Positions 1-64,000 of a DNA stretch of 64,000 nt are shown piece by piece. The notes beneath the pieces were generated by a model. The model saw only the letters and a program-made list of their open reading frames with translations. It made no database searches and had not been told where the DNA came from. The position numbers and the translations under genes were made by a program. The stretch comes from Natranaeroarchaeum sulfidigenes (lineage in GTDB: Archaea; Halobacteriota; Halobacteria; Halobacteriales; Natronoarchaeaceae): assembly GCF_017094485.1 (NCBI RefSeq), contig NZ_CP064786.1, forward strand, positions 2,046,001 through 2,110,000, given 5' to 3'. How positions within the stretch are numbered: the stretch's first letter is position 1; each line of letters begins with the position of its first letter.

Positions 1-1
1 G

Positions 2-145
2 GCAAAGGAAGCGTTCCTGACGAACTCGACGTGGGAGCTCCGGCCGATCGAGACGCTCGACGGCATCGAGATTGGCAGTGGGCCGGTGACCACGCTGCTC
101 TCACGGCGGTTTGACGCGCGTGTCGAACGGGATCACTACGAGTGA
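2..145 (+). CDS. C-terminal end of class-IV aminotransferase (PabC/IlvE-like), partial
   Basis: The left edge cuts this gene; only the last 47 residues are present. The visible peptide contains EAFLTNSTWELRPIETLDG and then GSGPVTTLLSRRF, the C-terminal pattern of PLP-dependent class-IV aminotransferases (branched-chain aminotransferase or aminodeoxychorismate lyase). The T-N-S-T motif lies in the cofactor phosphate-binding region in this family. PabC and IlvE cannot be told apart without the N-terminal half. It ends 64 bp before the next gene on the same strand, so co-transcription is possible. Confidence 0.75.
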   Translation, partial: AKEAFLTNSTWELRPIETLDGIEIGSGPVTTLLSRRFDARVERDHYE

Positions 146-209
146 TGGGTGGAATCCAAGCGGCCGGCCGCGTAACGTTTAATCCCCTCGGCCGAGCACT
201 CGGAGATAG

Positions 210-566
210 ATGCAGGACGACCGGATAGCGCTCGGCCTCGACCTCTTGCGCTCGCTGGAACACGATGAGCTAAGCGTCGCCGATGCCGTCGACAGGCTGG
301 AGACCGTCTCCACGCATCCCGCAGTCACCAGAGAGATCCTCGACACTGCAGAGAAACGCGGGATTATCGAACGCAAGGACGGGATCATCCGCCCGAAACA
401 CAGCGAGTTTGTCAGCTACGAGAGTCAGGTCGTCCAGAAAGACGGCGAGTTCGAGTGTCAGCGCTGTGGGGCGGGGCTCTCGACTGGGCACTTCATCAAG
501 TACGATGCGGGCGAACTGGGTCCCTTTGGCTCCTCTTGTATCCGGAAGGTCACCGGCCGCGACTGA
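210..566 (+). CDS. Small CxxC haloarchaeal protein (DUF5830-type)
   Basis: A 118-residue protein with an N-terminal helical half that looks like a winged-helix or helix bundle (residues 1-65) and a C-terminal cysteine-bearing half with the motif ECQRCG near residue 85 and another Cys in GSSCIRKV near the end. I recall this as the haloarchaeal DUF5830 family; function unknown. The CxxC plus a later Cys could bind zinc. The last 17 bases overlap convergently with the gene on the opposite strand. A TATA-like GTTTAAT lies about 30 bp upstream, which fits a short-leader or leaderless transcript. Confidence 0.7.
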   Translation: MQDDRIALGLDLLRSLEHDELSVADAVDRLETVSTHPAVTREILDTAEKRGIIERKDGIIRPKHSEFVSYESQVVQKDGEFECQRCGAGLSTGHFIKYDAGELGPFGSSCIRKVTGRD

Positions 567-1674
567 GCTCTTCGATTAGTCGCTCGATCGCCTCGCGCTG
601 TTTGTCGAGCCGTTCGTTCTGATGCTCGACGACCGCCCGCAGTTCGGCGAGTTCTTCGGCGATCGCCTTGCTGTCAGGATCGCTCTCTGCCGGTTCGAAG
701 CCGACATCCTCAAAATCGAACCCGTCGTCATCGGCTGTGTTCCGTGACGATTCGTCGTCAGTCGTTTGTCCCCGCTCGTTAACCGACTGTGAGCGGTCTG
801 TGCTACCCTCGGAGTCAAACTCGGTCGCGTCAGTATCAGGCGCTCCGCTCTCCTCAGGATCGTTCGATGGCTCCGCTGTCTCTACTGCCTCCGTTCCACC
901 CGAGTCCTCGATCACCTGTTCAGCAGAGAGCTCCTCGTCACCCTCGGTCGACGGTGGGTTGGCTTCAAGCGGATCAACACCTTCGCCGAAAGCCACGCCA
1001 CCAGCACCCGGCTGCTCGGCTGGCTCCTCGTCTTCCGACTCGTTCGCGGTTCGTAGCTCCTCGATCGAGTCGACGCCGTGGTACGCGGTCAGCGCGTCGG
1101 ACAGTTTGCTCTCGACGTCCCGTGCCTGATCGTTCGGTGCTTTGATCCGCTGCTGGCGGCCGTCCACGTCGAGGACTACCTGTGTTGCGACGCTACCCTT
1201 CTCGAAGGTTAGATCAGTTACGTCGTCGTAGTGGAACTCCTCGTAATCGGTGTCCCAGACGGCTGCGCCGATGTGTTTGACTAGCCGCTCGCTCGTGACG
1301 ATCAGCGTCAGCTCGCTGAATCGATAGGTCGACAGGACTGTCTCTCCTGGTTCGGTGATCCCTGCGGCATTTATGATCCCAGCGACGACAGGATGGATCA
1401 CGTCGTCAGCACACTTCGATGGAATCGTGAACTCGCGGGTTCCATCAACCGGATAATCGAGACTGAACCGCGTTTTGCGTCGGCCCTCCGAGATAGTTAG
1501 CCGCTCCGCATCGTGTGGGTACTCTTCGACCGACTCGTCGCTCAACAGGCCCTCGGCCCGGTAGATCAGCGTTCGGGTCGGCGTGATATACAGCTGGTCC
1601 TCTCCGCCTAACGGCACCGACGCGGCGACCGTCTCTCCGTCAAGAGCGGATTCTACGACACCGGGTTCGCTCAT
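550..1674 (-). CDS. PH-like repeat protein with acidic linker and C-terminal coiled coil
   Basis: A 374-residue protein. Residues about 5-95 and 100-195 look like two tandem beta-rich modules (each has a G-E-T-V start, a membrane/PH-like strand pattern such as LTLIVTSERLV, and a closing helix). Residues 215-325 are low-complexity and very acidic. The last 45 residues form a clear heptad helix (ELAELRAVVEHQNERL), so a coiled-coil oligomer is likely. It resembles a haloarchaeal PH-like domain family that I recall as DUF7115, without certainty. I chose the Met beginning MSEPGVVES; a Met seven codons upstream also exists. No signal peptide or membrane helix is seen. Function unknown. Confidence 0.65.
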   Translation of the reverse strand: MSEPGVVESALDGETVAASVPLGGEDQLYITPTRTLIYRAEGLLSDESVEEYPHDAERLTISEGRRKTRFSLDYPVDGTREFTIPSKCADDVIHPVVAGIINAAGITEPGETVLSTYRFSELTLIVTSERLVKHIGAAVWDTDYEEFHYDDVTDLTFEKGSVATQVVLDVDGRQQRIKAPNDQARDVESKLSDALTAYHGVDSIEELRTANESEDEEPAEQPGAGGVAFGEGVDPLEANPPSTEGDEELSAEQVIEDSGGTEAVETAEPSNDPEESGAPDTDATEFDSEGSTDRSQSVNERGQTTDDESSRNTADDDGFDFEDVGFEPAESDPDSKAIAEELAELRAVVEHQNERLDKQREAIERLIEELSRGR

Positions 1675-1762
1675 GCACGTGTGTTCTTCCCCCATGGCTT
1701 AAAACTGCAGGCTCCGATCGTAGTGTGAACGAATAACACACGAACTCGGCGTAGATGAGAAG

Positions 1763-1770
1763 CTTAAAGA
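1763..1770 (+). promoter_or_regulatory. TATA box of tRNA-Met
   Basis: The sequence CTTAAAGA lies about 28 bp upstream of the tRNA-Met 5' end, the usual distance for an archaeal TATA element. Confidence 0.5.
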
Positions 1771-1795
1771 TAATCAGCGGACAACTCGCAGATGA

Positions 1796-1945
1796 GCCCG
1801 GGTGGCTTAGCTGGACATAGCGCCGCACTCATAGGGTTCAGAGATTCGGTGCGGTACCTTGGAAGCCTCTCATGTCCACACGAGGACTGCCGAGCCTCGA
1901 ACCTGGGACATGCGGAGATCGAGGGTTCGGAGCCCTCCCCGGGCA
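1796..1945 (+). tRNA. Elongator tRNA-Met (CAT) with intron at 1834-1909
   Basis: The acceptor strands GCCCGGG (1796-1802) and CCCGGGC (1938-1944) pair fully, with discriminator A at 1945. The T arm is GAGGG-TTCGGAG-CCCTC (1921-1937). The anticodon CAT is at 1830-1832 in the stem CCGCA/TGCGG. Between A37 and position 38 lies an intron of about 76 nt (1834-1909). Its ends can pair (GGGTTC with GAACCT), as expected for the bulge-helix-bulge recognised by the archaeal splicing endonuclease. An intron of this size at this place is known in elongator tRNA-Met of Haloferax. The exact boundaries may shift by one or two bases. Tandem copies of its 3' end follow downstream. Confidence 0.93.
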
Positions 1946-2107
1946 CTGGCTTTCTACGCGACGTCACGAACGTAGTGAGTGACGAGTTCCGAAAGCCAGT
2001 GCCACATGTGGGCGGAGAACCCGTAGGCTCTCGTGAGTGAGTGCAGCGAACGATCGAAAGTACGGGAGAGCATAGCTCTCCCGGTTGTTCGGAGCCCTCC
2101 CCGGGCA
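1946..2107 (+). mobile_element. tRNA-tailed unit 1 after tRNA-Met (162 bp), candidate mini integrative element
   Basis: The 21 bp at 1925-1945 (tRNA positions G53 to A73) recur exactly at 2087-2107. Between the copies lie: hairpin 1 (CTGGCTTTC at 1946-1954 pairs with GAAAGCCAG at 1991-1999); a segment GGGCGGAGAAC (2010-2020) that can pair with GTTC-GGA-GCCC of the tail copy; and hairpin 2 (CGGGAGAGC at 2063-2071 with GCTCTCCCG at 2075-2083, 3-nt loop). The copy is followed by TTTTCA. It could be the product of site-specific insertion at the tRNA 3' end, or a structured RNA with a tRNA-like tail. No ORF is present. A similar unit follows tRNA-Ser at about 48.6 kb. Confidence 0.6.
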
Positions 2108-2241
2108 TTTTCAACTGTCACGAACCTCGTGTGAGTGACAACTCAGGAAATCCCGGGGTGGAGAACCCGTAGGATCTGCACGAGCGAAGCGAGTCCAGAG
2201 GAGAGAAGCGCCTGCTCTTCTCGTCGTTTGGAGCCCTCCCC
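2108..2241 (+). mobile_element. tRNA-tailed unit 2 after tRNA-Met, decayed copy
   Basis: A second unit follows directly. It has the same order of parts: hairpin 1 (TGTCAC/GTGACA around 2117-2141), GGGTGGAGAAC (2156-2166), CGAGCGAAGCGAG, a GAGAAG/CTTCTC hairpin, then a degenerate tail at about 2227-2245 that keeps 12 exact bases of the tRNA-Met tail (2230-2241). The 14-mer GGAGAACCCGTAGG occurs in both units (2014-2027 and 2160-2173, 146 bp apart). The decay of the tail suggests this is the older unit of the tandem pair. Confidence 0.5.
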
Positions 2242-2319
2242 TGGAACTTCCAGAACGACACAACCGTCGGCGAACGTCCGTCCCGAAGGATTTTTTGTCC
2301 AGTGTATACCTTCCAGCGT

Positions 2320-2781
2320 ATGTTCCGATCAGGCAGGTTTGTCGCCGAACAGCTTTCTTCCGTTACCGACGAGCAAATCCAGCCGAACGGGGTCGACCTG
2401 ACCGTTGCGAACGTGTTCGAACAGACGGAGTCAGGACGGATCGACCGGGACGGAAAATCGATCGGCGAGCGACAAGAGCTAGCCACGTCAGCAGGGGCAT
2501 ATCACCTCGATCCCGGACACTACATCGCGCGGTATGGGGAGACGATTTCGATCCCCGAGGGACACATTGGGTTCGTCCTGCCACGCTCGTCGCTCATGCG
2601 AAACTCCGCGATGCTGCACACTGCGGTGTGGGACGCTGGCTACACAGGCCGCGGCGAAGGACTACTCGATGTCAACTACGAACTCGAACTACAACAGGAT
2701 GCCCGAATCGCCCAGCTCGTCCTGTCCCGTGCTGAACACGTGGGGTCCTATGACGGATCGTATCAAGAAGAGAACCTGTAG
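2320..2781 (+). CDS. dut: dUTPase / dCTP deaminase family nucleotidohydrolase
   Basis: A 153-residue trimeric-fold enzyme that hydrolyses dUTP to dUMP and keeps uracil out of DNA. Visible family motifs are PNGVDLTV near residue 25, PRSSLMRN near 92 (phosphate-binding RSS motif) and TAVWDAGYTGRG near 106 (uracil-binding hairpin region). The sequence is of the archaeal type shared by dCTP deaminases and dUTPases. Haloarchaeal members are annotated as dUTPase, but a deaminating activity cannot be excluded by eye. The start MFRSGRFVAEQL fits the family; a Met six codons upstream is less likely. The tRNA-Met tail units lie just upstream. Confidence 0.88.
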   Translation: MFRSGRFVAEQLSSVTDEQIQPNGVDLTVANVFEQTESGRIDRDGKSIGERQELATSAGAYHLDPGHYIARYGETISIPEGHIGFVLPRSSLMRNSAMLHTAVWDAGYTGRGEGLLDVNYELELQQDARIAQLVLSRAEHVGSYDGSYQEENL

Positions 2782-2992
2782 GAGGTGCTTACTCGGATCG
2801 ATTCGGGGTGAACAGTTCGGGACGGTCTCACATTTTGATTAGCTAGACTGTCCGCTACTCTTTGACATTCGCGGCACTCACTCGAAGAAAAATCTGCTTA
2901 AAAGAGAGAAGTCAATGACAATCCGTTCGACATCTCTGTGAACGGTTATCCGTCATTAATAGGCCTGCGGTGATAGCGTACGTCGGCACAAT

Positions 2993-3280
2993 ATGAGCCA
3001 AACAATGTCGTCAGACGAGACAGGTTCCACGATGGAGGCCGGTGCGGACACGGCCCTCATTGCATCGGTAGTATCGGTCGGGCTAGCACTGTACGCCTAT
3101 TTTGCGCGTGGTGACCGCGAGTTGGGGATCTTCGTTGGGCTCTGGGCACCGACGATACTGACGCTCTCGAATCACTTCAAGCAGCGCGACATCGAACAAC
3201 AGCTGCAGTCGATGCCCCTGGCGGGATCGACCGGGAACGTTCGTGAGACGATCGAAGAGCTGATTCAGTCCCGGAACTGA
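2993..3280 (+). CDS. Small membrane protein, unknown
   Basis: A 95-residue protein with a short hydrophilic N terminus, two predicted membrane segments (about residues 21-38, IASVVSVGLALYAYFA; and 45-62, GIFVGLWAPTILTL) and a charged cytoplasmic tail. A second Met at codon 5 could be the start. No family beyond haloarchaeal small membrane protein is recognised. TATA-like TCATTAATA lies about 40 bp upstream. A T-run terminator follows. Confidence 0.6.
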   Translation: MSQTMSSDETGSTMEAGADTALIASVVSVGLALYAYFARGDRELGIFVGLWAPTILTLSNHFKQRDIEQQLQSMPLAGSTGNVRETIEELIQSRN

Positions 3281-3292
3281 CCGTCCCGGACG

Positions 3293-3298
3293 TTTTTT
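3293..3298 (+). terminator. T-run terminator
   Basis: TTTTTT lies 13 bp after the stop codon of the small membrane protein gene. Archaeal RNA polymerase terminates at such T-runs. Confidence 0.4.
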
Positions 3299-3366
3299 CG
3301 CCAACTGTTTGAGCACTTTGTGACCAGAACTACTGTAGTGCTCCATCCTCTACGATTCGAACAAGT

Positions 3367-3870
3367 ATGCTTGTAGGCGTCATCTCGGACACGCACGACA
3401 ACGTATCGGCTGTAAACCGCGCGGTATCGGTCTTCGAGAAACGAGGTGTCGAGACGGTCATCCACTGTGGCGACGTGATCGCACCACCCGTCGTTCCCCA
3501 TTTCGATGGGCTGGAAGTCCACGCCGTTCTCGGGAACAACGACGGCGAGCTCGACGGCCTGGAGTCCGCTTTCCGTCAGCTCGGGAACGGAAGCAAACTC
3601 CACGGGCGGTTCACCGAACTGGAGTTCGACGGGATGACGTTCGCCGTGCTTCACGGTGAGAGCTTGGACGACATCGAGGCGCATGCTGCGTCGGGCGAGT
3701 ACGAGTACGTCTGTTACGGCCACCACCACGTCGCCGAGGAACGCGAGGTCGACGGGACCACGGTGCTGAACCCGGGTGCTCACTTCCCCACGGTGCCGGA
3801 CGAACACCGCAGTATCGCGATCGTCGACACCGAGAGCGACGACGTCGAGTTCGTCGCCGTCGAGGAGTGA
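3367..3870 (+). CDS. YfcE/MJ0936-type metallophosphodiesterase
   Basis: A 167-residue calcineurin-like phosphoesterase. All metal-binding motifs are visible in order: D8-T-H10 (DTHDN), GD in VIHCGDV, GNND near residue 57, the later histidine in LHGES, and the GHHH cluster near residue 120. The size matches the compact archaeal YfcE/MJ0936 class, which hydrolyses artificial phosphodiesters; the natural substrate is unknown. The start codon follows a TATA-poor leader. The next gene begins 25 bp downstream on the same strand, so they may form an operon. Confidence 0.88.
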   Translation: MLVGVISDTHDNVSAVNRAVSVFEKRGVETVIHCGDVIAPPVVPHFDGLEVHAVLGNNDGELDGLESAFRQLGNGSKLHGRFTELEFDGMTFAVLHGESLDDIEAHAASGEYEYVCYGHHHVAEEREVDGTTVLNPGAHFPTVPDEHRSIAIVDTESDDVEFVAVEE

Positions 3871-3895
3871 ACCACTGAGTGTCATCCCGAACACA

Positions 3896-4603
3896 ATGGA
3901 CAAACAGGACCTCCGCGAGTGCATCTGGGACGAGCTAGAGGAGAGTGGCGACGCGCGGTTCCCATTTCCGCCACATGGCCGGATTCCCAATTTCGCGGGC
4001 GCTGACGAGGCCGCACAGCGGCTCTCTGAGCGACCCGAGTGGAGCGCCGCCGAAACCATCAAAATCAATCCCGACTCGCCTCAGCGTCCGGTCCGACAGC
4101 GAGCACTCGAAGCTGGGAAGACGCTGTACATGGCGGTCCCGCGGCTCCGCGACGCCGACTGTTTTCTCCGACTCGATCCGGACGAGATCGACGACTACCA
4201 TCGGGCGACGACGATCGCCGGATCGAGCGAACTCGGCATCCAGATCGGTCCCGACGCAGTCGAGTCGGTCGACCTGATCGTCTCCGGGAGCGTCGTCGTC
4301 AACGAAGCAGGGGCACGGATCGGCAAAGGTGAGGGATACAGCGACCTGGAGTACGCACTACTGGATGCGCTCGGGCTCGTCGACGACACGACGCCGGTCG
4401 TTACGACCGTCCACGAGTTACAGGTCGTCGACGAGGCGGTTGCGGTCGACGAACACGACGTCCCACTCGATCTAATCGTGACGCCGGAACGAGCTATCGA
4501 AACGAACACGAGCTACGATCGATCGGACGGGATCGACTGGTCGGCGCTCGACGACGACCGGATCGAAGAGATGCCGGTCCTGCAGGAGCTCCGGGACGGC
4601 TAG
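3896..4603 (+). CDS. 5-formyltetrahydrofolate cyclo-ligase family protein
   Basis: A 235-residue protein. The pattern fits the ATP-dependent 5-formyl-THF cyclo-ligase (MTHFS) fold: an N-terminal helix (KQDLRECIWDELE), the strand TIKINPDSPQRPVRQRALEAGKTLYMAVPRL, and the C-terminal signature VVVNEAGARIGKGEGYSDLEYALL, the glycine-rich GKGEGYSDLE phosphate/folate loop of the family. It converts 5-formyl-THF to 5,10-methenyl-THF in one-carbon metabolism. I chose the Met at MDKQDLRE, 25 bp after the upstream phosphoesterase; a longer frame runs into that gene and lacks homology-like sequence. Confidence 0.8.
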   Translation: MDKQDLRECIWDELEESGDARFPFPPHGRIPNFAGADEAAQRLSERPEWSAAETIKINPDSPQRPVRQRALEAGKTLYMAVPRLRDADCFLRLDPDEIDDYHRATTIAGSSELGIQIGPDAVESVDLIVSGSVVVNEAGARIGKGEGYSDLEYALLDALGLVDDTTPVVTTVHELQVVDEAVAVDEHDVPLDLIVTPERAIETNTSYDRSDGIDWSALDDDRIEEMPVLQELRDG

Positions 4604-4754
4604 CAGGGGTGGCCACGGTTGGGCGAGCAGGCGACACAGCGCGTCCCGATGTGATGTGTCGCGCTACTGCAGTCCACAGCGGGTGAGTTGACGGGGAATA
4701 CCGAGGGATTGCCACGGTTTCATATATATACCTGTGTGCGCCGATTGTCAGGGG

Positions 4755-6011
4755 CTACAACGGCGTCGCCAGCGCCCAGCAGTCGGTCGTCGGATCGATC
4801 CGGTGGGGTTCCGCGCCACGTTCGGCGAGGATCCCCGCGTGGTAGAGCAACGCTTTGAGCTGGAACGTCGTCGCCGAGTGATAGACGTTTCCGTCGGCAA
4901 GGGCTTCCCGGTCGAGCGTATTCTCGTCGGCGAACACTCGCTCGCGGGCGTCGTCGGTCCCGCGAACGAACAGCTCGACCGCGAAGGCTGGATGGTGTTC
5001 GTGCAGGTGGACCACCAACTGGCGCAGCGATGGGGCGGATATTCCGTCGTCGGCAAGTGACTGTAGCTCCTCGACCAGCAGGGGCGTCGCGGGGTACTCG
5101 GAGAGCACACGACGGGTGAGCTGACCCCACGCTGGCGCCTGCTCGGCGAATCGCTGTCGAGTCCGTCGCCAGTCGTCGAACTGAGCCAGGGCGTCACCCA
5201 GTGATCCATCGGCCCGTTCGAGCGCGAATCGAACGACTTCACGCCCGAGTGGTGTGACGTGAACGTCACCGTCAGGAACTGACTCGATCAGACCGAGAAA
5301 CCCCGCGCCGGTTCGGGCACTGTCGACTGCTCCGACAACGTATTTCTCTATCAACTCCGCGGTGGGACCGTCGTGATGGACCGCCAGCGGGTATGCGAGG
5401 TAGTTCTTCGGGTGGTTCAGACCGAACGACTGATCGGCAACACCCTGTGCAGTTGTCTGAAACCGGATCGCGCTGGCGGTCGTCGGTGACTCCGCACCGA
5501 CGAGCCGTGGCGCTTCGAGTACATCGACGTCGCCGCCCGCTGCGACGCCGAGCACGCCGACGTTCAGGTCCTGCGCAAGGGATTGTGCTGCGGCGCTGAT
5601 CGCGTCCTGTGGCGCGGCGAGATAGGCGGCATTGGCCTCCGCAATTCGGTCGTGAGCCTGTACGATTCCCTGTTCGATGTCGACGTAGTCGTCCTCACGA
5701 TACCCCTTCGCCTCGACCGCGATCAGCGGCGGGTGGTCACGCGTTGGCTCGCCAAAGACCCATTCGTCGTCGAGCCACCCCACGCCGACGAGATCGGGAT
5801 AGCCCGTGCCGATTTCGACCCTGTTGAACGGCGACAGCGACTCGGTGATTCGGGGGTCGACGCGTCGCTCGGCGAGCCACCGGTCGGTCGCGAACTGTGT
5901 GTCGACGACTGCGTAGCCATGCTCCCGATTATCCCCGGGAAAGAGGGCGCGTTTCGTGTGGGCGAGTACTTCGGGTTCCGTTGGCCCGATCTCGCCAGTC
6001 CGTACTGGCAT
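4755..6011 (-). CDS. Haloarchaeal protein with putative PD-(D/E)XK nuclease domain
   Basis: A 418-residue protein. The N-terminal half contains TGYPDLVGVG (about residue 70) followed by PLIAVEAKGYR (about residue 95). This D-then-E-x-K spacing is the active-site pattern of restriction-like nucleases of the PD-(D/E)XK fold. The middle and C-terminal parts are alpha-helical with a winged-helix-like stretch (GFLGLIESVPDGDVHVTPLGREVVRF). The start MPVRTGEIGPTEP was chosen because the longer frame overlaps the upstream gene. It lies 40 bp downstream of the SRAP gene on the same strand, so both may be co-expressed and act on DNA lesions. The nuclease role is inferred from the motif only. Confidence 0.6.
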   Translation of the reverse strand: MPVRTGEIGPTEPEVLAHTKRALFPGDNREHGYAVVDTQFATDRWLAERRVDPRITESLSPFNRVEIGTGYPDLVGVGWLDDEWVFGEPTRDHPPLIAVEAKGYREDDYVDIEQGIVQAHDRIAEANAAYLAAPQDAISAAAQSLAQDLNVGVLGVAAGGDVDVLEAPRLVGAESPTTASAIRFQTTAQGVADQSFGLNHPKNYLAYPLAVHHDGPTAELIEKYVVGAVDSARTGAGFLGLIESVPDGDVHVTPLGREVVRFALERADGSLGDALAQFDDWRRTRQRFAEQAPAWGQLTRRVLSEYPATPLLVEELQSLADDGISAPSLRQLVVHLHEHHPAFAVELFVRGTDDARERVFADENTLDREALADGNVYHSATTFQLKALLYHAGILAERGAEPHRIDPTTDCWALATPL

Positions 6012-6051
6012 CTCGTGTTCGGTTTCGGCCTGTGGTAAGTATAGCTGTCGG

Positions 6052-6777
6052 CTAGCCGAACTGATCGAGACCGGTCTGGGGGTCACTCTCGGGCGCGTCT
6101 ACCGGCTCGATGATCCCGGGAGAGTCGTTTCTGGGATCGTTCACCGCAGCGGAGATCGGGTACCTCTCGAAGTCGTCACCCGAGTGGGGGTCGAGCAGTT
6201 CCGCTTTCGACTGTGGCGACTCGCTCAACCACGTCCGCTCCTCGTCGGCGTCGAAGACGACAGGCATCCGGTGGTGGAGCGGTTCCATGAGCGCGTTCGG
6301 GGTTGTCGTCAGCACCGTCACGGTGGTCGTCGAGTGATCGCCGTCGCTCCAGCGTGACCAGAGACCGGCCATCGCGAACGGCTCCCCATCTACCCGTTCG
6401 ACCCGGAACGGTTGTTTGCCGTCGGTACGCTCCTGCCACTCGTAGAAGCCGTCCGCAAGCACGAGACAGTGTCCCCCGGTCGGGCGCTCCGCGTCCGCCT
6501 GTCCGTTCCGGGTAAACGCGTCGCGGAAGGCCGGTTTCTCGTCCACAGTCTCGGTGCGCGCGTTGATCAGGCCGTTCCATTCGCCGGGGTCGTCGGCCCA
6601 ATGTGGAACAAAACCCCACGAGCAGAGCTTGACGTGTCCCGAGAGTTCATCCCGGATGACCGGTATCTCGTCCTCCGGAGCGATGTTGTACGACGGCTGG
6701 AAATCAGCAGATATCGACACTTCGAAACGTTCTTCGATCGTTGAGGGCGCCGCGAAGAGGGAGCTACGGCCACACAT
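6052..6777 (-). CDS. SRAP-domain abasic-site processing protein (YedK/HMCES family)
   Basis: A 241-residue SRAP protein. The N-terminal MCGR gives the catalytic Cys2, which in this family forms a thiazolidine crosslink with abasic sites in single-stranded DNA. Other family residues are visible: NARTET near residue 70, FYEW (the catalytic glutamate) near 111 and HHRMPVV near 167. It is predicted to shield abasic sites at replication forks. The SRAP core spans about residues 1-215, with a short acidic tail. The gene heads a two-gene set with the putative nuclease downstream. The start is fixed by the need for Cys2. Confidence 0.92.
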   Translation of the reverse strand: MCGRSSLFAAPSTIEERFEVSISADFQPSYNIAPEDEIPVIRDELSGHVKLCSWGFVPHWADDPGEWNGLINARTETVDEKPAFRDAFTRNGQADAERPTGGHCLVLADGFYEWQERTDGKQPFRVERVDGEPFAMAGLWSRWSDGDHSTTTVTVLTTTPNALMEPLHHRMPVVFDADEERTWLSESPQSKAELLDPHSGDDFERYPISAAVNDPRNDSPGIIEPVDAPESDPQTGLDQFG

Positions 6778-7140
6778 GCACGACCCTACGGTTGCGGATA
6801 AGGAAAACCCTCGCCCAACGGGTGGTTGCTGGGCACGCCCGACGTGGACCAGCTATCGAGTCGCTCGGACGCAGCCTGAGAGCTTCTCATCCTGAATGTG
6901 GACCGAAGCTCCCCGCTCCGGAAGCGCCTTGCCAACGTCGCCCGCTGCGACCGGGAGTTTATTCGCCACTTCGGTCCGTTATGGATCTATGGGACGACCT
7001 GTAGCAAAGTCGGATTCACCCCACGGCTAAAGCCGTGGGCTCTCTCCTTCAAACTCTGTAGTTCGCGACGTGGTGGCAGCTTCGGGAACGATAGTGACAT
7101 CGCCGGCAGACTAATGTTTTGGGAACCTCTAGCATAGAGT
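6778..7140. other. Intergenic region with hairpin relic
   Basis: 363 bp between the divergent SRAP and acidic repeat-protein genes. Short frames here have no recognisable content. The one clear element is the perfect hairpin at 7020-7039. The sequence before 7141 (TAATGTTTTGG, then AGCATAGAGT) is weakly TATA-like. Confidence 0.4.
7020..7039. repeat. CCCACGGC-TAAA-GCCGTGGG hairpin, possible IS200/IS605 end relic
   Basis: A perfect 8-bp stem with a 4-nt loop, preceded by GGATTCACC and followed by CTCTCTCC. From general knowledge, hairpins of this sequence sit at the right end of haloarchaeal IS200/IS605-type elements next to tnpB. No transposase or TnpB remnant is visible here, so it may be a solo end or a coincidence. 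Confidence 0.4.
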
Positions 7141-7434
7141 ATGGTGCCCGACGACTCCGAAACGGGGTTTGTCCTGGTGGACGGCGAGGAATCGACCGAT
7201 TTCGTGCTCCTCGAGGACGAACAAGAGGAGACTGGGCTCGTTGCCGTGCCGGACGCCGATGCACGGTATCCCGGGCTTCAGCCAGTCGAATCGATCGGCG
7301 AAACGGGCTTCGTGATCGTCGAGGAGCCGGACGACATCGGAGAAACTGATTTCGTGATCGTCGAAGACGACGGGGAATCGGATCTGCCGGCCCGCCATCC
7401 CGACAGGTCGTTCCCCGGGATCGACACCCGATAG
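7141..7434 (+). CDS. Small acidic repeat protein
   Basis: A 97-residue, strongly acidic protein with no cysteine and no membrane segment. It is built from about five degenerate units of the form ETGFVLVD: ETGFVLVDG, STDFVLLED, ETGLVAVPD, ETGFVIVEE and ETDFVIVED. The units alternate a charged turn with a hydrophobic strand, suggesting a small beta-repeat or a multivalent linear-motif protein. I do not recognise a family. Its stop is 1 bp from the stop of the convergent membrane-protein gene. The coding bias matches the neighbours. Confidence 0.6.
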   Translation: MVPDDSETGFVLVDGEESTDFVLLEDEQEETGLVAVPDADARYPGLQPVESIGETGFVIVEEPDDIGETDFVIVEDDGESDLPARHPDRSFPGIDTR

Positions 7435-7435
7435 C

Positions 7436-7999
7436 TTACTCGGCGGTTACTCCAGCCAGCACGCCGCCGACAGCCCCGAACAGTACCGGAAAAACGAGAC
7501 CCGCGAGGAAGACCCCTGCCACGAGGTCGGGTGCTGCGCTCGCGTCGCCAAGCGTCACCTCGAACAGGAAGATGCCAGCGATCGAGAGGAGCAAGTATCC
7601 GGGGACCACACTTATCCCGGCGATCGCCCCGTCGTTGGCGTTCTGTGCTGCGCTGTAGCGTGCGACTGCCAGTCCAGCACCGATCAGGAGTAGCGGCGGG
7701 ATTACGTAGAGAAGCATCGTGAACCCATCCTCGCCGCCGATGAATGCTTCGGACCCGAAGAATGGGACGTTCTGGAACGTGGTATCGACGAAGTGGGCGT
7801 TGTAGAACACCCAGCCGACCATCTCGTAGGTCGCTGGCTCCTCGCCGATGAACTCGAGGAACTGGTTGATCTCTGACTCCTGTACCTCGTCACCTGCGAT
7901 CAGGTACGTGAACAGATAGCCGAGGACCCATGTCAACAGCCCAGCGACGCTTCCCTGGACCAGCGGTACGTTCTGGAGGCGGCTGTCCGATTGGGACAT
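7436..7999 (-). CDS. Multi-spanning membrane protein (DUF7978-like)
   Basis: A 187-residue membrane protein with about four hydrophobic segments (around residues 15-35, 95-115, 130-150 and 158-182) and a periplasmic-looking loop with ATYEMVGWVFYNAHFV. It resembles a haloarchaeal membrane-protein family that I recall as DUF7978, not certain. The start MSQSDSRLQNVPL was preferred to an upstream Met 18 codons earlier because haloarchaeal relatives begin with a short polar segment. No function can be given. Confidence 0.65.
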   Translation of the reverse strand: MSQSDSRLQNVPLVQGSVAGLLTWVLGYLFTYLIAGDEVQESEINQFLEFIGEEPATYEMVGWVFYNAHFVDTTFQNVPFFGSEAFIGGEDGFTMLLYVIPPLLLIGAGLAVARYSAAQNANDGAIAGISVVPGYLLLSIAGIFLFEVTLGDASAAPDLVAGVFLAGLVFPVLFGAVGGVLAGVTAE

Positions 8000-8081
8000 A
8001 TCTACCCTGGGTCGTTCCGAATAAAAATACCTGTTGGCCGGGACCGAAACCAATGTGACGTGGGGCCGACAACGCTCGACT

Positions 8082-8600
8082 ATGGACGTCGAAACGTATC
8101 TCGACCGTTACGCCGAGACGCAGGGTGTGCTACCCGAACGGCTCGACGCCGTTGGCGAGCAGTTCCGCGAGCAGGGATATCTCACGCGTGACCAGCTGTA
8201 CGATATCGCCTACGAATCCTCGACTCGAAGCGCGTACCACGTCGAGAAAAACCCGGAAGAGCGCTGTGAGACGGTGACGGCAAACGTTCTGGCACTCGAC
8301 GACGACTTCTCACAGATCCAGCTTCTGACCGGACTCTCGGGCTTCAAAGCGCCCACTGCCTCCTGTATCCTCGCTGCGCTCGATCCGGAGCGTCACGCCG
8401 TGGTCGACACCCGGGTCTGGGCGTCGCTCGACCGGCTTGGCTATCTCGACGGGCGCAAGGAGTCCTTCGATGCCGACGACTACGTGACGATGATCGGCCC
8501 GATCCGCGAGATTGCAGCGGACACTGGATACTCGCCTGCAGAGGTCGGATATGCGCTGTTCGCCTACGACGTCGAGAAACGCGAGGGGACGCTCCACTGA
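8082..8600 (+). CDS. HhH-GPD-like (DNA glycosylase-like) small protein
   Basis: A 172-residue soluble protein. Residues 82-97 (LTGLSGFKAPTASCIL) read as a helix-hairpin-helix, and residues 107-113 (VVDTRVW) as the strand-helix carrying the catalytic aspartate (D109) of HhH-GPD DNA glycosylases, where family consensus is VDTHV. The usual lysine of bifunctional glycosylases is not evident (K89 is in the hairpin). The protein is shorter than Nth or AlkA. I infer a glycosylase-fold protein, possibly monofunctional or DNA-binding only. The start MDVETYLDRY is preferred over a Met 16 codons upstream. It is followed after 37 bp by the RNA-ligase-fold gene, probably in one operon. Confidence 0.55.
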   Translation: MDVETYLDRYAETQGVLPERLDAVGEQFREQGYLTRDQLYDIAYESSTRSAYHVEKNPEERCETVTANVLALDDDFSQIQLLTGLSGFKAPTASCILAALDPERHAVVDTRVWASLDRLGYLDGRKESFDADDYVTMIGPIREIAADTGYSPAEVGYALFAYDVEKREGTLH

Positions 8601-8637
8601 CCAAGCACGTAAGACGCGAGAGAACGTCCCCGACAGT

Positions 8638-9453
8638 ATGCATCCGTATCTCTCGATCCCGTCACTCGATTCGGCTGCCGACGAGCTACTCGAGGATGGA
8701 CACCTCTGGATTCAGGAACTGATCGACGGGGACTTGCTCCGGTTCCGGATTGACAGTTCGGGTGGTCTCCAGTTCGGCGATCAGTCCCGAGTACTTTCGC
8801 CAGACGACATCCCGCTGGAGTACCGGTACGCCACACAGTTCGTCGAACGATCGCTCGACTACGAGGCTGCCCTGAGCGCCGACCTCGACGGGGTCGTCTT
8901 CTACAGTGTCGCGACCTACCAGCGGACTGTTCCGTACGACTGGGACAGGATGCCGCCGGTGCTGGGTATCGACGTCTGGGACGGCGAGCGGTTCCTGCCG
9001 CCGGACGCCGTCGAGCAGGCCTTCGAGCGGCTCGACCTCGACCCAGTCAATGCGTTCGCAAAGGAGATTCGGGCCACCGACTTCGATCCCGAATCGTACA
9101 CCGTTCCCGGGTCGAACTGGTACGACGGGCAGGCCTACGGCGTCGTACTTCGCTCGAAAACCGGTAAACGCGCAGCGATCCAAGCCGAACAGTTCCGTGA
9201 ACCGGAGGAGACACCACCGACTACCGCGGACCCTGCCGAAGTCGTAGACGAGTTCGCCACGCCGGGGAGACTGGAGCGCGCGGCAACGACGCTGTCCGAG
9301 CAAGGAGATGCTCCCGAGTCCGACGCTCTGTTCGATTACCTGTTCGACCGTCTACTGCGGCAGGAGCATCAGTCGCTAGTCGAGGAAGGTGTCCACCTCG
9401 GTAGCGTCCGGGCAAGGCTTTCCGAACGGATCAACGACTCGATCACAGACTGA
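8638..9453 (+). CDS. RNA ligase-fold nucleotidyltransferase homologue, likely catalytically inactive
   Basis: A 271-residue protein that follows the layout of haloarchaeal RNA-ligase-like (Rnl2/DRB0094-type) proteins: SIPS start, HLWIQE before motif I, LRFRI, YDWDRMPPVLGIDVW (motif IIIa region) and GVVLRS (motif IV). The catalytic residues expected from the family are replaced: motif I KxDG is L28-I-D-G, the motif III glutamate (GEAT) is V91 in YSVAT, the motif IV glutamate (EGVV) is Y167 in YGVV, and the motif V lysine is A180 in RAAIQ. The fold seems kept and activity lost. The reading frame is intact, so it is not a simple pseudogene. It could bind RNA or regulate an active ligase. Confidence 0.7.
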   Translation: MHPYLSIPSLDSAADELLEDGHLWIQELIDGDLLRFRIDSSGGLQFGDQSRVLSPDDIPLEYRYATQFVERSLDYEAALSADLDGVVFYSVATYQRTVPYDWDRMPPVLGIDVWDGERFLPPDAVEQAFERLDLDPVNAFAKEIRATDFDPESYTVPGSNWYDGQAYGVVLRSKTGKRAAIQAEQFREPEETPPTTADPAEVVDEFATPGRLERAATTLSEQGDAPESDALFDYLFDRLLRQEHQSLVEEGVHLGSVRARLSERINDSITD

Positions 9454-9489
9454 ACGTCGACGCGACTACCGAAAACAGAGGGAGGCCGA

Positions 9490-10068
9490 TCAGGGCTGCT
9501 CGCCGGTCTCGATTGAGAACTCACCGCGGGGGTACGCGACACAGGTGAGCGTGTAGCCGTCTTCGAGCTCCGCGTCACCGAGCATCGACTGGTCGTCGTG
9601 CTCGATGAAGTCGCTGGTGTTGCCATCGATCTGGCCCGCACACGAGACACACGAGCCTTCACGGCAAGCGTAGGGCAGGTCCCAGCCCTCGTCCTCGCCC
9701 GCTTCGAGGATCGTCTCGTTGTTCGCCACTTCGATCGTCTCCCCTTCCTTGACGAACTCGATCTCGTAGTACTCGATCTCGTCTTCGGGGATATCGCCCG
9801 GTCCGCTCTCCTCCTCGGCCTCCTCGCCACCCTCCGCGAGTTCGCCACCGGCCTCGCCACCACCGATCGCACCCGTCGGTGCGCCGCCGCCGATCGACCG
9901 GTTCATCGGCTCGGGGAAGTCCGTCTCGGGTACCGATTCCGCGCGTCGTTCGAGAACTTCCTGGGAGATATCTTCGTTCGATGTCCATCCCGTCCCACGG
10001 GAGAAATGCATGAGCACGGCGATCAGGGTCAGACTGAACCCGATCGCGATCCCCAGCTCGTTAAACAT
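9490..10068 (-). CDS. Membrane-anchored plant-type [2Fe-2S] ferredoxin
   Basis: A 192-residue protein. Residues 3-21 (NELGIAIGFSLTLIAVLMH) form one membrane anchor. Residues 50-95 are a Gly/Glu-rich linker. The C-terminal 95 residues are a plant-type ferredoxin domain with CREGSCVSC plus a fourth Cys in LTCVAYP, all four ligands present. It likely carries electrons at the inner face of the membrane; the partner is not encoded nearby. The anchor plus flexible tether is unlike the soluble halophilic ferredoxin. Confidence 0.88.
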   Translation of the reverse strand: MFNELGIAIGFSLTLIAVLMHFSRGTGWTSNEDISQEVLERRAESVPETDFPEPMNRSIGGGAPTGAIGGGEAGGELAEGGEEAEEESGPGDIPEDEIEYYEIEFVKEGETIEVANNETILEAGEDEGWDLPYACREGSCVSCAGQIDGNTSDFIEHDDQSMLGDAELEDGYTLTCVAYPRGEFSIETGEQP

Positions 10069-10166
10069 GAGAGGGGGTTCGGATTGCGGGTTTAATTGTA
10101 TTGTGATTGTTGGCGGATCGTCCGCCAGATGCGGACTTTGATATCGGCTGATAACTACGGCAGCAT

Positions 10167-10790
10167 ATGGACGTCGACAGCCCCGCTACGATCGAGATCC
10201 TCTGTTACGACGGGTTCGACGAACTCGACGTGATTGGACCGTTTGAGGTGTTCACCACGGCCGCGGATCACGGATGTTCGATCGACGTCCGGCTCGTGAC
10301 GCTCGCATCGGCCGAGCGGATCACCGCCAGCCACGGACTGACGATCGAACCGGATGGCCAGATCGGGGACGACCCCGACCTGCTCGTCGTTCCCGGCGGT
10401 GGTTGGAACACGCGCGGCGAGGCAAGCGCGTGGGCACTCGCTCAGAACGAGACAGCGATCGATGCGGTTCGACGTCGCCACGCCGCCGGAACGACTATCG
10501 CAGCCGTCTGTACCGGCGGGATGATCTTGGCAATCGCAGGCCTGCTGGATGGACGCCCGGCGACGACGCACGCTTCAACCCACGGCCAGCTACCTGACCA
10601 CGGGGCAGTGCCGGTCCACGCGCGCGTGGTCGACGACACCGACCTCCTGACTGCAGGTGGTGTGACCGCCGGGATCGACCTGTCGCTGTGGATCGTCGAA
10701 CAGCTCTGTGGTGCCGATGTCGCTGACAAGGTTGCAACGACCATCGAGCACGAACGGAGCGACGACGTTCACGTTACCGGACGGGAGTGA
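10167..10790 (+). CDS. DJ-1/PfpI family protein
   Basis: A 207-residue class-I glutamine-amidotransferase-like protein. The nucleophile elbow is AVCTGGMIL with Cys115. The N-terminal EILCYDGFDELDVIGPFEVF is typical of isonitrile hydratase/ThiJ-like members and includes the acidic residue (E or D near residue 18-20) that pairs with the Cys. ASTHG at about residue 136 supplies the His/Thr region. Substrate unknown; isonitrile hydratase-like and general stress chaperone/glyoxalase-like roles are possible. It lies convergent with 6-phosphogluconate dehydrogenase, 22 bp apart. Confidence 0.85.
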   Translation: MDVDSPATIEILCYDGFDELDVIGPFEVFTTAADHGCSIDVRLVTLASAERITASHGLTIEPDGQIGDDPDLLVVPGGGWNTRGEASAWALAQNETAIDAVRRRHAAGTTIAAVCTGGMILAIAGLLDGRPATTHASTHGQLPDHGAVPVHARVVDDTDLLTAGGVTAGIDLSLWIVEQLCGADVADKVATTIEHERSDDVHVTGRE

Positions 10791-10812
10791 CCTCAGCAGC
10801 CGAGTAGAGGTG

Positions 10813-11706
10813 CTACTCCTCGCGTGCCACTTCGTGTCGCCCGAACCCGTACCGGAGCCGGTTCGCCAGCCGTCGGGAGAACCGCTCGGAGCGACTGCCG
10901 AACCGCTCGGCGAGCGCCTGATAGATCAGCGGCGTCGGTACTTCCTGTTCGAGTGCTTCCTGTACCGTCCACGTCCCCGTCGACCCACCAGCGACGTGAT
11001 CTGCTACGTCGCCCAGTTCGTTACCCTCCTCACGGAACGCCTCCTCACACAGTTCAAGCAGCCACGAGCGGATGACCGCGCCGTTGTTCCAGGTATTCGC
11101 GACCGCTTCGAGATCCAGATCGTACCGGCCGTTCGCCAGTAGCTCGAACCCCTCGCCGTAGGCCTGCATGAGCGCGTACTCGACGCCGTTGTGAACCATC
11201 TTCACGTAGTGGCCGCTTCCGGCGGGCCCCATTCGGTCGTGTCCCGCGGGACCCGTCGCGATGGCGTCAAATACGGGTGTCAGCTCCTCATATGCCCATT
11301 CGGGGCCGCCGACCATCAGCGAAAATCCCAGTTCGGCACCGGCAGGGCCACCACTCGTTCCACAGTCGAGATACGCCACCTCCGTGGAGTCGGCGCGGCG
11401 CACGGAATCCTGGAAGTAGGAGTTCCCGCCGTCGACGACGATATCGTCGGCGTCCAGATACGGTTCGAGGTCGTCGAGCGCGGCGTCGACCGCCGCTCCT
11501 GCGGGGACCATCAACCAGATCCGCTTTTTCGAGCCGAGCTGTTCGGCCAGGTCGACGACCGACTCCGCTGGTTCCGCGCCCGCGTCGACAGCTGTCGCGA
11601 CGGCTTCCTCGTCCAGATCAAAGGCTACAACATCGTGGCCCGCATCGAGCACGCGGTCGACGACGATCTGCCCCATACGCCCGAGACCGATAACGCCCAG
11701 TTGCAT
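10813..11706 (-). CDS. gnd: 6-phosphogluconate dehydrogenase (decarboxylating), short archaeal type
   Basis: A 297-residue enzyme. The N-terminal Rossmann motif is GLGRMG (residues 6-11). SGGPAGAELGFSLMVGG near residue 120 is the substrate-binding signature, and HYVKMVHNGVEYALMQ near 177-192 holds the catalytic lysine and the H-N pair. The length matches the short GndA form used in the oxidative pentose-phosphate route of haloarchaea, converting 6-phosphogluconate to ribulose 5-phosphate and CO2 with NAD(P). I chose the Met at MQLGVIGLGRMG; a 28-codon upstream extension lacks family sequence. Confidence 0.92.
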   Translation of the reverse strand: MQLGVIGLGRMGQIVVDRVLDAGHDVVAFDLDEEAVATAVDAGAEPAESVVDLAEQLGSKKRIWLMVPAGAAVDAALDDLEPYLDADDIVVDGGNSYFQDSVRRADSTEVAYLDCGTSGGPAGAELGFSLMVGGPEWAYEELTPVFDAIATGPAGHDRMGPAGSGHYVKMVHNGVEYALMQAYGEGFELLANGRYDLDLEAVANTWNNGAVIRSWLLELCEEAFREEGNELGDVADHVAGGSTGTWTVQEALEQEVPTPLIYQALAERFGSRSERFSRRLANRLRYGFGRHEVAREE

Positions 11707-11811
11707 ACTACCCGATCCATTGCCGGGGGGCCTATGCGTTGCGATTCGATTGGACGAACTATGACGGACCCACTGTCCCGGTGTGTGCAAAACAGAAAAA
11801 AGACGACCGGG

Positions 11812-12252
11812 CTACAGCTCAGTGAACCAGTCGCGCTTGTCGAACAGGTAGACAGCGGAGCCAGCGAGCACGATCAGCGGAATCGCCCACCGAACGACGC
11901 CGTCGGCGTAGCTGATGGGCATGCTTTCCCCCATGAGGACCCATGCGATCAGCCCGGCGAGTATTGCGATCTGTCCGACCAGCACGACCATCATGGCACC
12001 CCACGCCCACGATTCGATGTTCCAGACCCCCTGGATGACGTACAGCTGTACCGCGACCAGTGCCAACATTCCGAAAATGAACCATGTGATACCATCAACT
12101 CCGGCAAGGCTGAAGTCCAGCCACGCCGTTCCGTCCATGTCCGCGATACCGAGCATTGCAAGCGCCATCCCAAGCAGGACGAGATAGGCGTCCAGCACAC
12201 AGATGCCCCGGATACCCGATGGAATCGACGTAACGCGATCGTGTGACGACAT
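11812..12252 (-). CDS. Four-helix membrane protein, unknown
   Basis: A 146-residue protein with four predicted membrane helices (about residues 20-38, 50-72, 80-103 and 117-135) and a C-terminal DKRDWFTEL. It starts at MSSHDRVTS; an upstream extension would run through the AT-rich promoter sequence. It is of the small integral membrane type common in haloarchaea, with no recognised catalytic residue. The next gene upstream is also a membrane protein, with 58 bp between. Confidence 0.6.
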   Translation of the reverse strand: MSSHDRVTSIPSGIRGICVLDAYLVLLGMALAMLGIADMDGTAWLDFSLAGVDGITWFIFGMLALVAVQLYVIQGVWNIESWAWGAMMVVLVGQIAILAGLIAWVLMGESMPISYADGVVRWAIPLIVLAGSAVYLFDKRDWFTEL

Positions 12253-12310
12253 ACCGCGCTCTACGATCGTTTGTTGTAAATATTTTTCTAACTTTATCTG
12301 ACCTTCCTCA

Positions 12311-12769
12311 TCAGACGAGCGCACCCGAAGACAGTAGCCCGGCAATGACCAACAGGAGGACCCCAACCACCGACGCGGCACGGAACCAGCCAAGCGTCTC
12401 GTGAGCGGGTGCGCGAACCTTCTTCGCCTGCAGTCCGTCGACGAGACGACTGCCGCTCACTTCGATCAGTCCCATCAGGACGAGCCAGAGTCCAAGCATG
12501 GCGAGGACGAGCCAGCCGTTCGGCGTTCCGGTGAGGTCAGCGACTGTATAGAAGCTTGCAGCCATGTGACTGCCGGTAAGCAACAGGATCACGGCACTAA
12601 TTCGGGAGACAGTTCGAAGCGTCCCTGTCGCCATCTCGACCGGTTCGGGTTCGAGATGTCCCTCCTTTGCGAGCGGTAACACGCCAGCGGTCATAAACAC
12701 GACACTACCGACCCAGACGGCGGCGAACACCTGATGAAGAGTGATCGATACCGCGTCTACCAACGTCAT
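12311..12769 (-). CDS. CopD-like / transporter-type membrane protein
   Basis: A 152-residue protein with four hydrophobic helices. The N-terminal TLHQVFAAVWVGSVVFMTAGVLPL, with a His in helix 1, resembles the CopD/YcnJ and DUF2269-type four-helix membrane families, where such His may bind haem or copper. A second histidine-bearing helix contains LLTGSHMAASFY. Role not defined. Confidence 0.6.
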   Translation of the reverse strand: MTLVDAVSITLHQVFAAVWVGSVVFMTAGVLPLAKEGHLEPEPVEMATGTLRTVSRISAVILLLTGSHMAASFYTVADLTGTPNGWLVLAMLGLWLVLMGLIEVSGSRLVDGLQAKKVRAPAHETLGWFRAASVVGVLLLVIAGLLSSGALV

Positions 12770-12818
12770 GAACGAGATGTATTAATCGGGGGGCTATCAG
12801 GCTTGCTTTCCTGAGTCG

Positions 12819-13784
12819 CTACTCGGGAAGGCAGTCCTCACACACCAGATTGACCCGTCGATCGTCGCTTGCCTCGGTGGTCGTCTGGAGGTCGACGACC
12901 GAGTACTGTTCGCCACAGACCTCACAGTCGGTCGCCGCGCCGTCAACCAGCGACTCGATGCCGATTTCGGTGAGCCCGTTCGGCCCCGTAAACAGGTTAT
13001 CGATGCGTTCGTCGACGCTCTGGACGGCCCCGCCGTCGCTCGCCATGTCGTCGGCCAGCCCCTCGGGAAGCGCGCTGCTCCCGCTACCGAGGTCAAGCGG
13101 CGACTCGGGCTCGTCGGGGCTGGTGGAGCTGTCCGTTTCCGAGGGCCCAACATCAACGGCCTCCTCACCGACGAGTTCGACTGCCGAGAGAACATCGGTC
13201 TCCGCACGTTCTAGACGCTGTTCGACCTTGGCAAGCGCCTCGCTGAAAAACTCCGATGCCAGCTCGCCCGGCAACGTGTCCGCACCGTAGATATCGTCGA
13301 CGATCTCCGTTCTGAGCTGCTCGGGCGTCGTCCCGTGTCGTGTAGCCGCAGCCGATAGAGCGGTGTTTTCGCGTTCGAGGCGGGTCGAGCCGTCGGCAGT
13401 GAGATAGTGACGCACGACCAGCGATAGTCTGTCGGCTGTCTCTTCGTTTGTGGCCCAGTCGGCCGGAAACACGTCGTCTATTGCGTTTCGAACCGTTCCC
13501 GGAGAATCCATCGCGGAAGGCTCCGGTTCGGATGGGGCGTCCTTCATCGCATCGGTCGCCGTCTCGTCCGTTTCGCGAGCCGATGCAGTGGTTGGTCCAG
13601 CGCCCGCCTCCTCTGGTTCGAGTTCGGCTTCCGCCAGATCACAGATGACGCTTAGACTCTCCTGGACAGAAGTGGGATCGTAGCCCCGATACTCGCGGAA
13701 CAGTCGCTCTACACGGTCATGTAGCTCTCGGGGTATCCTCGCCTCCACGTACGGATCGCCCCCTCCAGACTGGTCCCGCTTCAT
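12819..13784 (-). CDS. Haloarchaeal protein with N-terminal helix-rich domain and C-terminal zinc ribbon
   Basis: A 321-residue acidic protein. Residues 10-60 (PYVEARIPRELHDRVERLFREY) look like a ribbon-helix-helix or other small DNA-binding module. The centre (100-205) is helical. Residues 215-250 are low-complexity acidic. The C terminus has CEVCGEQY and CEDC about 30 residues apart, a C2-C2 zinc ribbon. Together this suggests a DNA-associated regulator, by inference only. The AT-rich sequence before the start carries TAAATTT at about 13812. Confidence 0.55.
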   Translation of the reverse strand: MKRDQSGGGDPYVEARIPRELHDRVERLFREYRGYDPTSVQESLSVICDLAEAELEPEEAGAGPTTASARETDETATDAMKDAPSEPEPSAMDSPGTVRNAIDDVFPADWATNEETADRLSLVVRHYLTADGSTRLERENTALSAAATRHGTTPEQLRTEIVDDIYGADTLPGELASEFFSEALAKVEQRLERAETDVLSAVELVGEEAVDVGPSETDSSTSPDEPESPLDLGSGSSALPEGLADDMASDGGAVQSVDERIDNLFTGPNGLTEIGIESLVDGAATDCEVCGEQYSVVDLQTTTEASDDRRVNLVCEDCLPE

Positions 13785-13911
13785 ACACTATTACAGGATT
13801 CGCCACGTACAAATAAATTTCCGTACGCGTGTATCCGGCGTTTTGTCGCCTCTCGTCCGGTCACACGTAACTGGATCGACAGTGCAGTTGCGGTCCACGA
13901 TTCGTTTGCAC

Positions 13912-14463
13912 TCACTCAAGCCCAGCGACAGCGTTGCCGATCGGTCGGCGAAAGACGGTGTAGACCAGCGAAACCGCGATCCCGGTCAGCGCCAGATATC
14001 GGATCGACCCATCAAAAACGACGAGTCCCGGTAGGGCGAAGACCGCTCCGAGGGCGAAATCCTCGGGTGCGCCGTCGTATCGAATCCATCGTTTCGCCGG
14101 AAGCCACCGATCCGCCGCGTGGAAGTAGACCCCGTGATCGAGATCCGATTTCCACGGGGCTGCCGAGGGCGTCCCGCCGAGGGCATCGCTGAGGGAGTGA
14201 ACTGCGGCGGCGACCAGAAACGTTGCTACGCCCACAGTAACGACATCGGTGACGACGTACGCGAGCCCCAGTGCGGGGAGTGCGACCATCGTGTAGTAGC
14301 CCGGAAAGTGCAGCGTCCGCCGGTGTTCCGCGAGGACGTCCAGATCGGGGAAGATCCCACCCGCGATACCGCCGATCGCCGCGGCGACGGCGAGCTCGGG
14401 AGCGATCACGGCGACGGCTGCGGCGATCGCGAGGCCGACGAAACCGTGGGTGGTCGCCATCAT
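13912..14463 (-). CDS. YdjM/DUF457-type membrane-bound metal-dependent hydrolase
   Basis: A 183-residue membrane protein. The N-terminal MMATTHGFVGLAIA has the family histidine after two or three residues, then FPDLDVLAEHRRTLHFPGYY carries the PDxD and HR..LH motifs, and AAVHSLSDALGG the second His/Asp set. These are the hallmarks of the DUF457 (LexA-regulated YdjM-like) family, thought to be metal-dependent hydrolases on the membrane. Either of the first two Met may be used. It is divergent from the glutaredoxin gene with 83 bp between. Confidence 0.82.
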   Translation of the reverse strand: MMATTHGFVGLAIAAAVAVIAPELAVAAAIGGIAGGIFPDLDVLAEHRRTLHFPGYYTMVALPALGLAYVVTDVVTVGVATFLVAAAVHSLSDALGGTPSAAPWKSDLDHGVYFHAADRWLPAKRWIRYDGAPEDFALGAVFALPGLVVFDGSIRYLALTGIAVSLVYTVFRRPIGNAVAGLE

Positions 14464-14546
14464 CGACCGAGCGTATGTCGATCGGCGATATATGCCTTGT
14501 GACTCGTGGAGTAACTTCTTTGATCCTCCCCCCGCAACAGGGGTGT

Positions 14547-14786
14547 ATGAGTGTCACGCTGTACCAGCTTGATGGCTGTCCGTTCTGCGAGAAAGTCGCC
14601 GATCGACTCGACGAGGTCGGCGTCGACTACGACTCGGTCTGGGTCGACGCGATGCATTCGGATCGAAACGAGGTAAAGCGCGTCTCTGGCCAGCGCGGCG
14701 TCCCAGTGATTGTCGACGAGGAGAAGGGAATCACGATGTCCGAGTCGGAGAATATTCTGGACCTGATCGACCGGACGTACGCCTGA
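14547..14786 (+). CDS. Glutaredoxin-like protein
   Basis: A 79-residue thioredoxin-fold protein. The active site GCPFC is at about residues 8-12. The cis-proline loop is GQRGVPVIVD, and the C-terminal SESENILDLID matches glutaredoxin. It likely reduces disulfides or coordinates redox partners in the cytosol; haloarchaea use gamma-glutamylcysteine rather than glutathione. The start Met at 14547 gives the compact family length; longer upstream frames run over the neighbouring gene on the other strand. Confidence 0.9.
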   Translation: MSVTLYQLDGCPFCEKVADRLDEVGVDYDSVWVDAMHSDRNEVKRVSGQRGVPVIVDEEKGITMSESENILDLIDRTYA

Positions 14787-14940
14787 TAGTGTTTACTCGC
14801 ACTGGTTACCGGTGATCGCCAGTACTACCCTGCCGATCACCGGTAATCGACGAGAATCAACACTATGTGATGGACACGGAAGCCGTCTCGACACGCCGAC
14901 GGAACACCACACTGATACTACCCCCGTGATAGCTTGAGGT

Positions 14941-16755
14941 ATGCAACTCGAGGAGTACTGGGGCGTCGGGCCGAAGACCCGCGAGGCGCTGATGGACTCG
15001 ATCGGCGTCGAGGACGCGGTCCGGGCCATCGAGAACGGCGACGTACGGGCGCTTACCGAGGCGGGGCTTTCTCGTGGGCGGGCGACACGGATCCTCCGCC
15101 GGGCCAACGGCGGTGAGGGGATGGACGTGCTCGCCACTGGCGACGCCCGGGACGTGTACAGGGAACTGCTCGATCTGATCCAGAGGCACGCGGTGACCCA
15201 CGGTGCAGCCGACCGGATTCGGGTCCTGACGCCGCTGCTCGATACCGACGAGATGACGGCCCGACTCGATACCGTGCTGGCGACACGGGACGCCTGGACG
15301 GCGCTCGACGAGGGCGACCGCGAGCGCGTCCTCGATGCCTTCGCGGCGTACGACGAGGCCCAGGAAGGCGAGCGTGCTGCCGTCGACGCAGCCCTCGCGC
15401 TGATCGACGCGGGGGTCGTCGCGGCGAGCGAGGAGGCGACCGCAGGCGACGGCGAAGACGTTTTCGCACCGCTCGGGCGCCTCGACCGTGACGCGCTGGG
15501 TGACGCCAGCGCGGCGCTTGCGGGACTGGATGGCGCAACCGTTATCGAGGGCGTCGACGACGAACTGGACTCGCTCCGGGACTCGCTGGCCACCGTCGAA
15601 CGACTGGACGCGAACGCACTGGACGTCATCGAGCAACTCCGAGACGGCGGTGTCGGCGGAACCGAGGAGTTCCAGACGGCGTTCGTCGAACACGTCCGAT
15701 CGGAAGCCGACGTGACCAACGATCGGGTTCGGGACGCGATGCCCGACGATGCCATCGATGCGACCGACTTCGTCGGGACGACCCTGCGGGAGCTCTCGAA
15801 CGACCTCCGGAGCGCCGTCTCCGAACGTCGCGAACTGGTCGCCAGCGACCTCCGCGGCGACGTCGCGGCGGCCCGTGAGGACGTCGACGCCGCCGTCGAG
15901 ACCGTCGACGATATCGCTTTCTATCTCTCGCTGGCCCGGTTCGCGCTGGCCCACGAAATGTGTCGTCCAGAGTTCGTCACTGCCGACCGCGAGACGGTCG
16001 CCGTCGTCGACGCCAGTAACCTCTCGCTGGCCGCCGAAAGCGAGTCCGTACAGCCGATCACCTACGCGATCGGCGAGCATACGCTCGGGGAGTACGACGA
16101 CGTGCCGCCGCGGGCCGACGACCGGACGCCGCCCGCCGAGCACCGCGTCGCCGTGGTGACTGGCGCCAACAGCGGTGGGAAGACGACGCTACTGGAGACG
16201 CTCTGTCAGATCGTTCTGCTGGCCCAGATGGGGCTGCCGGTGCCCGCCAGTCGCGCGCAGGTGTCGACGTTCGACTCCATCGTCTTCCACCGCCGACACG
16301 CGAGTTTCAATGCGGGCGTGCTGGAGTCCACTCTGCGGAACATCGTCCCGCCGCTCTCGACAAACGAGCGAACGCTGATGCTGGTCGACGAGTTCGAGGC
16401 GATCACCGAACCGGGCAGCGCCGCCGACCTGCTACACGGACTCGTCCGCCTGACCGTCGACCGGGGCGCGCTCGGCGCGTTCGTCACTCATCTCGCGGAC
16501 GACCTCGAACCACTCCCCGAAGCCGCACGGACCGACGGTATCTTCGCTGAGGGGCTCTCCCCGGAGCTGGAGCTGGAAGTCGACTACCAGCCACGCTTTG
16601 GCACCGTGGGACGCTCGACGCCGGAGTTCATCGTCTCGCGGCTGGTCGCCAACGCCGACGACCGGAGCGAGCGTGCGGGCTTCGAGACGCTGGCGGAGGC
16701 GGTCGGCCACGATGTCGTTCAGCGGACGCTTGCGGACGCACGCTGGAACGGGTGA
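14941..16755 (+). CDS. MutS2/MutS5-like ATPase with N-terminal HhH domain
   Basis: A 604-residue MutS-family protein without the mismatch-recognition domain. Residues 1-60 form a helix-hairpin-helix pair (YWGVGPKTREALMDSIG and GLSRGRATRIL). A long helical clamp/lever region follows to about residue 370. The ATPase has Walker A GANSGGKTT near residue 409, Walker B LMLVDEFEAIT near 483 and a D-loop/His switch in FVTHLADDL. There is no C-terminal Smr nuclease domain. Archaeal MutS2-like proteins with an HhH N terminus are likely to act on branched or recombination DNA rather than mismatches. The gene is alone on its strand; a DUF5518 gene follows. Confidence 0.85.
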   Translation: MQLEEYWGVGPKTREALMDSIGVEDAVRAIENGDVRALTEAGLSRGRATRILRRANGGEGMDVLATGDARDVYRELLDLIQRHAVTHGAADRIRVLTPLLDTDEMTARLDTVLATRDAWTALDEGDRERVLDAFAAYDEAQEGERAAVDAALALIDAGVVAASEEATAGDGEDVFAPLGRLDRDALGDASAALAGLDGATVIEGVDDELDSLRDSLATVERLDANALDVIEQLRDGGVGGTEEFQTAFVEHVRSEADVTNDRVRDAMPDDAIDATDFVGTTLRELSNDLRSAVSERRELVASDLRGDVAAAREDVDAAVETVDDIAFYLSLARFALAHEMCRPEFVTADRETVAVVDASNLSLAAESESVQPITYAIGEHTLGEYDDVPPRADDRTPPAEHRVAVVTGANSGGKTTLLETLCQIVLLAQMGLPVPASRAQVSTFDSIVFHRRHASFNAGVLESTLRNIVPPLSTNERTLMLVDEFEAITEPGSAADLLHGLVRLTVDRGALGAFVTHLADDLEPLPEAARTDGIFAEGLSPELELEVDYQPRFGTVGRSTPEFIVSRLVANADDRSERAGFETLAEAVGHDVVQRTLADARWNG

Positions 16756-16796
16756 GCACCGGGGATATTATCAGGGATCCGGTAGTACCGCCACAC

Positions 16797-17189
16797 ATGT
16801 CTTCGGACCCGTTCGACACGTCCTCCACGGAGCCCAACACGTCGACTGACGACTTCTCGAATCCGATCGCGAACGCGATTCTCGGGGCTGTCGTCGGAAT
16901 ATTTCTGTCGTTTATTCCCTTCGCCCCGCTGCTGGGGGGTGGTGTTGCCGCGTACCTTCAGGGTGGAACATCGAGTGATGGCCTTCGAATGGGGCTGGCC
17001 GCTGGACTGATCATGCTGCTCCCATACCTGTTTGCGGCTCTGTTCGTGACTGTGCTCCTGACTGGTATGGCCGCGCAATCGGCGTTCGGCCTGGTCGTTC
17101 TCGGTGCGCTCGCGCTGGGGTCCCTCTATACGGTCGGGCTCAGTGTTGTTGGCGGCTACCTCGGGATTTATCTTCGGCAGGAACTGTAG
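16797..17189 (+). CDS. DUF5518-type membrane protein
   Basis: A 130-residue protein with a polar N terminus (residues 1-25) and three or four membrane helices. The segment AVVGIFLSFIPFAPLLGGGVAAYLQGG, followed by GLRMGLAAGLIM, is the hallmark of the haloarchaeal DUF5518 family as I remember it. The Met before SSDPFDTSS was chosen over a Met 15 codons upstream that overlaps the end of the MutS-like gene. Function unknown. Confidence 0.7.
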   Translation: MSSDPFDTSSTEPNTSTDDFSNPIANAILGAVVGIFLSFIPFAPLLGGGVAAYLQGGTSSDGLRMGLAAGLIMLLPYLFAALFVTVLLTGMAAQSAFGLVVLGALALGSLYTVGLSVVGGYLGIYLRQEL

Positions 17190-17193
17190 AGGC

Positions 17194-18195
17194 TCAGGCG
17201 TCGCCCTGTTTGCGCCCCTCGGCGCGCCCGATACCCGGAACCGCGACCCGGGACTCGACGCGATCCATGAGCTTCGTCGCCGTCAGCACGATACCGAGGT
17301 AGACGACCGCGAGAAGACCGAAGATCGCCGTGTACTCGAATGTCTGTGCCGCAATATCGCTCGCCACGTAGTAGAGTTCGGGCACAGTAATGAACGCCGC
17401 CAGCGAGGAATACTTGATCAGGTAGACGACCTCGTTCGTCCACGCCGGAATCGCGTACCTGAGCGTCTGTGGCAGGACGACGTAGCGAATCCCGTCATAC
17501 TGTGAGAGTCCGACCGCGCGCGCCGCGGTGAGCTGTCCCTCGTCAACGCTTTCGAGCGCGCCGCGGATATACTCGGCCTGATAGGCCGAGCCATTGATCG
17601 TAAAGCCGATAATGGCGATCCAGAACGCCTGTTCGGGGATCGACCCATAGCCGACAAGCGGCGCATCCTGTAGCCAGATCGCAAGCGGCAGCCCGTAGTA
17701 CAGCACGAACAGCTGTGCAAGCAGCGGCGTCCCACGGATCAACTCGGTGTACGCGAGCGCGAGCCATTTCAGGGGCCCACCGTAGACGCGTAACACCGCG
17801 AGCGGGACGGCGATGAAGAAGCCGAGAATGATACTGACGCTGGTCAGAACGATCGTGTACCACGCCGCGCCCGCGAGTGCTGGTGCGAGATCGATGGCGA
17901 TCGCCACTGTCGACAGCAGCGTCGCCGTCCACTCGATCGGAAGCCCGACCACACCGAGCCCCGCGGACACGTCGGCGACTGACGCCGCCGCGGCATCGAA
18001 CGGTCCCCGAGGAACGAAGTTCTCTCCGGCCCCTGGCCCCACGCCGATCCGGGCAAGCACCCAGTCGTTGAGCCAGCGTGTGACGAGCCAGCCCCAGAAG
18101 GCGACCCCTGCGAGGACGGCAAGAACGGGCCCGGGCTCCGCAGACGTTGTACGGAACCGCCCGGTCGGTGACTCTGTCGTCTCCGCCCCACTCAT
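17194..18195 (-). CDS. Polar amino-acid ABC transporter permease 2
   Basis: A 333-residue HisM/GlnP-type permease, longer than the usual 220-280. The N-terminal 130 residues are an extra region with one membrane helix and a loop (AGENFVPRGPFDAAAASVAD). The core starts at WYTIVLTSVSIILGFFIAVPL and includes GTPLLAQLFVLYYGLP and the EAA-type motif QLTAARAVGLSQYDGIRYVVLPQ, which contacts the ATPase. It is the last gene of the operon; the ATPase stops 15 bp upstream. It forms the pore together with the other permease. Confidence 0.9.
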   Translation of the reverse strand: MSGAETTESPTGRFRTTSAEPGPVLAVLAGVAFWGWLVTRWLNDWVLARIGVGPGAGENFVPRGPFDAAAASVADVSAGLGVVGLPIEWTATLLSTVAIAIDLAPALAGAAWYTIVLTSVSIILGFFIAVPLAVLRVYGGPLKWLALAYTELIRGTPLLAQLFVLYYGLPLAIWLQDAPLVGYGSIPEQAFWIAIIGFTINGSAYQAEYIRGALESVDEGQLTAARAVGLSQYDGIRYVVLPQTLRYAIPAWTNEVVYLIKYSSLAAFITVPELYYVASDIAAQTFEYTAIFGLLAVVYLGIVLTATKLMDRVESRVAVPGIGRAEGRKQGDA

Positions 18196-18210
18196 CCGAT
18201 CTCACCAGGT

Positions 18211-18993
18211 TCACTCATGGCTGATACTCTGGAAGAACTGTGCAGTTCGCTCCTCTTCGGGGTTCTCGAACAGCTGTTCGGGTGGTCCACGTTCGACAAT
18301 CTGTCCGTCGTCCAGAAACGTGATCCCGGTCGCCCCGCCGCGCGCAAAGCGCATCTCGTGGGTGACGACCAGCATCGTCATTCCCTCCTCGACGAGCTGG
18401 GCCATGACTTCGAGTACGCCGCTGGAGAGTTCCGGGTCGAGCGCGCTCGTGGGCTCGTCGAATAGCATCACTTCGGGGTCCATCGCAAGCGCGCGGGCGA
18501 TTCCGACACGCTGTTTCTGTCCGCCCGAGAGCTGGGCCGGATACGAATCGACCTGATCACCGAGCCCGACCCGATCGAGCTCCTCGTTCGCTCGCTCGCG
18601 AGCGGCCTCCCTGTCCATCCCCTTGACCCGCCGGAGTCCGAGCATCACGTTCTTTCGGGCAGTGAGGTGGGCAAAGAGGTTGATATCCTGGAAGACCATT
18701 CCGATCTGCTGGCGGATATCGTTGGGGTCGGTGTCCGCGGCACAGATGTCGACGTCGCCCAGATAGATATGGCCGCTGTCGACCTCGGTGAGTCGGTTGA
18801 CACACCGCAGGAGCGTCGACTTGCCGCTCCCGCTGGGGCCGACCAGTACCTCGACGTCGCCACGCTCGATGTCGAGACTGACACCACGGAGCACCTCTTC
18901 GTCTCCGTAGGATTTCCAGAGGTCCTCGATACGGAGGAGTGGAGCTGTCTCGGAAGCGGTACGACTGGATCGGTCGGTCTGAGAGTCTGTCAC
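18211..18993 (-). CDS. Polar amino-acid ABC transporter ATP-binding protein (GlnQ type)
   Basis: A 260-residue ATPase. Walker A is GPSGSGKST near residue 52, the Q-loop is in GMVFQDINLF, the signature is LSGGQKQRVGIARAL near 157, Walker B is EVMLFDEPTSALDPEL, and the H-loop is VVTHEM. This set matches GlnQ/HisP. The start overlaps the upstream permease by 4 bp (ATGA type), showing translational coupling. It energises uptake of a polar amino acid from the cytoplasmic side. Confidence 0.93.
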   Translation of the reverse strand: MTDSQTDRSSRTASETAPLLRIEDLWKSYGDEEVLRGVSLDIERGDVEVLVGPSGSGKSTLLRCVNRLTEVDSGHIYLGDVDICAADTDPNDIRQQIGMVFQDINLFAHLTARKNVMLGLRRVKGMDREAARERANEELDRVGLGDQVDSYPAQLSGGQKQRVGIARALAMDPEVMLFDEPTSALDPELSSGVLEVMAQLVEEGMTMLVVTHEMRFARGGATGITFLDDGQIVERGPPEQLFENPEEERTAQFFQSISHE

Positions 18994-19835
18994 GACGATT
19001 CACCTGGGATTGCGAAGTAATTCTCGACGTAATCGAGCGTGCGGTTCGTCCCGAACGTCAGCACGAAGTAGATGAGACTGGCAAAGAGGAAGACCTCCAG
19101 TACGGCGGTCGTCTGCTGAACGAAGAGATCGTCGCTCCGTTTCAGCAGTTCGCCGAGACCGATAGCAAAGGCGATCGAGGTGTCCTTGAGGACGATCGTG
19201 AACTCGTTCTGAAAGCCGGGCACGGAGCGGCGGAGTGCCTGCGGAACCACGACATGTCTAATCGCCTCGAACCGGCTCATGCCGATCGAGCGTGCGGCCT
19301 CCATCTGCCCGTCATCGATACTGCTGAGCGCACCACGGAAGATCTGTGACTGGTAGGCCGCACTCCGGAGACCGAGGGCGAGCGTCGCGGCAAAAAACGC
19401 CGTCCCGATCCCGTCGGGGGCAGCAAAGGGCGTCGGACCGAGCAGGATGTCCAGTCCACCGAATGCCGCGTTGATCGGACCCAGCAGATACTCGATTGGC
19501 ATGACGAAGTACATGTAGATCATGATTACGAGGATCGGCGTACCACGGAGCAAAATCCCGACGTTCCGAACGGCACTTCTGAGATAGCCATCCCCGTAGG
19601 TCTCGACCGCACCTGCCGGGAAGCCGAGTACAAACCCGAGAAGGATGCTGACGACGGTCAGCACGATCGTGATGACGACCCCACCAAGCAGGTAGTCGGC
19701 GTTCCGGAAGACGAACTGCCAGTCCTCGATCGACAAGACCGTCTCGACGACGGACCAGACCGTCTCGACGACGAGGGGAGATGCGTCTCCCGCTATCGCC
19801 CACAGGACGGTCGAAAACAGCGCTGGCAGATCCAT
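18990..19835 (-). CDS. Polar amino-acid ABC transporter permease 1
   Basis: A 281-residue permease. The core begins at NADYLLGGVVITIVLTVVSILLGFVLG, with RGTPILVIMIYMYFVMP and the EAA loop QMEAARSIGMSRFEAIRHVVVPQALR. About 60 N-terminal residues are hydrophobic and atypical. It lies 12 bp after the substrate-binding protein and overlaps the ATPase by 4 bp. Confidence 0.92.
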   Translation of the reverse strand: MDLPALFSTVLWAIAGDASPLVVETVWSVVETVLSIEDWQFVFRNADYLLGGVVITIVLTVVSILLGFVLGFPAGAVETYGDGYLRSAVRNVGILLRGTPILVIMIYMYFVMPIEYLLGPINAAFGGLDILLGPTPFAAPDGIGTAFFAATLALGLRSAAYQSQIFRGALSSIDDGQMEAARSIGMSRFEAIRHVVVPQALRRSVPGFQNEFTIVLKDTSIAFAIGLGELLKRSDDLFVQQTTAVLEVFLFASLIYFVLTFGTNRTLDYVENYFAIPGESS

Positions 19836-19847
19836 CTATAGGTGCGT

Positions 19848-20654
19848 TTACTCGCCGAACCAGGTCGAGGTGATCTCCTCGTACTCGCTGCTTTCCTCGA
19901 CTGCAGCGACACCGTCACTCAGCGCGGCCTGCAGATCCTCGTCCTCCTGTCGGATCCCGAAGCCGTACTCCTCGCCAGTCTCGTAGACGAACGCGACCTC
20001 GACGTCTCGCTCGGCCTCGAACGTCGCTGCAACCGGCTCGTCGAGTACGACCGCGTCGATCAACCCGCTTTCGAGGTCCTCGACGGCGAGCACGTAGTTG
20101 TCGAAGGACGTGTAATCATCTTCGTCGACGATCCCGGCCTCGATCAGATCGTCGCGAACGACGGTTTCGCCAGTCGTCCCGCTCTGTGCACCGACAGTTT
20201 GTCCATCGAAGTCATCCAGCGACTCCGGCTGGAAGTCTCCGCCCGACTGGACGAGAATCGACTGATCCGCGCTGTAGTAGGGATCGCTGAACGCGATCTG
20301 TTCCTGCCGCTCCTCACTGATGGTCATCGCTGCCGCGATGACGTCGATGTTCTCGTTTTCGAGCGCCGGGATCAGAGAATCGAACTCCAGCTGTTCCCAT
20401 TCAGCCAGTTCGTACTCGGTCTCGTCGACGACAGCTTCGAGCAGATCGATGTCGAAGCCGATGAGTTCGCCGTCCTCGACCATCTGGAACGGCGGGAAGC
20501 CGGGAGCGGTCCCAGCGACGATGGTGTTCTCGCCGTCGGCTTCCTCGCCGTTTTCGTCGTCGCCTTCGAGACAGCCAGCGAGTCCAGCGATGCTGGCAGC
20601 CCCCGCCAGTTTCATGTAACTTCTCCGATCAACGAACCGATTTTCTTGAGTCAT
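19848..20654 (-). CDS. Amino-acid ABC transporter substrate-binding lipoprotein
   Basis: A 268-residue protein. The N terminus holds a twin-arginine signal (DRRSYMKLAGAASIAG) and lipobox LAGC at about residue 28, so it should be exported folded by Tat and anchored to lipid outside the cell. The mature part is a periplasmic-binding-protein type II fold: NTIVAGTAPGFPPFQMVEDGELIGFDIDLLEAV is the family signature, and AQSGTTGETVV is in the second lobe. It is the first gene of the four-gene operon. A TATA-like element and an inverted repeat lie just upstream. Confidence 0.93.
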   Translation of the reverse strand: MTQENRFVDRRSYMKLAGAASIAGLAGCLEGDDENGEEADGENTIVAGTAPGFPPFQMVEDGELIGFDIDLLEAVVDETEYELAEWEQLEFDSLIPALENENIDVIAAAMTISEERQEQIAFSDPYYSADQSILVQSGGDFQPESLDDFDGQTVGAQSGTTGETVVRDDLIEAGIVDEDDYTSFDNYVLAVEDLESGLIDAVVLDEPVAATFEAERDVEVAFVYETGEEYGFGIRQEDEDLQAALSDGVAAVEESSEYEEITSTWFGE

Positions 20655-20685
20655 GTGTAGTTACAGCGTCGCCGTCCGTCTTAGG

Positions 20686-20730
20686 AGTTAAGATATATAT
20701 CTACATGTGTTGCTATTATTTACACAACAC
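20686..20730 (-). promoter_or_regulatory. Promoter and inverted repeat upstream of amino-acid ABC operon
   Basis: On the minus strand GATATATATC (about 20690-20699) makes a strong TATA element about 30-40 bp before the start codon of the binding protein. Immediately upstream is GTGTTG-N12-CAACAC (20707-20712 and 20725-20730), an inverted repeat over AT-rich DNA that may be an operator. The regulator is unknown; an Lrp/AsnC-type protein is one possibility. Confidence 0.4.
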
Positions 20731-20810
20731 TTTCTTTCGTCATAGCTTCATCAGATACTGAAGTTGCACGGAAGCCAACTTACTTCCTATTCGGAATGCG
20801 AGACCGAATC

Positions 20811-21587
20811 ATGCCCGCAATCGCCGATCTGTTCGTTTACCCCGTCAAATCCCTGGATGGCCACCGAATCGAGTCGGCACGACTCCGCGAGAGCGGCGCG
20901 CTCGATGGCGACCGACAGTACGCAATCGTCGACGAGGACCGCGAGTACGTGAACGGCAAGCGGGAACGGGCGGTCCACCGCCTCGAATCGACGTTCGATC
21001 CGGCCGCGCGAGCACTGACGGTGGGCGCGCCCGACCGCGCGGAAGCGACGTTCAGCCTCGACGCCGAACGAGGTTCCCTGAACGCCTGGCTCTCGGAGTA
21101 CTTCGGCTACCCGGTGAGCGTGATCCGCGACCCCGGCGGGATGCCGGACGACACCGATGCGTCGGGGCCGACGGTGATCAGCCGGGAGACACTCGACGCT
21201 GTCGCGGACTGGTTCGACGGCATCGATGCGACAGAGATGCGTCGCAGGCTCCGCCCAAACATCGTCATCGAGACTGGCGAGCCTTTCTGGGAGGATCGGC
21301 TGTACGCCGATCGTGACTCCGTCGTTCCGTTCCGACTTGGCGACGCCGAACTCGCTGGTGTCAACCCCTGCCAGCGCTGTGTCGTGCCGACCCGCGATCC
21401 CGATACTGGCGAGGAGACCGAGGGATTCCGGGAGCGATTCATCGAGCGCAGGAAAGCGACGCTTCCGGAGTGGGTCCACCGGGACTGGTACGACCATTAC
21501 TTCCGGCTGATGGTCAATACACGTCTCACAGAAGATGCTGCCGGGACGACACTCCGAATCGGCGACGAGGTAGCAGTACTCGACTGA
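20811..21587 (+). CDS. MOSC-domain protein (MOSC_N plus MOSC)
   Basis: A 258-residue protein. The N-terminal beta-barrel domain begins IADLFVYPVKSLDGHRI. The MOSC domain includes RRRLRPNIVIETGEPFWEDRLY, with the conserved cysteine in NPCQRCVVPTRDPDTGEE. This is the mARC/YcbX type, which handles molybdenum cofactor sulfur or acts as a Moco-dependent N-hydroxylated compound reductase. The partner ferredoxin domain of YcbX is missing. The start at MPAIADLF fits family length; a Met five codons upstream is possible. Confidence 0.9.
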   Translation: MPAIADLFVYPVKSLDGHRIESARLRESGALDGDRQYAIVDEDREYVNGKRERAVHRLESTFDPAARALTVGAPDRAEATFSLDAERGSLNAWLSEYFGYPVSVIRDPGGMPDDTDASGPTVISRETLDAVADWFDGIDATEMRRRLRPNIVIETGEPFWEDRLYADRDSVVPFRLGDAELAGVNPCQRCVVPTRDPDTGEETEGFRERFIERRKATLPEWVHRDWYDHYFRLMVNTRLTEDAAGTTLRIGDEVAVLD

Positions 21588-21594
21588 GGGCAGG

Positions 21595-23004
21595 CTACTC
21601 CAGTTCCGCGCTGGCGTCTCGAAACAGGCCGTCGAGGATCTCCGGTGTCGTCGGGTGGTACGACCGGTCGGGGATCTCCCGAACATCCAGTCCCATCTCG
21701 ACGGCTATCTGCATCGTCTTGGCCATCACATCAGCGTGATAGTGTAGCCCCTGATACCCGAGTACGGTCCCGTCCTTGGCAACGACAAGCGTGGCTCGCC
21801 CCTCGGGAACTGCCTTCGTCTTGAACACGCCGTCGTCGCTGGCGGATCGCGTTACCGTAACGTGGTCGATCCCTGCCGCTGTTGCGCTGGCTTCTGAGTG
21901 GCCCACTCGGGCGTACGGGTAGACACCCAGCCCGGAGAAGACGACGTGATGATGGACGTTTTCGTACTTTTCTATCGGCTCACCTCGTGAGTGGGCCAGG
22001 ATGTTCTCGGCGGCTTTGAACCCCTGTTCCTTGGCGACGTGCAGGATCGGCTCGTGGCCGTTGGCATCCCCGACGACGAACACGCGCTCGTCGTCGCGAG
22101 CCTGCATCGTCTCTCGCACCCAGTCCGGCCCCGGTTCGAGTGCGGTGTGTTTGAGGCCGAGTCCATCGAGTGCAGGCGTGCGACCCGTAAAGAGGAACAG
22201 TTCGTCGGCCTCGATGATCTCCGTCGAAGACGCTCCGTCCGGTGGGTCGTGCTCGACGTGCAGGCGAACGCCGCCGTCATCGGTCGGCTCCAGTCTACGG
22301 TCGTCAGTATGCGTCCTGACGTCGATATCGAAGTTTTCCTCGTAGATGTCGAGAAGCTCCGCGCCGTACTCGGAATCGGCTTCGTCGAGTGGGACGGCGT
22401 CGTGTTCGATCACCGTGAGATCGGTCCCGCCCGCTTCGGCGATGTAGGGGGCCAGTTCCAGCCCGACATACCCAAAGCCCATGACGATCCCCGAGTCCGG
22501 GAACTCGGTGGCGTCCAGCACGTCTGCGCTGGTCGAGTAGTCGATCTCCTCGATGCCGGGCAGGTCGGGCACGTTGACAGTCGAACCTGTCGCGATCACG
22601 AGGTAGTCCGGTTCGATGACGCGGTCACCGATCTCGATCGTCCGGTCGTCGACCAGGCGTGCGGTATCGTGGATGAACTCGACGCCCTCGCGTTCGGCGA
22701 GATCGTGGACCGCAGCGCGGCGGTGCTCGGCGAACCCGAGGGTGTGCTCGTCTTTCGTGGCGACGACCCGATCGAGGTCGACCTCGGGCACCCCCTGGAC
22801 TCTGTCGTCGTGTCGTGTTTTGAACCGTGCTTCTCCGGCCGATAGCACCTCCTTTGAAGGCATACAGCCCTCCAGTATGCAGAGCCCACCACCAGGTTCG
22901 CCATCGTCTATCAGAGTCAACTCGACGCCGTTTACGTCCACCAGATCGCCGGCTACAGCTACACCGGCGCTTCCGTACGCGCCGATGATCGCTACGTGTA
23001 CCAT
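21595..23004 (-). CDS. Dihydrolipoamide dehydrogenase-like FAD/NAD(P) disulfide oxidoreductase
   Basis: A 469-residue flavoprotein of the pyridine-nucleotide disulfide reductase family. The FAD motif is IGAYGSAG at residues 7-14; the redox pair is in GGGLCILEGCMPSK (Cys-x4-Cys near residue 45). The NAD motif is GFGYVGLELA near 180. The C-terminal dimerisation domain ends in SYHPTTPEIL, giving the active His-Glu pair. No 2-oxoacid dehydrogenase subunits are adjacent, so its disulfide substrate (lipoamide, bis-gamma-glutamylcystine or other) is unknown. It is convergent with the MOSC gene, 7 bp apart. Confidence 0.87.
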   Translation of the reverse strand: MVHVAIIGAYGSAGVAVAGDLVDVNGVELTLIDDGEPGGGLCILEGCMPSKEVLSAGEARFKTRHDDRVQGVPEVDLDRVVATKDEHTLGFAEHRRAAVHDLAEREGVEFIHDTARLVDDRTIEIGDRVIEPDYLVIATGSTVNVPDLPGIEEIDYSTSADVLDATEFPDSGIVMGFGYVGLELAPYIAEAGGTDLTVIEHDAVPLDEADSEYGAELLDIYEENFDIDVRTHTDDRRLEPTDDGGVRLHVEHDPPDGASSTEIIEADELFLFTGRTPALDGLGLKHTALEPGPDWVRETMQARDDERVFVVGDANGHEPILHVAKEQGFKAAENILAHSRGEPIEKYENVHHHVVFSGLGVYPYARVGHSEASATAAGIDHVTVTRSASDDGVFKTKAVPEGRATLVVAKDGTVLGYQGLHYHADVMAKTMQIAVEMGLDVREIPDRSYHPTTPEILDGLFRDASAELE

Positions 23005-23078
23005 GTCCGAAAACGAGCACCAACCGGCTTAGTAGTTTGTCCGATATGGCGATGCTATGCTCAGCCAGTAGCCGCCAG

Positions 23079-24032
23079 TCAACGCGAAATATCCTGCATG
23101 TCGTCGCCGATCACTGCCTCGACTTCCTGTTTCGTCACGGTCGCGATATCGCCCGCGATCGTGCGTTTGAGTGACGCCGTCGCGGCCGCGTACTTGAGCG
23201 CTCGGGGGACATCATCACCCGACAGCCGACGCGCCAGGAATGCCCCGACGAACGCGTCCCCGGTCCCGATGGCGTCGTGAGTGTCAGCCTCGTAGATGTC
23301 CTGTTCGTAGACGGTGTTACTGTGCCACGCGAGCGATCCCTTCTCCCCGTTGGTGACGATTACCGTCTGCAGATTGTATTCGGCTGCAAGGTGATGGGCC
23401 AGTTGCCGAGGATCGCGTTCGAAGTTCAGCACCTGCTGGGCATCGCGGAACGGAACGACGAGAATATCGACGGCCGGAAACAGCCGGGTGAGCGTCTCGC
23501 GGGCTTCTTCTTCCGACCATAGGCTCGACCGGTAGTTGACGTCGAAGGCGGTTTTCGTTCCCGATTCTTTCGCAGTTTTGAGCAGTTGTGCGGTCGTCTC
23601 CCTGAGGCGGTTCGAGAGTGCAGGAGTGATACCGCTGGTATAGAACACACGCGCCGTGCGAACCGCATCGAGATTCAGCTCCTCGGGACGAGTCGTCTGG
23701 ACTGCCGCACCTTTCCGGTCGTAGATGACGTTCGTCCCCCGTGGCTTGCCGCCGTATTCGAGGTAGTACGTCCCCTGTCGTCCCTGATCGCTCCACGCAA
23801 CGTCGACATTGATGCCGTGCTGGCGAAGCCCCGAGACGACCCGCCGACCCAGCGGCGAGTCAGGGAGTTTCGAAAGCCACGTCGCGACCGCGCCCAATCG
23901 CTCGGCCGTAACGGCGACGTTGCTCTCCGCGCCCGCGGCGCGAAATTCCAGTTCACGCGCCGTCTCGACGCGATCGCCCTGCGGGGGCGAGAGCCGAAGC
24001 ATCGTTTCGCCAAAAGTGACGAGATCGCTCAT
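23079..24032 (-). CDS. kdgK: 2-keto-3-deoxygluconate kinase (PfkB family)
   Basis: A 317-residue ribokinase-family sugar kinase. It starts LVTFGETMLRLSPPQGDRVE, typical of KDG kinases. RAAGAESNVAVTAERLGA is the PfkB signature 1 region, and DTHDAIGTGDAFVGAFL near residue 255 is signature 2 with the catalytic Asp (GTGDAF). It phosphorylates 2-keto-3-deoxygluconate in the semi-phosphorylated Entner-Doudoroff pathway of haloarchaea. The gene stands alone. The minus-strand TATA element just upstream suggests a leaderless transcript starting at or near the ATG. Confidence 0.9.
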   Translation of the reverse strand: MSDLVTFGETMLRLSPPQGDRVETARELEFRAAGAESNVAVTAERLGAVATWLSKLPDSPLGRRVVSGLRQHGINVDVAWSDQGRQGTYYLEYGGKPRGTNVIYDRKGAAVQTTRPEELNLDAVRTARVFYTSGITPALSNRLRETTAQLLKTAKESGTKTAFDVNYRSSLWSEEEARETLTRLFPAVDILVVPFRDAQQVLNFERDPRQLAHHLAAEYNLQTVIVTNGEKGSLAWHSNTVYEQDIYEADTHDAIGTGDAFVGAFLARRLSGDDVPRALKYAAATASLKRTIAGDIATVTKQEVEAVIGDDMQDISR

Positions 24033-24052
24033 GGGTCGGCCAACGGTCGCGT

Positions 24053-24061
24053 GTAGTATAA
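24053..24061 (-). promoter_or_regulatory. TATA box of kdgK
   Basis: TTATACTAC on the minus strand is centred about 25 bp from the kdgK ATG, predicting a leaderless mRNA. Confidence 0.5.
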
Positions 24062-24203
24062 GTTAACCTACTTGCGAAATCCGGGGGTGTGGCCCCCCAC
24101 CCGACAGGTAACCAGTGGAGGGCGCATGCGGCGCAGCGGACACCGCCGCACGCCAGTTTCCGTTGGCAATCGCCATATGCTTTTCGCCGTCGAGGACAGC
24201 CAG

Positions 24204-26411
24204 CTATCCGTTGTGGCCCGGATAATCCCGCTCGAACCGATCTTCCAGTTCCTCGCTGTCGATCTCGATAACGACCGGTCGTCCGTGCGGGCACGCGTAA
24301 GGGTTCTCGCACTCGTCGAGACGGTCGAGCAGGTCCATCACCGACCCTTCCTGAAGCGAGGTATTCCCCGTAATCGAGGGATAACACGCCAGATCGGCGA
24401 TAAAGCCGTCGGCGAGTGACTCGACTGCTTGCTCGCCCGCGCTCTCGTCGGCGTCGATGACCGACGACAGTACGTCTCGCAGGCGCTCGGGTGCGAGCGT
24501 CTCGTCGAGGACCGCGGGGACCGTCGTCACGCTGACCCGGTGTCCCTCCCGGTTCGCATAGAAGCCGAGCGACGCCAGCGCTTCCCGGTAGTCGTCGAAC
24601 AGCGCCGCCTCGCCCGCAGTCAATTCGATTTCTACCGGCTGGGCCAGTGACTGCGCAGTCGTATCTCCTGCAAAGGCCTCCTGCAGGCGCTCGTAGTTCA
24701 CCCGCTCGTCGGCGGCGTGCTGGTCGATCAATACCAGCCCGTCCTCCGTTTCGGCGACGATGTAGGTGTCGTGTAACTGACCGAGCACTCGCAGTCGTGG
24801 CAGGCTGTCGTAGCTCGCCTCGGCGGTGGCGACGTCACCCGATAGCGTCTCCTGATCGTGCGGGCCGGTGAACTTCGTGGTGTCGGTGCTTGCGGAGGGG
24901 TACGGAGGGCTGTCCCGTGGTTCCGATCGATCCGTGCACCCAGCATCTGGGTCCACCGTCGATACACTGCCGGACTTCGAATCGATGACGTGAGACGTCT
25001 CGGTGTCTGTCGGCATCGAATCAGCTGTCGGACCGGGTTCCACAGTCGTGTCGGTGTCGTCGGTCGAGCTCTCGGTCGCCGATCCCGCCGTCCGCGAGGA
25101 GCTATCCGATCCCGAGCGCGCTCTCGCACCGCTCGGGTCGCCCCCGTTAGTATCTGACCCTCCTGTCGTCGCCGAAGTCCCGCCAGTCGATGCCGAAGTC
25201 CCGCCAGCCGACGATGTAGACTCCGTATCGTCGACTCCCGTCCCGGACTCCCGCTCTACTGAGGGGTCCGACGCTGATTCGCCATCCGACGAGCCAGTGC
25301 TGGAGAGCGTCGTCTCCGTACTCGGAGTTACCTGCGTCTCATCGGGGGCTGAACGCCCGCGCGGGGCCGACGACCGGACCAGCCCGTGTTCCAGCAGGGC
25401 GTCCTCGACTGCAGTTTCGAGTTGCCGCTTGAATCCCGCCTCGTCGTCGAACCGGACTTCCATCTTGCGGGGATGGACGTTGACGTCGACGGTGTCGGCG
25501 GGCACCGACAGATCGAGCACGACGAAGGGATATCGGCCGTTTCCTAACTGCCCGTCGTAGGCGTCCATGATCGCCTCGCGGGCCGCCCCTGAGGTGACGT
25601 ATCGGCCGTTGATGAACGTCGAGACGTACTCGCGAGTACTCCGGTTGGTCTCGGGATGGCTGACGTACCCCGAGATTCCGTCGAGGGGGCCCTCCGGGAA
25701 TTCGGAGCCGACTGCCGGTTCGGCATCGACTGCGATCATGTTCGTGGCGACGTCTGTGCCGTACACCGAGAGGATCGTCGACTGGAGATCACCCTGTCCG
25801 GTCGTCGAGAACACCTCTCTGCCGTCGTGTTCGAGCGAGACGGCGACGTCCGGGTTCGCCAGCGCGTACTGGGTAACCACGCGGTTGACGTGGGTGAACT
25901 CCGTCGTCTCGGTCTTTAGGTACTTCTTCCGCGCCGGCGTGTTGAAGAACAGATCCGTCACTTCGACGGTCGTTCCCTCGGGGCAGCCCGCTGGACCGAC
26001 CGATTCGACCTCGCCGTCGACGAAGACGAGTTCCGTGCCCGCGCCCTCTGCACCACGGGGCTTCGTCGTGATCGTCAGCCGGGCGACCGCGCCGATCGTG
26101 TGCAGGGCCTCGCCCCGAAACCCGAGCGTGGCGACGCCCGCTTCGAGGTCGGAGACATCGTCGATCTTGCTCGTGGTGTGTTCGCGCACCGCGGCGCGGA
26201 CGTCGACCTCGTTCATTCCCTGCCCGTCATCGCGGACCCGGATCGACTCGGTGCCGCCCGCTTCGACCGCGACGTCGATACGCGAGGCGTCGGCGTCGAG
26301 GCTGTTCTCGACCAGCTCTTTCACGGCGGAGGCGGGTCGCTCGACCACCTCGCCCGCGGCGATCCGCTGGACGGTTCGCTCGTCTAGCTGCTTGATATCT
26401 GTGTCCGTCAT
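24204..26411 (-). CDS. mutL: DNA mismatch repair protein MutL
   Basis: A 735-residue MutL. The GHKL ATPase is at the N terminus: AAGEVVERPASAVKELVENSLDA (residues about 15-37), DDGQGM and TLGFRGEALHTI. The C-terminal dimerisation/endonuclease domain has DQHAADERVNYE near residue 560, the latent metal-dependent nickase motif, and ACPHGRP near the end. The linker (about residues 370-545) is long, acidic and Ser/Thr/Gly-rich, with short tandem repeats. The start MTDTDIKQLDERT was preferred over a Met 13 codons upstream. It nicks and coordinates repair after MutS; mutS is 2.4 kb downstream on the same strand. Confidence 0.95.
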   Translation of the reverse strand: MTDTDIKQLDERTVQRIAAGEVVERPASAVKELVENSLDADASRIDVAVEAGGTESIRVRDDGQGMNEVDVRAAVREHTTSKIDDVSDLEAGVATLGFRGEALHTIGAVARLTITTKPRGAEGAGTELVFVDGEVESVGPAGCPEGTTVEVTDLFFNTPARKKYLKTETTEFTHVNRVVTQYALANPDVAVSLEHDGREVFSTTGQGDLQSTILSVYGTDVATNMIAVDAEPAVGSEFPEGPLDGISGYVSHPETNRSTREYVSTFINGRYVTSGAAREAIMDAYDGQLGNGRYPFVVLDLSVPADTVDVNVHPRKMEVRFDDEAGFKRQLETAVEDALLEHGLVRSSAPRGRSAPDETQVTPSTETTLSSTGSSDGESASDPSVERESGTGVDDTESTSSAGGTSASTGGTSATTGGSDTNGGDPSGARARSGSDSSSRTAGSATESSTDDTDTTVEPGPTADSMPTDTETSHVIDSKSGSVSTVDPDAGCTDRSEPRDSPPYPSASTDTTKFTGPHDQETLSGDVATAEASYDSLPRLRVLGQLHDTYIVAETEDGLVLIDQHAADERVNYERLQEAFAGDTTAQSLAQPVEIELTAGEAALFDDYREALASLGFYANREGHRVSVTTVPAVLDETLAPERLRDVLSSVIDADESAGEQAVESLADGFIADLACYPSITGNTSLQEGSVMDLLDRLDECENPYACPHGRPVVIEIDSEELEDRFERDYPGHNG
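25171..25207. repeat. 21-bp-period repeat in MutL linker
   Basis: GCCGAAGTCCCGCCAG occurs at 25171-25186 and again at 25192-25207, period 21 bp. It encodes the repeated Gly-Gly-Thr-Ser-Ala units of the disordered MutL linker. Confidence 0.6.
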
Positions 26412-26536
26412 GGTGTCATCGACGCCGAGAGGGCGTCGTTCAGTTATCACGTTGGTTATGAGCGGGGGATCATGAAGCCTGTTGGTCCCAGCAGTATCGA
26501 GGGCGTCACACGATGGGCCAAGGCTTCGTCCAACTT

Positions 26537-26556
26537 CTAGTGTGGCGTCACACTAG
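26537..26556. promoter_or_regulatory. Inverted repeat upstream of vapBC-like operon, putative operator
   Basis: CTAGTGTG-GCGT-CACACTAG is a perfect 8-bp inverted repeat with a 4-bp spacer, 31 bp before the antitoxin start. A partial half-site (GTCACAC) lies 20-30 bp further upstream. VapB/AbrB proteins bind such palindromes to autoregulate toxin-antitoxin operons. Confidence 0.55.
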
Positions 26557-26587
26557 GTTTTTGTCAGTCCCGCCCCAATCGACGAGC

Positions 26588-26839
26588 ATGAGCAGCGACA
26601 GGATCGACGCGGAAAGCAAGGTGTCGGGCAACCAGGCCAACATTCCTGCCCGGATCCGGCGCGAACTGGACATCGACGATGGCGACCAGCTACGCTGGCA
26701 GATCGAGGACGACGGCAGCCTTCGGGTCGAGGTCGTCCAGCAGCAATCGGGGACGTTCGCGTCGTTCGACGGGTACGACGGTGAGACCGAGACCGATGTG
26801 ACGACCGACCACGACGCCTGGGGGGTCGCCCCCGAGTAA
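26588..26839 (+). CDS. vapB: AbrB/VapB-type antitoxin
   Basis: An 83-residue protein. Residues 8-50 form an AbrB/SpoVT swapped-hairpin domain (SKVSGNQANIPARIRRELDIDDGDQLRWQIE). The C-terminal tail is acidic and probably folds on the toxin. The stop codon TAA directly abuts the ATG of the PIN-domain gene, so the pair is translationally coupled. The start MSSDRIDAES was selected over an upstream Met that would read through the operator palindrome. Confidence 0.88.
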   Translation: MSSDRIDAESKVSGNQANIPARIRRELDIDDGDQLRWQIEDDGSLRVEVVQQQSGTFASFDGYDGETETDVTTDHDAWGVAPE

Positions 26840-27274
26840 ATGGCCCGGGCACTGCTCGATACGACCGTTCTCTTTGGGGCAGCGTATCGACGCGACAGCG
26901 CTCACGATACCGCACTTCCGATACTGCGAGGTGTCGACGACGGCTCGCTCCCCGAAGCGGTGGTCCTCGATTACGTGCTCGCCGAGACGCTGAACGGTCT
27001 ATCCACCCACGCCGGTCACGGGGCCGCCGTCGATCTGCTTGATCGTATCGAGGAGAACGCCAACTTCGAGATCTGCTCGCTCAGCACGGATGCCTTTGCG
27101 GCCGGAAAGGCGCTCTTTCGACGATACAAGCAGCTCTCCTTTGTCGACGCCTGCATCGTGGCGTACATGGGGAGTGCCGATATCGAGTACCTCTACGCTC
27201 TCGACGACGACTTCGATGCAGTCGAGGACGTTTACCGGCTCGATACGGCCACCAACCCGTACTCGCCGCGGTGA
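26840..27274 (+). CDS. vapC: PIN-domain toxin (VapC type)
   Basis: A 144-residue PIN ribonuclease. Acidic active-site residues are visible: D7 in ALLDTTVL, E49 in LAETLNG, D103 in SFVDACIVAYM and the DDDFD cluster near 122-126. VapC toxins cleave tRNA or rRNA when the antitoxin decays. It lies between mutL and hcp, and mutL is divergent. Confidence 0.9.
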   Translation: MARALLDTTVLFGAAYRRDSAHDTALPILRGVDDGSLPEAVVLDYVLAETLNGLSTHAGHGAAVDLLDRIEENANFEICSLSTDAFAAGKALFRRYKQLSFVDACIVAYMGSADIEYLYALDDDFDAVEDVYRLDTATNPYSPR

Positions 27275-27426
27275 GGCGGAATCGAATAGCAATGCTGGTC
27301 GGTTTGTATCAAACGCAACTTCAGGGGCCTCCTCAATTACTTCGAAAAGTGTACCATAAAACTTCAGTTACTGTAGTATGATTATTCGAAAATTGTAGTA
27401 AAGAGCAGAGCGCTCTATCGGCCGCT

Positions 27427-28734
27427 TCAGACCGTCTGCGGGACCTCCTCGCCGACCATCGCCGCGAGATCCTCCTCGGGCTCACCAGTCGGCTGCAACC
27501 CGAACTCGGCCTGGATCTGCTCGACGAGAGTCGGCGTGAGGAACTCGGGCAGGGTCGGGCCGAGGTAGATGTCCTCGACGCCAAGCGAGAACAGGCCGAG
27601 CAGGATGGCGATGGCCTTCTGCTCGAACCACGAGAGCACGATCGACAGGGGCAGATCGTTGACCCCGCAGTCGAGTTCCTCCGCGAGCGCGGTCGCCATC
27701 GAGACGGTCGAGATGGAGTTGTTGCACTGGCCGAAGTCGATGTACCGTGGGATATCGGTGCCGGGCACAGTACCGTAGTCGATGTCGTTGAACCGGAACT
27801 TCCCACACGAGGTCGTCATGATGACACAGTCATCTGGGATCGCTTTCGCGAGTTCGCGGTAGTACTCGCGGCCGGGCGTCGGGGCGTCACAGCCAGCGAT
27901 CACGAAGAAGTGACGGAGCTTGCCCGCCTCGATGGCGTCAACGATGGCGTCGAGCTGGCCGAGCAGTGGTTCGTGGTGGAAGCCGGTCGAGATCGTCCCG
28001 TCGCCCTCCCAGTCCACTTCGGGGGATTCCTTCGCCGTCTCGATGACTGGGCCGAAGTCGTCGGTATCGACCTCCTCGACGCCCGGGAGGCCGGCGATCC
28101 CGCTCGTGTAAAACCGATCGACGTACTCCTCTTTGGGCGGCTGGACGCAGTTCGAGGTGCCCAGGATCGCGCCGGGAAACTCGGCAAAGAGGGTGCGCTG
28201 GTCGTGCCACGCTTGCCCGACGTTGCCTTTCAGATGGTCGTACTTGGCGAGCTCGGGGTAGCCGTGGGCCGGTAGCATCTCCGAGTGCGTGTAGACGGTG
28301 ACGTCCTCGTCTTCGGACTGTTCAAGCAGTTGCTTGAGCGCGTAGAGGTCGTGGCCCGTCACGAGGATCGGGTGTCCCTCCACGTCGTTCTGCGGTACCT
28401 CGACAGGTTCGGGAATCCCGAGTTCGGTGGTGTGGGCTTCATCAAGCAGTTCCATCGCGCCGACCGCCGCCTCGCCGACAGCCATCGCCACGTGGAAATG
28501 GGAGTCGGGGTCGAAGTTGACGTTGGTGAGTGAGGTGTACAGTCCCTCGTGAAGCACCTGATCAACCTCGGGGTCCTGATAGCCCATATCGCGGGCGTGG
28601 GAGGCGTAGGCGGCGACGCCTTTCATTCCGTAGGTGATCAGCTCCTGCAGGCCCTGAATATCCGGCTCCTTGCCACAGACGCCGCGAGTGGTACAGCCCC
28701 CAACAGGGGTCTGCTCGCATTGGTTACAGTGCAT
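27427..28734 (-). CDS. hcp: Hybrid cluster protein (hydroxylamine reductase), short archaeal class
   Basis: A 435-residue Hcp. The N-terminal cysteines C3, C6, C14 and C20 (CNQC then GGC and GVCG) bind the cubane [4Fe-4S] cluster. Later cysteines in SNCVQPP, AGCDAPTPG, TTSCGKFRF and DFGQCNN, plus the glutamate-bearing helices, fit the hybrid cluster. The length is near 430, that of the class III proteins lacking part of the second helical domain of the 550-residue bacterial form. Likely roles are hydroxylamine or NO reduction under nitrosative stress. No Hcr reductase partner is adjacent. Confidence 0.92.
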   Translation of the reverse strand: MHCNQCEQTPVGGCTTRGVCGKEPDIQGLQELITYGMKGVAAYASHARDMGYQDPEVDQVLHEGLYTSLTNVNFDPDSHFHVAMAVGEAAVGAMELLDEAHTTELGIPEPVEVPQNDVEGHPILVTGHDLYALKQLLEQSEDEDVTVYTHSEMLPAHGYPELAKYDHLKGNVGQAWHDQRTLFAEFPGAILGTSNCVQPPKEEYVDRFYTSGIAGLPGVEEVDTDDFGPVIETAKESPEVDWEGDGTISTGFHHEPLLGQLDAIVDAIEAGKLRHFFVIAGCDAPTPGREYYRELAKAIPDDCVIMTTSCGKFRFNDIDYGTVPGTDIPRYIDFGQCNNSISTVSMATALAEELDCGVNDLPLSIVLSWFEQKAIAILLGLFSLGVEDIYLGPTLPEFLTPTLVEQIQAEFGLQPTGEPEEDLAAMVGEEVPQTV

Positions 28735-28837
28735 CGCCTGAAGCTCAACGCTACACGATCCTAAAGGGCGAAACCGGATCCTGCGTACTGGGGACGGGCC
28801 CGAACATGTTCGTCAGACGGACCGGTAGCTGGCCAGC

Positions 28838-31519
28838 TCAGTCGTCGAGGCGGTCGCGCCACTCCTGGACCGCGCTCATCAGCTCGATCGGTGAGGTCTC
28901 GGCGATATCGACGGCGGCGAGTTCGTCAAGCACATCCGCGGCCTCCTCACCGAATTCCTCGGTCACTGGATCCGGATCGTTGCCGATGCTCGTCCCCGCC
29001 ATGTCGTCTTCGTCCCCGCCGTCAGCCGATGCCGTGGTCATCTGCCCGCTACCGACGTCGAAGACGACCTGTTTCGTCCCTGCCGATCGACCACCGCTGC
29101 CTTTCGCCTCGATTGCTTTCTCCTCGCGCAGGCGCTGGAGGACGGTGTTTGACCGGTCCACTACTGGACCAGGAACCCCCGCGAGATCTGCGACGTGGAT
29201 CCCATAGCTTCGATCCGTGGGGCCATCTCGTACGGTCCGCAGGAAGGTTACCTCGCCGTCCCGTTCGTCGGCGGCGACGTGGACGTTCGCCACCCGATCG
29301 AGGTGGTCCGCAAGCGTCGTCAGCTCGTGATAGTGTGTGGCAAAGAGCGTCTTCGCGTGGACCTCGTTGTGTAGATACTCGGTCGCCGCCCAGGCGATCG
29401 AGATGCCGTCGTAGGTCGCGGTTCCCCGCCCCACTTCGTCCAGAATCACCAGCGAATCGTCGGTCGCGGTGTGGAGGATCTTCGAGAGCTCCTGCATCTC
29501 GACCATGAACGTTGAGCGCCCCTGTGCCAGCTCGTCGAGCGCGCCAACCCGCGTGTAGATCCCATCGACCAGCCCGACCTGTGCCGCGTTCGCGGGCACG
29601 AAGCTCCCGATCTGGGCCAGCAGGACGATAAGCGCGGTCTGGCGCATATATGTTGATTTACCCGACATGTTGGGGCCTGTGACGATCAGGAACGATCGCT
29701 CCGTAGACAGCACGAGGTCGTTGGGCACGAAGTCGGTCGTTTGTTCGACGACTGGATGTCGGCCCGCCTCGATTTCGATGTTCTCACCCGATGCAGCGAG
29801 CGTCGGGCGCGTCCAGTCGTTCTCGACGGCGTGGACCGCGAGACTCGCCAGGACGTCGATATCGGCGAGCGCCCGCCCGACGTCCTGTAGCGTTTCCGCA
29901 CAATCCGCCACCTCCTCGCGGAGGTCGCAGAACAGCTCGTACTCCAGTTCGCCGCGACGTTCTTCGATCCGCATGATTTCACGTTCCCGTTCGGCGAGTT
30001 CGTCGGTACGAAACCGCTCGGAGTTTTTCAGCGTCTTGACGTTCTCGTAGTGATCGGGGGCGTCGTCGGCCGCCGACTTGCCGATCTGGATGTAGTAGCC
30101 GTCGGTCTTGTTCCGACCGACGCTGACGTGACGCAGTCCGTACTGGCGGCGCTCGCGTTCGTCCAACGTGTCGAACCACCGTTCCAGTTCCTCGTGGCGC
30201 TCGATCAACTCGTCCAGTTCCTCGTCGTAGCCGCGGGTAAGCAGGCCACCTTCCTGTACCGTCTTCGGAGGGTCCTCCGCAAGTGCGTCGTCGAGAGCGT
30301 CGTGGAGCTCCGCGGCGCGCTCGCGGTTCGGTCGATCGGCGATAGCCTTCAACGGCGAATCAGTCAACCGTGGAGCGTTCTCGATGATCCCTTCGACGGT
30401 GGGCAACACGGCGAGCGTGTCACGTACCGCCAGCAGGTCGCCAGCGTCAGCGCTTCCGGAGGTTGCCTTGCTTGCCAGGCGTTCTAGATCGTAGGCGTCC
30501 CCGAGGACCTCCCGGAGCTCTTCTCGTGCGAGCGCTGCCCCAGTCAGCGCGTCGACCGACGCGAGGCGCTTATCGAGGGTATCGCGTGATTGCCGAGGTC
30601 GCTGGAGCCACGATTTGAGCCGTCGCCCGCCGGGGCTGGTAACGGTGTGATCGAGCACGGAGTACAGCGATCCCTCGACCCCGCCCTGCATCGTCTCGGT
30701 CAATTCGAGGTTGCGCTGTGTCGTCGAGTCGAGTTCAGCGAACTCGGCGTCGCCGTACCGTTGTAGTCGTGTTATCGATGCCAGCAGGCCGGTCCCGGTT
30801 TCCTCGACGTAGTCGACGATCGCTCCCGCAGCCCCGATCGTGGCAGCCGCCTCGATGTCGACGCTCTCCAGACTGGTCGCGCCGAACTGCTCTTTCAGGA
30901 CGTGCCTGGCCTGCCCCGGCGCGAACGCGCCCGCCTCGTGGAGTGTGAGCGTCGCATCCGTTCGTTCGCGGATCGTCCCGAGCAGGTCGTCGTCCTCACG
31001 AACGGTCGGCCCCGGCAGCACTTCGACGGGATCGAATCGATATAGCTCGGTGAGTGTACCGTCGCGAGCGTCGTCGCCGCTGACCGTCGTCACGGAGAAC
31101 TGTCCGGTAGTGACGTCCGCAAAGGCGAGCCCGTACACGCTGCCGTCCTTGACCACCGCTGCAACGTAACGCGCGTCAGCGTCGGTCACATCGAGCAGGG
31201 TACCCGGAGTGACAACGCGACTGATCTCACGGATATGTCCGGATTCAGTTTCACGCTGATCCGCCACTGCGACCCGGTACCCCCGCTCCACGAGTGCTTT
31301 CAGATACGGTGTCAGCTCCGATACAGGCACCCCTGCCATCGGATACTTGACGCCCCCAGAGGACTTCTTCGAGGTCTTGAGATCGAGTTCCTCGCCAACC
31401 AGTTCGGCGTCGTCATCGAAGAACTCGTAGAAATCGCCGACCTGCATCGCGAGCACGTCGGCGTCGCTGTCGGCTTTCAGCGACTTGAACTCGCCGACGA
31501 TTCCTTCGGCTCCGGTCAT
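28838..31519 (-). CDS. mutS: DNA mismatch repair protein MutS
   Basis: An 893-residue MutS1-type protein. The mismatch-reading Phe-x-Glu is F30-Y-E32 in QVGDFYEFF. The connector and long lever/clamp helices follow. Walker A GPNMSGKST is near residue 612, Walker B LVILDEVGRGTATYDG near 690, and FATHYHEL holds the His switch. The C-terminal tail (from about residue 800) is acidic, then helical. It recognises base mismatches and recruits MutL. The start MTGAEGIVG was chosen because the 20-codon extension upstream has no MutS-like sequence. Confidence 0.95.
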   Translation of the reverse strand: MTGAEGIVGEFKSLKADSDADVLAMQVGDFYEFFDDDAELVGEELDLKTSKKSSGGVKYPMAGVPVSELTPYLKALVERGYRVAVADQRETESGHIREISRVVTPGTLLDVTDADARYVAAVVKDGSVYGLAFADVTTGQFSVTTVSGDDARDGTLTELYRFDPVEVLPGPTVREDDDLLGTIRERTDATLTLHEAGAFAPGQARHVLKEQFGATSLESVDIEAAATIGAAGAIVDYVEETGTGLLASITRLQRYGDAEFAELDSTTQRNLELTETMQGGVEGSLYSVLDHTVTSPGGRRLKSWLQRPRQSRDTLDKRLASVDALTGAALAREELREVLGDAYDLERLASKATSGSADAGDLLAVRDTLAVLPTVEGIIENAPRLTDSPLKAIADRPNRERAAELHDALDDALAEDPPKTVQEGGLLTRGYDEELDELIERHEELERWFDTLDERERRQYGLRHVSVGRNKTDGYYIQIGKSAADDAPDHYENVKTLKNSERFRTDELAEREREIMRIEERRGELEYELFCDLREEVADCAETLQDVGRALADIDVLASLAVHAVENDWTRPTLAASGENIEIEAGRHPVVEQTTDFVPNDLVLSTERSFLIVTGPNMSGKSTYMRQTALIVLLAQIGSFVPANAAQVGLVDGIYTRVGALDELAQGRSTFMVEMQELSKILHTATDDSLVILDEVGRGTATYDGISIAWAATEYLHNEVHAKTLFATHYHELTTLADHLDRVANVHVAADERDGEVTFLRTVRDGPTDRSYGIHVADLAGVPGPVVDRSNTVLQRLREEKAIEAKGSGGRSAGTKQVVFDVGSGQMTTASADGGDEDDMAGTSIGNDPDPVTEEFGEEAADVLDELAAVDIAETSPIELMSAVQEWRDRLDD

Positions 31520-31720
31520 GCTCGTAGCACGTCCCCTCGTGAATAAAATACTGCGGTTCCGAGGGCAGGGGTTACGCAAACATACGATTTTTATGAAATT
31601 TGGTGCGGTGTGGAGAGACAGACCCTACAACTACTCCTGTTGTTACCGAATATATCCCGAATGAATCCTGTCGGTAACTAATGCATGATTTTATATTACT
31701 TCAGAGAATTGTAGCCGACT

Positions 31721-34618
31721 ATGCTGGATTTACTCCGCCGAATCGTTCCTAACCGGATACGCAGTAGCTACGCGGCGAAGTTCGCCATCGTCGTGATCAT
31801 TCTTGGCATCTCCGTGGCTCTCGTTGGTGGCGTCGCCACGGCGCTAATGTCAGATCAGGTCGAGCAGAGCGCAAAAGAAGATCTCGAAGCGACCGCCCAG
31901 TCCGACGCACAGAGCGTCGATAACTGGCTCGAACAGAGCGCGATAGAGGTGCTTTCGCTGTCACGGGAGGACCGTCTTCAGGCTGATACGAGTGACGATG
32001 GCGTTAACACCTATCTCGAGGAGTTCCGGGGAGATCGAGGTGCCGACACCAGCGCTAACACGCTGACAGATGTGCATCTGGTCGATACCTCGACCGGCGA
32101 GATTGTCGCCTCGTCCTCGCCTGGAGAGCGTGGTGAGAGCTACACCGCCGAGGATCGGCCGTGGCTCGACGAGCCCGACTTCGAGCACAGAAACGTCGAT
32201 GTGTCAGAACTGTACGAGCTAGACGATGATCCGTATGTGGCGTTCTACCGCAGTGTTTCGGGTGACGACGATCGTATCGTCGTCGGTGTCCACAACATGG
32301 AGCCAGTCGGGTCGAACATTCTCTCCGGGGATCGGATCGGCGGTGCAGCCGGTAACTCGTACTCGTTTGCCATCGACGAGCGTGATACGATTCTGATGGA
32401 CGACGTCAACGTCGGTGAGGATGTCGGCGAGACGTATCCGAGCGATAGCCCGGTACTGGATGAGGCACGTGATCTAGACCGTCGTGAAGCAGCATCGATG
32501 GAAGTCGACTCGCAGTTCGTACCCGATAAATCCGGTGTCGGCGACGAGGACCATGTCGTTGGCTATGCAGCATCTAGCGATAGCGACTGGATCGTCGTGG
32601 TCCACTCCCCACAAAGTCAGGCCTACGGCTTCGCTGACACGCTGACGACGTACGGAGCGTTCGCGACCGCTGGAGGTGTGCTTCTCATCGGTATTATCGG
32701 GCTCGCGCTCGGTCGAAACACGGCCGTCGCGATAGACCGTCTGACGGCCAAAACCGAGGAGATGGAACAGGGGAACCTCGACGTCGACTTCGAGACCAAG
32801 CGGATCGACAACATCGGCCGGCTCTACGCAGGCTTTGCCAACATGCGCGACGCGCTTCGCGAACAGATACGCGAGTCTCAGCAGGCCCGTGAAGAAGCCG
32901 AGTCAGAACGCGAACGCGTCGAGCGGATCAATCAGGACCTGCAAACGTCCGCCGCCGAATACCGTGCAGTGATGGGTCAGGCAGCAGATGGCGACCTCTC
33001 CGTCAGGGCGACCGTCGACGCCGACAACGAGCAGATGCGTGGGATCGGCGAGGACTTCAACGCCATGCTCGACGAGATCGAAGCGACCGTCGAACAGCTC
33101 AAACGCTTCGCGACCGAGGTCGCTACAGCCAGCGAAGAGGTGACTGCCTCCAGTGAGGAGGTTCGCAGCGCGAGCGAGCAGGTCACCGAATCGATCCAGG
33201 AGATCTCCGACGGCGCGGAGCGACAGAACCAGTCGCTACAGTCGGTCAGCCAGGAGATGAGCGGTCTCTCGACGACGACCGAGGAGATCGCCTCCTCCTC
33301 GAACGAGGTCGCCGATATCGCCGAGCGAACGGCACAAACTGGTCGTGAAGGGCGCGAAGCCGCCCAGGAGGCGATCGAGGGGATGAACCGGATCGAGGCA
33401 GAGAGCGAGGTTGCCGTCGAGGAGATCGAACAGCTACAGAAGGAGGTCGCCCAGATCGACGAGCTGCTGGAGTTCATTACCGAGGTCGCAGAGCAGACGA
33501 ACATGCTCGCCCTGAACGCCAATATCGAGGCCTCTCGGTCGGGCGAGTCGGGTGAAGGCTTTGCCGTCGTGGCAGAAGAAGTCAAAGAGCTGGCGGCCGA
33601 TACGAAGGACGCCGCCGAAGATATCGAGGATCGCCTCGAACGGATCAAGGCACAGACCGACGACACCGCCGAAGAAGTCCGGAAGACCAGTTCCGAGATC
33701 ACCGACCACACAGAGTCGGTCAGGGATGCCGCGGAAGCACTCGGCGAGATTGCGGACTACGCACAGGAAACCAACACTGGTGTTCAGGAGATCTCCGCGG
33801 CAACCGAGCAACAGGCAGCGTCGACACAGGAAGTGGTCGCGATGGTCGACGAAGCCGCAACAATCTCCGAGGAGACGACCGCAGAATCCGAAAACGTTGC
33901 CGCTGCAGCCGAACAGCAGACGACTGCGCTCACGGAAGTTTCCCGATCCGCGTCCGATCTTGCGAATCAGGCATCGCAGCTCTCCGAAGCACTCGATCGC
34001 TTCGAGACCGATGCGGATGCAGAAGGCGGACTCGGAGACGACGGTGAGAGCGCGCTCCCGGCCGCCGACGACGAGACCGTTGACCCGTCCAGCGACGATG
34101 GGACGTCCGATCCCGAGGAATCCGGCACGGACGACGGTGGCGACGACGAACCGCTCGACGCAGGCGAGGAGTCGCTAGAATCTACTGAGGAACCACCGGA
34201 GTTCGATGCGGAGCCGGAGGAGGATAGCGGCCCGGATCCCGCGTCGCTGAACCGGACTTCCTCGGCCGACGATGGGATCAACTTCGGAGCTGATGATTCC
34301 GAGGCGGACGATGGGATCAACTTCGGAGCTGATGATTCCGAGGCGGACGACGAGCAAGTGAGTGAATCTCCGACCCAAGCGGATCCACTCGCCGAAACAA
34401 CACCGCAGGACGCCGTGGCAGCGCCGGCAAGCGAGCAGGACGCCGAAGCGGAGCCGGAACAGGACGTCGAGGCAGAACCGGCGCAGGACACTGAAGCGGA
34501 TGACGAAGAAGAACCACCGGCCGAATCGGACGACGAGGAAACCGAGGATAGTACGAGCGACGATATGTTCTCGTTCGTCGAGTCCGGTCCGGATACGAAG
34601 CCGTCCGACGATAGCTGA
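31721..34618 (+). CDS. Methyl-accepting chemotaxis transducer with dCache sensor
   Basis: A 965-residue transducer. TM1 is about residues 18-44, an extracellular dCache-like sensor spans 45-305, TM2 is about 307-332, followed by HAMP and a second HAMP-like segment to about 450. The signalling domain covers about 460-740, with the hairpin tip [41 protein letters not shown]. The C-terminal 220 residues are low-complexity acidic sequence unusual for an MCP, including a perfect tandem repeat of 13 residues. The ligand cannot be predicted. It would signal to CheA/CheW. Confidence 0.93.
34268..34345 (+). repeat. 39-bp perfect tandem duplication in transducer tail
   Basis: Two identical 39-bp units (34268-34306 and 34307-34345), each encoding [13 protein letters not shown], followed by the start of a third (GACGAC). 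The perfect DNA identity points to a recent duplication. Confidence 0.9.
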
Positions 34619-34636
34619 ACACCCGGTCTACTGATT

Positions 34637-35914
34637 TTACTGCTCTTCGTGTTCGAGTTCACCGATCCTCTCAGCGACCGCGTCCACTGTCGAACCGCAA
34701 ACGGAGTACACTATGGTCTCGCCGCGTTCTTCAAGAATAATCGGATCTCCAGTAGCCCCTGCTGCACAGTCCCGACACGCCGATCGAATCTGTGTGTCTG
34801 CGCTGTAAGTGTGCCGTGAAGAGTGTATGTAATCCTGACCCTCGGAGAGCGTCACCGAGACAGCAAACCGGACAGTCGGAACCGCATCCCGGACGCCGAG
34901 GAGCCGCTGGACGACTCGCTCGTCGGCAGTGTTCGCCGATCGATTCACCCTGTCGGACGCCATCGTTCCGGTTACGACGTCCGCTTTGGATTCTGCGTAC
35001 CGACTGGCGGCGGCGAGACGCACCTGCGACCCATCAACGCCGATCTTCCGGATTCGCTCCCCAAGCGTTTCGAGTCGCCGATCGAGATATTGTCGATCCG
35101 CGCGGTTTCGAAGGTCGACCAGATGGTTTACGGCTCCGGGCCCCTGCCCGACATCGTGGTGGTAGCGGACTGCGCTGTGCATGAACTCGGTCCCCCACTC
35201 GACAGCGTCGAGAACAGAGTCACCGTCCGCAAGTCGAGCAGCGATCGCACTCGACAGGGTACAGCCCGAGCCGTGCGTCGCGTTCGTGTCGATTCGCGGA
35301 TGTTCGAACTCCTCGATTCCCGTTCCAGTAACGAGTACGTCGACGACCGTCTCTTCGTCCTCGTGGAGGTGGCCTCCCTTGACCAGCGCGGCCTCTGCAC
35401 CCATACCGACGAGCCGTTCGCCCGCAGCCCGAGCGTCTGCGGTGGTCTCGATAGTTTCATCAAGTAACACCTCGGCCTCGTCGGCGTTCGGTGTAACGAG
35501 CGTGCTTTCTCCGATCAATGTCTCGTAGGCGTCCTCGGCGTCGGCGTCGAGCAGCCGGTCGCCGGAGGTGGCGACCATCACCGGATCGACGACAGCAGGG
35601 GCGCTCGCAGTCGCCACACGATCGGTGACGAGTTCGATCACCTCGGCTCTCGCGAGCATCCCCGTCTTGATCGCTGCTACCTCGAAATCGTTGAAGACGG
35701 CGTCACACTGCGCGTCGATCTCGTCGATCGGGAGGACCTGTGAGCTGGTCAATCCGGTAGTGTTCTGGGCCGTTACAGCGGTAATCACGCTGGTAGCGAA
35801 CGCCCCGGTCGCTTCCATCGTCTTCAGATCGGCCTGAATGCCTGCGCCGCCGCCGGAGTCGCTTCCGGCAATCGTCAACGCCACAGGACGGTGCTCGGGA
35901 GCTGCGGGTTTCAT
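34637..35914 (-). CDS. thiD: HMP/HMP-P kinase ThiD with unusual C-terminal domain
   Basis: A 425-residue protein. Residues 1-270 are ThiD: VALTIAGSDSGGGAGIQADLKT at the start, DPVMVATSGDRLLD mid-domain, and THGSGCTLSSAIAARL with the catalytic Cys/anion hole. It phosphorylates hydroxymethylpyrimidine twice in thiamine synthesis. In haloarchaea the usual partner domain is ThiN. Here residues 270-425 do not show the ThiN pattern I expect (for example PEVGMN). They hold IGVDGSQVRLAAASRYAESK, a Cys pair CRDC and another Cys near the end. This tail is therefore unassigned. The start MKPAAPEHRPVALTI is preferred to a Met 19 codons upstream. Confidence 0.85.
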   Translation of the reverse strand: MKPAAPEHRPVALTIAGSDSGGGAGIQADLKTMEATGAFATSVITAVTAQNTTGLTSSQVLPIDEIDAQCDAVFNDFEVAAIKTGMLARAEVIELVTDRVATASAPAVVDPVMVATSGDRLLDADAEDAYETLIGESTLVTPNADEAEVLLDETIETTADARAAGERLVGMGAEAALVKGGHLHEDEETVVDVLVTGTGIEEFEHPRIDTNATHGSGCTLSSAIAARLADGDSVLDAVEWGTEFMHSAVRYHHDVGQGPGAVNHLVDLRNRADRQYLDRRLETLGERIRKIGVDGSQVRLAAASRYAESKADVVTGTMASDRVNRSANTADERVVQRLLGVRDAVPTVRFAVSVTLSEGQDYIHSSRHTYSADTQIRSACRDCAAGATGDPIILEERGETIVYSVCGSTVDAVAERIGELEHEEQ

Positions 35915-36022
35915 GCCGTGTGATATAAGTTCAAGATATAAATGGGTGATGGGGTTTTGGGGCTGTCGCAACCTACAGGCTGAGTCCGGACGAAATATTA
36001 TCCTTCGAACGTACGATCACGT

Positions 36023-37186
36023 ATGCGAAACTTCACGATCGGATCGATCACGAAGATCCCGATCCGTCTGAACATCACGCTCGTCGTTTTCTTGCCGTTG
36101 CTCGCGTATCTGATCAGTCGACCCGAACAGCTGGCGGCGTACGCGACTGCCGTCGAACTGGTCTCGCCTCATGCCGTCGATCCCGACGCGCTCGCGAGCG
36201 GCCAGACACCGATCTTGCTCGGCATCACGGCCGCAGTCGGGCTGTTCGCTAGCGTGCTGGTCCACGAACTCGGTCACTCATGGACTGCACGCTACTTCGA
36301 TGTCGGGATCACGTCGATCACGCTGTGGATCTTCGGCGGGATGGCCCACATGGAAGAGCTTCCGGAGGACTGGAACGTCGAGTTCTGGATCGCCATCGCC
36401 GGGCCGATCACGAGCCTCGTGCTTGCCGGGGGGTTCTTTGCGGCACTCCAGGTCGTCCCAGCGTCGGCTCCGCTCGTCCTCTACGTCGTCGGCCTGCTTG
36501 CGGTTCTGAACGTCTCACTGGCAGTGTTCAACATGCTTCCTGCGTTCCCGATGGACGGGGGGCGGGTGCTGCGCGCGCTCCTCGCGAGACGACGCCCCTA
36601 CGCATCCGCAACAAGGACTGCGGCCGCCGTCGGGCAGGGCTTTGCTGTCGTGATGGCGATCGTTGCCGTCCTCTCCGGGGCACTCTTGCTCCTCCTGATC
36701 GCCATGTTCATTTACGTCGCCGCCTCCGCGGAGTCGCGGACGACGGTCGTGCGTGATCTGCTTCGCGGGATCACGGTTCGGGACCTCCTCACCGACCGTG
36801 GTGACGCGGTCGATGCGGGCGACAGCGTCCAGACGCTGCTCGAACGGATCGTCACCGAGCGCCGGAACGGCTACCCCGTCGTCGATGGAACCGAGCTCGT
36901 GGGGCTTGTCACGCTGGCGGAGCTACGTGACGTCGAACCGGACGAGCGCGACAGCCGCCGCGTCTCGGACGTAATGCGTGCGGATCCACCGACTATCGGT
37001 CCCGATGCAGACGCCTTCGAGGCGCTCATGCTCATCAGTAAGGAGCGAACGGATCGGATCGTCGTCACTGAGAACGGCCAGGTGTACGGCACGATCTCCC
37101 AGCGCGACCTGATGACTGCCCTGGAGACGACACAGGGGCTGGGCGACATCTCGAAGACGGATCTGGACGCGGACGGCTACGCCTGA
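36023..37186 (+). CDS. Site-2 protease (M50) with C-terminal CBS domains
   Basis: A 387-residue membrane metalloprotease. The zinc site is HELGH at residues 81-85, with the third ligand in NMLPAFPMDGGRVLRALL near 175. Hydrophobic helices span about residues 17-33, 63-80, 127-150, 155-172 and 210-235. After the membrane core two CBS domains (about 250-305 and 312-370) probably bind adenine nucleotides and gate activity. This is the rhomboid-unrelated M50/SpoIVFB-type architecture common in archaea. Substrates unknown; anti-sigma-like targets do not exist in archaea, so membrane regulators or quality control are likely. Confidence 0.92.
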   Translation: MRNFTIGSITKIPIRLNITLVVFLPLLAYLISRPEQLAAYATAVELVSPHAVDPDALASGQTPILLGITAAVGLFASVLVHELGHSWTARYFDVGITSITLWIFGGMAHMEELPEDWNVEFWIAIAGPITSLVLAGGFFAALQVVPASAPLVLYVVGLLAVLNVSLAVFNMLPAFPMDGGRVLRALLARRRPYASATRTAAAVGQGFAVVMAIVAVLSGALLLLLIAMFIYVAASAESRTTVVRDLLRGITVRDLLTDRGDAVDAGDSVQTLLERIVTERRNGYPVVDGTELVGLVTLAELRDVEPDERDSRRVSDVMRADPPTIGPDADAFEALMLISKERTDRIVVTENGQVYGTISQRDLMTALETTQGLGDISKTDLDADGYA

Positions 37187-37206
37187 TCGACCCGCTTCTC
37201 GATAGT

Positions 37207-37380
37207 TCAGTACTCGGTATAGACGCCCTCGATCAGGTGTACTAGCTGCTCGGGCGGAACCGCACCGCGTGGGCTGTAGCCGTCGCGTGCGAAAGCCGGG
37301 ACGCCGGTGACGCCACGGCGATGGGCAGCCTCGACCCGCTCGGAGACCATCACGGCGAGCGCCTCGTGGTAGGACACGGG
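37207..37380 (-). pseudogene. C-terminal remnant of DsbA/FrnE-like oxidoreductase
   Basis: An in-frame stretch of 57 codons ending in TGA reads SYHEALAVMVSERVEAAHRR, then GVTGVPAFARDGYSPRG and AVPPEQLVHLIEGVY. This matches the C-terminal part of DsbA-family FrnE-like proteins: the GVxGVPxF cis-proline loop and the GAxPPExL end. It is preceded in frame by a stop codon, and the CxxC-bearing N-terminal domain is absent from the adjacent DNA. It is therefore a broken gene fragment. It is too short to be a working thioredoxin-fold enzyme. Confidence 0.65.
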
Positions 37381-37480
37381 TCATGCTGTAGGCTTGGGCA
37401 AATATGGTCAAAAAGCCGATGTTAGAGTAGACCGGCTGCTGGTGGACGCTGCGTCGAAGAAAATAGACGTCGAAACGCGT

Positions 37481-38071
37481 CTACTTGCCGCGGTTGCGGT
37501 CGCCGCTGATCGATGGTTTCGTGTGCTCGGTACCCTTGCCACGACCCTGCTGGCCACGACCGCGCTGACCGGCGCTGGTCTTGCCACGGTAGGACCGACC
37601 CTGATGGGTATCGTCGCAGATCCAGTTGAGATCGTCGTCGTTCTGGATGGCGGGGTGGTTGGGGTCGATGAGGATTACCTCGAACCACTTCTGGCTGCCG
37701 TCCTCCCCGACCCAGTAACTGTTGAGGACGCGGAGGTTCTGGAACTTGCGGCCGGAGCGCTCCTCGGCGATCCGCTGGAGGTTCTTCCGGCGGGTGACGC
37801 GGTTGACGCCCTGTCGCTTGGTTCGGCGACCGGCCTTGTGTCGCACCTTGCGGGCCGATCCTTTGCGGACCGACACGCGGGCGACGACGACGCCCTGCTT
37901 GGCCTTGTAGCCGAGTTCGCGTGCTTTATCCAGACGGGTGGGTCGATCGACGCGCTCGATCGCTCCCTGATCCCGCCAGTCCTGTTTGCGCTGCCACTGG
38001 AGTTCGGCAAGTTTGCCGTCGCCCGGGTTCTTCCAGGCTTCCTTGATGTGTGAGTAGAAACTTCGTGCCAT
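37481..38071 (-). CDS. rpl15e: 50S ribosomal protein L15e
   Basis: A 196-residue basic protein starting MARSFYSHIKEAWKNP, the start of archaeal/eukaryotic L15e. RPTRLDKARELGYKAKQG and RRTKRQGVNRVTRRKNLQ are typical, and VLNSYWVGEDGSQKWFEVILIDP is the best-conserved segment. The C-terminal GRGQQGRGKGTEHTKPS is the flexible end. It binds 23S rRNA in the large subunit. The upstream leader has a TATA-like CTTAAA about 135 bp before the start and a small GC hairpin (CCGGGAGCCCGG around 38104), which may belong to leader regulation. Confidence 0.97.
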   Translation of the reverse strand: MARSFYSHIKEAWKNPGDGKLAELQWQRKQDWRDQGAIERVDRPTRLDKARELGYKAKQGVVVARVSVRKGSARKVRHKAGRRTKRQGVNRVTRRKNLQRIAEERSGRKFQNLRVLNSYWVGEDGSQKWFEVILIDPNHPAIQNDDDLNWICDDTHQGRSYRGKTSAGQRGRGQQGRGKGTEHTKPSISGDRNRGK

Positions 38072-38343
38072 ATGTTTCACCACGGGCGTTGGGTGGTTCA
38101 GCCGGGAGCCCGGCCACATTCCGTCCTGTCGATGACAGGTGCCCGCTGGGGCCCGTCGTCCAGCGAGTTACTCTGGAATACCGCTGTTCGGAGTTTAAGA
38201 CCTTCGAAAGCACCTGCGAGACTCCTGGCAGGATCCGAGTAAGTTGAAATTTCGCCGGGTAATACCGTAGTGTGCCACTGAAAGCTCGCGGTACTGCTAA
38301 TAGCAGTATCATTACAAAGAGGCCGATCGTCTTACGGGAATCT

Positions 38344-38577
38344 ATGTCATACGCCAATCTGCTCGGCTATACTGGCTGGGAATCGATAATCGAGAGTGTT
38401 CAGTCCCTGCCGGTACAGCTGACCGGTGATTTCCTCCAGTGGGCGATCCTGTTTTTCGTCCTCGCGATCATCGCCGCTGCCGTTGGTGCACGCGGCATCG
38501 CAGGCGTCTCCATGGAGATTGCCCGGATCTTCATCCTGATTTTCCTCGTCCTGGCGATTATCTCGCTGTTGCTATGA
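38344..38577 (+). CDS. DUF1328-type small membrane protein
   Basis: A 77-residue protein. The C-terminal 45 residues ([44 protein letters not shown]) form two membrane helices around the motif [15 protein letters not shown], the signature of DUF1328/YtjA. A polar N-terminal 30 residues precede them. The family is widespread, of unknown function. The start [11 protein letters not shown] is preceded by an AT-rich stretch with a TACTGCT-AAT-AGCAGTA inverted repeat at about 38293-38309. Confidence 0.85.
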
Positions 38578-38785
38578 TTTCGCACAAAGAGCTGTGATCT
38601 GTGAACCGCATCGGGGTCAGCCCCGAAGTACTCGGCCTGTCAGCTTGTAGAACTCGATATTCCGATCTCCTGCAACATGCAGTTTTGATATAGCTTTATG
38701 CAGTTTATTATGGAGGTTACTCTCCTCTCGATGTCGGTATCACTTCTTTAGGGCCGCCGGTCACTGCGTTAGTCCGTAAGCGAGG
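38578..38785. other. Intergenic region with short hairpin
   Basis: 208 bp between the DUF1328 and Rio2 genes (convergent). It contains the 6-bp hairpin TCGGGG-TCAG-CCCCGA (38611-38626), possibly part of a terminator, and AT-rich sequence. No gene is seen. Confidence 0.4.
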
Positions 38786-39694
38786 TCAGACCGAGTGAGC
38801 TTCGACCCGGTCGAACTCGTTTTTTTCGATCGAGTGGGCGACTGCCCCAACGTCGTACTCCTCGACGTGCTGGGGATACTTGCGCCTGAAGTAGTTTACA
38901 ATGTTTTCGACATCCCGTTCGAGGAACTCCTCGGCGTTCTCGTGGTCGGCTGGGATCGCCTGGGGCCAGTCGAATATCGTGATTCCCTCAGAGCCGACGA
39001 AGACATTGTACTCGCTCATGTCCGCATGAACTCGCCCCTCGCGGTAGGCTGTCTGCATCTCGCGGAGGACGAGATCCAGAACTGGGAGTACCTGTTCGTC
39101 TTCCAGCCCCGTGCGCGAGAGCTCGACACCGTCGATCTTCTCCATCACGATTGCGTGGCGGTTGTGATCGATCGGCCGGGGAACCGAAACATCCGGATAC
39201 AGGGTTTCGAGCGCCTCGTACTCGCGCTCCGCTGCCTTCCGTGCGGTGTAGAGCCAGGAGACGTGCTGACGATCCGAGGTGTAGTCGCGTTCTTTCATCA
39301 CTTCTCGGAAGTTTGTATACCCCTCACGGTGGAACTTCAGTGCCATTGGCTCGTAGGACTGAACCTCGAACACGTCGCTTTCTTTGCCGACACCGAGCGA
39401 CGCGCCGAACCCGGTGATCGTCTCCCGCTCGGCGAACGTACGCAACGCCAGCGCATCGTACCCCTCGAAGGTCAGCGTGTACCCCTCATACTGGATCGTC
39501 TTCCGTTCGATCAATCCGCGGTCGAGGCAGCGATCGAGTCGGTACTCGACCTCTTCGGGAGTGAGATCCGCAAAGTCCGGAAGCTTTTCGCGCGATACCC
39601 ACTCGGAAAATCGCATTCCCTGCTCGACTCCCGACAGGAGATAGAAGTCCTCGGGGTCGAGCTCCGGAAGGATCCCGGCGACGTTCTGTACCAT
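38786..39694 (-). CDS. rio2: Rio2-type serine protein kinase
   Basis: A 302-residue protein. The N-terminal winged helix (residues 1-90, DFYLLSGVEQGMRFSEWV to LIERKTIQYEGYTLTFEGYDALAL) is characteristic of Rio2. The ATP loop is GVGKESDVFEV near 100, the lysine is in MALKFHREGYTNFREV, the catalytic loop HADMSEYNVFV near 228, and the metal-binding IFDWPQA near 245. Rio2 acts in 40S/30S subunit maturation. The start MVQNVAGILPELDPED is preferred to a Met 12 codons upstream. Confidence 0.95.
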   Translation of the reverse strand: MVQNVAGILPELDPEDFYLLSGVEQGMRFSEWVSREKLPDFADLTPEEVEYRLDRCLDRGLIERKTIQYEGYTLTFEGYDALALRTFAERETITGFGASLGVGKESDVFEVQSYEPMALKFHREGYTNFREVMKERDYTSDRQHVSWLYTARKAAEREYEALETLYPDVSVPRPIDHNRHAIVMEKIDGVELSRTGLEDEQVLPVLDLVLREMQTAYREGRVHADMSEYNVFVGSEGITIFDWPQAIPADHENAEEFLERDVENIVNYFRRKYPQHVEEYDVGAVAHSIEKNEFDRVEAHSV

Positions 39695-39895
39695 AGGGAC
39701 ACGTATCGCCTGCGCGTGTATAAGCACCATGCGTTGGTCGATATGCAGTTAGTAAACCACATATTGCGATATAAAATCGGTGCGAGCCCTGAGGAGATAC
39801 TGACACTGTAAGAACTACAAATGTGATTCGATCAAACAGGTGGTTTGGAGTTGTGAGGTACGAGCAGCGTGGGGACAGCGTCTCGAAGACGACAG

Positions 39896-41266
39896 TCAGT
39901 ACTTTGGCTCCGCGCCGGTCGTCTCGTATATTTCGTCCATCAGTTCGTCACGACGGCCCCGCCAGGCGTCGAAGCCATCGGGGGAGGATGGGTAATCGTC
40001 GTAGTGGTCCAGTAACTCGTCGGCGAGTTCTTTGGTCTGATAGAGCTTGTAGATGCTTCCCCAGTGACCGAAGCTCTTGTAGGCGGTCTTGAGCTTCACG
40101 GACAGCGGGATCGACGTTGACCCCGAGTACAGGGATTCAGCGATCTGCTCGCCCGGCAGGGCCGCAAGCAGGCTCGTTAGCTCGTCGAGCTCGCCACCAG
40201 TAATATGGATGTTGTAGACATCGAGTGCGGCGTAGCGTCCGCCGAAATGGTCCATCACCCGTTCGTTGTACTCCCAGAGTGCATCCTCGGTCGGGCCGCC
40301 GTTCGAGAGGGCATCGACGATCGTTTCGGCCGCGTACTGGCCCGCGTATGCGGCACCGGCGATCCCGCCGCCAGTCGTCGGATTGACGTGGGCGGCAGCA
40401 TCGCCGACTGCGACGTAGCCCGGCGCGACCGCAGAGTCGTACGGGCGTCGCGTCGGGAGCGACGCACCGAGTTTGTCCTCGACTTCCGCGCCCTCGAACT
40501 CCTCGCGGTTCTCCAGGTCGTCTTTGAGATCCTCGACCAGTGTCATCGGCTCCTCGTTCATCTGGAAGCCCAGCCCGGCGTTAATCTCGGTCTCGGTGCG
40601 TGGGAAGTACCAGAGATAGCCCGCGGCCCGCTCGGTCGGTTTGAACACCAGTGCGTCCGACCACTCAACCGGCTCATCGACGTGGACGATCTCGCGGTAG
40701 GCCGAACAGAACTGCGAGTATCTGACGTTGGTGTCGAAAGTCGCGTCGTCTAGTTCGGCGAAGTCCTGAAGGATCGACAGCGCACCTGCAGCATCGACGA
40801 CGACCTCGGCCTCGTAGGTTCGTGGCTCGCCCTTTCGGATCGTTTCAATCCCCGTTACCCGCCCGTCGTCGTCCTGATTGACGTCCTTGACGACGGTGTC
40901 GTAGTGGACCTCGGCATCGGATTCCTCTGCGCCCTCGATGAGCAGGCGGCCGAACTCCCAGCGGTCGATCACGGCGAGTTCGCCGGGTACGGGAATTTCC
41001 AGCACCTCGTCTTCCTGTGGAATCTCGAAGCGGCCGTGGTCGACATCGGTGTTTGTGAACGCTGGTTCGATCTTCGAGCGCGGGATCGATTCCGGGAAGT
41101 TTGATGCCCCTTTCAGCGCGTCACCGCAGGCGATGTGTCCCGCTTCTTCGGCGTCTTTTCGGTCGACAATAACGACGTCGAGTCCGGCGTTTGCGGCGGT
41201 GGCCGCGGCGTAACAGCCCGAGGTCCCCGCTCCGACGACAACGACGTCGTGCTCCGATGTGGTCAT
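39896..41266 (-). CDS. Geranylgeranyl reductase family FAD protein
   Basis: A 456-residue flavoprotein. The FAD-binding motif is VVVVGAGTSGCYAAATAANAG (residues 8-28). HIACGDALKGASNFP near 50-64 and GDAAAHVNPTTGGGIAGAAYAG near 300 (the FAD/ribityl motif) are family signatures. Geranylgeranyl reductases saturate the isoprenoid chains of archaeal lipids or other isoprenoids. The exact substrate (digeranylgeranylglycerophospholipid, menaquinone side chain or other) is not fixed by sequence. The start MTTSEHDVVVVG was chosen. Confidence 0.9.
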   Translation of the reverse strand: MTTSEHDVVVVGAGTSGCYAAATAANAGLDVVIVDRKDAEEAGHIACGDALKGASNFPESIPRSKIEPAFTNTDVDHGRFEIPQEDEVLEIPVPGELAVIDRWEFGRLLIEGAEESDAEVHYDTVVKDVNQDDDGRVTGIETIRKGEPRTYEAEVVVDAAGALSILQDFAELDDATFDTNVRYSQFCSAYREIVHVDEPVEWSDALVFKPTERAAGYLWYFPRTETEINAGLGFQMNEEPMTLVEDLKDDLENREEFEGAEVEDKLGASLPTRRPYDSAVAPGYVAVGDAAAHVNPTTGGGIAGAAYAGQYAAETIVDALSNGGPTEDALWEYNERVMDHFGGRYAALDVYNIHITGGELDELTSLLAALPGEQIAESLYSGSTSIPLSVKLKTAYKSFGHWGSIYKLYQTKELADELLDHYDDYPSSPDGFDAWRGRRDELMDEIYETTGAEPKY

Positions 41267-41371
41267 AAAGACGGGTCGTATCCCCACGGTCAAAACGTTT
41301 TACTTGTCGGATACACTCGTCCGGGCTCATCGACGACAACCTATTAGTTCCGAACCGTCCTCTCCGGAGAC

Positions 41372-41770
41372 GTGAGCGACTACGAGTACACGGCGACGAT
41401 CGAAAAACGCTACAACGATTTCGATACCTACGGCCACGTCAATAACGCGGTGTATGTCACCTATCTCGAATCGGCACGAATCAAGTTTTTCCGAGACGTG
41501 ATCGGTAACCGAGATATATCAACGGTCATCGCCCACGTCGAGGTTGATTACGAGTCGCCGATCCTCGTCGACCACGAGGTAACCGTCGCCGTGCGCGTCG
41601 CCGAGATCGGCACGACGAGCGTGACACTGGACTACGAGATCCGCGCCGACGGCGAACGCGCTGCGACTGCCCGGACGACGCAAGTCCTTCTCGACGAGGA
41701 CGACGAACCACGGCCGGTAGCCGAGGAGTGGGCGGAGCGGTTTGATATCGAGCAGAACCGTGCCGGGTGA
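41372..41770 (+). CDS. Hotdog-fold acyl-CoA thioesterase (4HBT)
   Basis: A 132-residue protein starting with GTG. The active-site motif YNDFDTYGHVNNAVYVTYLESAR matches 4-hydroxybenzoyl-CoA thioesterase-type hotdog enzymes, with Asp in DFDTYGHVN. It likely hydrolyses short or aromatic acyl-CoA. It is divergent from the geranylgeranyl reductase and precedes the ferredoxin and DUF192 genes on the same strand. Confidence 0.88.
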   Translation: MSDYEYTATIEKRYNDFDTYGHVNNAVYVTYLESARIKFFRDVIGNRDISTVIAHVEVDYESPILVDHEVTVAVRVAEIGTTSVTLDYEIRADGERAATARTTQVLLDEDDEPRPVAEEWAERFDIEQNRAG

Positions 41771-41836
41771 CCAGACACGGCCGCAACGAAACAGGTGAAT
41801 AAAGAGTTTTATCAGGCTCGTTCGTAGCATGGAAGT

Positions 41837-42172
41837 ATGACCGAGTACACCGTCGAGTTCGTGGGCCGGGACGAGTCGATTACAGTATCGGATACGGAGA
41901 CGATTCTCAGCCGCTGTCTGGAAGAGGGGATCGCCCAGGAGTACTCCTGTCGCGTCGGAATGTGTCTGGCCTGCACAGCCGAAATCGTGGAAGGCGAGGT
42001 CACTCAGCCCGCCGCCCGCGGCTTCACCGAGGCCGAAGCCGAAAACTACGCACTGACCTGCATGGCTCGCCCGCAGTCGGACGTCAAGCTCGATCGCGGG
42101 AAGTACCCGCCGAGCATCGACGACGACGTGGCCGCCGAGGCGGGCGCGGGTGACGCGGCCGCCGACGACTGA
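41837..42172 (+). CDS. Plant-type [2Fe-2S] ferredoxin
   Basis: A 111-residue soluble ferredoxin. The cluster ligands are CRVGMCLAC and the later Cys in ALTCMARP, giving the C-x4-C-x2-C-x(n)-C pattern. It has an acidic C-terminal tail (DDDVAAEAGAGDAAADD). It carries electrons in the cytoplasm. It is shorter than the 128-residue halobacterial ferredoxin with its inserted acidic domain, so it is a secondary type. The DUF192 gene begins 3 bp downstream. Confidence 0.9.
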   Translation: MTEYTVEFVGRDESITVSDTETILSRCLEEGIAQEYSCRVGMCLACTAEIVEGEVTQPAARGFTEAEAENYALTCMARPQSDVKLDRGKYPPSIDDDVAAEAGAGDAAADD

Positions 42173-42175
42173 ACC

Positions 42176-42523
42176 GTGCAGGTTCGTCACGAGTACGATG
42201 GCATCTCCGAGATACTGGCCTCGAACGTCGAGCGGGCTACTGGCATTCTCTCGCGCGGTCGGGGACTCATGTTCCGCTGGTCGATCCCCGACGACTACGC
42301 GCTGGTGTTCGAGTTCGACGGTGTCGCCTCGCGGAGCCTCCACATGCTTTTCGTTCCCTTCCCGATCGACGCGATCTGGATCGCCGACGGCGAGGTCACC
42401 CGTGTCGAGACGCTGTCTGCGTGGACCGGCCTCGGAAAAGCGAAGGCAGATCTGGTCATCGAGTTGCCCGCGGGTGCTGGGGAGGACGTCTCCGTCGGTG
42501 ATCGGGTCTCAGTGACCGACTAA
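42176..42523 (+). CDS. DUF192 family protein
   Basis: A 115-residue protein with a GTG start. LARATGILSRGRGLMFR-like (here VERATGILSRGRGLMFRWSIPDD) and MLFVPFPIDAIWIADGEV are the DUF192 hallmarks. The family is a compact beta-fold of unknown role. Unlike many bacterial members it lacks a signal peptide here. It is coupled to the ferredoxin gene. Confidence 0.88.
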   Translation: MQVRHEYDGISEILASNVERATGILSRGRGLMFRWSIPDDYALVFEFDGVASRSLHMLFVPFPIDAIWIADGEVTRVETLSAWTGLGKAKADLVIELPAGAGEDVSVGDRVSVTD

Positions 42524-42644
42524 TCATTCAGCGACCAATACTACAGTCTTCGAAGTGTATTACTTCACTAATTGAAGTTATCCGTATTCGCCGCTGCTGC
42601 GGTCGTGATGGGTCGAGACGACCGGGGGCTGTGGAACCGTGAGG

Positions 42645-42650
42645 TTTATT
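42645..42650 (+). promoter_or_regulatory. TATA-like element before the small ORF and LeuA-type gene
   Basis: TTTATT lies about 23 bp before the ATG of the 32-codon ORF. The distance would place the transcript start at or close to that ATG, giving a leaderless mRNA. Confidence 0.4.
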
Positions 42651-42669
42651 TGCCGTGTGCGCCTGTTTC

Positions 42670-42768
42670 ATGATGGATATGACACGAGAGGACTCCTCTC
42701 AGTCGGATTCCGAGGATAGAGGAAGTCGGGGCAACCCGGCTGGGCGCGAAATTCTCGGGGACGAGTGA
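42670..42768 (+). CDS. Small ORF (32 aa) upstream of the LeuA-type synthase
   Basis: Starts ATG-ATG and encodes a polar peptide MMDMTREDSSQSDSEDRGSR followed by GNPAGREILGDE, with TGA ending 7 bp before the GTG of the synthase. The codon use and composition look haloarchaeal. A TATA-like element is 20-25 bp upstream, so this could be the first translated frame of a leaderless transcript. It has no run of Leu or Ile codons, which argues against classic attenuation. It might be a small protein, a uORF or chance. Confidence 0.4.
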   Translation: MMDMTREDSSQSDSEDRGSRGNPAGREILGDE

Positions 42769-42775
42769 CCAACAC

Positions 42776-44338
42776 GTGAACCCTGGAGATTCGCGCGGCT
42801 TCTTCGGCGGCGATCCCGCCACGAATCCGCTGTACGACGACGAGACAGATGTATCGCTACTGGACACGACACTTCGGGACGGCGAACAGGCACCGGGCAT
42901 CTCGTTGACGCCCGACGAGAAAGCCGACATCGCCCGGGCGCTGGATCGAGCCCGGGTCGACGTGATCGAGGCGGGAAGCGCCTGTACCGGCGAGGGCGAG
43001 CGTCGAACGATCAAACAGGTAACCGACCTCGATCTGGACGCGACGATCACGAGCTTCGCTCGCGGCGTGCAAAACGACATCGACCTCGCGCTCGACTGTG
43101 ATGTCGACGGTGTCACGATCGTGGTGCCGGGAAGCGATCGTCACATCGAGACGAAGGTGAACACGACCCGCGAGGAAGTGATCGCCGACACGGCCGAACT
43201 GGTCGAGTACGCCCGCGATCACGGCCTCTGGACCGAGGTGATCGGAGAGGACGGCAGTCGCGCCGATCTCGAATTCCTCGAAGAGCTCATGGCGACGGCC
43301 TTCGACGCCGGGGCGACCCGCGTCTGCTACGCGGACACCGTGGGTCACGCCGGGCCGGAGAGATCTTACGAGATCGTTTCCACGCTGGCCGAGTACGGCC
43401 CCGTCAGCGCCCACACCCACGACGACCTCGGGATGGGCCTGACGAACGCGCTGGCGAGCGTCGCCGCGGGCGCGGATCTCGTCCACGGCACCGTCAACGG
43501 CCTCGGTGAGCGCGCTGGCAACGTCGCCATCGAAGAGGTCGCGATCGCGCTCGATCACAGCTACGGGATCGAGACGGTTGACACGACGCAGCTGTACAGC
43601 CTCGGACAGGCCGTCGCACAGGCCACGGGCGTCCAGCTCCCGCCGAACAAGGCGGTCACAGGTGAAAACGCCTTCACCCACGAGAGCGGCATCCACACCG
43701 ACGGGACGCTCAAGGACGACCGGATGTACGAGCCCTATCCACCGGAGAAGGTCGGCCGAGAGCGCCGGATCGTGCTCGGCAAACACACCGGTCGCGCCGG
43801 GGCCCGCGCCGCGCTCGAAGAACACGGCGTCGAGGTCGACGACGAGGAACTGACGCGCGTCGTCAAACGCATCAAGGAGATCGGCGACCGCGGCAAGCGC
43901 GTCACGGACGCCGACCTGCTCGCGATCGCGGAAGACGTCAAGGGGACCGACCGGGAACGCCGCGTCGAGGTGCTCGATCTCACTGCAGCGAGTGGGGGCG
44001 GCATCCCAACAGCGAGCGTTCGGCTGCGGGTCGACGACGAGGAACGCGTCGCCTCGGGCACCGGCAGCGGGCCGGTCGATGCCGCAGTGACGGCGGTTCG
44101 CGAGGCGATCGGTCAGGTCGCAAACGTCTCACTGGACTCGTACGAAGTCGATGCGATCACCGGCGGTACCGACGCCGTCGTCACGGTCGAAGTCGAGATG
44201 AGCCGTGGTGATCACTCGGTAACTGTCGCGAAAAGCGATACTGACATCACTTCCGCCTCGGTCAGCGCGATGGTCGATGCGATGGATCGGCTCCTGACTG
44301 TGCCTGGCGAGGAGCCGGAAGTACTGGCCGACGACTGA
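42776..44338 (+). CDS. 2-isopropylmalate / (R)-citramalate synthase family protein
   Basis: A 520-residue enzyme with a GTG start. The catalytic domain carries LLDTTLRDGEQAPG (residues 27-40), HTHDDLGMG near 220 (metal-binding His) and NGLGERAGN near 243. The C-terminal LeuA dimer/regulatory domain (about 385-510) is present, so feedback control by an amino acid is likely. By sequence it could be LeuA or CimA, both condensing acetyl-CoA with an oxoacid. It starts the branched-chain pathway; the other leu genes are not in this window. Note the short ORF upstream. Confidence 0.88.
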   Translation: MNPGDSRGFFGGDPATNPLYDDETDVSLLDTTLRDGEQAPGISLTPDEKADIARALDRARVDVIEAGSACTGEGERRTIKQVTDLDLDATITSFARGVQNDIDLALDCDVDGVTIVVPGSDRHIETKVNTTREEVIADTAELVEYARDHGLWTEVIGEDGSRADLEFLEELMATAFDAGATRVCYADTVGHAGPERSYEIVSTLAEYGPVSAHTHDDLGMGLTNALASVAAGADLVHGTVNGLGERAGNVAIEEVAIALDHSYGIETVDTTQLYSLGQAVAQATGVQLPPNKAVTGENAFTHESGIHTDGTLKDDRMYEPYPPEKVGRERRIVLGKHTGRAGARAALEEHGVEVDDEELTRVVKRIKEIGDRGKRVTDADLLAIAEDVKGTDRERRVEVLDLTAASGGGIPTASVRLRVDDEERVASGTGSGPVDAAVTAVREAIGQVANVSLDSYEVDAITGGTDAVVTVEVEMSRGDHSVTVAKSDTDITSASVSAMVDAMDRLLTVPGEEPEVLADD

Positions 44339-44453
44339 GTACGGGCACCGACCTCCGATTTCTTCGATTGTCAGGGCACTGAAGTCCATCAGATCGGCCG
44401 ATCCTCGACGTAGGGGCCGACTACTATTATCGGGGTAGCCGTCTGTTGAGACG

Positions 44454-45437
44454 ATGGCTGCAACTCTCACCATCAGCATCGAACTCGAACTCGGCTGGGG
44501 AGTTCACGATATCGACGAGTGGGACCACCTCAGCGATCGCGGCCGAGCGGAACGCATGTATCTCCACAGACTGCTCGACCTCTGTGATGAGGTCGACGTA
44601 CCGATCACCTTCGACGTGGTCGGGCACCTGTTCTCTACTTCGTGTAACGGCGAGCACGGCGGCCCAGCGCCGGAGGGCTGGTTCGACGCCGATCCCGGGA
44701 CCGACGTCGCGGCCGATCCGCTGTTTTACGCCCCCGACATGATCGAGGCGATCCGGTCTCGATCTGTCGATCACGAACTCTGTACACACACCTTCTCACA
44801 CCTTCCGGCCGCGAAAGCAACGGACGCAGAGTTCCTCCGTGATCTCGTGCTCGCACAGCACCAGCACGAGGAGCACCTCGGCGAGCGAACGCCCTCACTC
44901 GTCCCGCCGCGTCATTACGTCCCTTCGGCAACCGTGATGCAGGAGGCTGGGATCGAAATCGTCCGTGAGAGCGCCCCCACTGGGACTACCGGTATCCGGC
45001 GAGCGACGGAACTGCTCTTTGCGCCACCGCCGACGATCGAACCGACAATCGAGGACGGCATCGTCAGAACATACTGTTCGACGCCAGCGACGCTGACGGC
45101 TCCGGCGCTCCCGTCCGGCCAGCGATCCACTCATCCGGTGTTTCGACCGCTTCCCGTGCGCCTGCGCCAGCGGCTTCACGCTCGCGCGCTCGATCAGGCG
45201 ACCGGTCGTGCGATTGGCGAGGACGGCCATCTTCATCTGTGGTGTCACCTGTACGACCTCGCCAACGACGCCCAGTTCGAGGTCATCGCCGCCTATCTCC
45301 GCCGACTCGGCGACCTCGTTGACAGGGGCCTACTCGACGTCGCTCCGATGGCGACGCTCAACGAGCGGGTGCGGGACCGACATGGGCTGGTCTCGACGAC
45401 CGCACCAATGGGGAATCCGGGGTCGGAGCAACCCTAG
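44454..45437 (+). CDS. Polysaccharide deacetylase (NodB-like) family protein
   Basis: A 327-residue protein of the CE4/NodB fold. The strand containing motif 1 reads ISIELELGWG, with Glu where a typical deacetylase has Asp-Asp. ELCTHTFSH supplies the HxxxH metal-binding pair (motif 2). Later segments such as HLHLWCHLYDLAND carry the His of motif 4/5. It may act on a surface glycan, with altered metal chemistry. It ends overlapping by 4 bp with the convergent acetyltransferase gene. There is no signal peptide, so it acts inside the cell or on a precursor. Confidence 0.75.
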   Translation: MAATLTISIELELGWGVHDIDEWDHLSDRGRAERMYLHRLLDLCDEVDVPITFDVVGHLFSTSCNGEHGGPAPEGWFDADPGTDVAADPLFYAPDMIEAIRSRSVDHELCTHTFSHLPAAKATDAEFLRDLVLAQHQHEEHLGERTPSLVPPRHYVPSATVMQEAGIEIVRESAPTGTTGIRRATELLFAPPPTIEPTIEDGIVRTYCSTPATLTAPALPSGQRSTHPVFRPLPVRLRQRLHARALDQATGRAIGEDGHLHLWCHLYDLANDAQFEVIAAYLRRLGDLVDRGLLDVAPMATLNERVRDRHGLVSTTAPMGNPGSEQP

Positions 45438-46519
45438 CTCGTATCCCGTTCCGCGAACGTGATCGACCAGTTAGAACGTGTTCGTGCGGGTTGGAGTCCG
45501 GGTGGCCAGACATCACCGTCACGCGTAGCGGGGCGAGCGACGAGCGTCGTCGGTGAACTGACCACGGACAGCGGGAGCCGCGTGTCCGATAGAAATCCGA
45601 ATCTGGTACAGACGTTCCACGGAAGCGTCGACGGCGCGAGGATCGCATTGGCATCTTGATTGTCGTCGATTATCGCAGCGAGCAGGGCCGCTGTTGCATC
45701 GTTTGTCGGTGTGAGCGGAATTACGTCGGTGATCCGTATATGTCCCGCCTCCCTGACGTTCTGTCCGACGATCGCCCCGGCGATCGGTTCGCCGCGCTCG
45801 TGGACGAGGTAGTACCTGTACGTCCAGTCCGGATTCTCGAACCGCCATCGAAAGAACGGGTCGTCCCTGAGTACGTGTACACCTGACGGAGTGGCGCTTC
45901 GGTACAGTGTCAATAACTCGTCGAGAGGGGAACTCTCGTGCTTCGAGACTGTCATGGCCCTCGGCGTCTGTGCCAGTCTATCGAGAATGCCCAGGTAGCC
46001 TCGCTGTACGACGTTTGCGACCGACCCCGCGATATTCTGAGTCGTCGATCCCCCTGATAGCTCGTCCGAGGGTTGGTGGAGGCGATACCGTGTCCTGACC
46101 TGTCCGATCGGTTCCCACCCTACCTTCTCGTAGCCAGCCCGCGAGTGCTCGTTGGGGAAGTTGAAAAACAGCGCAGCCTCGTGGTCGGCGTATCGTTCAA
46201 TAGCACGTTCGGTCATTCGAGTGAACACCCCCTGTCGGCGGTGATCCGGATGGACCATCGTATCGCAGGGCTGTAACGCGAGCTCACGGCGTCCCCCGAT
46301 AGCCAGGGGAAGCGCAAGGAAGGGCCGAGCACCAATAATCCGCCCCGAGTCGTCGGTCGCAACTAGCATCGGAACGTGATCGACGTACGGGTTCTGTCGG
46401 TATTTCCAGTCAAACCACTCCTCGTCACGGTCGTCATCGAAGACAGTTTCGTACAGGTCAAGGAAGGGAACCAGATCCCGTGACTCGTACCGCCGAATCG
46501 CGTGGGCTGTGCTCTGCAC
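45434..46519 (-). CDS. GNAT-family N-acetyltransferase
   Basis: A 361-residue protein. Residues 1-160 form an acetyltransferase domain: IRRYESRDLVPFLDLYETVF at the start and DTMVHPDHRRQGVFTRMTERAIERYADH as the acetyl-CoA binding motif (R/Q-x-x-G-x-G/A variant RRQGVF). The second half resembles the second GNAT/FemAB-type domain (RWRFENPDWTYRYYLVHERGEPIAGAIVG), so it may be a tandem GNAT. Its neighbour is a deacetylase-like gene, suggesting a role in glycan or cell-surface modification, by inference. Target unknown. Confidence 0.82.
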   Translation of the reverse strand: MQSTAHAIRRYESRDLVPFLDLYETVFDDDRDEEWFDWKYRQNPYVDHVPMLVATDDSGRIIGARPFLALPLAIGGRRELALQPCDTMVHPDHRRQGVFTRMTERAIERYADHEAALFFNFPNEHSRAGYEKVGWEPIGQVRTRYRLHQPSDELSGGSTTQNIAGSVANVVQRGYLGILDRLAQTPRAMTVSKHESSPLDELLTLYRSATPSGVHVLRDDPFFRWRFENPDWTYRYYLVHERGEPIAGAIVGQNVREAGHIRITDVIPLTPTNDATAALLAAIIDDNQDANAILAPSTLPWNVCTRFGFLSDTRLPLSVVSSPTTLVARPATRDGDVWPPGLQPARTRSNWSITFAERDTS

Positions 46520-46639
46520 TATACTGTACTACGACGATCCGTAATGAAAGCGTTCGTGCGGATTGCTCCGCCATGACTGGCCGGGTCAGGCCACCAGTTC
46601 TATATTCACGCAGCCGTTGTTGTTTGAGTACATATCGGT

Positions 46640-47593
46640 ATGTCACCCTATAGTCCTCTCTGGGACGACTCGATGAATGAGATTGCACGGGAGGCCGTCG
46701 AGCCAACAGCGTCTGCGTTCGACCTGATCACGCATCTCGGCGACGGTGCGTTGCTTGTCGTCCTCGGCGTTCTCATCTACTGGTTTGGCGCGCCGGACAA
46801 TCGCCGGGATCGGGCGTTCGTGATCGCGGTCGGTATCGCCGCGCTCGCGCTGTCGGCCGGACTCAAGGGAATCTTCCAGATCCCTCGGCCCGAGTTGGCG
46901 TTCTCGCCCGAAGCCTACCCGGGCTACACCTTCCCGAGCGCCCACGCAATGGGTGCAGCAGCGTTTTACGGTGCACTCGCAGTGACGATGGAGTGGGGTC
47001 GCCGCCGCGTCCGGTACGTCTTGGCGGGCATCCTCATCGGCCTTATCGCCCTCTCGCGAGTCGTCATTGGCGTCCACTACGTCGGTGACGTCGCCGTCGG
47101 CGTCGCACTCGGTCTCGCGCTCGTTGCTGTCGGCGTCTGGTTGGCACAGGAGGGCGTGTTCGACCCCGGGCCCACGTTCGTGCTTGCAACCGGCATTGCG
47201 GTTGGAGCGCTGTTGCTCGGCTCGCGACAGTTCGTCTCGCTCACGCTCGGTGCGTCCTTTGGCGGCACCATCGGCTGGTACTACGTGCGTGACAGACCGA
47301 CCACTGATACGGGTGCGGCAGTGCTAACAGTGGGGGCCCTCGCCCTCATCGGCATCCTGTTCCTGCGCTTACTGCCCGAGCTGCTTGGCCTCTCCGCTCC
47401 GAATGTGGCGTTCAGTCCGCTCGTCGTCGGTCTCGAAATCGTCGGATACAGCCTGTTGACCGCGATGACGATTGCGCTTCCCGCGTTCGCTATTCGGATC
47501 GAGGATCACCCGACAGTACAGCGACTACAGCGGGTGCTTCCCTTCCGGGGACGCCGGTTCGAGGCGGAGGACACCCCACTCGGTGACGATTGA
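46640..47593 (+). CDS. PAP2-type membrane phosphatase
   Basis: A 317-residue membrane protein. The three motifs of the PAP2 superfamily are visible: KGIFQIPRP (about residue 75), PSAHAM (about 95) and SRVVIGVHYVGD (about 137). It has at least seven hydrophobic segments. It likely dephosphorylates a lipid diphosphate such as an undecaprenyl/dolichyl-type carrier. The C-terminal half (residues 165-285) adds further membrane helices beyond the PAP2 core. A second Met at codon 12 could be the start. Confidence 0.9.
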   Translation: MSPYSPLWDDSMNEIAREAVEPTASAFDLITHLGDGALLVVLGVLIYWFGAPDNRRDRAFVIAVGIAALALSAGLKGIFQIPRPELAFSPEAYPGYTFPSAHAMGAAAFYGALAVTMEWGRRRVRYVLAGILIGLIALSRVVIGVHYVGDVAVGVALGLALVAVGVWLAQEGVFDPGPTFVLATGIAVGALLLGSRQFVSLTLGASFGGTIGWYYVRDRPTTDTGAAVLTVGALALIGILFLRLLPELLGLSAPNVAFSPLVVGLEIVGYSLLTAMTIALPAFAIRIEDHPTVQRLQRVLPFRGRRFEAEDTPLGDD

Positions 47594-47602
47594 GATACTC
47601 AT

Positions 47603-47965
47603 CTACGAGAGATCGGCTTCTGCCGGTTCGTACACCTGAACCCAGCCATCGCTTCGTATCTTTATCATATATCCGTCATACTGAAATTCGACGGTGCCGA
47701 CACCCTGACGCGAATCATCGGTCACGTCCGGGCCAAAGAACGCCGCTTCGATCGCTGGTACGTCCACGAAGTCGTACAGCGGAGGCGATTTAATTTCGAC
47801 TGGCGGGCGGTCTTCGGCTTCCGCGAGCGCGTAGATAATTACGGTAGTGAGTTCTTTGTTTCCATCGGGCCTGTAGTTGTGCTGTGATACCTGTGACCAG
47901 TGAGTGGCTCCCTCAGTGGCTGGGTCGTCGTCGCTCATCGTCCCGCCGCTAATTTCTTTGGTCAT
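47603..47965 (-). CDS. HalOD1 output-domain protein
   Basis: A 120-residue protein. TTVIIYALAEAEDRPPVEIKSPPLYDFVDVPAIEAAF and VEFQYDGYMIKIRSDGWVQVYE match the HalOD1 domain, a haloarchaeal output module found in sensor/response proteins. The start could be the Met at 47965, which overlaps the upstream gene's end by 17 bp, or the Met at 47938 (MSDDDPATEG). It lies downstream of a DUF7344-type regulator, so the two probably act together in a signal cascade. Confidence 0.8.
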   Translation of the reverse strand: MTKEISGGTMSDDDPATEGATHWSQVSQHNYRPDGNKELTTVIIYALAEAEDRPPVEIKSPPLYDFVDVPAIEAAFFGPDVTDDSRQGVGTVEFQYDGYMIKIRSDGWVQVYEPAEADLS

Positions 47966-48398
47966 GCATTTCACTCCGTGCGTGCGCTTCCTGATTTGCG
48001 TCGAGGCTGGCACCGATCCCTTCGAGCGCGGTCAGGACCTGCTCGGCGTGCTCAGCGGGTCTGATCGTTTCCCTGGCATCGTCGAACGCAACTACGCCCT
48101 CGTCAACCAGCTTCGGGATGTGTGCGTGGTACAGCGACACGCTCACCGCCTCACGCTTGCGGTCGCTTACCTCGTTTTCGGGGATGTCGTTCTCCCACGC
48201 CGCGATCTTCGTCGCCAGCTCAGTCAGTGACCATTCGGTATCTTCGAGCAGCGTGTAGCAGAGATACCGACGTCGGGGATGGCCCAGTGCCTCGTACGCG
48301 GGGTCGATTTCTAGGACGTCAGACGGCAGTGATCGGCCATCAGGCGATGTGGACGTATCGAACCGCGTCTTCTCGTTCGGATCTGGTTCACCAGCCAT
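47949..48398 (-). CDS. DUF7344-type winged-helix regulator
   Basis: A 149-residue protein. The segment PAYEALGHPRRRYLCYTLLEDTEWSLTELATKIAAWEN is the winged-helix core of the haloarchaeal DUF7344 family. The REAVSVSLYHAHIPKLVDEGVVAFDD continuation is typical. A disordered 35-residue N terminus precedes it. It likely binds DNA. The start MAGEPDPNEK is preferred over an upstream Met. It overlaps the HalOD1 gene by 17 bp if the longer start of that gene is used. Confidence 0.8.
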   Translation of the reverse strand: MAGEPDPNEKTRFDTSTSPDGRSLPSDVLEIDPAYEALGHPRRRYLCYTLLEDTEWSLTELATKIAAWENDIPENEVSDRKREAVSVSLYHAHIPKLVDEGVVAFDDARETIRPAEHAEQVLTALEGIGASLDANQEAHARSEMHDQRN

Positions 48399-48570
48399 GC
48401 GCAAATGAGGTGACACATAGATAAAACATTTTTCCTAAAGCTGGGCTAGAGCGCCTATAATGTCATTTACGGGCGTTTGCTTGCCAGCAAGTTACGTATC
48501 AGCAGCTATTGAGTTCACGTTCACGAGTGCGAGCGACACGAAGGTCTCTCGCCGTCTTGCTTCGTGAAAA
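48399..48570. other. Intergenic region downstream of the tRNA-Ser tail unit
   Basis: 172 bp with no ORF. It contains a second, weaker hairpin (TTCACGA...TCGTGAA on the minus strand, around 48525-48570, with inner GCGAGAGAC paired to GTCGCTCGC with one mismatch). This resembles hairpin 1 of a further decayed unit, though no third tRNA tail is visible. Confidence 0.35.
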
Positions 48571-48716
48571 CGCCGAGGAGGAGATTTGAACAACGCGAAG
48601 ACGGTCGCTTCCGTCGGTCGTGCTGCGTCTTCTCTCGTTCAAACTCCACAGTGACGTTCTATCGACACGGGGTGAGAGACACAGAGGTCTCTCACCAGAC
48701 GTTGCGTCGATAGAAG
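48571..48716 (-). mobile_element. tRNA-tailed unit after tRNA-Ser (146 bp), candidate mini integrative element
   Basis: The 21 bp at 48717-48737 (tRNA positions G53 to G73) recur exactly at 48571-48591, 146 bp away. Read on the minus strand the unit holds: hairpin 1 with outer stem TTCTATCGAC/GTCGATAGAA (48706-48715 with 48657-48666) and inner stem GGTGAGAGAC/GTCTCTCACC (48687-48696 with 48671-48680); then GGAGTTTGAAC (48637-48647), which can pair with GTTCAAAT-CTCC of the tail copy; a GAAGACG/CGTCTTC hairpin; then TT plus the tail and TTTTCA. The order of parts matches the tRNA-Met units. Confidence 0.6.
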
Positions 48717-48801
48717 CGCCGAGGAGGAGATTTGAACTCCTGTGTCCGGATGGACAGTTGCTCTCGAAGCAACCGCCTTGGCCAGGCTAGGCTACCTCGG
48801 C
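48717..48801 (-). tRNA. tRNA-Ser (CGA)
   Basis: Read on the minus strand: acceptor GCCGAGG pairs with CCTCGGC, discriminator G. The anticodon stem is GTTGC/GCAAC around the loop TTCGAGA with anticodon CGA. A long variable arm (CTGTCCATCCGGACAC region) marks a class-II tRNA. The T arm is AGGAG-TTCAAAT-CTCCT. Length 85 nt, no intron. The minus-strand TATA-like GATAAACT (48826-48833) is about 28 bp upstream. The 3' end is duplicated 146 bp downstream. Confidence 0.93.
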
Positions 48802-48825
48802 TCATCCGTTCATTCCCGGCGGGAC

Positions 48826-48833
48826 AGTTTATC
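48826..48833 (-). promoter_or_regulatory. TATA-like element of tRNA-Ser
   Basis: GATAAACT on the minus strand lies about 28 bp upstream of the tRNA 5' end. Confidence 0.4.
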
Positions 48834-48897
48834 GGTTTCGGTTCGGGCGTCGAATGGCATCGGTACACATATGTGGGACGACTGTCCCTACCAAACC

Positions 48898-49848
48898 ATG
48901 GACGTAGCTGAAGCGAGCGAGGAGTGTGAAGCCGTCCTCGACTCCATCTCCGAGGCCGTTATCGCTGATCGTGAATTTCTCGAAACCGTACTGCTGGGCG
49001 TCGTTTCCCGCGGACACGTGCTGTTAGAAGACGTTCCGGGGACCGGAAAGACGCTTACTGCGAACAGTTTCGCGTCCGCCCTCGACCTATCGTTTTCCCG
49101 TGTACAGTTCACCCCCGATCTTCTGCCGACCGACGTGACCGGGACACACATTTTCAACGAGCAGGATGGAAGCTTCGAGTTCAGCAAGGGGCCGATCTTC
49201 GCCAACGTGGTGCTGGCTGACGAGATCAACCGTGCGCCGCCGAAAACGCAGGCCGCGCTGCTCGAAGCGATGGGCGAGGGGCAGGTCACCGTCGACGGTG
49301 ACACTCACGAACTGCCGGACCCATTTTTCGTTATCGCGACACAGAACCCGGTCGATCAGGAGGGGACGTTCCCGCTCCCCGAGGCGCAGGTCGACCGCTT
49401 CCTCGTCAAGAGCTCGATCGGCTATCCCGACGAAGCTGGCGAAGAAGAGCTCTTGCACCGCCGCCTCGGGCGTGTCGAACAGGTTCCGAGTGTCGAACGT
49501 GCGATCTCCGAGGAGGCGGTATCGGAACTCCGAGAGGTGCCCGAAACCGTCAAGGTAACCGATGATGTCGTCTCCTACCTCGTGGAAATCATCGGACGGA
49601 CCCGTGCACTACGGCAAGTCTCGGTCGGCGTTTCGCCACGCGGGACACAGAGTCTGCTCGAGGCCTCACGCGCTCGCGCCGCGATGGTTGGCCGTGACTA
49701 CGTTACGCCCGACGATGTGGCCGAAATCGCGAAACCGGTACTGGCTCACCGCCTCGTCTTGACGCCCGAGGCGAAAGTCGACGGCGTCTCGAAGGGTGCA
49801 CTCATCGATGACGTGCTCGACGCCGTCCCCGTACCGACGGTCGAATAG
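48898..49848 (+). CDS. MoxR-type AAA+ ATPase
   Basis: A 316-residue MoxR-family ATPase. Walker A is EDVPGTGKTL near residue 48, Walker B is VVLADEINRAPPKTQAALLEAMGEGQV near 110, and sensor 1 is FFVIATQNP near 148; the MoxR insertion DQEGTFPLPEAQVDRFLV follows. MoxR proteins act as chaperones, usually next to DUF58/vWA genes, which are absent here. I chose MDVAEASEECEAV; MWDDCPYQT nine codons upstream is an alternative. The gene is divergent from tRNA-Ser. Confidence 0.9.
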   Translation: MDVAEASEECEAVLDSISEAVIADREFLETVLLGVVSRGHVLLEDVPGTGKTLTANSFASALDLSFSRVQFTPDLLPTDVTGTHIFNEQDGSFEFSKGPIFANVVLADEINRAPPKTQAALLEAMGEGQVTVDGDTHELPDPFFVIATQNPVDQEGTFPLPEAQVDRFLVKSSIGYPDEAGEEELLHRRLGRVEQVPSVERAISEEAVSELREVPETVKVTDDVVSYLVEIIGRTRALRQVSVGVSPRGTQSLLEASRARAAMVGRDYVTPDDVAEIAKPVLAHRLVLTPEAKVDGVSKGALIDDVLDAVPVPTVE

Positions 49849-49857
49849 CGCACCGGG

Positions 49858-50424
49858 TTACCACTCGTCACCGATCTGTTTTCGTGCCTGTTCGTACCCC
49901 TCGTTCGTCCGCCACGACCGACCGGTAGCGACGTGTTCGACGCGATAGCGCGCGCCACACACCCCACAGCGTCGCGTGTTCGGTTCGGTTACCGTCACCG
50001 ACGCGCGAAACCGATCTGCCGACCAGTCACAGTCCTCGGCGGTACAGACGAGTCGCAGTCGGGGCTCGCTGAACGGGCTGCAGTGTCGCGGTGCATCGAT
50101 TTCGTCTGCTTTGTCCCGAAACCGCGCGCCGTGACCGGACTCGCCGAACTGCTGGAACTCCCAGGCGTGGACGAGTTCGTGGCGGATCACGGCCGCCATC
50201 TCATCCCAGCCGTGCTCTCGGTAGGCGTCCCACGCGAGCCTGACCGTGACCGCTCCGCTATCGCTATCGTACCGACAGGAACCGGCGCGGCGTCTGGCGC
50301 GATGAGAGACCGTCCACTGGATCGCGTCGAGATCGACGTCGATGGGGATGTCCTGGGCATACGCCCGTGCTCGATCCAGGAAGACGGCTTCGGACCGGTC
50401 AGCCCGGTCTGTCTCCGAGTGCAT
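49858..50424 (-). CDS. SprT-like zinc metalloprotease
   Basis: A 188-residue protein. The catalytic motif is RHELVHAWEFQQF (HExxH) near residue 81, followed by SGHGARFRDKADEI supplying the third ligand. A C-terminal zinc ribbon has CTAEDCDW and CGVCGARY. This is the SprT/Spartan-like arrangement. Spartan proteases degrade DNA-protein crosslinks; an archaeal role of this kind is inferred. It is convergent with the MoxR gene. Confidence 0.85.
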   Translation of the reverse strand: MHSETDRADRSEAVFLDRARAYAQDIPIDVDLDAIQWTVSHRARRRAGSCRYDSDSGAVTVRLAWDAYREHGWDEMAAVIRHELVHAWEFQQFGESGHGARFRDKADEIDAPRHCSPFSEPRLRLVCTAEDCDWSADRFRASVTVTEPNTRRCGVCGARYRVEHVATGRSWRTNEGYEQARKQIGDEW

Positions 50425-50511
50425 ATGAGTTTGAGCTACGGTTGGTGTTCACCGTGTATAGTTTCAGGGGACGAAACGCGGTGCCAGTGCACCGGAATCC
50501 GGGTCGGTCCC

Positions 50512-51402
50512 TCAGACGTCGAACGACGGAGCTGAAATATCCTCGTCTTCGGCAGTCTTCCAGGACTGTTCTGGTTCCCAGCCCAGCGTCGCCGTCGCCT
50601 TCGCGTTCGTATACGCGGGCTCGTCGTCCTCCAGCCAGCACTCTTCAGGAAGCGAGTCGTATCCCGCCTCGATCGCATCGGCCGTATCGACCCCGAGGAA
50701 GTTATCGGGACCAAATACGTTGTACACCTCGTGTCCTGCTGGTGCCTCGTCGATCGCCGCCTCGACAAAGGAAACGACGTCCCGGATGTCGACATAGGAC
50801 CAGAGGTTACCGAATCTGCCCGCACTCTCGAAGTCGAACGACTTCCTGATCGGCGTGATCTGATAGCGACCCGGATACTGGATCCATGTCGGGCGCATCG
50901 TCGTGACCGACACGTCGAACGCGTTCGCAATTCGCTTTGCAGCGGCTTCGCCAGCGAGCTTCGAGGTCTCGTAGCCGTTCCAGGGGGCGACGGGATGCTC
51001 CTCGTCTACGGGGAGATACTCCGGTAGTTTCGGTTCCGGCCAGTGAGTTCCATAGACGGTCTCGCTCGACGCCCAGACGATATCCGCCCCGGCACGCCCG
51101 GCCGCTTCCAGTACGTGGAACGTACTTACGGCGTTGTTCTCGTAAACCTCGCCGCCTGCGTGGTTCTCCTGATGAGGAATATTTCCAAAGTGGACGACAG
51201 TCGAGGGATCGGCGTCGAGTATCATCTCCCAGACGGGCCCCTGCTGGGTTAGATCCACCTTCTGAAAACTCACGTCTTCGATCCCCGTGGTCGTCGGAAG
51301 TCGCTGATCAAGCGCGAGGACCTCGTAGTCGGCTCTGAGTCGATCGACGATCCATTTCCCTGCCCCTCCGAGTGCGCCCGTAACAACGATGGTCTCCGTC
51401 AT
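50512..51402 (-). CDS. NAD-dependent epimerase/dehydratase (extended SDR)
   Basis: A 296-residue SDR. The nucleotide motif is VTGALGGAGKWIV (GxxGxxG), and the catalytic YETSK lies near residue 143, following ASSETVYGTHWPEP. The substrate is unknown; an NDP-sugar or small sugar acid dehydrogenase/uronate-type role is possible. It is divergent from an aldo/keto reductase over 94 bp, with TATA-like GATTATACA on the minus strand. Both may serve one carbonyl or sugar pathway, by inference. Confidence 0.85.
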   Translation of the reverse strand: MTETIVVTGALGGAGKWIVDRLRADYEVLALDQRLPTTTGIEDVSFQKVDLTQQGPVWEMILDADPSTVVHFGNIPHQENHAGGEVYENNAVSTFHVLEAAGRAGADIVWASSETVYGTHWPEPKLPEYLPVDEEHPVAPWNGYETSKLAGEAAAKRIANAFDVSVTTMRPTWIQYPGRYQITPIRKSFDFESAGRFGNLWSYVDIRDVVSFVEAAIDEAPAGHEVYNVFGPDNFLGVDTADAIEAGYDSLPEECWLEDDEPAYTNAKATATLGWEPEQSWKTAEDEDISAPSFDV

Positions 51403-51496
51403 ACCTGACTATTGTACTCTATGTGTATAATCATTCATTTCAATATGGCTCATGCTTTGGTTCTATTCTTTGTACTTCGGTCACGAATGGATATTC

Positions 51497-52471
51497 ATGG
51501 AGTACACTACGCTCGGCTCCACGGGTATGGAAGTCTCGAAGATCTGCCTCGGCTGCATGAGCTTCGGCAGTGAAGAATCGTGGATGCTCGACCGGGAGGA
51601 AAGCCGCGAGTTGATCGAACGGGCGATCGACCTCGGGGTGAACTTCTTCGATACCGCCAACGCCTACTCCGATGGGGAATCCGAGGAGCTTCTTGGCGAT
51701 GTTCTTGCGGAGTATGATCGGGACCGACAGGTCGTCGCGACGAAGGTCAGGTTCCCGGCGGGGGATGAGCACCCGAACGCCACCGGGCTGTCCCGGAAGA
51801 CCATCGAGCAGGAACTCGACGCCAGTCTCGATCGACTGGGTATGGAGACGATCGACCTCTATCAGACCCACCGTGTGGACCCGAACACCCCACCGAAAAC
51901 GACGCTCCGAGCCCTCGATGACGCGGTAGAACGTGGCGATGTCCGTCACGTCGGTACCTCATCGATGTGGACACACCAGCTCGCACGTCGTTTGCGGATC
52001 AGCGAGCGTGAGGACCTCGTCCAGTTTGAGACGATGCAGAACCACTATCACCTCGCGTACCGCGAGGAGGAACGGGAGATGTTACCGCTGTGCGACCGTG
52101 AAGATATCGGGGTGATCCCATGGGGACCTCTCGGTCAGGGATTCCTCACTCGCCCGTTCGAGGCGCTCGAACGGACCGACCGTGGTGATCCCGACAACTA
52201 CCACAACCCGACGCCAGACTACGTCCGTGGTGGCGGCCGAGAGATAAACGAACGTGTCGAGGAGCTCGCCGCCGAATACGGTGTAACGATGGCACAGATC
52301 GGTCTTGCCTGGCAGTTTCAGAACGAGTACGTGGACGCCCCCATCGTCGGAACGACCTCGATCGAACATCTCGAACAGGCAGTCGAAGCACTCAAGATCG
52401 ACCTCTCGGACTCCGATGTCCAGTATCTGGAGGAGCCATACGAACCGCAACCGATCGTCGGCCATAAGTAA
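51497..52471 (+). CDS. Aldo/keto reductase
   Basis: A 324-residue NAD(P)H-dependent reductase of the AKR superfamily. GVNFFDTANAYSDGESEELLG carries the catalytic Asp and Tyr; VVATKVRF holds the Lys and IDLYQTHRVD the His. WGPLGQGFLT and GTTSIEHLEQAVEAL are the cofactor segments. Closest in type to YajO/YqkF-like reductases. The start MEYTTLGSTGMEVSK is preferred over a Met 15 codons upstream. The 3' side has an AT-rich run suitable as a terminator. Confidence 0.92.
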   Translation: MEYTTLGSTGMEVSKICLGCMSFGSEESWMLDREESRELIERAIDLGVNFFDTANAYSDGESEELLGDVLAEYDRDRQVVATKVRFPAGDEHPNATGLSRKTIEQELDASLDRLGMETIDLYQTHRVDPNTPPKTTLRALDDAVERGDVRHVGTSSMWTHQLARRLRISEREDLVQFETMQNHYHLAYREEEREMLPLCDREDIGVIPWGPLGQGFLTRPFEALERTDRGDPDNYHNPTPDYVRGGGREINERVEELAAEYGVTMAQIGLAWQFQNEYVDAPIVGTTSIEHLEQAVEALKIDLSDSDVQYLEEPYEPQPIVGHK

Positions 52472-53856
52472 GACTACCAACACCCTGATTGTGTCCCAGT
52501 CAGCAGTGGTACCTGTGAGCAATTCTGAATCAAATTAATAAGAATTATTTTTATTGTTGTATTTTTATATTTTCCAGTCGAGGGTAGGTGTGCTCCCTGT
52601 AGAAGAAGTGTGAGCATACAGAAATTAACTAAAAAAGACACAACGACGGTTGTCGAGTACAGCGACATCCGTACCTCGGGTTGTACTGGTGGTTCAAACC
52701 GATAATACGAAATATAATCGTGCCGAACATATCCGGTCGCTGGTTGGTCGATCTCGTGTGCGCCACCCTGGGCCGAACCGAGAATGTGGTGTTATATTGT
52801 TGTATTCGTACAACACATGGTGGGTCTTTCGCTATGTCGTGGCATAAGCCTCTGGACAGAGATGTATGGCGGTGTGGCGATAGTATCGTCACCGAAGTAA
52901 CGGGAAAGAATAACCTGTCTCGTCGCTCAGGTACGAACCATTGGGGTTGTTTAGCGATGTGACTCTCGGAGTCCAGTGTCGTCTCAACGCTATCTCAGAG
53001 GGGGATTAACCGTCTCGGTATGAGCTTGACCCTCGTAGCTATTGGTACTATTGCAATAATCATACAACTGTCTGTGCTTTCAGCTCCTGCCCATGCCACA
53101 TAATAGAGAATTGTGAATTCCAAAGACTAATACTTATATTGACGTTTTACTACCGGTGATCCTTCCGTGTTAGCGCGCGTCAGCTTGCCGATCATTGCGC
53201 CGAATCACGAGTCCTCCGGAGCTCGATCGATGGTATCAAACTCACCGTAACGGGAAGAGAAGACATATGTACATATGTAAAATAGTGGCTCGGCGAACGG
53301 ACCACCGGGCGCGGCCTGTGTTTACACGCATATGTTTGTAAAGTCCCTGTCTTTGCGGCCAGCAGATCTGTCGCGTTGTCTCCCGTCTTTGTCAGTTCGA
53401 TGGACGGCCGCACGTGTGAAATAGTAGGATCTGGAGTGTGGTCGAAACCTTGCCCCGGACTGTTGGTGCGGTAGGCACCAATACGTTGGGATAACAGGCG
53501 AATGATTCGGACGGTAGTTGAGTGGTACACCCTGTCCCTGGTCCAAACCACTATCGATAATTATTATATATGAGTTCCTAGATTTTGAGATCATTCCTAA
53601 TCTGATCAAAAAAGACAAGACATGGCTCCGAGTAAACTGTCCAAAAAAATATGTGTTGGCCGTTATTAGACATCTATAGTAAAATACCGATTTGCTTATT
53701 GCTCCTGCCAACAACTGTATTTAAACGCTCAAAAACTCCGTCAAGCCACGATTCAGTATGACAATAGTATTATTCTTATGCACCAATGTATTGGCGGAAT
53801 CCTCGCCTTAGAGGAGAAAAATAATTATATAGTATGAATAAGTACGTATACATGCA
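52472..53856. other. AT-rich intergenic region without a convincing gene
   Basis: About 1.4 kb of clearly lower GC than the surroundings. Short open frames on both strands lack haloarchaeal composition or family signatures. It contains AT-rich runs at about 52530-52570, a doubled palindrome ACATATGT at 53263-53278, and several TATA-like elements, the last (ATTATATAG, about 53824-53832) probably serving the binding-protein gene at 53857. It may be decayed insertion DNA, but no transposase remnant was recognised. Confidence 0.5.
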
Positions 53857-55665
53857 ATGTCAGACCATAGTACGCCAGTCGATAGACCAGTTACATCGAA
53901 AAAACGCAGAAGGATTCTCCAAGCTGCTGGACTTGTGGGCGTTTCCAGCCTTGCTGGATGCTTCGGAAACGGTGACGACGAATCCACTGAGGGAGAGGAG
54001 CTCCCGGACCCGTCGGAGACCGAGTTCGTCGACACGGCGTTCGTGACACCCGTTGTCGTCCCGCCGGAGAACATGCAGTTCAACCCGTACAACGACAGTA
54101 ACTACCCATGGCGCCCGGGCCTGGTGCTGTTCGACGACTTCGTCTACCAGGAAAAACTCGACAACACGTTCCAGCCGGGCGTCGTCACGGACTGGACTGT
54201 CACCCAGAACGACGCCACGCTGGAGATTCGCGAGGGAATGGCCTGGCACGACGGCACCGACATCACAGCCGAGGACGTGGTCCGCAAGCTCAAACTGGAA
54301 CTGTACGACGGCAGTAATCTCGGGAACTTCGTCGACCTGGAGACGATCGCAGCCGTGGACGATCACACGGTCGAAATGGAGTTTGAGCAACCGCTCGGCG
54401 AGGAGATGTTCCTCAACTTCCTGATGGAGATTACCCTGGATACACCCGCCGAGTACTACCAGGACTTCCTGGAGGACTTTGAGGACGGCGGCGAGGGGGA
54501 GAACGCCGATGGTGAAACACTCGGCGAATTCACGATCGAAGATCCGATCGGAAGCGGGCCGTTCGCCTTCGAACAGACAGTCGAACAGGAGCTCCACCTC
54601 GAACGGTTCGAGGACCATCCCGATGCCGACAACATCAATTTCTCCGGCTACCACTTCCGGTTCCTCGATACGAACGAGGGACGCTGGCAAGAAATTGAGG
54701 CGGGCGAGATCCACGGCCTCCATACGGTGTTTACGCCGCCCCATATCGTGGAGGGATTCCCGGGCCACGTCCGTGAATACCTGCTCGATGCGAACTTCGG
54801 CATGGGGATCCTGTTCGACCACGATCATAAACACTTCGGCCAGCAGGAGGTTCGGCAGGCGATTGCTCACGTCATCGACCGAGAGACGGTGGCGTCGAAC
54901 GCCGGCCCCAACACGGAAGCGCCGGTAACAACGCCATCGGGGATTCTGGGTAATCACGACGGGACGGCCGACGAGTGGCTCGGTGATCACGCTGATGAGT
55001 TCAACCAGTACGAAGTGGACACCGACCGTGCAGCGGAACTGCTCGAAAGTGCCGGGTTCGAGCAAGAGGATGGCACGTGGGTCGATGAGGACGGAGACGT
55101 CCTCGAGTTCCCCGTGAAAGCGCCGTCCGGCTACAGCGACTGGGTCGACGCGATTCAGACGTTCAACGACGCTCTCAACGACTTCGGGATCGAGGCGGAG
55201 TTCATCTCCCGGGACGAAGCCGCGTACTGGGGGCAGGATATCTACGGGGACGAGGGCTTCGACGTCGCACTCCACGAGTGGGCAAACGTGCAGCGCCACC
55301 CATACTTCAGTCTCGAATGGCTACTGGATAGCTGGGATACCGAGAACGTGCGGAACTACGATGCCAGCGAGATCGAACTGCCGCCTGTCGGCGAGGACAG
55401 CGGGTCTGAAACGTTCGTCCCGGAAGAAGATCTACAGAACCTCGCCGTAGCGGAGGATCAGGAAGCAGAACGCGAGTACGTCCAGCGGCTGGCCTGGGTT
55501 GTCAACCAGGACCTCGTGATGTTACCGGTCATGGAAAAGCAGGACCAGTCGTTCATCTCGACGGATGAGTTCATGGCTGCCTCGACGGATGATCCGGACG
55601 CACACGTGGACTTCCCGACGACGTACCTCGTTCGGCAAGGAAAACTCGTTGCCAGAGAAGAATGA
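53857..55665 (+). CDS. Oligopeptide/oligosaccharide ABC transporter substrate-binding lipoprotein
   Basis: A 602-residue family-5 extracellular binding protein. KKRRRILQAAGLVGVSSLAGC is a Tat signal with lipobox at about residue 35. The mature part has LEIREGMAWHDGTDITAEDVVRKLKL near 125, the typical SBP_bac_5 segment, and the large two-lobe fold. Family members bind peptides, nickel, haem or, in saccharolytic archaea, oligosaccharides such as cellobiose. The neighbouring GH3 glucosidase and TrmB regulator favour oligosaccharides. It heads the operon. Confidence 0.93.
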   Translation: MSDHSTPVDRPVTSKKRRRILQAAGLVGVSSLAGCFGNGDDESTEGEELPDPSETEFVDTAFVTPVVVPPENMQFNPYNDSNYPWRPGLVLFDDFVYQEKLDNTFQPGVVTDWTVTQNDATLEIREGMAWHDGTDITAEDVVRKLKLELYDGSNLGNFVDLETIAAVDDHTVEMEFEQPLGEEMFLNFLMEITLDTPAEYYQDFLEDFEDGGEGENADGETLGEFTIEDPIGSGPFAFEQTVEQELHLERFEDHPDADNINFSGYHFRFLDTNEGRWQEIEAGEIHGLHTVFTPPHIVEGFPGHVREYLLDANFGMGILFDHDHKHFGQQEVRQAIAHVIDRETVASNAGPNTEAPVTTPSGILGNHDGTADEWLGDHADEFNQYEVDTDRAAELLESAGFEQEDGTWVDEDGDVLEFPVKAPSGYSDWVDAIQTFNDALNDFGIEAEFISRDEAAYWGQDIYGDEGFDVALHEWANVQRHPYFSLEWLLDSWDTENVRNYDASEIELPPVGEDSGSETFVPEEDLQNLAVAEDQEAEREYVQRLAWVVNQDLVMLPVMEKQDQSFISTDEFMAASTDDPDAHVDFPTTYLVRQGKLVAREE

Positions 55666-55690
55666 AAATCCAGCCTACTCCAAGTAACGT

Positions 55691-56713
55691 ATGAAACGAT
55701 ATCTCGTGGAACGCACCGGTCAACTGGTCATCACCATCTTTGCAGTGATGTCTCTGACGTTCTTCTTGATTCGGGGACTCCCGGGTGGACCTGCGGATGC
55801 GATACGGGCCGATCTCATTCAGAACAACCCGGAGATGAGTACCGATCAGATCAACAGACGAGTCGAGGCACAACTGAACGTTATGCCCGACGAGCCGCTC
55901 CACGAGCAGTACATCTCGTATGTTGCTGCATTGCTCCGTGGAGACATGGGGCAGTCGATTTCACAGGGAACACCGGTTACTGAAATAATTGCGAACGCCG
56001 CTCCCTGGACGATCTTCATGATCGGGACCGCAGTCCTGATCGCGTTCGTAATCGGGATCTCGGCCGGTGCCATCATGGCCTATCGCGAAGGGACGAGGTT
56101 CGACACCAACTCGACCGTCCTTGCGATCCTGATGAACTCCATCCCGGACTACATCTACGGGCTGATCTTCCTCTGGGGGCTCTCCTACCAACTGAGCATC
56201 TTCCCGACCGGTGGGCGGTTCTCTAGTGCGACCGAGCCGACGGTCAGTCCGTTGGCGCCGGTGGAAACGCTGACGTTCTTCGGTGATGCACTCTACCACG
56301 CGGCGTTGCCGATAACCGCGATCGTATTCGTCGCCTGGGGCGGCTGGGCTCTCGGGATGCGTGGGAACAGTATTCAGGTTCTCGGTGAAGACTATCTCCG
56401 GGTCGCTCGCCTCCGTGGGCTCCCACGGCGACGGATCGCGTTACGATACGTCGGCCGAAACGCCATCCTCCCGATGTACACGTCGATGCTGATCACGATC
56501 GGGTTTCTGCTCGGCGGCTCGATCATCATCGAGCAGGTGTTCTCGTATCCGGGAATGGGCTACTACATGATCGAAGCATTGGAGCTACGCGATTACCCGT
56601 TGATGATGGGCGTGTTCCTGATCATTACGATAACCGTCGCGCTCGGCGTGTACGTGGCGGACCTCACGTATGGATTGATCGATCCGCGTGCAAGTGTAGG
56701 TGATTCAGAGTGA
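55691..56713 (+). CDS. ABC transporter permease (DppB type)
   Basis: A 340-residue permease. It starts with YLVERTGQLVITIFAVMSLTFFLIRGLPGGPAD, the DppB N-terminal helix, and has six membrane segments in total. The coupling loop is LRVARLRGLPRRRIALRYVGRNAILP. It pairs with the downstream DppC-type permease; the two genes overlap by 4 bp. Confidence 0.95.
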   Translation: MKRYLVERTGQLVITIFAVMSLTFFLIRGLPGGPADAIRADLIQNNPEMSTDQINRRVEAQLNVMPDEPLHEQYISYVAALLRGDMGQSISQGTPVTEIIANAAPWTIFMIGTAVLIAFVIGISAGAIMAYREGTRFDTNSTVLAILMNSIPDYIYGLIFLWGLSYQLSIFPTGGRFSSATEPTVSPLAPVETLTFFGDALYHAALPITAIVFVAWGGWALGMRGNSIQVLGEDYLRVARLRGLPRRRIALRYVGRNAILPMYTSMLITIGFLLGGSIIIEQVFSYPGMGYYMIEALELRDYPLMMGVFLIITITVALGVYVADLTYGLIDPRASVGDSE

Positions 56714-57732
56714 GCAATCGGACTGACTCAGTCGACCTATTGGAGAGCACCGAGGCGATCGAAACGGTCGCCGACGAAACGTTGGACAGGCGCGAACGGT
56801 GGGTACTCACCATTGAACGGGGAGTTCTGGCCCCTGCTCGGATCGTCTGGGCAGATCTCCGGGCTCGCGTTGGCATCCTGATCATCTCCCTGTTCGTCGC
56901 GATGGGTGTGATCGGCCCGCGTATCGTCGACCAACCACGAACCAATCAGGGAGAGCGTCTCGAACCAGCGTTTCAGAGTCTCGCACATCCGCTGGGAACT
57001 GACGCAGTGGGGCGTGATATCCTTGGACAGATCGTCCACGCCACACCTAACATGTTGTTGATGATCCTCTCAGGTGGACTGTTCGTCACGGTGATGGCGA
57101 CCGTAATCGGGACGGTCTCGGGCTATCTTGGCGGAAGCACGGATCGAGCCATTATGGCGGTTACCGACATCGCGATGACGATACCGGGACTACCTCTAGT
57201 CGTCATTCTGGCAGCGGTGCTGACACCGACAAACCCGATCGTCATCGGTGTGATCCTGACGATCAATGCGTGGGCGGGACTGGCACGAGCCATTCGGTCA
57301 CAGGTGCTGACGATCCGTAGAACCTCGTACGTCGAGGCATCGAAAGCGATGGGGATGTCGACGGCGTCGATCACTCGACGTGACATCCTGCCAAACATCA
57401 TGCCGTACGTGCTGATCAACTTCGTCACGGCGGCCCGGAACGTCATCTTCGCCTCCGTTGGTCTGTACTTCATCGGTGTGCTCCCATACGACGATGTCGT
57501 CAACTGGGGCGTGATGATCGATCTGGCCTATCAGGGCGGCGGGCTACAGTCGATGGCGGCAGCACACTGGCTGTTCGCCCCGCTGATCACGATTACCCTG
57601 CTTTCGTTCGGGTTGATCATGTTCTCACAGGGGACCGATCGGATGTTCAATCCTCGCGTCCGTGCACGCCACTCAACGACAACCGCTGACGAAGATGGTG
57701 CGCCGTCCGCACCCGCAGGTGATCACAAATGA
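56710..57732 (+). CDS. ABC transporter permease (DppC type)
   Basis: A 340-residue permease with a GTG start overlapping the upstream stop. The N-terminal cytosolic helix precedes the first membrane segment at about residue 50; PLGTDAVGRDILGQIVHATP is the DppC hallmark, and YVEASKAMGMSTASITRRDILPNIMPYVLI is the EAA coupling loop. The next gene overlaps by 4 bp. Confidence 0.95.
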   Translation: MSNRTDSVDLLESTEAIETVADETLDRRERWVLTIERGVLAPARIVWADLRARVGILIISLFVAMGVIGPRIVDQPRTNQGERLEPAFQSLAHPLGTDAVGRDILGQIVHATPNMLLMILSGGLFVTVMATVIGTVSGYLGGSTDRAIMAVTDIAMTIPGLPLVVILAAVLTPTNPIVIGVILTINAWAGLARAIRSQVLTIRRTSYVEASKAMGMSTASITRRDILPNIMPYVLINFVTAARNVIFASVGLYFIGVLPYDDVVNWGVMIDLAYQGGGLQSMAAAHWLFAPLITITLLSFGLIMFSQGTDRMFNPRVRARHSTTTADEDGAPSAPAGDHK

Positions 57733-58775
57733 GCTCACAGGAAGAACTCGATCCGACGACTGGTGGTGCAGACCCGATTCTGGAGATCCGCAATCTGAAC
57801 GTAACGTTCGAGATGGACCGCGGGACATCGCGGGTCATCGACGATATCGACCTCGATATCCGTCGCGGTGAGATCATCGGGATCGTCGGTGAATCCGGGT
57901 CCGGGAAGTCCATGCTTGCCTCGTCGATGCTCGATGCGGTCGTCGAGCCCGGCGTCACGACCGGCGAAGTGACCTATCGTACGACGGACGGTGATGAAGT
58001 CGACGTGCTCGACCTCTCCGAGGAGGAGCTCCGGGAGTTCCGCTGGGAACAGATCTCGATGGTGTTCCAGGGAGCCCTCTCCTCGTTCAATCCCACGATG
58101 GCGATGCGCGAGCACTTCGAGGAGACCCTCGAAGCGCACGGGTACGCCGTCGACTCGGGGATGGAGCGTGCGGCCGACGTGCTGAGCGATCTGTATCTCG
58201 ATCCGGACAGAGTGCTGGACTCGTATCCACACGAGCTGTCCGGCGGGATGAAACAGCGGGCACTGATCGCGCTGGCGCTCGTGCTGGAGCCGGAGGTACT
58301 CGTGATGGACGAGCCCACGGCGGCGCTGGATCTGCTCATGCAACGCTCGATCGTGAGCCTGCTATCGGAGATCCGTGACAAGTACGATCTGACGATGGTG
58401 TTTATCACCCACGATCTGCCGCTGGTCACGAAGCTCGCGGACCGGATCGGCGTCCTGTACGCCTTCGAGCTCGTGGAGCTCGCGGATACGGAATCGATCC
58501 TCCGGGACCCAGCACATCCGTACACGCGAGCGCTGTTGAACGCCACGCCGAACCTCGATGCGCCGCTCGAAGAGATGCGGCCGATCGAGGGCTCCGCACC
58601 CGATCCGGTGAACGTCCCGGCGGGCTGTTCCTACCACGAGCGGTGCCCGCTGGCCACTTCCAAGTGTGAACGCGATCCACCGTCGTTCGAGCGGATTAAC
58701 GAGACTCAGGAGGTCGCCTGCCACCACTGGGAAGACGTCGACGAGATCCCGCTGACCACGGAGGTCGACCAATGA
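57729..58775 (+). CDS. ABC transporter ATP-binding protein (DppD type)
   Basis: A 348-residue ATPase. Walker A is GESGSGKSM near 51 (Met replaces the usual Thr/Ser), signature LSGGMKQRALIALAL near 172 and Walker B VLVMDEPTAALD. The C-terminal oligopeptide-transporter extension has CSYHERCPLATSKCERDPP, a four-Cys [4Fe-4S]-type cluster motif typical of DppD/OppD. 4-bp overlap with the next gene. Confidence 0.94.
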   Translation: MSSQEELDPTTGGADPILEIRNLNVTFEMDRGTSRVIDDIDLDIRRGEIIGIVGESGSGKSMLASSMLDAVVEPGVTTGEVTYRTTDGDEVDVLDLSEEELREFRWEQISMVFQGALSSFNPTMAMREHFEETLEAHGYAVDSGMERAADVLSDLYLDPDRVLDSYPHELSGGMKQRALIALALVLEPEVLVMDEPTAALDLLMQRSIVSLLSEIRDKYDLTMVFITHDLPLVTKLADRIGVLYAFELVELADTESILRDPAHPYTRALLNATPNLDAPLEEMRPIEGSAPDPVNVPAGCSYHERCPLATSKCERDPPSFERINETQEVACHHWEDVDEIPLTTEVDQ

Positions 58776-59848
58776 GCTCGGATGAGACGGTAGTCTCGCT
58801 GTCCGGCGTGGACGTCCACTTCGAGTCCGAAAGCGGCAGCCTCAACCCATTCACAGATTCACAGACGGTCCGGGCCGTCGACGACGTCGATCTCGAAATC
58901 GCCGAAAACGACGTCATCGCCATCGTCGGGGAATCCGGCAGCGGCAAGACGACGCTCGGGAAGGCCGCCGTCGGGCTCCAGAAACCGACGAACGGAACGA
59001 TCAGCTACCGGGGACAGGACATCTGGCAGGCGAAGAAACGGTTCTCGAATCCGGACATTCCGTTTTCCGAGATCCGTCGGTCGCTCCAGATCATCCATCA
59101 GGATCCGGAGTCGTCGTTGAACCCCCACAAATCGGTTCGATCGTCGCTCGAACAGCCCCTGAAGAAGTGGCAAACGCATCTCGGACCGGAAGACAGGGAA
59201 GCCCGGATTCTGGCCATGCTCGAAAAGGTCGGCATGTCGCCCGCACACGATTATGCGGAGCGATACCCACACCAGCTGTCGGGCGGCGAAACCCAGCGCG
59301 TCGCTCTCATCCGGGCCCTGCTGATGAACCCCGATCTCATCCTGGCCGACGAGGCAGTGTCGGCGCTCGACGTGTCCTTGCGTGTAGAGATGATGGATCT
59401 CATGCTGGATCTGCAGGACTCGTTCGATACGTCGTACCTGTTCATCAGCCACGACCTCTCGAACGCGCGCTACGTGGCCGAGCACGCGGACGGGTATCTC
59501 GGCGTAATGTATCTCGGCGAACTCGTCGAGTTCGGACCCGCGGAGGAGGTACTGCAGAACCCACAGCATCCCTACACCAAGGTGTTGCGGTGGGCGACGC
59601 CGTCTCTCGAGATCACGGATGCGACGGAGCCACCGGTTCGGACGATCGACATCCCGGATCCCGTAGATCCTCCCTCTGGCTGCCGGTTTCACACGCGCTG
59701 TCCGCACGCGACCGCACACTGCCGTGACTCCACACCGGAGAGCCGTTCGACCGACGTTCCGGATCATCGCACTGCGTGCTATCGCGTCGACGACCACAGC
59801 GAGTACTGGAATGCGGAACCGCTGGAGGGTGCCAGCCTTGACCGATAA
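58772..59848 (+). CDS. ABC transporter ATP-binding protein (DppF type)
   Basis: A 358-residue ATPase. Walker A GESGSGKTT near 53, signature LSGGETQRVALIRAL and Walker B LILADEAVSALDVSLRV. It also has the C-terminal cysteine motif CRFHTRCPHATAHC. It completes the SBP-BCDF transporter. The GH3 glucosidase follows 94 bp downstream on the same strand, so it may be transcribed with it. Confidence 0.94.
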   Translation: MSSDETVVSLSGVDVHFESESGSLNPFTDSQTVRAVDDVDLEIAENDVIAIVGESGSGKTTLGKAAVGLQKPTNGTISYRGQDIWQAKKRFSNPDIPFSEIRRSLQIIHQDPESSLNPHKSVRSSLEQPLKKWQTHLGPEDREARILAMLEKVGMSPAHDYAERYPHQLSGGETQRVALIRALLMNPDLILADEAVSALDVSLRVEMMDLMLDLQDSFDTSYLFISHDLSNARYVAEHADGYLGVMYLGELVEFGPAEEVLQNPQHPYTKVLRWATPSLEITDATEPPVRTIDIPDPVDPPSGCRFHTRCPHATAHCRDSTPESRSTDVPDHRTACYRVDDHSEYWNAEPLEGASLDR

Positions 59849-59942
59849 TCACGGCGCTTCGGATGTCGGACGGATGCCGGATACAATCCGTGGCCCCCGA
59901 GGCGACGTACAGCCTTCCGAACACTACATACGGTAAAACACA

Positions 59943-62144
59943 ATGAATACCAATACCCAGACCAGACAGAATCGAACCAGTATCGATATCGAGGAAGAGC
60001 TCGATCAGCTCAGCCTCCGAGAAAAGGCCGGACAGCTTGCGGGAACGTACGTCGGAACGATGAGTGAAACGCGAACCGTAGAGGACGTCGCCGAGCTGGT
60101 GAGAGAGTACGGACTCGGATTCGCAACACCATTTGGCTACGGAGCCTCGCCGATCAGAGACCCGATCGAGGCAGCCGAAACCGTAAATAGGCTTCAGCGG
60201 ATCGCTGTAGAGGAGACCTCCCACGGGATTCCGCTTGCTATACCGGTCGACGCGATTCACGGAAACGCCTATCTCCAGCAGGCGACGATCCTCCCCCACA
60301 ATGCCGGGTTGGCCGCGACACGAAATGTAGAACTTGCCAGTGAGGTTGGAGAGCTGACAGCAACTGAAGTAGCAGCGACTGGTGGAAAAGTCACGTACGG
60401 GCCGACCTGTGATGTCGCACTGGATCCACGCTGGGGCCGAACGTTCGAGAGTTTCGGCGAGTCGGCATATCTGTGTGGTGAGTTTGCCGCGGCAAAAGCT
60501 CGTGGCGTGTCCACAGCAAGTGAACCGGTCGCGGCCATGGCAAAACACTTCCCGGCATACGGCGACCCCAGTCGGGGAGAGGACGCAGCGCCGGTCGATA
60601 GGTCAGTGTCTTCGATCCGGCGGGACTTCCTTCGGGCGTTCGAGCCCGTGCTCGACGCCGAGATCGATGCGGTGATGCCGAGTTACAACTCGATCAACGG
60701 TGTCCCCTCCCACGCATCCTCGCATTTCCTCCGTGACGTCCTTCGCGATGAGCTTGATTTCGACGGTTACGTGGCCTCAGACTGGAACGGAGTGAACATG
60801 CTGCACGAGCATCATGGCGTTTCCAGTGATCTTCGCGGATCGATCAGACAGTCGATCGAAGCAGGCGTCGACGTCCATTCGCTCGGCGAAGACGACCATG
60901 TTGAACAGGTCGTCGAACTCGTCGAATCGGGCGAACTCGACGAATCGCTTGTCGACGAGGCCGTCCGCCGGATCCTTACCCTCAAGGACGATCTTGGCCT
61001 CTTCGAGGACCCGTACGTCGATGTCGATCAGGTTGCGACCACGCTCGGATGCGAAGAACATCAGGAGATCAGCCTCGAAGCCGCCCGACAGTCGATGACG
61101 CTACTGCGAAACGAAGACGAGGTACTACCCTTCTCGCTGGATCTCGACGAGGTGCTGGTAACCGGTCCGAACGCCGACGAGCTTGCACATCAGGTCGGTG
61201 GGTGGAGTCTCAAGCCAGATGAGGGACTGGAGGGAGAGACAGTGCTTGACGGCGTCGAATCCATCGTCTCCGATGACACGACGGTCACGTACGAGCGCGG
61301 CACCGGGATTCGAGCGGAAGATGACATCGAGGCGGCCGCGGCCGCTGCGTCCGACGCCGACGCCGCGGTCGTCGTCCTCGGAGAGAACTGGTATCTGCAC
61401 GAGTTTGGGCCACAGGACGTGACTGGCCCCACCGATGCGTTTCCCAAACGGAGTACGCTCTCGTTACCGTCCGCTCAGCGGGAGCTACTCGAAACAGTCG
61501 TCGAGACGGGAACGCCAGTTGCCCTCGTGATTATCGCCGGTCGCCCGCTTTCGATCCCGTGGGCGGCAGAAAACGTTCCAGCGATCATTCAGGCGTACTA
61601 CCCCGGTAGTGCGGGTGGCCGTGCAGTGGCGGAGACGGTCTTCGGGGAGGTCAACCCGAGCGGTTCGTTGCCTGTTTCGGTTCCCCGATCAACCGGCCAT
61701 CTTCCAGTGCGGCATAACTACCTTCCCGGTCCAACACCAATCGGAGCTGACGAACACGAGTCGTCTTACGACCCGCTGTGGCCGTTCGGACACGGTCTCT
61801 CGTACACCGAGTTCGAGTACCGCTCGCTTGAGACTGACAGCCCGACCGTCAGCAACGATAGCACCATTACGGTCAACGTTACGATCGCCAACACCGGTGA
61901 TAGGGCTGGCGCGACGGCAGTCCACGTCTTCGCTAGCCGCCCCGTGAGTTCGGTCGTCACCCCAGCCAAACAACTGGTCGGGTTCGATCGTGTCGAACTG
62001 GAATCCGGCGAAGAGCGAACGACCTCGCTTGAAGTAGATGCAGAACAGTTCTCGGTGGTCAGACCGGATGGGACGTCAGTGCTCGAACCGGGTCGTGTCG
62101 AACTGACGTGCGGTGAGATGGCCCGTACTCTCGAAATCGAATAG
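59943..62144 (+). CDS. Glycoside hydrolase family 3 (beta-glucosidase)
   Basis: A 733-residue GH3 enzyme of three parts: the (beta/alpha)8 domain with PVDAIHGNAYLQQATILPHN near 100, the nucleophile in GYVASDWNGVNML (D280), the alpha/beta sandwich from about 380 (SMTLLRNEDEVLPF, VLGENWYLHEFG), and a C-terminal fibronectin-III-like domain (from about 620). No signal peptide is seen, so it should act in the cytosol on imported beta-glucosides such as cellobiose. Linkage specificity (glucosidase or xylosidase) cannot be fixed. Confidence 0.93.
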   Translation: MNTNTQTRQNRTSIDIEEELDQLSLREKAGQLAGTYVGTMSETRTVEDVAELVREYGLGFATPFGYGASPIRDPIEAAETVNRLQRIAVEETSHGIPLAIPVDAIHGNAYLQQATILPHNAGLAATRNVELASEVGELTATEVAATGGKVTYGPTCDVALDPRWGRTFESFGESAYLCGEFAAAKARGVSTASEPVAAMAKHFPAYGDPSRGEDAAPVDRSVSSIRRDFLRAFEPVLDAEIDAVMPSYNSINGVPSHASSHFLRDVLRDELDFDGYVASDWNGVNMLHEHHGVSSDLRGSIRQSIEAGVDVHSLGEDDHVEQVVELVESGELDESLVDEAVRRILTLKDDLGLFEDPYVDVDQVATTLGCEEHQEISLEAARQSMTLLRNEDEVLPFSLDLDEVLVTGPNADELAHQVGGWSLKPDEGLEGETVLDGVESIVSDDTTVTYERGTGIRAEDDIEAAAAAASDADAAVVVLGENWYLHEFGPQDVTGPTDAFPKRSTLSLPSAQRELLETVVETGTPVALVIIAGRPLSIPWAAENVPAIIQAYYPGSAGGRAVAETVFGEVNPSGSLPVSVPRSTGHLPVRHNYLPGPTPIGADEHESSYDPLWPFGHGLSYTEFEYRSLETDSPTVSNDSTITVNVTIANTGDRAGATAVHVFASRPVSSVVTPAKQLVGFDRVELESGEERTTSLEVDAEQFSVVRPDGTSVLEPGRVELTCGEMARTLEIE

Positions 62145-62203
62145 CGGTTTGTACGGGCGTTTTCGTGTTTTTCGTGGAGCGATCCGGACGGAGCCCATCG
62201 TTC

Positions 62204-63280
62204 TCAACCGGTATATTCGATGTTGAGGACATCGACCCGCCGCGCGTTGATATCCTCATAGACCGCAGCCCAACCACCGACACTAACCATCTCGTCACCG
62301 GTATCGAGGACCATTGTTGCATAGGTCGCCAGTTCGGTGAGTGACGGCTGGGGGTCGTGGAGCCGTTGCTGTGGATACGTCATTGACTCCACCCGTCCAG
62401 TGATCGTGATCTCGGAGTTGGTGCGAATCTCTGATCCACTGACCTGAATTATCAAGTCGAAACCGTCGGCCTGTACTACCGAGTAGAAATCGCGCAAGAA
62501 CTCCTTGAGGCTCACGTAGGCGATCGTCGTCGGATCATCTCGATACACGGTTGGGTACAGGTTCCAGAGACAGGTCAAGAAATACCAGTGGAAAATGAAC
62601 GGGAGGATGCGATCGTGAATCAATACTCCGTAGGTCTCGTCGGACCGACTGTTAGGTGCGAAACAGACCCGGTGTCGATCGAGAATTACCAGGAAGGGTC
62701 CGGGGATCGAACACAGGCGCAGTTCTGAGACGGCCCCGTCCAGCATCCGGTCGTCGATCGGTACGTCGCTGTGATCCTCAAGATACAGTGTCGTTCTGAC
62801 GATGACACCTCTATCCCGGGCGTCCCTGAGCTCCGGGAACAACTTCCGGAGTTGGGACGGTGTCGCAGCGATCTCGACGACTGTATCCGCATCTTTGACT
62901 CCGGCGAGTGCCTGTTCAACTGCGCTTTTGGGATGTTTTGTGACACTGATTCGATAATCGACCGTATCCGGCTCTCGGTATCGTTCCTCGATCTCTTCGG
63001 CTGCGTCAGCCAACAGTTCTCCACGGGCGGTAAGATCCTCAAACACCGTTTCCGGCGGCTCCGGCTGGGCGTACAGCTTCTCTTGGTCCATCGTCTCGAT
63101 ATACTCACGATCTTCAAGCTCACGCAGGACAGTGTATATTTGAGATGACGGGACAGAACACTTCCGGGCGATTTCGACCGCCGGTGCCGTACCCAGATCA
63201 AGAAGTGTCAGGTACGCATCCGCCTGATACTCGGTCAGTCCGGCATACTTCAGCGCTTGCCTGACGCGTTCACGGTCCAT
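62204..63280 (-). CDS. TrmB-family sugar-responsive transcriptional regulator
   Basis: A 358-residue protein. Residues 5-75 are a TrmB winged helix (AGLTEYQADAYLTLLDLGTAPAVEIARKCSVPSSQIYTVLRELEDREYIE). A helical linker (85-115) and a C-terminal sugar-binding domain (120-358) follow. TrmB proteins bind glucose or maltose and control glycolytic and transporter genes. Convergent with GH3 and next to the transporter, it likely regulates this cluster. I did not find a clear TACT-N7-GAGTA type site upstream of the operon. Confidence 0.92.
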   Translation of the reverse strand: MDRERVRQALKYAGLTEYQADAYLTLLDLGTAPAVEIARKCSVPSSQIYTVLRELEDREYIETMDQEKLYAQPEPPETVFEDLTARGELLADAAEEIEERYREPDTVDYRISVTKHPKSAVEQALAGVKDADTVVEIAATPSQLRKLFPELRDARDRGVIVRTTLYLEDHSDVPIDDRMLDGAVSELRLCSIPGPFLVILDRHRVCFAPNSRSDETYGVLIHDRILPFIFHWYFLTCLWNLYPTVYRDDPTTIAYVSLKEFLRDFYSVVQADGFDLIIQVSGSEIRTNSEITITGRVESMTYPQQRLHDPQPSLTELATYATMVLDTGDEMVSVGGWAAVYEDINARRVDVLNIEYTG

Positions 63281-63406
63281 ATCGTGCTGTTGTCTCCGTG
63301 GGGGAAAGTTTTATTGCATTTTTTCATACAAACGCTCTCGCATGACTCTCAGGTCGGCGATTGTTTACTATCCAGACACAGTCTCACCGCCGATACTACA
63401 CGACAT

Positions 63407-63646
63407 CTATACGTCGCGAGTACTGCACCGATACACGACGTACAAACAGAGGACGGTTGTTGGTCCGATAATGAGTAGATTGAGTATCATAATCCCTCGC
63501 GTATATTCATCGTAGGATCCAAACACCAACGAGAACGCAGCCAGAGCGAGAAGAATCACGTTTACCCCGAGGAGCCCAAACCAGATCGGTTTGTAGGCAC
63601 AGACGTGTTTCCAGAAACGCTCGCCGAATGAGTCGGCTGTATCCAT
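63407..63646 (-). CDS. Small two-helix membrane protein
   Basis: A 79-residue protein: short charged N terminus (MDTADSFGERFWKHVCAY), two membrane helices (about 20-40, IWFGLLGVNVILLALAAFSLVF, and 50-72, IMILNLLIIGPTTVLCLYVVY) and RCSTRDV at the end. No family is recognised. Its start was set at the Met giving a compact protein; the longer frame is poor in haloarchaeal sequence. An inverted repeat upstream (63718-63736) may be its operator. Confidence 0.55.
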   Translation of the reverse strand: MDTADSFGERFWKHVCAYKPIWFGLLGVNVILLALAAFSLVFGSYDEYTRGIMILNLLIIGPTTVLCLYVVYRCSTRDV

Positions 63647-63717
63647 TACCACCGCGTTAGGAGTAGCGGCATTTCGTTTTATCGCTTCGCCCAGACTGTG
63701 ACTGACCGGCCGCTGTG

Positions 63718-63736
63718 TTACACTGAGTGAGTGTAA
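63718..63736. promoter_or_regulatory. Inverted repeat TTACACT-N5-AGTGTAA
   Basis: TTACACT at 63718-63724 and AGTGTAA at 63730-63736 form a perfect 7-bp inverted repeat. It lies just downstream (minus-strand sense) of a TATA-like ATATTTTA (63737-63744), in the promoter of the small membrane-protein gene. It could be a repressor site. Confidence 0.4.
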
Positions 63737-63855
63737 ATAAAATATCCCCCACGGTCTGGCACTGCACATACTGTCGGTCCATCTCACTGTCGCTCGTCCT
63801 TGCAAAGTCAAGTATCCGAATGTTTTATTATGTTTTGTTTAGAACATATTATTAG

Positions 63856-64000
63856 ATGTTTAGAGCCATTAGTCGCCGTTACCTCTTGGGAGCCAGTTCT
63901 ATTGGGCTAATAAGTACGATTGCCGGTTGTTCGAGCATCGAGACCGACGACAGTGAACCAGATGAGCAGGAGTCCGAAGGTGAAACGGACGAAGAGCCCC
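63856..64000 (+). CDS. N-terminal part of Tat-exported lipoprotein, probably a transporter binding protein (partial)
   Basis: The right edge cuts this gene after 48 codons. The N terminus is MFRAISRRYLLGASSIGLIS followed by TIAGCSS: a twin-arginine motif (SRRYLLG), a hydrophobic core and a lipobox at about residue 25, then an acidic linker (DDSEPDEQESEGETDEEP). Such N termini begin haloarchaeal solute-binding proteins. The identity of the mature domain is unknown. The ATG is preceded by AT-rich DNA with a TATA-like element. Confidence 0.75.
   Translation, partial: MFRAISRRYLLGASSIGLISTIAGCSSIETDDSEPDEQESEGETDEEP

Follow-up and report, generated by a model that had tools for sequence, protein, structure and literature searches.

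Self-complementary units that copy the 3' end of the adjacent tRNA form arrays behind haloarchaeal tRNA genes

Introduction

Why should the DNA behind a tRNA gene hold further copies of the end of that very tRNA, each accompanied by a segment that can pair with it? The question is raised by a window of 64,000 nucleotides (the whole stretch of Natranaeroarchaeum sulfidigenes DNA analyzed here), part of a single 3.04 Mb haloarchaeal chromosome contig. An original prediction, made from the window alone, had pointed to three such pairing segments (anti-tails) behind a tRNA-Met and a tRNA-Ser gene and had proposed a folded RNA or a hairpin DNA substrate with a tRNA-like 3' end. We describe here what these units are, how widely they occur and which process might move them. 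They represent a conserved, fast-changing and sequence-programmed structure found downstream of about half the tRNA genes in one archaeal genome. Whichever way they are read, they bear on the question of how tRNA genes deal with their role as the principal docking site of mobile elements.

Units behind tRNA-Met and tRNA-Ser

The window contains two units behind the elongator tRNA-Met gene, the second of which (2108-2246) ends in a degraded tail copy, and one behind tRNA-Ser(CGA) (Table 1). The tRNA-Met gene was missed by Rfam and by ARAGORN in its default setting, and was found by ARAGORN once introns were allowed. All three predicted anti-tails are present at the positions given in Table 1. 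The exact tail copies of both arrays begin with the T-loop GTTC (tRNA nt 53) and have the discriminator (nt 73) as their last nucleotide, so the tRNA-like 3' end that had been proposed stands as sequence; a rule that the exact copies are preceded by TT and followed by TTTTCA proved to be local, not general. The Ser unit and Met unit 1 fold much better than expected (z = -4.8 and -3.5), with 0 of 200 dinucleotide shuffles as good in either case, and Met unit 2 taken by itself is not significant against such shuffles (z = -0.5). The 5' arm of the H1 hairpin left behind the last Ser tail is the one found after the first Ser-CGA tail in the sister species. Other Rfam matches in the window were a leuA-Halobacteria RNA (42705-42757, +) and an eL15-Euryarchaeota leader (38090-38139, -).

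Table 1. Positions of tRNA genes, hairpins, anti-tails and tail copies in the two arrays of the window
Feature	Position	Strand	Sequence or remark	Evidence
Elongator tRNA-Met(CAT) gene	1796..1945	+	76-nt intron; host gene of the array	ARAGORN allowing introns; BLAST match in 52/59 relatives
Tail T1 of tRNA-Met	1925..1945	+	nt 53-73, GTTCGGAGCCCTCCCCGGGCA	
H1 hairpin, Met unit 1	1946..1999	+	tandem-GA tip GTCAC-GA-AC-GTA-GT-GA-GTGAC	fold, tip scan
Anti-tail, Met unit 1	2010..2020	+	GGGCGGAGAAC	sequence; pairing columns in aligned Met units
H2/H3 hairpin region, Met unit 1	2021..2086	+		fold
Tail copy T2, Met unit 1	2087..2107	+	21 nt, identical to 1925-1945	
H1 region, Met unit 2	2108..2151	+	tandem-GA tip 2116-2140	tip scan, covariance model
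Anti-tail, Met unit 2	2156..2166	+	GGGTGGAGAAC	
H2/H3 hairpin region, Met unit 2	2167..2225	+		covariance model R1 match 2108-2246, 100.7 bits
Degenerate tail copy T3, Met unit 2	2226..2246	+	GTTTGGAGCCCTCCCCTGGAA	
tRNA-Ser(CGA) gene	48717..48801	-	own tail T1 = 48717-48737	ARAGORN, Rfam RF00005
H1 hairpin, Ser unit	48657..48716	-		fold
Anti-tail, Ser unit	48637..48647	-	GGAGTTTGAAC	sequence, fold
H2 hairpin, Ser unit	48592..48636	-		fold; same H2 in sister species
Tail copy T2, Ser unit	48571..48591	-	exact, 21 nt	
H1 remaining behind last Ser tail	48510..48570	-	TTTTCACGAAGCAAG...	comparison with sister species

The structure of the units is firm. Reading outward from the tRNA there is a short T-rich start, a near-perfect H1 hairpin, 10-20 nt, the anti-tail, H2 (H2 and H3 behind tRNA-Met) and the tail copy, 75-200 bp altogether. 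The complementarity of the anti-tail is best over the T-loop and T-stem, and the tail copies begin at tRNA nt 53 and end at nt 73. Direct repeats of this stretch bound every unit, so that the tRNA is left intact. In many units H2 forms a stem that has a tandem-GA tip and carries the motif AGTCRC..CRTCT, which sets T opposite T. A small number of H2 classes can be distinguished, and they are met again behind other tRNAs and in other genera. The GA tips favor the tRNA-sense strand by 57:1 in H1 and 60:1 in H2, and the T-T motif was found 35 times on that strand against 0 for its mirror, indicating that one strand folds. No cargo genes are found in the units, which are palindromic stretches between tails, nor does any unit seen carry a recombinase of its own. 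The GA hairpins were also considered as kink-turns or H/ACA motifs, a reading that was dropped given that the sequence has neither a 3-nt bulge nor a conserved ACA box. Behind Arg-TCT, Ala-CGC, Gly-TCC and Asp in the window's genome, tail copies devoid of the T-loop are preceded by a second hairpin module, GCAAACAAACCGCGTTTGCTCA; in one of these stretches (L101) it is repeated at 75-nt spacing.

Units behind about half of the tRNA genes

We have examined the regions downstream of the 44 tRNA genes of the window's genome with a strict rule: the tRNA's own nt 53-73, with up to 4 of the 21 positions mismatched, no more than 330 nt away and with other tRNAs masked. An own tail copy was found behind 23 of the 44, in 20 cases together with an anti-T-loop, and a looser alignment score raised the number to 28. 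Foreign tRNA tails passed the strict rule in 3 of 1268 tests; the binomial figure for own versus foreign tails, 8e-49, is optimistic, as the tRNAs are not independent. By the same rule the sister species has own tail copies behind 22 of its 43 tRNAs, and a control genome from another class of the phylum behind 0 of 20. When the anti-tails were compared with 42 tails, the own tail ranked between 1 and 6 for most unit-bearing tRNAs of the window's genome, with exceptions that include Phe and one Met-CAT. The units are specific for the tRNA that they follow and complementary to themselves. The units first predicted are real, but their apparent confinement to two tRNAs is not: about half of the tRNA set is covered.

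The survey together with the foreign-tail swap control rules out that only Met and Ser are involved or that the copies arose by chance. Duplication of tRNA genes was likewise ruled out, since the copies begin at nt 53 and other tRNAs had been masked. As a separate observation, integrase genes are found within 1-4 kb downstream of Glu-CTC, Pro-GGG and Tyr-GTA in this genome, all three devoid of units, and behind none of the 28 unit-bearing tRNAs (Fisher p = 0.04).

Age and covariation of the Met unit

Units of equal layout are located behind the orthologous tRNA-Met genes of relatives. A covariance model (R1) built from 12 of these units gave strong matches in about 75 of 292 haloarchaeal genomes, and the ones fetched were nearly all directly behind the elongator tRNA-Met. 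In an alignment of 79 Met units, 48 of the 50 pairs had changed on both sides and 86% of the cells pair. The covariation score, calculated on an alignment fitted to the model, was 0.407, compared with 0.169 for shuffled alignments (0 of 500 as high) and at most 0.07 for slid partners. Lineages with an altered tRNA-Met tail (GTTCAAAACCC, CCCGCCCCGGCCA, CCCACCCCGGCC) have the tail of the unit altered likewise. The Met units thus make up a family that is old and covaries; the covariation between anti-tail and tail that had been read from three units is borne out at this scale, and a search of the haloarchaeal genomes returned further matches with compensatory changes.

Distribution across archaea

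We scanned one genome per species from 84,980 prokaryote species with the pattern GGATTTGAAC-N30-60-GTTCAAATCC, in which no tRNA is demanded and the final 11 nt of the tail may have any sequence. At least 120 stretches were retrieved, and among the matches listed 106 come from haloarchaea or two near relatives. Of these 106, 91 have a tRNA immediately upstream, in the same orientation, with which the tail copy agrees at 17-21 of 21 positions; 67 of the 95 units in the listed stretches have an exact tail copy, and 16 amino-acid types are covered. The remaining 15 are accounted for by the end of a contig, by a tRNA that ARAGORN had missed or by a decayed tail that still follows a tRNA, and on this basis we rejected the idea that they were cargo-bearing elements located farther off. 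Virtually all the assessable haloarchaeal matches listed lie just behind a tRNA and copy the end of that tRNA, and cargo is absent from all 106 listed stretches. In a sampled search, the exact pattern was present in 172 of 292 Halobacteria genomes and in 62 of 77 genera; the reversed pattern was present in 0 of the 292, and the exact anti-tail/hairpin/tail pattern in 0 of about 164 genomes elsewhere in the phylum.

The units also recur in one DPANN archaeon. A Woesearchaeota MAG (L172) with one pattern match has tRNAs followed by a unit layout of the haloarchaeal type, with own-tail copies behind 10 of the 31 tRNAs examined by the strict rule (16 by the looser one) and three tandem copies behind Pro-TGG. 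A second genome of the same phylum has an own-tail copy behind 1 of 12 tRNAs by the strict rule, and the exact pattern, the sensitivity of which is low in such genomes, was found in 1 of 194 genomes of that phylum. Transfer or independent origin may account for this case.

Viruses were considered as carriers and rejected, the 11 pattern matches in IMG/VR looking unrelated (hairpins of prophage tRNA-Met sites or seemingly coding sequence). A query with H2 matched no phage record and one plasmid record. Two bacterial observations are worth recording. Bifidobacterium genomes and viral contigs have a near-perfect hairpin, GGATTTGAACCRTG...GTTCAAATCCATG..., apparently at the tRNA-Met attachment site, a possible bacterial parallel, and an Alphaproteobacteria MAG (JAGOQV010000033.1, 1-200) has tandem tRNA 3' ends with encoded CCA and an anti-T-loop between them.

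Gain, loss and exchange of modules

We have compared the tRNAs of the window's genome (G000) with those of the sister species of the genus (G001). Behind Gly-CCC there is a 104-bp unit in G000, and in G001 the tail directly joins the same flank; the reverse is found at Cys, filled in G001 and empty in G000. His and Leu-TAA have one extra unit in G000, in the tRNA-proximal position. Each filled and empty pair, drawn from two species only, is compatible with gain as well as with loss. H1 has been replaced with its flanks kept at Gly-GCC, Thr-TGT and Gly-TCC, and the same has happened to H2 at Gly-TCC and Glu-TTC. The Ser-CGA arrays have the 5' arms of H1 swapped between two tails, with 3' arms that match their new partners; an inversion of the whole array was discarded, as the loop sequences are not inverted and excision followed by re-entry at homologous hairpins is the better fit. 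Where units stand in tandem at Arg-CCT, Phe and Ser-TGA, H1 and the anti-tail are identical and H2 differs, the switch being at the anti-tail, and behind a Val-CAC tRNA (L232) one class of H2 is inverted between anti-tail and tail. Whole modules are what changes, at borders set by the T-loop and the tRNA end. As a side observation, Asp-GTC of G000 has about 50 nt of extra hairpin sequence within the H1 stem relative to its G001 ortholog, which suggests hairpin nesting.

The tail copies have more mismatches per 21 nt the farther they are from the tRNA (2.1, 3.6 and 6.0 for copies 1, 2 and 3; p = 0.0013 for copy 1 versus copies 2 and 3). A 363-kb plasmid of Haloarcula halophila (NZ_CP119561.1) carries an array of 19 tRNAs in which a unit with H1, anti-tail and H2 (approximately 1430-1600; L333) splits a tRNA with a Cys-like anticodon region exactly at nt 52/53, the predicted border of the core.

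Part of this behavior might come about passively, if palindromes next to tRNAs were amplified, exchanged and deleted by homologous recombination, together with import of foreign DNA, and no dedicated enzyme took part. Haloarchaea recombine across species, the 21-nt direct repeats account for precise loss, and exchange at repeats can yield the identical H1 and anti-tail with different H2 seen at Arg-CCT, Phe and Ser-TGA. Homologous recombination between neighboring tails could explain loss and some of the shuffling. It leaves unexplained, however, how a T-loop copied in reverse came to lie behind about twenty different tRNAs, the constant border at nt 53, the strand-specific tips and the equal layout in the Woesearchaeota genome, and as an account of the whole we regard it as rather unlikely.

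Folded DNA or folded RNA

One strand folds, and the original prediction had left the choice between RNA and hairpin DNA. If the unit were cotranscribed with the tRNA and folded, tRNase Z could cut after each tail, and the small RNA so released would end like a tRNA. The fold lies immediately 3' of a transcribed gene, covariation is strong, with compensatory changes in 48 of 50 pairs, and tandem-GA tips are common RNA motifs, all of which would suit such an RNA. In a folded RNA, G-U pairs are expected to outnumber A-C mismatches. The acceptor and T stems of the tRNAs of the window's genome behave in this way (GT:AC 17:1), whereas the H1 stems have 5:5 among 742 Watson-Crick pairs; the H1 stem finder, which was applied to these stems and not to the tRNA stems, penalised all mismatches equally. 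The columns of the Met units gave 37:32 for H1, 75:68 for the tail/anti-tail helix P1 and 28:14 for H3, and the anti-tails of the window's genome 21:6, the last two being in favor of RNA. Against it, the Met H1 helix shows AU/GC double changes with almost no GU intermediates, entire hairpins are swapped out and one H2 is inverted, the units have no match in Rfam 15 at gathering score, and an RNA role would not require that the copied stretch be the tRNA's own acceptor strand.

Taken together, the even GT/AC counts of the H1 stems, the strand-specific tips, the precise presence or absence of units and the inverted H2 lean toward folded DNA, with the anti-tail counts mixed, and we consider a structured RNA unlikely. 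Were it to be one, a new class of tRNA-linked RNAs would be at hand.

A proposed folded single-strand recombination site

A folded DNA strand could be mobilized in more than one way. A mini-transposon of the IS200/IS605 single-strand type, similar to the PATEs, would have H1 and H2 as end hairpins, the anti-tail as guide, the tail copy as cleavage site and the tRNA tail as target. The arrangement of hairpin, guide and cleavage site resembles that of IS608, with the anti-tail 5' of H2 pairing, and covarying, with the tail 3' of H2; the target choice of IS608 is reprogrammable by altering the paired bases (PMC5934647), and transposase-free palindromic elements exist in haloarchaea (PMC3119063). 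However, there is no guide to be seen between the tail and H1, the anti-tail pairing covers 10-20 nt instead of 4, and every unit is at a tRNA, not dispersed over a short target. A Y1 transposase (PF01797) was absent from the window's genome, which is a single contig, and from five other unit-bearing genomes, and a resident Y1 transposase was rejected as the mover. A mini-transposon of this type seems to us improbable.

Folded single-strand sites are also used by integron integrases, which act on attC, and by Xer, which acts on the hairpin attP of phage CTX. The reading that we tentatively prefer, although we would give it somewhat less than an even chance, is that the units are tRNA-tail cassettes, attC-like elements that recombine at the T-loop. 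The sense strand would become single-stranded, e.g., during replication, and the anti-tail would pair with the tail copy, generating a double-stranded T-loop core site on the H2 stem. A recombinase, most likely of the tyrosine type and using the T-loop as overlap region, would then join the tRNA gene, at its T-loop, to this folded site. New units would enter beside the tRNA, and older ones would shift outward and decay. Loss could proceed by recombination between tail repeats, a special enzyme being unnecessary for this step. The host might benefit, for example if the units act as decoy attachment sites that spare the tRNA, or they may be purely selfish.

An integrase that crosses over within the T-loop must supply everything from the T-loop to the 3' end to keep the tRNA whole, so the copied stretch, nt 53-73, fits an attachment site. 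The T stem-loop is in fact the attB of some archaeal integrases (PMC8371274). Tyrosine recombinases (PF00589) were present in 17 of the 17 genomes tested, a count that says nothing specific because this superfamily includes Xer-type proteins. A broader version would make tRNA genes a cassette platform in archaea, with folded ssDNA units recombining at the universal T-loop and hairpin modules traded among nearly all tRNA genes and between genomes, each unit taking the 3' end of its tRNA; this extension is more doubtful.

Comparison with known systems

In the open-access full-text literature (subscription papers were possibly missed) we found no description of these units, although tRNA integration remnants, PATEs and tRNA-targeting integrases are described, and the tRNA-tail cassettes are apparently undescribed. 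They appear new in kind because they lack features that define integrons, IS605-type elements or integrative elements. Partial copies of a tRNA that remain near it after integration (PMC9897764) are similar, but they are single and lie about 9-23 kb apart, whereas the copies in units are approximately 100 bp apart, repeated and self-complementary. With archaeal integrative elements targeted to tRNAs the units have in common that the tRNA 3' end is repeated directly at the outer border (nt 53-73 in the units), the restoration of an intact tRNA and the T stem-loop that some archaeal integrases use as attB (PMC8371274); they differ in being tandem stretches of 75-200 bp, with no integrase or cargo and with an inverted copy of the T-loop. 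The haloarchaeal PATEs, SMRs and IS605-type ends are also small, palindromic and transposase-free (PMC3119063). PATEs and SMRs are dispersed, and SMR-A target other mobile elements, while the units are tRNA-specific and found only behind tRNAs.

Closer to the proposed mode of action are the hairpin attP of phage CTX and other Xer-dependent elements, where two complementary segments flanking a hairpin generate a double-stranded core on one strand; here the core is the T-loop of a tRNA instead of dif, and the unit is non-coding and of about 100 nt. By analogy, the units would work most like attC cassettes. As in integrons, there are arrays of small cassettes behind a fixed site, and an imperfect inverted-repeat end folds as one strand with strand-specific unpaired bases. 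Even the AAC...GTT bracket around the hairpin is shared, the rest of the consensus RYYYAAC...GTTRRRY being different (the units have ...TTTGAAC...GTTCAAA...). Integron cassettes carry genes and the units do not, and the latter insert at the T-arm/3' end of each different tRNA, their outer arms copying that tRNA. If the units are indeed a folded-strand recombination system, which can be tested in genetically tractable haloarchaea, the cassette logic of integrons would extend to non-coding units and to tRNA genes.
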